This document shows positions 1 through 23,845 of a DNA stretch of 23,845 nt, one piece after another. This DNA is from a virus. The stretch is from IMG/VR virus record IMGVR_UViG_3300046167_000574, positions 1 to 23,845 of that record; one strand, 5' to 3'. The first letter of the stretch is position 1. Each line of letters begins with the position of its first letter. Made by a program: the position numbers and the translations under genes. The notes under the pieces are model-generated. The model made no database searches, was not told the origin of the DNA, and worked only from the letters and a program-made list of their open reading frames with translations.

Positions 1-1
1 C

Positions 2-1087
2 AGTCCGTCGTTTGCCGTCGTGGATGAGCTACACGTACACAAGACCAGTGAGGTCTACGATGTACTAAACGTCGCCTCTGGCGCAAGAGCCCAGCCTTTG
101 TTGTTTACCATTACAACAGCCGGGGTAAACCGCGAAGGTATTTGCTACCAGGTACGTGACTACGCTCTCAAAATACTTGAGGGTCACGTTGACGACGATA
201 CCTTCTTCTCGCTTGTGTACGGCATCGATGATGAGGACGACTGGCGGTTGCCAGAAACTTGGCAGAAAGCTAATCCAAATTACGGAGTGTCCGTACAGCC
301 TGACGACCTGGCTAGGCTGAGTAAGCAAGCTGAGGAATCACCATCGGCTGAGACCAACTTTAAGACAAAACGCCTCAATGTCTGGTGCTCGACAAACAGC
401 GCTTGGCTGTCTATGTCAGCGTGGGATGCGTGCAATAAACACCGTCCACCAATCAGCGATTTTAAAGGCCAGCCGTGCTACATCGGGCTTGACCTGGCTT
501 CAGTAAACGACTTTGCGTCTGTCGCTTTGTTGTTTCAGAAAAACGGCGAACTATACCCATACGTCTACAACTTCCTGCCTATGGAAACGATCGTAGATAA
601 GTCGGGAGCTATGGGCGCTAAGTATCGAGAATGGTTAGACAAAGGCTACATTATCGCTACCGATGGGTCGGTCACAGATCTGACGTACATCAAGCAGAAA
701 ATACTAGAAGCTTGTGAGCAGTATCACGTCAAACAAATAGCTTTTGACCCCTACGGAGCTCATGAGCTTGTGAGTGAACTGATGGACCAGGGGCTACCTA
801 TGGTCAAGTTCCCACAGAACATCATGAACATGTCAGACCCAGCTAAAGAGTTTGAGAAAGCCGTGCTGAGTAAACGCATGGTTCACGGTGACGACCCAGT
901 CGTCCGCTGGATGGCGAGTAACTCCGTCATTTGGACTGACGTAAACGACAACATCAAAGTTAAAAAAGACGCTGCCGCAAACAAGATCGACGCAGTAATC
1001 GCAATCATCATGGCCCTGGGTCGGATGAAGGTCCACGCAGGACTACAACCGTCCCCCTACGAAACGCGCGGTATTCGCACACTTTAG
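2..1087 (+). CDS. terL: Phage terminase large subunit, 5'-truncated by the window edge
   Basis: This is the ATPase/nuclease motor that packages DNA into the prohead and cuts it into genome units. The reading frame is open from base 2, so the GTG at 20 is probably not the true start. The first visible residues read SPSFAVVDELH, a Walker B motif with its catalytic Glu, and the Walker A motif must lie upstream of the window. LLFTITTAG follows as the ATPase coupling motif. Counting from the codon at 20, the RNase H-like nuclease shows acidic residues D158 (GLDLAS), D243 (AFDPYGA) and D324 (KIDAVIA). The HK97/Terl_1-type lineage is inferred from these motifs and from the following portal, protease and capsid genes. 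It ends 8 bp before the portal gene. I am very sure of the family; the length of the missing part is unknown. Confidence 0.95.
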   Translation, partial: SPSFAVVDELHVHKTSEVYDVLNVASGARAQPLLFTITTAGVNREGICYQVRDYALKILEGHVDDDTFFSLVYGIDDEDDWRLPETWQKANPNYGVSVQPDDLARLSKQAEESPSAETNFKTKRLNVWCSTNSAWLSMSAWDACNKHRPPISDFKGQPCYIGLDLASVNDFASVALLFQKNGELYPYVYNFLPMETIVDKSGAMGAKYREWLDKGYIIATDGSVTDLTYIKQKILEACEQYHVKQIAFDPYGAHELVSELMDQGLPMVKFPQNIMNMSDPAKEFEKAVLSKRMVHGDDPVVRWMASNSVIWTDVNDNIKVKKDAAANKIDAVIAIIMALGRMKVHAGLQPSPYETRGIRTL

Positions 1088-1095
1088 GAGCTCCT

Positions 1096-2379
1096 ATGGC
1101 ATTTTGGAACAAGAAGTCAGAGGCGGCTGATCAGAAAAGCATAAGCTACGGCCTCGATAGCCCGGCACTGATGGAACTAATGATGCGAGGTGACAAGCCC
1201 TCGCTTAGCGCCGTTAGTCCAGAAACAGCTATGCGACTGTCGACCGTGTACTCGTGCATCAAAGTGCTATCAGAGACAGTAAGCACACTGCCTTGCCATC
1301 TTTATAAGCTTAGCGCTGACCGCATCAGTAAGACGCATCAATGGTCGGACATAATGCACTCCCTGGTACATCGATCGCCTAATGATTGGCAGACCGCGCA
1401 AGAGTTTTGGCAAATGCAGGTCGTCAATCTGTGTTTACGCGGGGAATAGCTATAGCTACATCGTTCGGGGCGACTCGGGCCGCGTTGTTTCATTACACCC
1501 GATCCCCACCGATTCCGTATCGGTCGATGTCCAACATCAAAACCAAATTACATACCACGTCACCATCGGTGAGAAAGGTAGCCAGCGCACAATGATGCTA
1601 AAGCCCAGCGAAGTGCTTCATTTCAAGGGTATGACCACTGACGGCATTCGAGGTATATCGCCCATTTCTTACCAGGGCAGTCTCTTTAGGTGGTGCTATC
1701 GAGCAACGAGACCACGCTAACAATGTGTTCTCAAACGGCAGCACACCTCGTGGCGTTTTACAGGTCGACGGCACGCTCAGCGACGATGCGTACAAGAATT
1801 TAAAGGAATCTTGGGATTCAGCACATGGCGGGACTCGTAACGCAAATCGCGTTGCACTACTCGAAGCTGGTGTGAAGTTTGAGCCGATCTCTATGAGTCC
1901 TGGCGATGTACAGCTCATCGAAACCAGAAAGCTTTCCCGCGAAGAGATCTGCGGAATCTTCCGAGTACCGCCGCACATGATTGCTGACCTGTCGCGAGCT
2001 ACGTTCTCAAACATTGAGGCTCAAGGTTTAGATTTCTACAAATCGGCTATATCGCCTTATCTGAAATCTTTCGAAAACCGAATGGACTATCAGCTCCTGG
2101 GCGACAGCACTCGATGCTTTAAGTTTGACGTCTCCGAGCTAATTCGTGGCGACTTCCAGGGCGAAGTTGAGGCTTACAGCAAACTGCTGACTATGGGCGT
2201 TATGTCTCCCAACGAAGTTAGGTCACGCCTGGATATGAACCCCCGCGAAGGTGGGGGATGACTATGTCAGCGACAGTAACAACCTGACATTCGGTAACGA
2301 AGACGAGCCTCAGCAAGAACAACCCCAAGAAGAGCAGAACCAGGAGGACACACCAGATGGTGAACCTAGTTCCTACTGA
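1096..2379 (+). CDS. Portal protein, HK97 gp3 family (three frameshifts in the sequence)
   Basis: The portal is the dodecameric ring at the capsid vertex through which DNA enters and leaves. The reading frame breaks at about 1441-1444 (GGGG), 1685-1687 (TTT) and 2253-2257 (GGGGG). Dropping one base at each gives a continuous protein of about 426 aa. The joined product reads through LCLRGNSYSYIVRGDSG, QGSLLGGAIEQRDHAN and NPREGGDDYVSDSN, and these fit the HK97 portal family (LRGNAY, FRVPPHMIADL and ATFSNIEAQ blocks are typical). The C-terminus is a Gln/Glu/Asp-rich tail. The gene is preceded by GGAGCTCCT just before ATG and overlaps the next gene by 23 bp. The indels are probably sequencing errors; if they are real, the phage lacks a functional portal. 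Confidence 0.93.
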
Positions 2380-3388
2380 GCAGATGGCCGCAAATGCAAA
2401 ACGCGGCCTAGCGATGCGGCGTGAGTACAACCGAGGTGGTACAGCAGTTGGCGTAGCCAGGGCAAGAAGCATTGCCAATCGTCAAAAGCTTAGCCCTAAG
2501 ACAGTAAACCGCATGGTTTCGTTTTTTGCGCGTCACGCAGTTGATTCTGAGGCTGAGGGCTACCGATCAGGTGAGCCAGGATATCCATCGGCTGGAAAGA
2601 TCGCCAATCTACTTTGGTCAGGCCCCGCAGGTTATGCCTGGGCTAAACGAAAGCAACGAGAATTAGAGAAATCAAACGAGGTTCCTATGAAAAAGGTATT
2701 TCACCTTGAAGACGTCAAGCTTTATCAAGAAAACGACGAGCGCAAATTCGAAGGCTACGCCAGCACGTTTGGCAATATGGACCGTCAAGGCGACGTTGTC
2801 GATTCTGGAGCTTTTTCAAAAAGCCTGGCTGACCACGGCATACAGAAAACTATGCCAGCGATGCTTTTACACCACGATTTAAAGCGTCCGATTGGCCGCT
2901 GGACATCGATGGTAGAAGACCAAAAAGGCCTACGAGTCACCGGCACATTAACCGCTGGCGTTCGCGATGCCGATGAGGCCTACGCATTACTTAAAGACGG
3001 AGCCATAAATAGCATGTCTATTGGCTACCGAGTGCGCGATGAGGAGTACAACTCGCGCAGTAAAGCTAATCACCTTAAAGAGATTGATCTGCATGAGGTC
3101 TCTTTAGTGACTATTCCCGCCAACGCTTCGGCAGTCGTATCGGCTGTTAAAGACGAGGCCGGAGACATCAACATCCGCGAATTAGAGACTGTCCTGCGCG
3201 ACGCTGGGCTCTCTAGAAAAGAAGCAAAGGCCATTTTGGCTGACGGCTTCAAGGCGCTAGATGTTGATGAAGAGGAGTTGATTGAGAAGGCTCAAGATGA
3301 GTGTGACGCTCAAATCGAGATTGATCATCAGCGACTCAAGGCGATGCTGGACAAACTAACCATCATCAAATCCAAACCCACGCAATAG
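2357..3388 (+). CDS. Prohead maturation protease (HK97 gp4/S78 type) with an extra N-terminal domain
   Basis: The S78 serine protease cleaves the scaffold (delta) part of the capsid protein during prohead maturation. The protease part starts near residue 111 (MKKVFHLEDVKLYQ) and shows family-typical blocks: FEGYASTFGNMDRQGDVVDSGAF, the MLLHHDLKRPIGRW stretch with the catalytic His, and SMSIGYRV with the catalytic Ser, followed by LHEVSLVTIPANASA. Residues 1-105 form a separate domain (VPTEQMAANAKRGL, RGGTAVGVARA, VNRMVSFFARH, PSAGKIANLLWSG). I have seen this type of domain in other phage proteins but cannot give it a function. The C-terminal 90 residues are charged and probably helical. An internal ATG with a good ribosome binding site at 2687 could yield a shorter protease of 233 aa. 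The start overlaps the end of the portal gene. Confidence 0.92.
   Translation: MVNLVPTEQMAANAKRGLAMRREYNRGGTAVGVARARSIANRQKLSPKTVNRMVSFFARHAVDSEAEGYRSGEPGYPSAGKIANLLWSGPAGYAWAKRKQRELEKSNEVPMKKVFHLEDVKLYQENDERKFEGYASTFGNMDRQGDVVDSGAFSKSLADHGIQKTMPAMLLHHDLKRPIGRWTSMVEDQKGLRVTGTLTAGVRDADEAYALLKDGAINSMSIGYRVRDEEYNSRSKANHLKEIDLHEVSLVTIPANASAVVSAVKDEAGDINIRELETVLRDAGLSRKEAKAILADGFKALDVDEEELIEKAQDECDAQIEIDHQRLKAMLDKLTIIKSKPTQ
2678..2689 (+). promoter_or_regulatory. Candidate internal ribosome binding site and start codon inside the protease gene
   Basis: GAGG at 2678-2681, then 5 bases, then an in-frame ATG at 2687. This ATG sits exactly at the border between the N-terminal domain and the S78 protease domain, so a short protease without the N-terminal domain could be made. 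Use of this start is inferred and has not been shown. Confidence 0.4.
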
Positions 3389-3397
3389 GTAATTGTT

Positions 3398-4636
3398 ATG
3401 ACAGAAGAAACAAAAACTGTCGAGGACGTTTTAGTTGCATCGGTAGAGGACGTCAGCCTCGAGGTCGTTGAGAAGACCATCGATGAGGTTGTGTCTAAGA
3501 ACGAAGCCGTGACCGCTGAAAACGCGTCTCTCAAAGCTGAAGCTGAAAAAGCCTCAGAAGAACTAGTGGCTATTAAAGCCGATCTCGAAGAGATCAAGGC
3601 CAAGCAAGCCGCCCCAACTTTCATCCGCAATCTTGGAGATAAACAAGACATGGAATCTAGAGATTTATTCAAGACCTTTATCAAGGAAGGCGCTGACGGT
3701 CTGCGCAGCAAAGCTGCTGACCTCCAGATCTCAACCGATGCTCAAGGCGGCTACGCTTTGCCAGAAGAGCTCCGTCAAGAGATCATCAAAATCCAGCACG
3801 AAGTATCACCTATGCGTCAGGTATGTTCTGTCGCCCAGGCCGCTACTACAGATGTAAAGCAACTCGTTAGTACAGGTAGTGCAGCTTCAGGATGGGTTGG
3901 TGAAACTACTGCACGCGCACAGACTGATTCACCCGAATTGGCTCAGCGCACTGCAACCTTTGGTGAAGTGTATGCACGTCCTCGTGTATATCAGCACCTC
4001 ATCGAAGATGGCTTCTTCAATGTAGAAGATTGGCTGTTAGGCGAAGTTGCTCGTCAGTTCTCAGAAGCAGAGGGCGTAGCCTTCTTGTCTGGCAACGGCA
4101 CCAACAAGCCCGTCGGTATCTTGAACGGTCTGACTTTAAACGCAGACGGTGCGGCTAATGACGGCACTGGTGCCTTTGAGGTTCTGAACACAGGAACTAA
4201 CAACGCTATCGCTGCTTCAGACGCCGCCACAATTGAGTTCTTACGTACAGTCGTAAAGGCTGTTAAGACTCCTTACCTGCCTAACTGCCGCTGGATGATG
4301 AACAGATCTACCCACCAGGCCCTCATCAACCTCAAGAACAGCGACGGCGAGTACTTCCTCCAGCGTGATCTCACGCAAGCTGGTGCAACGTCTTTGTTCG
4401 GCCACGGAATCGTTATCAACGAAGACATGGACGGAATCGATGAGGCAGCTCACAGCGCACCAATTATGTTTGGTGACTTCGCTCGTGCGTTCCAGATCGT
4501 CGACCGCGTTGACGTAAGCGTCCTACGTGACCCCTACACCAACCCAGGATCGGTAATGTTCTACAGCCGTAAGCGTGTTGGCTCTATGGTCCTTGACGCA
4601 CAGGCAATGAAGGTTGTGGGCGTAACACACGCTTAA
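3398..4636 (+). CDS. Major capsid protein, HK97 gp5 family
   Basis: This 412-aa protein forms the icosahedral shell. Residues 1 to about 75 are strongly charged and Glu/Ala/Lys-rich, with predicted coiled coil (ENASLKAEAEKASEEL). They match the delta/scaffold domain that the upstream protease removes; the exact cut site is not visible. The HK97 fold follows: STDAQGGYALPEEL at the start of the mature part, ASGWVGETTARAQTDSPE around the E-loop, LIEDGFFNVEDWLLGEVARQF, FLSGNGTNKPVGILNG and WMMNRSTHQAL. The C-terminus, RVGSMVLDAQAMKVV, is typical of the family. The frame is intact. The gene directly follows the protease in the usual order. Confidence 0.95.
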   Translation: MTEETKTVEDVLVASVEDVSLEVVEKTIDEVVSKNEAVTAENASLKAEAEKASEELVAIKADLEEIKAKQAAPTFIRNLGDKQDMESRDLFKTFIKEGADGLRSKAADLQISTDAQGGYALPEELRQEIIKIQHEVSPMRQVCSVAQAATTDVKQLVSTGSAASGWVGETTARAQTDSPELAQRTATFGEVYARPRVYQHLIEDGFFNVEDWLLGEVARQFSEAEGVAFLSGNGTNKPVGILNGLTLNADGAANDGTGAFEVLNTGTNNAIAASDAATIEFLRTVVKAVKTPYLPNCRWMMNRSTHQALINLKNSDGEYFLQRDLTQAGATSLFGHGIVINEDMDGIDEAAHSAPIMFGDFARAFQIVDRVDVSVLRDPYTNPGSVMFYSRKRVGSMVLDAQAMKVVGVTHA

Positions 4637-4659
4637 TTAACAGTTGAAGGAGAAATGCT

Positions 4660-5239
4660 ATGGCAGACCCCGTGACTTTTGCAGAAGCGAGACTTCACTT
4701 GCGTCTGCCTAGCACCATTGACAGTGATGAACAGGCAGAGATCGAACGTATGATTTCTGTAGCGACTGAATACGCTGAGTCGTTCACCAATCGAGTCTGG
4801 TCTACAGGTTCGAAGACGGTTTACTTCGATGCGTTTCCGCTACGCGGTAGTCGTAACAAGCTTGGTTTGTACTTGCCTGGAGGCAAGATCAGCGGCATCA
4901 CATCTGTAACCTTACTATGACTCGGACTATGCCCAGCAGACGCTGGCGAGCTCCTTGTATCGCTTAGTAGGCGCTACAGATTTGGCTTACCTTTACCCCG
5001 CAATGGGTGAGGTCTGGCCTACCGATGTCGCTGATGAACCAAAGCATGTTGCGGTGACTTACGCGCTAGATGGTTCAGTTTCTGTTCCAGCTTCCGTCAA
5101 GCAAGCTATCTTGCTGGTTATGGGATCACTGTATGAGTACCGTGAAGACGGCATTATTGATAATGCTGGTTTGGCGCTTGTGAAAGCCCCAAAAGGTGCT
5201 GATGACCTTCTCTCTCCATACCGACTACGCATAGCGTAA
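4660..5239 (+). CDS. Head-tail connector, HK97 gp6-like (one frameshift)
   Basis: This is the adaptor ring under the portal. The first part reads MADPVTFAEARLHLRLPSTIDSDEQAEIERMISVATEYAE in translation, typical of gp6-like connectors (positions 4660-4780). The frame stops at 4920, but removing one T from TT at 4912-4913 joins SVTYYDSDYAQQTLASSLY to the following open frame and gives about 192 aa. The C-terminal part (KQAILLVMGSLYEYRE) is also characteristic of the family. AAGGAG lies just before the ATG. The break is probably a sequencing error. Confidence 0.88.
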
Positions 5240-5248
5240 GGGGGGACA

Positions 5249-5578
5249 ATGAGAGCAGGTTCACTGAGGCATACAGCAACTATCTATCAACGTGCAACTT
5301 CACCTGATGCCTACGGAGCTCTTGACCACACCATGACTGCTGATTCTGTCACTCACAAGTGCAGCATCAAACAACGAACTTTTAGAGAGCGTGCAGAAAA
5401 TGGTCAGTTAATGAGTCGGATCGAGTTCGAGCTACAGTTCCGCTATAGCCCCGAACTTGAGCTGTTAAATCCCGGCGCTCAAATCAGCGTTGCTGGTCGC
5501 TTGCTTGAGGTTCTGAGTAGTTCAGACCCAAAGGGTAAACGTCAGAACGTGGTGATCTACGCGGAGGACGTCAGATGA
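5249..5578 (+). CDS. Head closure / head-tail joining protein (HK97 gp7, SPP1 gp16-like)
   Basis: This is a 109-aa protein that plugs the connector and joins head to tail. The start MRAGSLRHTATIYQ, the central AENGQLMSRIEFELQFRYSPEL region and the final GRLLEVLSSSDPKGKRQNVVIYAEDVR pattern (RxxxIxxxxDxxxxxxxLxxxxxEV) match the phage head-tail joining family. A strong GGGGGG-type binding site precedes ATG. It overlaps the next gene by 4 bases (ATGA), indicating translational coupling. Confidence 0.88.
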   Translation: MRAGSLRHTATIYQRATSPDAYGALDHTMTADSVTHKCSIKQRTFRERAENGQLMSRIEFELQFRYSPELELLNPGAQISVAGRLLEVLSSSDPKGKRQNVVIYAEDVR

Positions 5579-5968
5579 TTGACCAGTCCCTCCGTACTTA
5601 CATCCTTGGTGATTCAACAATCACTTCAAAGATAGCTACTAACGGCGTCTACCCACAACGGCTACCGCAGGAAGTCGACAAGCCTTGCATCGTTTACACG
5701 GTACAAGACGGAATCGAAAGCCTAGGTCGCTGGGGGTGTGTCGGCGTTACGTCGTTATCAAGTTGACCTTACAGTCTTCGCAGAGAAGTACAGCGATATG
5801 CGTGAGATTACTCAAGCAGTCGTAGCTTCTATGAACGGCCTGTCTACAACGCAAAGTGGTGACCTAATCCAGGGGTGCCGTATCCACAACATCGTCAATG
5901 ATTTTGAGGAAACCCTTCAACTATATACATCAACCTTAGACCTAGTCTTAATCGTTAAGGAGAGCTAA
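5575..5968 (+). CDS. Tail completion protein, DUF3168-like (one frameshift)
   Basis: Proteins of this kind lie between head closure and tail tube genes and cap the head-proximal end of the tail. The beginning (LRTYILGDSTITSKIATNGVYPQRLPQEVDKPCIVY) and end (LYTSTLDLVLIV) match the DUF3168 pattern. The frame breaks at GGGGG 5732-5736; removing one G yields GRWGVSALRRYQVDLTVFAE and a protein of 130 aa. The order in the module supports the call. It ends 4 bp before the tail tube gene. Confidence 0.83.
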
Positions 5969-5972
5969 CGCA

Positions 5973-6446
5973 ATGGCAGCAATTCAAGCGCCCTTCACAG
6001 GGCAAGAAACAAAGCTGTATGCGAAAGCGAGTGCTCATACACTCGCCAGCCTCGTAGCCGGTGACTTAGTCGGTGAAGTTCAGAACATCGGAGACATGGA
6101 GCTCTCCGCGAACGTAATCGAAGTCAGCAAATACGGGTCAGCATACAAAGGTAAACTGGTAGGCCAGAAAGACAGCGGCACAATTGATATTAGTCTTAAC
6201 TGGGTTCCAGACTCGTCTACACAATCAGCACAAGCATTGATGCAGTCGTCTTACTCATCAGGCGCGAAGGTCTACTTCGTTGTCGTATGGGCAGACGCTG
6301 GCTCAGGCTTAGCTGCATGTGAGTTTAGCGGGTATGTCCAAAGTTACAGCATCAGCCAGCCACTGGAAGATGTAGTCACAGTCAACGTCAGCATCAACAT
6401 TGATGGTGCGGTTACGTTCGACACTGACGGTACTTTAGGCAGTTAA
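5973..6446 (+). CDS. Major tail tube protein
   Basis: This 157-aa protein would polymerise into the tube of the tail. It has the beta-rich pattern of lambda gpV-like tube proteins: VGEVQNIGDMELSANVIEVS, SGTIDISLNWVPDS and FSGYVQSYSISQPLEDVVTVNVSI near the end, where induction of symmetric beta strands is typical. AAGGAGAG lies 10 bases before ATG. A strong terminator follows the gene, as expected for the most highly made tail protein. Confidence 0.9.
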   Translation: MAAIQAPFTGQETKLYAKASAHTLASLVAGDLVGEVQNIGDMELSANVIEVSKYGSAYKGKLVGQKDSGTIDISLNWVPDSSTQSAQALMQSSYSSGAKVYFVVVWADAGSGLAACEFSGYVQSYSISQPLEDVVTVNVSINIDGAVTFDTDGTLGS

Positions 6447-6452
6447 ATATAG

Positions 6453-6487
6453 CGGGACACTCTTAACGGGGTGTCTCGTTTTTTTTT
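6453..6487 (+). terminator. Rho-independent terminator after the tail tube gene
   Basis: The stem arms CGGGACAC (6453-6460) and GTGTCTCG (6471-6478) pair with one G-U, around a 10-base loop, and are followed by nine T (6479-6487). It probably separates the highly expressed head/tube genes from the tail chaperone genes, perhaps with partial read-through. Confidence 0.9.
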
Positions 6488-6506
6488 GGTCAGGAGGAGA
6501 TAACAG

Positions 6507-6845
6507 ATGGCACTAAGTAGAGATCAGATTTTAGGAGCGGTTGACTTTAACTTTGTCGACGTTGACGTCCCTGAGTGGGGTGGAAGCGTTCGCTTAAGAG
6601 GTTTGTCGGCAGCAGAGCGTGATGAGTTTGAGGCAAGCCTTGGTGTTAGCCAGGACTTAGTCAACATGCGAGCACGGCTTGTAGTGAACTGCCTGGTCGA
6701 TGAGAACGGCGACAAGCTGTTCAAGTCCAGCGAGGCAAAAGAGCTAGGTAAGAAGAACGGCCAGGTAATCAACATGCTGTTCGATGAGGTCAGAAAGCTG
6801 TCAGGTATGGCAGACGAAGACTTAGGAATCGCCGAGGGAAACTAA
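6507..6845 (+). CDS. Tail assembly chaperone, lambda gpG-like
   Basis: This is a 112-aa helper that binds the tape measure protein during tail assembly and is not part of the virion. Family evidence is its place between tube and tape measure genes, its size, the N-terminal beta part with EWGGSVRLRGLSAAERDEFE (seen also in other phage tail chaperones), and the -1 frameshift signal at its very end. AGGAGGAG precedes the ATG. The stop codon TAA follows immediately after the slippery heptamer. Confidence 0.85.
   Translation: MALSRDQILGAVDFNFVDVDVPEWGGSVRLRGLSAAERDEFEASLGVSQDLVNMRARLVVNCLVDENGDKLFKSSEAKELGKKNGQVINMLFDEVRKLSGMADEDLGIAEGN
6836..6842 (+). promoter_or_regulatory. Programmed -1 ribosomal frameshift site (G GGA AAC)
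   Basis: In the frame of the chaperone gene the bases read G-GGA-AAC followed directly by TAA. This fits the X XXY YYZ rule and resembles the lambda G/T signal GGGAAAG. A slip back by one base enters the next open frame, which continues to 7168 with no start codon needed. The placement is exactly where tail chaperone frameshifts occur in many siphophages. Confidence 0.88.
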
Positions 6846-7168
6846 AAGACCCAGTGCGGCGATTTAAGTTTCGCCTGGCACTCGCATTGGGTATGACCGT
6901 CAGGCAACTTGAGACCCAGATTGAAAGCTCTGAGCTATTGGAGTGGATGGTGTTCTTTGGTCTTGAGCCCTGGGGGTCTGTCCGCGAGGACTATAGAGCT
7001 GGGCTTATCACCGCAACGCTTGTAAACGTCAACGGCGGCAAGAAAGGCGGTAAGCCAGCTCAACCCGACGATTTCTTTACGCTTTACAGTCGACACAGCA
7101 ACAGACGACAAAGCAACCAACAACAGATGAACATCTTTAAACGGATTGCGGAGTTCCAAAATGGCTAG
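6842..7168 (+). CDS. C-terminal extension of the frameshifted tail assembly chaperone (gpGT-like)
   Basis: This frame is reached by -1 slippage at 6836-6842. The fusion reads EGKLKDPVRRFKFRLALALGM across the junction, giving a 220-aa G-T type protein. The extension contains LALALGMTVRQLETQIESSELLEWMVFFGLEPWG and a DDFFTLY end, the pattern of lambda gpT-like (DUF4035-type) chaperone domains that contact the tail tube subunits. No convincing start with a ribosome binding site is seen for separate translation. Its stop overlaps the start of the next gene by 8 bases. Confidence 0.85.
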   Translation, partial: LKDPVRRFKFRLALALGMTVRQLETQIESSELLEWMVFFGLEPWGSVREDYRAGLITATLVNVNGGKKGGKPAQPDDFFTLYSRHSNRRQSNQQQMNIFKRIAEFQNG

Positions 7169-7677
7169 AGACTTTAGAGAGGTAAAGCGTCGTGGCGGTA
7201 TCTACACAGAGTTTACTGTCGACGGCCTCAGCGCTATAGAAAAAGAGTTTATGAGAATGGAGAAGGAGCTTCGTACTCAGGAAGGTAAAAACGCCATGAC
7301 CTCCACCATGAAGCCCGTCATGGCAAACGTCAAAGGCAACATCCGACGACAAGGGATTAACAGACACAGAGTCCCTGCATCGGTCAGGGAGAATCACCAA
7401 TGGACATGTGAAGCCGCAAGACTTGGTCTGTGATGTCCGGTTCGGAACTGACAGGCGCGGCAGTTATAAACGTAATGCGCGAGCTACAGCGAACAAGAAA
7501 GGTGATCGCAAACCGGCATACGCTTTGCAGAACGAATTCGGAACAAAGGACAGCGCCTTCGGCCCGACAAAGGAACGACCGTTTATGCGTCCAGCATTTG
7601 ACGGTAAAGAAGTGCAGATAGCAGAGAGACTAAAACAAAGACTAAAGAATCGAATTATCAGATTCAAACTACCGTAA
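7161..7677 (+). CDS. HK97 gp10-like tail/neck protein (one frameshift)
   Basis: The protein belongs to the HK97 gp10-like family of neck/tail completion proteins. I chose ATG at 7161 (GCGGAG just upstream) rather than a TTG at 7146. The frame breaks near GGG 7353-7355; removing one G gives RRQGLTDTESLHRSGRITNG and joins both halves into about 171 aa. The signature YALQNEFGTKDS ... RPFMRPAFD near the end (the ExGT and PFxRPA motifs) is clear. It normally lies before the tail tube gene; here it is after the tail chaperones. Confidence 0.8.
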
Positions 7678-7689
7678 GAGGCTTACGAC

Positions 7690-9974
7690 ATGGCTACTTC
7701 AGTACTAAGAACGCTCGCAATACGCTTGCGGATGAACTCAGCGGCCTTTCGTAAAGACGTTGACCAGGTAGACAAGCGCTTTAGAAAAATGACGTCGAGT
7801 ATGCGTCGTAGCTCTATGCAGTTCCAGAATAGCCTGGGACAGCTAGGAGTCACGCTTGCCAGCGGCTTTGGTATGGCGGCAGTCGCTAACGCAGCAGATG
7901 AAATGACCAACCTGCGTAACAAGATGAAAGCGACATTTGAGACAAGCCGTGAAGTCGCCATAGGTATGAATCAAATACGATCAATCGCTAAGGCATCTCG
8001 CTCAGACCTATCATCAGTCGGTACGCTTTATCAGCGTATTGCAGTATCTACAAAACACCTGGGAACAACGCAAAGAGAAGTAGCAGACGTTACTGAGGTC
8101 ATCACGAACTCATTCTTGATGTCAGGCACAACGGCATCAGAAGCGGCTAACTCAGCACGCCAATTTGCCCAGGGTTTAGCCAGTTCTGCTCTTAGGGGAG
8201 ATGAGTTCAGGAGCGTCAGCGAGAATAACGTCGTACTAACAAACATGCTGGCCGATGGTCTAAACATGACGGTCGGCGAGCTTCGTAAGTTTAGTCACGA
8301 GGGCGGTCTTACCGCAGAACGTATACTACCGATACTACGTGGCGAGCTAGAGGGAACACGGGAAGCCATCTCGAATATGGACGTGACACTTTCCCAGGCT
8401 AGAACATTATTCAACAACTCCTTTACCGAAATGGTTGACCGAGTCAACTCAGCGTTTAACGTCACCAATAAACTCGCAGTTGTAATTAAAACGCTTTCGG
8501 AAAACATACACATCGTAACCGTTGCCGCAGCAGGGTTAGCCAGCGTATTGATGGTCAACGTGGTTCGAGGGTTTCTCGCTTGGATTGCTGTGTCTACTTT
8601 CACAACTGTCACGGCGATTGGCGGCTTACTTAGCGCTGTCATTGGCTTAACGTCATTCTTAGTTCGCGGCTTTGTAGCCGGGTTAGCCGCAGCAACCAGC
8701 GCGATTGTTAGGTTTAGCATAGCGCTATTGGCTAACCCAATCGGCCTGATTGTGACCGGAGTTGTAGCGCTTGGCGCTGCTTTGGTTTACGCACAGGAAC
8801 GCTTTGCCATACTTGAAAACGGGCTGGCGCTCTTTGACAAGATGAAGACGATTGTGGGTGCCACAGTCGATGTCATAAAAGCTGAGTTTGAAAAAGCGCT
8901 TTTGAACATCGAAATCTTCTTTGCAGGTATTCGCAAGAAAATCGCCGACGTGCTGTTTGATCTAGGCGCGGACACTCTTGCCAACGGTATCCTGCCGGAT
9001 GAAGGCGTTGGCGTACTTGTCGCTCGAATGAACAGCGTAGCTGCTGCGTCAGAGGCCGCTAGTGCTCGCATGAAAGCAGCCTTTGCTGAGCCTTTCACTG
9101 TTATAAGTGGCGACGACGGTGCTTCTCCAGTTGACGCTATCAAAAACAAAGTAGCAGAAATGATGTCAGCTTTAGGTGTGGGCGATGAGGGCGAAGGCGG
9201 CGGCATGGGCGGTATGTTCACTGGCATTGTTGAGAGCTTCAACTCAATGGGCGATACCGTCATGACCAAGATGGCCGAGATGTTCCCCGGCCTAGTCAAG
9301 TTCTGGCAAGTGCTTAAAGGGGGCAACCCTGACCCAGTTGAGGCAGAAGCCGGAGCCGCAGAAGACGGTCCCATGTCGTGGGCTGAAAAATGGCAACTAG
9401 CACTTGAGAAGTTTCGGAGAAGCTTGGCAGTCGCTCAAGACAGGAGCTGGTGGTGCTATCGACAAGCTGAAAGAAAAGTATCGATCGCTTGATGACGTGC
9501 TGATGGCTGGAGCGCAGAAGTCTAAAAAGATTCGCTGCAATTCGCCGGGCTATCTTGCTGAAAGAAGCAATCATGCAAGGAAAGGCCTGCGATACTTAAA
9601 GCCTGGAACAGTGCTCCATTCCCCGCAAACCTGCCCTGGCGTTCTCATGAACCACAGCGCAGACCGGCTTGGTTATACGAGACATCATGAAAGGCCAGGC
9701 ACACGACGGCATGGATTCGTTACCGTCTACAGGTACATACATGCTTGAGAAAGGTGAGCGTGTTCTGTCGACTAGAGCTAACCGTGATCTGACAAGTTTC
9801 CTAGCTAATAATAACCAAGGTAGTAAAATGAAAGGGCCAGAGAGTGTCACGCTACAAGTTAACGGCGTGTCTGACCCAGACCTAGTGGTCAATGCTCTTG
9901 CTTCACGTAGGGGTGAGCTGGAAGCAATGATCCGGTCGATAAGCGCAGAGAATGTGCGCGTAGCCCCTTTCTAG
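7690..9974 (+). CDS. Tail tape measure protein (several frameshifts near the 3' end)
   Basis: The tape measure sets tail length and is ejected with the DNA. The N-terminal part shows the tape-measure N-terminal domain: SSVGTLYQRIAVSTKHLG, the GDEFRSVSENN block and LRKFSHEGGLTAERIL. Hydrophobic helices lie in roughly residues 275-365 (codons around 8510-8785). The continuous frame runs to 9492. After that, single extra bases near 9409, 9535, 9586, 9634 and 9650 must be removed to keep the frame. The restored end reads ALESFGEAWQSLKTGAG, KAWNSAPFPANLPGVLM TTAQTGLV and GQAHDGMDSLPSTGTYMLEKGERV, a typical tape-measure C-terminus. Predicted length is about 759 aa, which implies a moderately short tail. 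Confidence 0.9.
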
Positions 9975-9983
9975 GAGTAGAAA

Positions 9984-10556
9984 ATGATCACAATACCTAA
10001 CAGTGTTAGTACGGCGTTAGCGGCCAGCACCTACAGGACTTCACTGCTGGTGCATCTTCCTGGAGTTGGTTTCAAAATCACCGACAACCACAAGCCTATT
10101 ACCTACAACTCTACGACCTATACGACGTCTGACGAGATTGTATTGAAGACCAGCAACGTCAACAGGACAACAGACTATAGCAGCTAATAGCTACACGCTA
10201 ACTTTTGCTGGCGCAGACAAATCGGCATACCAGGAATACACCAATAGCGGTACTGACTACGTTAGGCACGTCGGCAAGACAGGCACTCTCTACCTCGCGT
10301 TTCTCGATGACAACTACGAGTTGTTGGATTCTGGAAGCGTCATAGAGCTGTATACCGGCGTAGTTCGATACCTGGGAGCTCAATGAGACAGCAACGACTA
10401 GTGAGTTCTCAGTCAAGTTATCAAGCCACTGGGCCACCGTTTGAAGTGACCAACGGTCGCTATACGAACAGCAGCAGTCAGCAGGAGTACTACGCAGGAG
10501 ACGAGATCTTCAAGTACTCCCATCAAGAGAAATTACCGATTAAATGGGGTAGCTAG
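9984..10556 (+). CDS. Tail tip adaptor / minor tail protein, DUF2163-like (three frameshifts)
   Basis: The reconstructed product has about 189 aa and lies between the tape measure and the J-like tip protein, where lambda L-like hub adaptors are found. The frame breaks at about 10175-10182, at GGG 10374-10376 and at GGG 10431-10433, each needing loss of one base. The restored text contains YRTSLLVHLPG, NSYTLTFAGADKSAYQEY, VVRYLELNETATTSEF and SSHWPPFEVTNGRYTN, ending SHQEKLPIKWGS. The assignment rests on the pattern of the end region (SQQxYYAGDxxF ... WG) and on position; I have not matched it to a database. No cysteine cluster like that of lambda gpL is visible. Confidence 0.62.
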
Positions 10557-10557
10557 T

Positions 10558-13500
10558 ATGGTTTGGGGCATTATTGCAGCAGTAATCGCGGTCGTTGCTT
10601 CCGCTGGCGTGTACTACCAGCAGAAGAAGATGGAAGCCCAGGCGGCCAAGCAAGCACAGGAAGCTAAAGCCGTACAAGTTAGCGGCCACGACAGTAACCG
10701 TGGTCTGTATACCGTCTATGGTCAGACGCTTGTCGGCTCTACTATTGTGTGGAAGCAAGTTAGCGATAAAGAGGCTAGGATTACACAAAGCGGCTTTACC
10801 ACGATCTCTGCCGCTACTGGTTCCGAGCTAACAACTAACAAAGACCACAAAAACAATAGATGGCTGTACCGCGCTGTTACCTTATGTAACGGACCTGTTA
10901 CCGACATTACCAACGTAACGATTGATGACGAGGGCTACCGATCCCCACGCTTTACTAACAAAACCAATAAACACTTCGCTACTACATACAGTCTCGGCCC
11001 TACAGCCGGACAAAACTTTTCGGCACTACGAACCGCTTACTCGTCTGACTTTTACGGATGGGCCAGTGACGCCACGGGTAAAGGCGTCGCCTACGCAATG
11101 GAGCGACTCTATCTAGACAAAGACAAACCAGCCTATCAGGGCGAGCCGCAGACAAGGTACAGGATAAAAGGCCGCGCGCTGTATGACCCCAGAAAAGACT
11201 CTACATCGTCAGCCTACAACTCTAACTTAGGCACTAGCTCGCATCGAGCTGACACAGCTACAACCTGGGAATACTCAGACAACCCCGTCCTAGCGCTTTT
11301 GGATTACATGCGTTCGGGAGAGTATGGCAGAGGCCTAGACCTGTCAGTGATCGATATCGACAGCATCGCTACGTCGGCTGATAAGTGCGACGTCTTGGTC
11401 GATATTCCACAGCGGCTGGCTAATGATACGGGCTCAGTAGTCACCTACTATGACCCAGAGACCGGCGAAACCTATATCGTCACCGTCAACGGTGATTACC
11501 CGTACTATCGCGCCGATCAACAAACCACAGGGACCAACGCCAACAAGCAACGACGCTTTAGAATTAACATGGCGGTCGATCCTTCCAAGGAGATACTCGA
11601 CAACATTCAAGAAATCTTGAACGTGTTTAGAGGAAACCTTAGCTACGCAAACGGCACTTACTTTGTGCATATGGCCGACGTTGCTAGTCCAGTACTTACG
11701 CTTAATGATGACGACATTATAGGCGGGTTGAAGATAGCCAACGGCGACCGCTCACAGCGGATGAACCGGGCTACAGTTAAGTTTATTAACCAGGCTAAAC
11801 AATACAAGACGGACCAAGTGAGCTGGCCGAGCTTAGACAGCAACGAAGACGGAGGCCTGTACGCGACCTACCTGGCGCAAGATGAAGACGAGAAGCTGCA
11901 CCGGACATTTACGATTAAGGGTTGTACCGACTTTTACCAGGCACAAGACACGGCTGAGTTCTTAGTACGCGACAGTCGTTCTAATCTCTCGGTTAGCGGC
12001 ACATTTGGAAGCCGCTGTTTTGGTCTTATACCTGGTGATGTTGTAGCGCTTGATTACGATAGTTCTGGGTTTAGCGGAAAGTACTTCAGAGTCATACAGA
12101 CACAGGTCGACCTAGTGTCGATGAATGTAGGGCTACAGCTTAAAGAGTACGACAGCTCCGTCTACACCTGGAACACCAGTCGAGGTAACGAACCACTAGG
12201 TTTGTCCTGGCAGGAAGAAGTCGTAAACGCTGATCCGACAAACCTAACAATTGGGACAATTGCGACAAACACTAGAACGAGAGCTGACGGCTCTACTGCT
12301 CTGACCTTAACTGTTCCTTTCTCTGATGTGCCGGAAGCCGCGCAATATGTAGAGATAAGCTGGGCCATCAACAACACCAACGACTACAACACGCAGCTTG
12401 TTTTTGACACAGAGAGCCAGACGCAAACTGAGGTAGCGATAGAGCGTGACGGTGAGACTTACGCGATACGGGCTCGTTATTTTGCCACGAACAGCTACGG
12501 CACTCTAATACCGTCAGCTTACACAGAAACAACACACGCAGTAGCGAGTCTGAGCGGAACTAAGCTTGATGGTATAGAGACCGGCGCAACACAAAACACA
12601 GGTGACCTGGCTGACCTCGACACAGTAGACACAGATCAGATAGAAAATGAAGCCGTAAGCATTTTAAAGATCGCCAACACGCTTGAGACAACAAACTTCA
12701 GCACCACTAACGGAACAGGCTGGCAAATAAAGACAGACGGCACAGCTACGTTTAATGACGTAAATGTCAGGGGCGAAGTAGTCGCGACACAGCTTAACGT
12801 ACAAGACGCAACAATATCGGGAAGCCTTAGAGCAAATGAGCTATCAGACGGCATTGTAAAAATAACTAGCGTTTCACAAGAAGTTTGGAACGAGATTGAA
12901 AGTCGCGTCGGGTCAACAACAGGAAGCACTGGGTTTTTTGAGTCTGCATCAGGAAACCTTACAGGTGGCGACTTAACGCTTACCACGGCATCGACGAAGG
13001 CTCACGCGGCAGGCCAAACTGTATATTTTGAGTTTGACGCTGTTTACTTTTGGTCTAGTGCTACCAGCGTCAGCGGTGACGATCTGTTACTAGACGTGAA
13101 ATTTCAACACAGTACCGACAACGTCACGTACACAACCGCCAACACCACACAAATAACCATTGAGCGTCATAACTACTTTAACGGTTTTATGTATGACATT
13201 GATGAGAGCGTGCAGTATCAGCTAACGGGCTTGGCCGCTGGCAATTACTATTTCCGCGTATCACTTGAGCCTGTAGGTGCAACTCCCAACGCCTTCTCTA
13301 TAGCGTACCTTGGTGTCCCTGTAACCTTTGAAGTCAATGAAATCGGCACAGGTACAGTTGCGACTGGTGGTAACGCTGATTTGTTAGACAACATCGACAG
13401 CACAGGCTTCTTACGTCTAGGCAGTAGCGGCTCAACGATAGATAACACGGCATACGGCAATCAGACCTTCACGGGTGACGTAACCGTGACAGGGAGCTTA

Positions 13501-16500
13501 ATTCTGCAAGGGAGCATCGACCAGTACAGCGTCACAGACTTGAACGTAACCGACAAGACGATAACCGTTAACAGTGGAAACACTCAGTCACTTAGCGACG
13601 GCGCGGGTCTTATTGTAGATCGCGGCACTGCGGCAGATGCGTCTATTCTGTGGGATGAGACAGACGATCAGTTTGATTTTAGCCACGACGTAACTGCACC
13701 AAACTTAACCATAGGCAACTGGGACGCGGCGTACACCTACAGCCAAGTCGGACACCTTCCTCTCAGTGGCGGTGCGCTCACTGGCAACTTAACGATACCA
13801 GTTAGTAATAAGCTGTATTTTGGAGGAAACAACCACACCTACATAACTGAAGATACTGATGACCGTCTGCGCTTTTTCACGGGCGGCGCGGAGTTTATGC
13901 GCTTTACCGAAAGCACCGCGGATACAATAAATTTTTATCAAAAGATAGCTCAGACGCCTCCAGCAAATACCAACGAATCGTGGAAATTAACGGTTTCTGA
14001 CAACATCGCAAATCAGATATTTACTGCAATGTTGCTTGACTACAATATAAGCGGCTCTGATGCAATAGTAGGAGCAGACCGAGCCCACAAAGGCTTCGTT
14101 ATTGACGTAGATAGCAGTGCTACAGGCGGTACTACAAGTGACGAACATAGGGTGTATGGTCAACAGATAAACGTCAGGTGTACTGGTGACAGTGATATCA
14201 TTTACGGACTTCACAATGTTGCAGAAGCACAGCAAACAGCAGGTACAGTAAGCCATTTATACGGCGTTTACAGTGAGGCGAGGGGAGACGTAACCTCTGG
14301 AACTCTGAGCAATCAATATGCTGTCTATGGGTACTCAAGTTTAGGTAGCGCCACTGGCTCTATCATAAGTAATGCGTATGGCGGTTTTTTCAAAGTAATA
14401 TCTTTAGGCGCGCAAGACTCAAACGTCAATAAGATGACTGGTGTTTATGCCGAGGTTGAAGTTGACGCCTCTAGCGCAAGCACTGCCGTCTCAACCGCTA
14501 TGTGTGTGGAAGCACAGTTCGACAACGATAGTGCTGGCGATGTCACCATAACCAATGGCTATCTGTTTTATGGTAACTATGCGGGAACATTACCAACAAC
14601 AGCTTGGGGCGTGTACATCGCTGACACTGTTCCGAATAGGTTTAACGGCAGTATTGAGACAGGTCTTGGATCTACAACTACAGCGTCGTATGGGTTTAAT
14701 GGCGACATAAATACAGGAATGTACTCGCCAGCTAACCACGAGGTCGCCTTTCTTGCGAATGGACAGCAGAAGCTCAAAGTCTCGGGAACAGGCATCGACG
14801 TAACTGGCACAGGTACTTTTACAACTGCGGACAACAGCGCACAAGTTACGCTTATCTCTACAGACACAGATGCCTTGGCGGGGCCACAACTTAATCTTTG
14901 GAGAAACTCAGGCACTGGGACAAACGGTGACTTGATTGGTCAAATTACGTTCACAGGTGAAGACACGGTTGGTTCTACAAATACGTTTGCAACTATTTAT
15001 GGCGTAGCAGACCAAACAAACAACGGCGCTGAAGACGGCTCTATTCACTTCCAAACGCTTATCAATGGCGTTTTAGCAGATAGGTTTGAAATTAATAGTG
15101 CTGGGAATTCTGTGTTTACTGGCAATGTTGGTATTCAACAATAGCAGTCCAAACGCACCTTTAGAAGTTTCTGGTGCGGCAACGACTAGCACGGACATTG
15201 CACACTTTTCAAACAGCAACGGAGTGCAGAAGGCTGTAATTGGTATAGATGGTCAAGGTGATGGTCAAATCACTTTGATAGACGCAGCAAATAATACTGA
15301 TGTGCTTTTCACAGCTGGTGGCGTTTCCTACATTAACACCGGAGGAAATTTTGGTGTTGGCACTAGCAGTCCACAAGCTCTGACGCACATATACACTGAA
15401 TCTGGAATCAACACAGCAGACACACTGCTTAAGCTGACAAACGTGGCTAACACTGCGCGTTATGTAGGTTTCCAAGCTCAACGTGATAACGCTTCTGGAC
15501 AAGGGTTGAATGTCTTAATCACGAAGACAGACGCTTCCGTTGTTAATGCTCTAACAATAGACACTTCTTCCAATGTTGGAATTGGAGATTCTAACCCCGC
15601 AGAAAAATTAACAGTTGCAGGAAACATTCTTTTAAACGCCTCAAACGCCCAAATAAACATTAAATCTGGCGTAGGAACAACGAGCGGTGCCGTCAACTGG
15701 ACGTTTAACACTACAGGAACAGATTACGCATCTATAAAGCTACCATACGCTACAAGAGCCACAACTGGGCTTCACATAGATTCGGGCTACCCAATAACCA
15801 TTGATTGCAGCACCAGAATTAACTTCGCTGTGTCAGGAAACACACGATTTCGCATCACTAATACAGCTTTTGAAGTAGGCACGACTCCCATAATTGATTT
15901 GAATAGGAATCTAACCAACATAGGCACGATTTCGAGTCAGGCTATCTCTAGCGTTGGTAACGCCACTATTTCGAACCCGTCGGCTGGTGCGAGCATAACT
16001 CTGAGAAGAACGGATGTTAATACAAGCGGTATATTTCTCGTAGGAAGTAGTTTCAGCTACATAGGAACAACATCGAATAAGCCGTTTCACCTCTATCAAA
16101 ATAATGCTTCTGCGTTACAAATTGATACCAGCAAAAACGCAACCTTCGCAGGCAATATTTCGAGTGGGGATATCACCAGCACAGGCACTGGAACTTTTGG
16201 CACGCAGGTCGCCCTTGCAAAACAAGGAACTGCAACCTCATCAAGCGCGCAATTTAGTTCAGCATCAGTGGTATTTGAAGCAAGCGGATGGGATGTAAAC
16301 AATGCTTTCGCACGAACTGGTCGCTGGACGATCAAAAATGTACCAACAGCGAGTAATTTCCCAGATTTTGATCTTAATTTTTATGAAGAAGGTAATGGCT
16401 TAAAATTTCAATTGCACGGCAGAGGATCGAATACTTATGTAGATCCTTTAGCCGCATCGTTTTATGGCGATGTAAATATCAATGCTTATAGCGCCAGTTC

Positions 16501-18430
16501 AAGTGATGGTGGTGATGGAAATTTAACTGTAGCAGGCACAGGCGCGTTCTCTGGCAAGCTGACTATAAGCAATGGTAATTACGCGAACCATTTAGAGCTT
16601 GTTCGTGGTAGCGATACGCTATACCTCACACCAAGTGGCGGTCAGTTACTTACTAACGGTGGACTGTCACCCGCCGTAACAAACCAATATGCCCTTGGTC
16701 GAACTGATAAGTATTGGCAAGATTTATGGCTAGGCACCTCGCTAAAAATGGGCGGCACTACTGTCATTAACGCTAGTCGCAACCTAATCAACATCGGCAC
16801 TATCTCTAGTGGGGCCATTACTAGCAGTGGAACGATAACGACAAGCGGCAGTTTTGTCGGCGTTAACGCTATCGTAGACAATGTTATTGCCAAGACATCA
16901 GGCGGCAATATCTTATTTAAAACAAATGGCGGCTCGTCTATTGCTAGGTTTAATAATAACCAAAGTGCTGATTTCTTTGGCGCGATTAATAGCAGTGGGC
17001 TAATTAAAGGAACAAGGTCGATAACGTCTGCCGATGTTGATTACTTGCGTTTGCAGATGTCGTCGTGGTCACAACACGCGGGTTACCTAAAGAGTCTCGT
17101 TTGGCATGACGGCGCAAACAATATTGCAGGCATTGGGGCAGAATACGACCAAAGCAAAACCAATATACATTTTCACAGCCAATACAACGCCGGTTACAAG
17201 GGAACGAGCGTTAAGACGTTCAGCGTGTTCGGCAACGGTAACGTAGACGTTTTGGGTACTACTTTATCCGTAGGCAATTCTACGGGGGGTAATCAATTCT
17301 TTAAAAGACCAAGTGCAAATTATATTTTTGCAGATCAGACAGGCGGCTATCTAGTTTTCGGAACTAACGGGTTAAGCACAAGCCTATCGAATGCGTCACT
17401 AACGCTTGATGCCTCTAAAAATGCAACGTTTGGAGGCACCATCAATAGCGGGGCTATCACCAGCAGTGGGATAGTTGATGCCCCCTATTTTATTGGAGGC
17501 TCAGGGGCATACAGAGTTAAGTTTTCGGTTTGGACTGGCACTACATACGGTATAGGCATGAAAACCGGCTTTACCTACGGTGGTCTCGGAAATCAATACG
17601 CAATGTGCTTTCAGATGAATTCTACCGCTACTCGTGGTTGGTGGTGGGGCAATAATATCCAAACAGATGCCCAAGGCGCGATGGCGCTTACAACAGAGGG
17701 CAAGATGACAGTAAGCCACTCAATGCGGCTTGGATATGGCGCCAATGACACCACAACCCCCGGAGCGACTCATGCTTTAGATGTCAGCGGGTCTATCTAT
17801 GCTTCGAGTGATATTTATGCGGATGGCGGAAACCTAATCATAGGCGATGACGCATTTAGTAATGATGGCAACTATGTTGGCCTTAAAACCTCGGCAATGA
17901 CTGGTGCTTACGACTACATGATTATTTCTGCGCCGAACGACGGCAATACCTATATAAGCGCTAAAAATGGCAACTCTGTTTATATTCGCGGCGGCGGTAA
18001 CTTGGCTTCCAACGAAATACGAGTTCCTGACAGCACGTTTATTCAGGTAGATACAAACAACTTTAATGTTGAAGGAAACATTACTGCGTTTCACTCTTCA
18101 GATGAATCGCTAAAAGAAAACATACGCGTCATTGATAGCCCCATTGAGAAAATTAAACAGATACGAGGCGTCTATTTTGATTGGACTGACGACTACATCA
18201 AACAACAGTCAGGCGATGGTCAGATTGACATTCGTAAATCCGACATAGGTGTTATAGCGCAAGACGTACAGCCCGTACTAGATGAGGTTGTCACTACCCG
18301 CAAAGATGGGACGATGGCCGTCAGATATGAAAAAATGATCGCGCTTTGTATTGAGGCGATCAAAGACCAGCAAGACCAAATCGATTTACTTAAAGATATC
18401 ATTGAGGATATGAAAAATGGCAATAACTAA
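10558..18430 (+). CDS. Giant tail tip/fibre protein: J-like N-terminus, repetitive fibre and C-terminal S74 chaperone
   Basis: Two long frames (10558-15144 and up to 18430) meet at 15134-15135. Removing one T there gives FTGNVGINNSSPNAPLEVSG and a single protein of about 2,623 aa. The start has a hydrophobic segment (IIAAVIAVVASAGVYY), then a J/tip attachment-like region (GRGLDLSVID, DIIGGLKIANGDRSQR). A Fn3-like stretch and a coiled-coil or beta-helical fibre with GNVGI- and SSGAITSSG-type repeats follow. The end is a peptidase S74 intramolecular chaperone with HSSDESLKENIRVI at about 18090-18130, then GVIAQDVQPVLDEVV and a coiled coil; the conserved Ser is where the domain is normally cut off. 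It would form the trimeric central fibre and bind the host surface. If the break is real, a 1,528-aa tip protein and an orphan fibre remain. Confidence 0.86.
15896..17475 (+). repeat. Diverged repeats in the tail fibre coding sequence
   Basis: At least four related units occur at about 15896-15960, 16124-16190, 16771-16840 and 17405-17475. Each encodes variants of NLTNIGTISSGAITSSG or NATFAGNISSGDITSTG. DNA similarity is visible between 16796-16832 and 17435-17471. These are likely stalk repeats and possible sites of recombination between fibres. Confidence 0.7.
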
Positions 18431-18683
18431 CACGCGAACAGTTCAACGATGCGAAGTTTACCCACCGATGAGTGCTGACGATCATCCGACTGTGATGGTC
18501 GTTTACACGCACACTTTCGACGACACAGATGACGCAGAGCTTCCAGTCACCACAGACAAGGTTGTTCACTTAACGCGGTACGTTGTGACTATGGATGAAG
18601 ATGGTACAGAAACTTCTACGGCTACAGACATGACCAGTCACGACCAGGTGGTTCAAGACATTGCGGCGGCTGTTTGGAGCTAA
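18417..18683 (+). CDS. Small conserved-type phage tail protein, function unknown
   Basis: The product has 88 aa and is rich in Asp and Thr, with no membrane segment or cysteine motif (one Cys). The ATG lies inside the last codons of the fibre gene (overlap of 14 bases), which suggests coupled translation. The sequence RTVQRCEVYPPMSADDHPTVMVVYTH and the final QVVQDIAAAVWS suggest a beta-rich small protein. It may be a fibre accessory or assembly protein because it lies between two fibre genes. I do not recognise a family. Confidence 0.7.
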   Translation: MAITNTRTVQRCEVYPPMSADDHPTVMVVYTHTFDDTDDAELPVTTDKVVHLTRYVVTMDEDGTETSTATDMTSHDQVVQDIAAAVWS

Positions 18684-18686
18684 TTC

Positions 18687-19985
18687 ATGGCTAACCATAC
18701 TGTTAGTATATTTGCGGATGCGGAAAACTCTGAAATTTCCGTATTGAACGGAGGCAGCAGCGGTAGTCCCATCCTTTTACAGGTTGGGGATACGTTGACT
18801 GTGCAGCACACGTTCGGCTCAAATGTATCTGGCAGTATTCCCGTCCAGTACTGGGACGCAACGCACTGGACCAGCGCTAGTACTGTATATATTGCGAGAG
18901 GTTCATCAGCAGTAAAGACGGTCAAGACTGGTGCAACGCTAAACACCACTGACACAATAAGCGCAACGCAGACCGGCTACACGACCGGCTTAATTTACGT
19001 CAAGATCGTAAGCAGTGTTGATACTACACCGAACGATTTTGCTGGGTCGCTTTCGGGTGTTACAGGCGCGGTGCCTGGTCAAGAGTACCTATTAGGAAAC
19101 TTTGGCATAGGAGGTATAAACACCAGCGTAACTATGAGCGTCAGTGGTACAGCCGCCCCAGAAAGCCGTATAGGAACGCAGGGCACTAAAAGCGCCAGCT
19201 CCAAAACGGTCAACAACGGCACAACCGTGTACATCTGGGGAACAGCACCATCAACCTATAACAGCTCATCTACGGCGTCGGTCACCATAGGCAGTATGAC
19301 TCGGTCTGTGACACTTACCACCCCGGCTGATCCCGCCACAGGAACGCGCATACCGTTCACACCATCAAGCGGAACAGTAAGCCTAGATGATGTACGGAGC
19401 TTTTTTGGACCTAAAACCGGCAGTGCTTCTATGTCCAACTACTATCGGGGAGGCTCCTATGTCATCGGCACAACAACAGGTAGCCCAAACAACTCCGGTG
19501 TCCCGGCCTCGGGAACTATCCAGCTCGACGACTTCTACAACTCGTTTACCACTATGTATTTTTCTACACCACCAAGTAACAAAAGCGAGTTTATAGTTAC
19601 TACAAGCTCGTCCGGTACGGCTAACTTTAACTGGAATCGCACTGCGGATTGGGAAGTAGGGTTTGGGCCTGACATGGAGGACGGCGTCGATTACCGAATC
19701 ACACACACCACAACTCAATACTCTGGGTACGCAGGAAGCATAGCTACCTACAGTTTAAGCTTCGGCGGGGTCACTAGAGACCTAAAGGTGGCTTCAAACC
19801 AAAGCGCACACACGTTCGCCTATGTGGCTAACAACGCAAACGCTATAAGCGTGACAGTGACCGCAAACGCCTCCACCGAGTACTTTATAATCGGCAAGAT
19901 AGACTTGCAGATAAGGCACAAAGAACAAACGTCGTACACAGCAACTGAGACCTTTTACTACTACGTGACAATCTATGGCCCGTAA
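18687..19985 (+). CDS. Fibre-like tail protein with Ig-like beta domains
   Basis: The 432-aa product is rich in Ser, Thr, Gly and Asn and lacks Lys-rich or membrane segments, as seen in tail spike, fibre or decoration proteins. The middle holds GTVSLDDVRSFFGPKTG ... SMSNYYRGGSYV, and a second short version, SGTIQLDDFYNSF, comes about 30 residues later. Such SLxDV-FFG / YYRGG motifs are common in phage structural proteins near the tail tip. The last 130 residues (FSTPPSNKSEFIVTTSS onward) look like one more beta-sandwich. GGAG lies 8 bases before the ATG. A role in host binding is inferred from composition and position. Confidence 0.7.
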   Translation: MANHTVSIFADAENSEISVLNGGSSGSPILLQVGDTLTVQHTFGSNVSGSIPVQYWDATHWTSASTVYIARGSSAVKTVKTGATLNTTDTISATQTGYTTGLIYVKIVSSVDTTPNDFAGSLSGVTGAVPGQEYLLGNFGIGGINTSVTMSVSGTAAPESRIGTQGTKSASSKTVNNGTTVYIWGTAPSTYNSSSTASVTIGSMTRSVTLTTPADPATGTRIPFTPSSGTVSLDDVRSFFGPKTGSASMSNYYRGGSYVIGTTTGSPNNSGVPASGTIQLDDFYNSFTTMYFSTPPSNKSEFIVTTSSSGTANFNWNRTADWEVGFGPDMEDGVDYRITHTTTQYSGYAGSIATYSLSFGGVTRDLKVASNQSAHTFAYVANNANAISVTVTANASTEYFIIGKIDLQIRHKEQTSYTATETFYYYVTIYGP

Positions 19986-20010
19986 ACTATAGTGATCAGC
20001 TATATACAGT
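19983..20010 (+). promoter_or_regulatory. Weak candidate promoter before the small gene at 20031
   Basis: TAAACT (19983-19988), a 16-base spacer and TACAGT (20005-20010) make a poor sigma70-type match; TATATA at 20001 is an alternative -10. It shares AACTATAGTG with the clearer promoter at 21605. A terminator lies downstream at 20258, so an independent unit makes sense. Confidence 0.4.
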
Positions 20011-20030
20011 AACCTTATAAGGAGGGGATT

Positions 20031-20252
20031 ATGTCGGATCAACAAGAGATAACCGCAGAGCAGTACATGATCAATCAAACGATTGATAACTTAGCAAAAG
20101 CTAATGCTAACCAGGCGTTGCAAATAGCAAACCTACAAGCGCAACTTGCACTAATAGAAGCGCAAAGTAAGCAACGGGCCAAAGAGGAGGAGCCGATTCC
20201 TGGTGAAGATCCAATACAGCCCGACCTAGAGATGCCGGACATCGAACACTAA
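20031..20252 (+). CDS. Small coiled-coil protein, unknown function
   Basis: The 73-aa product has a helical, Gln/Ala/Leu-rich middle (NANQALQIANLQAQLALIEAQSKQ) with heptad-like hydrophobic spacing, predicted to form a coiled coil. It ends in an acidic, Pro-rich tail (EEEPIPGEDPIQPDLEMPDIEH). AAGGAGGGG, 5 bases before ATG, is a very strong ribosome binding site. It has a candidate promoter before it and a terminator after it, so it may be expressed alone. No family is recognised; it may be a structural accessory or a lysogeny-expressed extra gene. Confidence 0.7.
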   Translation: MSDQQEITAEQYMINQTIDNLAKANANQALQIANLQAQLALIEAQSKQRAKEEEPIPGEDPIQPDLEMPDIEH

Positions 20253-20257
20253 CCAAG

Positions 20258-20278
20258 AGCCCCGAAAGGGGCTTTTTT
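20258..20278 (+). terminator. Rho-independent terminator
   Basis: The arms AGCCCC (20258-20263) and GGGGCT (20268-20273) pair fully around a GAAA tetraloop, with a run of six T (20273-20278). It ends the unit of the small coiled-coil gene; the next gene starts only 12 bp later without a clear binding site. Confidence 0.92.
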
Positions 20279-20289
20279 CATTCTGGTAA

Positions 20290-20643
20290 ATGGATATATC
20301 CGAAGACACAAAGTTCAACATCCCTCTTAGAAACATTATCGGCCTAATAGCCGGATCAGTGGTAGCTACCTCCGCATACTTACAACTCGACAGTCGACTG
20401 ACAGCAATCGAGCATCGCAGCGAAATAGATCGCATGGAAGTCATCGCAAATTCCGATTTCAGAATTCGCTGGCCTAGGGGTGAGATTGGTAGCCTCCCAG
20501 CGGACGCAGAACAATTCCTGCGTATTGAGGCGCACGACCGCGACATAGAGAAACTATATCGTCTTCAAGATGAGCTTATCGATGTCCGTATACGGCTAGG
20601 CCAAGTTTTAAGCGAGATTGAGCAAATTAAAGGAGAGAAGTAA
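20290..20643 (+). CDS. One-TM membrane protein, possible holin or lysis accessory
   Basis: The 117-aa product has a cytoplasmic-looking N-terminus, one predicted membrane segment at about residues 14-31 (IIGLIAGSVVATSAYLQL), and a long charged helical C-terminus (ELIDVRIRLGQVLSEIEQIKGEK). The ATG follows an in-frame TAA at 20287, so no longer form is possible, but the binding site is weak and a terminator lies just upstream. Its closeness to the lysozyme gene at 21186 allows a holin-like or spanin-like role; no lipobox or holin signature is visible, so this is only a guess. It overlaps the next gene by 1 base (TAATG). Confidence 0.65.
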   Translation: MDISEDTKFNIPLRNIIGLIAGSVVATSAYLQLDSRLTAIEHRSEIDRMEVIANSDFRIRWPRGEIGSLPADAEQFLRIEAHDRDIEKLYRLQDELIDVRIRLGQVLSEIEQIKGEK

Positions 20644-21192
20644 TGGCTACTTATACATTCCAAAATGGGGACGGACCTTATCAGCTTTTCCCTACAAGCA
20701 TCGAGCCTGAAAGCTTCGAGATAAGACATCCACGGAGAACGCTCGTAGCTGACTCCAGAAGTATGCGTCGTCAGTCGCGCTCGATCGGCGGTGTTCGCAT
20801 TGAGGCGACGTTTAAGTTTCCTCCAATGCACAAAGACGAGTACGGCACTTTTCGCTGCGTTCTTTCGACTCATAGATGGTCGGCATACAGTTTTCGCTAT
20901 GCGTTGGCCGTCTGTTCGCGACGACAGCAGTTACACGACAACTGTTTAAAGATCGGTGAGTACTACAACCGCAACAGCAGCACCTTAAATAATCAGCTGA
21001 TGCAGTATGTGGGACTTAGCGGCGTGACCCTATCACCGATCCCCCCGGCGCGAGACACTGGCTACTGTGTCGTTAAGCCTACCGAATCTACCTTCCCACT
21101 CTAAGTGCTCACTTAACACAGACACGCCGACGATCGAATACGGATCGGACGGCTTCATTCGCTACAGCATGGACATAATCGAACGATGGTAA
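20643..21192 (+). CDS. Unidentified phage protein, about 182 aa (frameshifted)
   Basis: The open frame stops at 21104, but the bases after it, read in another frame, give NTDTPTIEYGSDGFIRYSMDIIERW and a stop at 21190-21192 that overlaps the lysozyme start (ATGGTAA). That end resembles tail-associated proteins ending in xYSxDIxERW. A frame change at about 20906-20909 would restore FRYALPSVRDDSSYTTT. At least one more pair of indels lies between 20950 and 21110, and I cannot place them. The beginning (IRHPRRTLVADSRSMRRQSRSIGG, FKFPPMHKDEY) is basic and intact. AAAGGAGAG precedes ATG. Function is unknown; a tail-tip or assembly role is possible from the C-terminal pattern. Confidence 0.62.
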
Positions 21193-21608
21193 AATTCAAA
21201 CAGATTGCATTAGAGCAGCTTAAAACACGACGAGGGTCTACGCTTTTTCCCTACCAATGTAGCGCTGACAAGCTGACCATTGGCTACGGCAGAAATATCC
21301 AGGATAACGGCATCTCTGAGTTTGAAGCTGAGCAGATGTTGCTAAGCGACACACAAGTAGCATTAGAAGACGCTAAGAAGTTTGTTGGCGCAGCTACTTG
21401 GGAAGAGCTTAGTGATGTGCGTCAGGCTTGCTTGATCAATATGGCCTTTAACCTGGGGCTACCTACTCTTAAAAAGTTTGAGTTGTTTAAAAAGGCTCTA
21501 CAAGAAGGGGATATGGTTGAGGCCAGCTCGCAAATGTTAGATAGCCGATGGGCTAGACAGGTCGGCCAGCGCGCAAACAGGTTGGCCCATTTGATACAGC
21601 AGGGTTAA
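21186..21608 (+). CDS. Endolysin, T4-type lysozyme (GH24)
   Basis: This muramidase of about 140 aa would break the peptidoglycan at lysis. LTIGYGRNIQDNGISEFEAEQML and QACLINMAFNLGLPTLKKF are classic GH24 motifs, and the C-terminal SRWARQVGQRANRLAHLI is also typical. As read, the N-terminus gives LKTRRGSTLFPYQC, which lacks the catalytic Glu. Removing one A from AAAA at 21222-21225 and adding one T to TTTTT at 21244-21248 gives LKHDEGLRFFPYQC, with the expected EG motif. So the gene is probably intact and the sequence carries a compensating indel pair. No signal peptide or SAR anchor is seen, so a holin would be needed. Confidence 0.93.
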   Translation: MVKFKQIALEQLKTRRGSTLFPYQCSADKLTIGYGRNIQDNGISEFEAEQMLLSDTQVALEDAKKFVGAATWEELSDVRQACLINMAFNLGLPTLKKFELFKKALQEGDMVEASSQMLDSRWARQVGQRANRLAHLIQQG

Positions 21609-21633
21609 CTATAGTGTATCCCTATAGTATAGT
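21605..21633 (+). promoter_or_regulatory. Sigma70-type promoter for the small ORF and Cro-like gene
   Basis: TTAACT (21605-21610), a 17-base spacer and TATAGT (21628-21633) match bacterial -35/-10 elements well. The -35 overlaps the lysozyme stop codon. ACTATAGT (21608-21615), a perfect palindrome overlapping the -35 and spacer, could be an operator. Confidence 0.65.
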
Positions 21634-21656
21634 GTCCTTTGTGAGGAGGACTCGCT

Positions 21657-21860
21657 ATGAGCACATTAAGCAGCTTTGCCCGTATGTTACGCAAACACGA
21701 TTGGTACTATGACTACTCTGATGACCATCGTGCGTGGTGTAAAGGCCGGGATAACTGGAACAGAATTCAACAAACAAAAGCAAAGATCAACGAGATGGGA
21801 GAGCACAAAGCCCAACTCGGAGATGCGCTATTTCTAAAATACAAACCAGAGCAACTATAA
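21657..21860 (+). CDS. Small conserved-looking phage protein, unknown function
   Basis: The 67-aa product is basic and aromatic-rich at the start (MLRKHDWYYDYSDDHRAWCKGRDNW), then helical and charged. TGAGGAGGA, about 7 bases before ATG, is a strong binding site, and a good promoter lies 24 bp upstream of the gene. It ends 1 bp before the Cro-like gene and is very likely cotranscribed with it. I recognise no family. Its place at the lysogeny end suggests an early or regulatory role. Confidence 0.68.
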   Translation: MSTLSSFARMLRKHDWYYDYSDDHRAWCKGRDNWNRIQQTKAKINEMGEHKAQLGDALFLKYKPEQL

Positions 21861-21861
21861 G

Positions 21862-22095
21862 ATGGAAGCCATTGACGCGCTAAAACTATTAGAGGAAAAA
21901 GCCGGAGGACCACTTAAGTGTTCGCGGTTGTTGTCCGTTGATTACACAGGAAGCTATGCGGCTTGGAAGTCAGGGAGGAAACCCATCCCTAGGTACATTC
22001 ACGCCTCTATTGCCGCACACCTTGATGTGTTGGAGCGGGAAACCGGGTTCGAACCGGCGACCTATACCTTGGCAAGGTATCGCTCTACCAACTGA
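21862..22095 (+). CDS. Cro-like HTH protein whose 3' end overlaps the antisense tRNA-Gly
   Basis: The 77-aa product has a predicted helix-turn-helix: a DALKLLEEKAGG helix, KCSRLLSVD, and SYAAWKSGRKPIPRYIHASIAAHLDVL, the common pattern of small Cro/CI-type DNA-binding proteins. The last 19-20 residues (RETGFEPATYTLARYRSTN) are the reverse complement of the tRNA. These are well known as spurious peptides made by tRNA antisense reading, and here the ORF truly runs into the tRNA. Crossing over at the anticodon would change only these last residues. A genuine start at 21862 without a strong binding site suggests coupling to the upstream ORF. It may oppose the minus-strand HTH regulator. Confidence 0.65.
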   Translation: MEAIDALKLLEEKAGGPLKCSRLLSVDYTGSYAAWKSGRKPIPRYIHASIAAHLDVLERETGFEPATYTLARYRSTN

Positions 22096-22106
22096 GCTAT
22101 TCCCGC
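22031..22106 (-). tRNA. tRNA-Gly (anticodon GCC), complete with encoded CCA
   Basis: Read on the minus strand, all arms of the cloverleaf are present. The acceptor stem pairs GCGGGAA with TTCCCGC and is followed by T and CCA. The D arm pairs GCTC with GAGC. The anticodon stem pairs ATACC with GGTAT around the loop TTGCCAA. The variable loop has 5 bases, and the T arm pairs GCCGG with CCGGT around TTCGAAC. Total length is 76 nt. Overall similarity is to gamma/betaproteobacterial tRNA-Gly. It stands alone beside the integrase, so it is probably the attachment target copy or a phage-carried tRNA. Confidence 0.96.
22065..22079. repeat. 15-bp att core candidate, copy 1 (anticodon arm of tRNA-Gly)
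   Basis: TACCTTGGCAAGGTA is nearly the whole anticodon stem and loop and is itself an inverted repeat (7+1+7). An identical copy lies at 22234. Tyrosine recombinases often use the symmetric anticodon arm as the core. Confidence 0.7.
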
Positions 22107-22143
22107 AGTGTTTCACTGTAGTTCTGCATCTTTGCCTGGCGAG

Positions 22144-22230
22144 TGTGTACGCATCGTGTACCGTACAAACCAGGCGTTTTAACCTCAACAACCTACCGCT
22201 ATGCCTAGCTTTGTAGATAGATTGTGTACC
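22144..22230. repeat. TGTGTAC(C) repeats, candidate integrase arm-type sites
   Basis: TGTGTAC at 22144, CGTGTACC at 22155 and TGTGTACC at 22223 are in the same orientation. The integrase has an N-terminal part that looks like an arm-binding domain. Their function is inferred from position only. Confidence 0.4.
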
Positions 22231-22233
22231 TGC

Positions 22234-22248
22234 TACCTTGGCAAGGTA
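22234..22248. repeat. 15-bp att core candidate, copy 2 (next to the integrase stop)
   Basis: This is an identical TACCTTGGCAAGGTA, 16 bp from the integrase stop codon and outside any tRNA. Identity ends at both edges. It is either a real attP core or the remnant of an older att duplication. Confidence 0.65.
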
Positions 22249-22264
22249 ACAAGCACAACCCTAC

Positions 22265-23331
22265 CTATATCGAAACACTGTAGTCTACATCAAAGAATTT
22301 ACGGTCGTGTCCCACTAGATACAGCTCCGTAGTGGACTCGTCTGTGTGAGCCATTATCTTACTAATGGTTTCACCAGGAGCGCCCATAAGTTCTAAGTTA
22401 GCTGCCGCTAAAGAGCGTATCTCGTGGAACGTCGGGTGGTCGTCTGCTCTGATCAACTCCCTCATACATTCAGTAAACTGCTTACTGATCATGTCAGGCG
22501 TCATTTGGCAGACGTGCTCTTTCGTTTTACCGCGACGGTTAGCGCCGAAGTGTGACAACACAAACGGACAGTCTCTGTTCATCATAGCTAGTCGACGACA
22601 TTCCTTGAGCTCATGTAGTAGCTGGGGGTGTTTCTGCAAATCCCACCTTAGCCTGGTCGCTTCGACCTCTCCCCTAGAGGCTATGCTCTTACTTACTGAT
22701 ACATACAGTGAGCCATCTCTAATATCATCCCACCGTAACTCAGCTAAATCGCCACGCCTCAGTGTAGTAAGTAGTGATAGCTGACAAGGCCTGTACGAGG
22801 CCGTCATAGCCTTTGTCGGTAGCAACACGTAGCACCCCATCAAACATACCCTTAGTCAGTCTCTGTCTTTTCTTTTTAGGCAAGCCTTCTTATCTAGTAG
22901 TTCTATAGGATTCGCCGGTAGCACTATAAGCCCTGACAACATACACCACTTAATGAAGCGATTAAGCTCTGGCCGTAGGTTGTCTTGTTGGTGCCTGGTT
23001 AGTGTGTCCCAGTAGTCTAAGAAGTGCGTCATCGACACCGTGGTCGGCTTACACATGCTTTCAAAAACGTCAGCAAACTTACGCAGCACGTATTACTGCC
23101 CCGCCATTTTTGCTTTGTTAAAAGATCAGGAGAGCCACCCTCTCTCCTAACCAGGTGACGATTGACTAGCTCGAGCCACGCTCCGGGCGGCGCTTTGAAC
23201 TGTGACACAGCGGCTTCAGCAGCAAAGACAGCTTGTGTCTCACTAGCCGCTGTTATCGTCTTGTAGCTACCGTTAGGTAATTTGACCCGCCACTTATTAG
23301 GCCGACCTTTTGGATCTGAGTAGATCTTCAT
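22265..23331 (-). CDS. int: Tyrosine-type integrase (frameshifted)
   Basis: This enzyme would recombine attP with the host attB for integration and, with helpers, excision. Three frame pieces (23331-23029, 23089-22856, 22843-22265) join into about 355 aa if single-base changes near 23085, 22860 and 22775 are allowed. The junctions then read KRKDRDLTKGMFDGVLRVATD and VQALSASLLTTLRRGDL. The N-terminus (NKWRVKLPNGSYKTITAASETQA) looks like an AP2-like arm-binding domain. The middle is a SAM-like core-binding domain (MTHFLDYWDTLTRHQQ). The catalytic part shows R in TTLRRGDL, HEIR (HxxR), H in MAHTDES and the nucleophile Tyr in TTELYLV (22319-22321). ATG overlaps the end of the regulator gene (ATGA). 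Some of these indels look like deletions, unlike most others in the window. Confidence 0.92.
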
Positions 23332-23648
23332 AGCAAGTCGCGATTGGAGTTCTTCCCGTAGATCGCTTTAAAGTAGTCGTCTGTTTCGTAGAACCGGACG
23401 CACTCTTTAGCAAAAGCTTGGGTGTCTACACCGAGCACTCTAGCCCATAGCTCGGTATCGTCTGGTGGTATTCGTACTCGACCGTTCTCAATTTGAGAGA
23501 CCATTGTGAAGTACTTCTGACCCACTAGCCTAGCTAGATCGTGTTGTGTTAGTTGTGCGGCCTGTCGGAGTGACTGTAGTACTCGACCAAACTCGACACG
23601 TTTTCCTAAATCTGCTCTTGCGTTTTTAGGACGCTTATCTGCATTCAT
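23328..23648 (-). CDS. XRE-family HTH regulator, probable lysogeny control protein
   Basis: The 106-aa product has a basic N-terminus and a Cro/CI-type HTH at about residues 22-75: FGRVLQSLRQAAQLTQHDLARLVGQK, then YFTMVSQIENGRVRIPPDDTELWARVLGV. The remaining 30 residues lack a peptidase (LexA/S24) domain, so this is a short repressor or an operon regulator rather than a RecA-cleavable CI. It overlaps integrase by 4 bases, so both are translated together. GGGAGAGA lies about 11 bases before ATG. It could bind the ACTATAGT-like sites near 19986, 21608, 22115, 22277 and 23573; this is only an inference. Confidence 0.85.
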   Translation of the reverse strand: MNADKRPKNARADLGKRVEFGRVLQSLRQAAQLTQHDLARLVGQKYFTMVSQIENGRVRIPPDDTELWARVLGVDTQAFAKECVRFYETDDYFKAIYGKNSNRDLL

Positions 23649-23705
23649 GACAGATCTCTCTCCCTTTTAGTTCAAGCGCCAAACGTACCACCACCGACGT
23701 TGCCG

Positions 23706-23843
23706 CTATTGTCGCGGTTGCCACTTTCGCATATATCTATCTGTAATGTCTATACCCAATGCGTTTATAAGTGTTGTTGCTGTAGTGCCTAGTTTTATGA
23801 CACCAGCGTCTACAGTATGAGGGCCCCCTACAGCATCAATAGC
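23706..23843 (-). CDS. 3' end of an unidentified minus-strand gene, cut by the window edge
   Basis: One frame is open from the right edge for 45 codons to a TAG at 23706-23708. The translated end contains AIDAVGGPHTVDAGVIKLG and GIDITDRYMRKWQPRQ, and the amino acid mix looks like a real protein. The other two minus frames stop at once. It lies 57 bp upstream of the HTH regulator in the same direction and may belong to the same unit. No family can be named from 45 residues. Confidence 0.4.
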   Translation of the reverse strand, partial: AIDAVGGPHTVDAGVIKLGTTATTLINALGIDITDRYMRKWQPRQ

Positions 23844-23845
23844 TA

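Follow-up and report, generated by a model that had tools for sequence, protein, structure and literature searches.

Predicted tRNA-dependent lysogeny in a siphovirus family with a complete tRNA-Gly(GCC) beside a short attachment core

The right end of a 23.8-kb IMG/VR virus record (the window, i.e., the whole stretch of 23,845 nucleotides analysed) is very probably where a temperate siphovirus with tRNA-dependent lysogeny has its attachment region. The tyrosine integrase of this phage would recombine a 13-15 bp core (22234-22248) with the anticodon stem-loop, identical in sequence, of a tRNA-Gly(GCC) gene of its host. The host gene, according to simulated integration, would be cut in two and not rebuilt, because attP holds nothing of the 3' half of the tRNA past the anticodon stem, and the missing tRNA would be supplied by a complete phage-borne tRNA-Gly located 169 bp away. 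The window encodes a terminase large subunit, a head protease, a tape measure protein, a tail fibre, an endolysin, an HTH regulator and the tyrosine integrase; the tRNA-Gly is placed at the right end, with the endolysin region on one side and the integrase on the other.

tRNA-dependent lysogeny was described, mainly in actinobacteriophages, as integration at cores of 8-17 bp in which the host tRNA is not rebuilt and the phage carries a tRNA of the same isotype (Guerrero-Bustamante and Hatfull, 2024, mBio; PMC10865867). Genetic studies in those phages evidenced that viable lysogens are lost without the phage tRNA, the Lactobacillus prophage Lj965 was named as a possible case outside Actinobacteria, and the discoverers asked how prevalent the mechanism is outside actinobacteriophages (PMC10865867). 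In the phage studied here the tyrosine integrase adjoins attP, the short core (15 bp in the window, 13 bp invariant) is identical to host tRNA-Gly anticodon arms, the presumed host site, and a complete phage tRNA of the same isotype is present. As all features that can be tested in a sequence match, this conserved phage family, which recurs in the environment and probably infects gammaproteobacteria, is predicted to be a new member of the tRNA-dependent lysogeny systems.

ARAGORN detected a single tRNA in the whole window, a tRNA-Gly(GCC) with encoded CCA at 22031-22106 (minus strand), which scored 71.5 bits (E 1.9e-15) against Rfam RF00005 and is the predicted replacement tRNA. Its anticodon arm (22065-22079, minus strand) has the letters of the predicted attP core (22234-22248, minus strand), which comprises the anticodon stem-loop only and contains the invariant 13 bp ACCTTGCCAAGGT at 22235-22247. 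The 15-bp sequence TACCTTGGCAAGGTA is present in exactly two copies, directly repeated and 169 bp apart from start to start, and a gap of 16 bp separates the second copy from the integrase stop, which ends at 22265. The initial annotation had read a full 76-nt tRNA-Gly(GCC) with CCA and an exact 15-bp copy of its anticodon arm at these distances, and both observations are confirmed. In 100 shuffles, with up to two mismatches allowed, 0.04 matches were expected and none reached the four observed, which represent the two sites, each matched on both strands. The core is a palindrome apart from its central base, and its orientation rests on that base because all the others are palindromic. Being a near-perfect inverted repeat, the copy near the integrase stop could be taken for a chance occurrence or a regulatory palindrome (operator or terminator) instead of an attachment core; this reading deserves almost no credence, as the exact match to the tRNA far exceeds chance expectation, all relatives keep the orientation and the asymmetric base at the centre, and a terminator-like site was not found at the copy. 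A 77-aa ORF (21862-22095, plus strand), conserved in the relatives and without a family match, runs with its 3' end antisense through the tRNA.

A scan of IMG/VR with the integrase fragment retrieved 17 contigs with relatives, and a second scan, with an alignment, gave the same contigs; as several of the contigs are near-identical, they represent about seven lineages and not 17 independent cases. Their full-length integrases are 67-97% identical to that of one relative, L003. The core copy beside the integrase was found at the same place in 17/17 relatives, and a whole tRNA-Gly(GCC) follows it in the same orientation in all 16 whose contig reaches that far, the exception being L015 (5558), which ends 28 bp past the core. 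Both core copies point the same way in the 16 relatives holding both, and the core-to-core spacing in the relatives is 166-184 bp. The relatives have ACCTTGCCAAGGT (13 bp) as their common core, and only some of them share the outer T and A with the window. The phage tRNAs differ from each other by compensatory pairs (27-43 A-T, G-C or C-G; 28-42 T-A or C-G) and by changes in the T-stem, as expected if the phage tRNA is functional. The core beside the integrase keeps its 13 bp where the outer anticodon stem of the phage tRNA changes, which marks it as a separate site under selection rather than a recently made duplicate.

Phages often carry tRNAs, and GGC and GGT, which are read by tRNA-Gly(GCC), are the commonest glycine codons of the phage (191 and 115 of 439 in seven long ORFs), so the tRNA-Gly could be an ordinary phage tRNA that boosts translation during lytic growth or evades tRNA-cutting defences, its place by attP being a relic of imprecise excision. 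This explanation appears very improbable given that it is the sole tRNA found, that its isotype is that of the core and that all relatives keep it in this position and orientation. The 40.7-kb and 33.3-kb records likewise contain no tRNA other than the tRNA-Gly.

In the alignment of the relatives, the spacer between the integrase stop and the tRNA is otherwise saturated, with few invariant islands: GTTGT to the left of the core, ACCTTGCCAAGGT, GCA.GTACACA, TGT.CGGTACAC, a second G.GTACAC 11 bp further on, and TACAG before the tRNA. These islands may correspond to the attP core plus arm-type integrase sites. The first candidate arm-type site, GGTACAC at 22224-22230 (minus strand), lies by the core within GCANGTACACA, which is conserved in the alignment; the others form the paired direct repeat GGTACAC/CGTACAC, 11 bp apart, at 22145-22162 (minus strand), which appears as TGT.CGGTACAC..G.GTACAC in all relatives aligned and would have the same function.

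Integration was simulated with the tRNA-Gly genes of four candidate hosts. Crossover at the copy by the integrase left no tRNA-Gly at the integrase junction and exactly one intact tRNA-Gly, the phage's own, on the other side; in these hosts the tRNA was rebuilt in silico at neither junction. Identity to the tRNA ends after the anticodon stem in every relative, and attP contains no contiguous 3' part of a tRNA. The expected junctions would read as the 5' half of tRNA-Gly plus ACCTTGCCAAGGT-GCAGGTACACA, and as GGTTGT..ACCTTGCCAAGGT plus the 3' half. A simulated crossover within the phage tRNA gave instead two intact tRNAs, with which the host would keep its tRNA function as occurs with many tRNA-targeting integrases; on this basis the anticodon arm of the phage tRNA might itself be the attP core, integration regenerating two whole tRNA-Gly and the integrase-side copy being a remnant or an accessory site. 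This is unlikely, as the integrase-side copy is invariant over 13 bp in all lineages and sits among conserved repeats, unlike a decaying remnant, and the canonical relatives considered below hold the 3' part only and not a whole tRNA. The invariance of this copy between lineages with 67% identical integrases, together with the conserved repeats that flank it, likewise disfavours the proposal of the initial annotation that the core is the copy within the tRNA, the second copy being a remnant. The role that best fits the copy beside the integrase is that of the attP core.

The main reading made at the outset, that a short anticodon-arm core would split the host tRNA and that the whole tRNA-Gly of the phage would replace the lost one, gained support from conservation in the 17 relatives, from the simulated integration, from canonical relatives that use the same anticodon-loop position and from a proven precedent (PMC10865867). 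Pattern searches of viral contigs returned no attR, attL or 169-bp-deletion junctions (the attL pattern would also have matched the 169-bp deletion product), and looser half-site patterns matched in viral contigs only attP forms of the same phage family. The suggestion that two cores allow alternative excision is left without support, as no contig with the 169-bp deletion or a junction appeared.

Among the matches listed, several gammaproteobacterial MAGs of marine origin (labelled Porticoccaceae, SAR86, Legionellales and Methylococcaceae) have a tRNA-Gly identical to the phage tRNA over 76/76 positions, and each candidate host has one full-length tRNA-Gly gene at or near 100% identity. This identity is only a pointer to the host, as other bacterial groups also have the letters of the anticodon arm; on this evidence the hosts are probably gammaproteobacteria. 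A tRNA-Cys follows the tRNA-Gly in most of 120 bacterial loci listed, and of the seven listed loci with the complete identical tRNA, five lack any further tRNA in the 150 bp downstream. At loci with a following tRNA-Cys, integration would also cut this gene off from the promoter, unless the integrase transcript reads through.

A search for prophages with this integrase, also suggested at the outset, returned no close relative in GTDB contigs (none among 95 pattern matches) and no integrase match at E 1e-12 in the orders to which the candidates labelled SAR86 and Legionellales belong; in genomes of the order of the candidate host G001 it gave integrases 31-35% identical to that of L003. A first class-wide draw, which served as background only, gave distant integrases only, mostly by complete tRNAs. 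In three of these elements, prophages of related bacteria in the genomes G551, G634 and G650, the integrase adjoins a complete tRNA-Ala or tRNA-Pro, and a second tRNA copy, extending from position 32, 32 and 27, respectively, to the CCA end, lies 31-38 kb off. This arrangement is that of canonical integrators into the anticodon loop, by which the tRNA is rebuilt. They share with the studied phage a related integrase and the same anticodon-loop crossover region; however, they target tRNA-Ala or tRNA-Pro and carry a block of 45-50 bp through the CCA end that rebuilds the tRNA, whereas the studied phage keeps the anticodon stem-loop only and a whole tRNA. Over the 60 kb examined in each of the three genomes, no spare whole tRNA of the target kind was found. 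With these relatives following the usual course of tRNA rebuilding, both strategies would occur within one integrase family.

The layout was compared with three precedents of the known system. The mycobacteriophages Fionnbharth (K4), those of cluster L and Gaia share with the studied phage a tyrosine integrase, a short core in a host tRNA gene that is not rebuilt and a phage tRNA of the same isotype (PMC10865867). As in Fionnbharth, the tRNA overlaps the 3' end of an opposite-strand gene (gene 37 there, the 77-aa ORF here). In contrast, the Fionnbharth tRNA is located about 2.8 kb from the integrase on the opposite strand, has a strong promoter of its own and shares no stretch of 9 bp with the integrase region apart from one inside the integrase gene, and that of Gaia lies 286 bp past the integrase, with no 8-bp piece of the tRNA in that gap. 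The tRNA of the studied phage differs from both in that it holds the exact core, 169 bp off and co-oriented, with no evident promoter. Another proteobacterial case is provided by the prophages of Sinorhizobium meliloti that resemble the Mesorhizobium phage vB_MloP_Lo5R7ANS, in which integration in the middle of tRNA-Leu(UAG) inactivates the tRNA, whose place is taken by a phage tRNA of the same kind (PMC11476347). Lo5R7ANS also has a T7-like RNA polymerase; it differs in being a podovirus, in the tRNA-Leu and in the distance of the tRNA, about 1.4 kb past the integrase. The arrangement described here, in which the tRNA closely follows the core in the same orientation, lacks an evident sigma-70 promoter and is predicted to come to lie behind the promoter of the broken host gene, may be a new one.

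Because the phage tRNA is co-oriented with the core, integration would put it right behind the promoter and the 5' half of the host gene, in the order host promoter, 5' half of the host tRNA, core, spacer and whole phage tRNA. The phage tRNA may thus, with less certainty, be transcribed from the captured host promoter, and this orientation makes expression from that promoter a testable prediction. Between the core and the tRNA, simple consensus scans found neither a sigma-70-like promoter nor a terminator. Promoter capture would follow from the anatomy of the region, and it can be tentatively hypothesized, at somewhat less than an even chance, that this is a compact, promoter-capturing form of tRNA-dependent lysogeny in which a promoterless replacement tRNA is expressed mainly in lysogens and at the level of the host gene. 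A possible alternative to promoter capture is that the tRNA is immediately preceded by an unusual promoter or one for the phage polymerase (the ACTACAGTG motif).

Repeats of ACTACAGTG at 22114-22122 and 22276-22284 (both on the minus strand) were considered as arm sites. They belong to an ACTAYAGTG motif also present at 21609-21633 (plus strand) and followed twice by TATAG; the motif is placed before the gene at 21657, at the integrase end and just 5' of the tRNA, and it is possible that it represents a promoter of a phage T7-like RNA polymerase or an integrase arm site.

The phage tRNA, by keeping the core, could also act as attB for a second phage, its anticodon arm being a possible attB-like site within the phage; the authors of the 2024 study speculated likewise on attB-type use for their plasmids (PMC10865867). 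Two relatives, L005 and L004, are 99-100% identical over most of the stretch compared and differ in a patch of about 240 bp that starts at about the tRNA, which it covers, and reaches to 200 bp past it; in this patch L005 matches L003, and the tRNA module seems to be exchangeable between phages. In one lineage (L016, 5761-5778, minus strand) a strong terminator-like hairpin directly follows the tRNA and is oriented to block late-gene transcription from entering it.

The tyrosine integrase (22265-23331, minus strand) was recognized by PHROG integrase matches and by PF00589 in the L003 orthologue. Directly upstream, a repressor-like HTH transcriptional regulator (23328-23648, minus strand) was identified by PHROG transcriptional regulator matches and by PF13560/PF01381 in the L003 orthologue. 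The integrase of the window is split into three frames and those of the relatives are intact (353-355 aa). Single-base indels are scattered over the window in comparison with the 89-93% identical relative G489, and therefore sequencing error is the likely cause of the split integrase and of the other broken frames of this contig. The gene-breaking indels with respect to G489 map at 7356, 9412-10437, 20857-21244 and 22788-23093 of the window, affecting the integrase and a 153-aa ORF (183 aa in the relatives). In the relatives, a T7-like single-subunit RNA polymerase gene (L003 1492-4014, L011 1450-3912 and L016 1390-3861, all on the minus strand) is divergent from the repressor and the integrase, and the window ends before reaching it; a T7-like RNA polymerase together with siphovirus-type tail genes is an unusual mix for a temperate phage.
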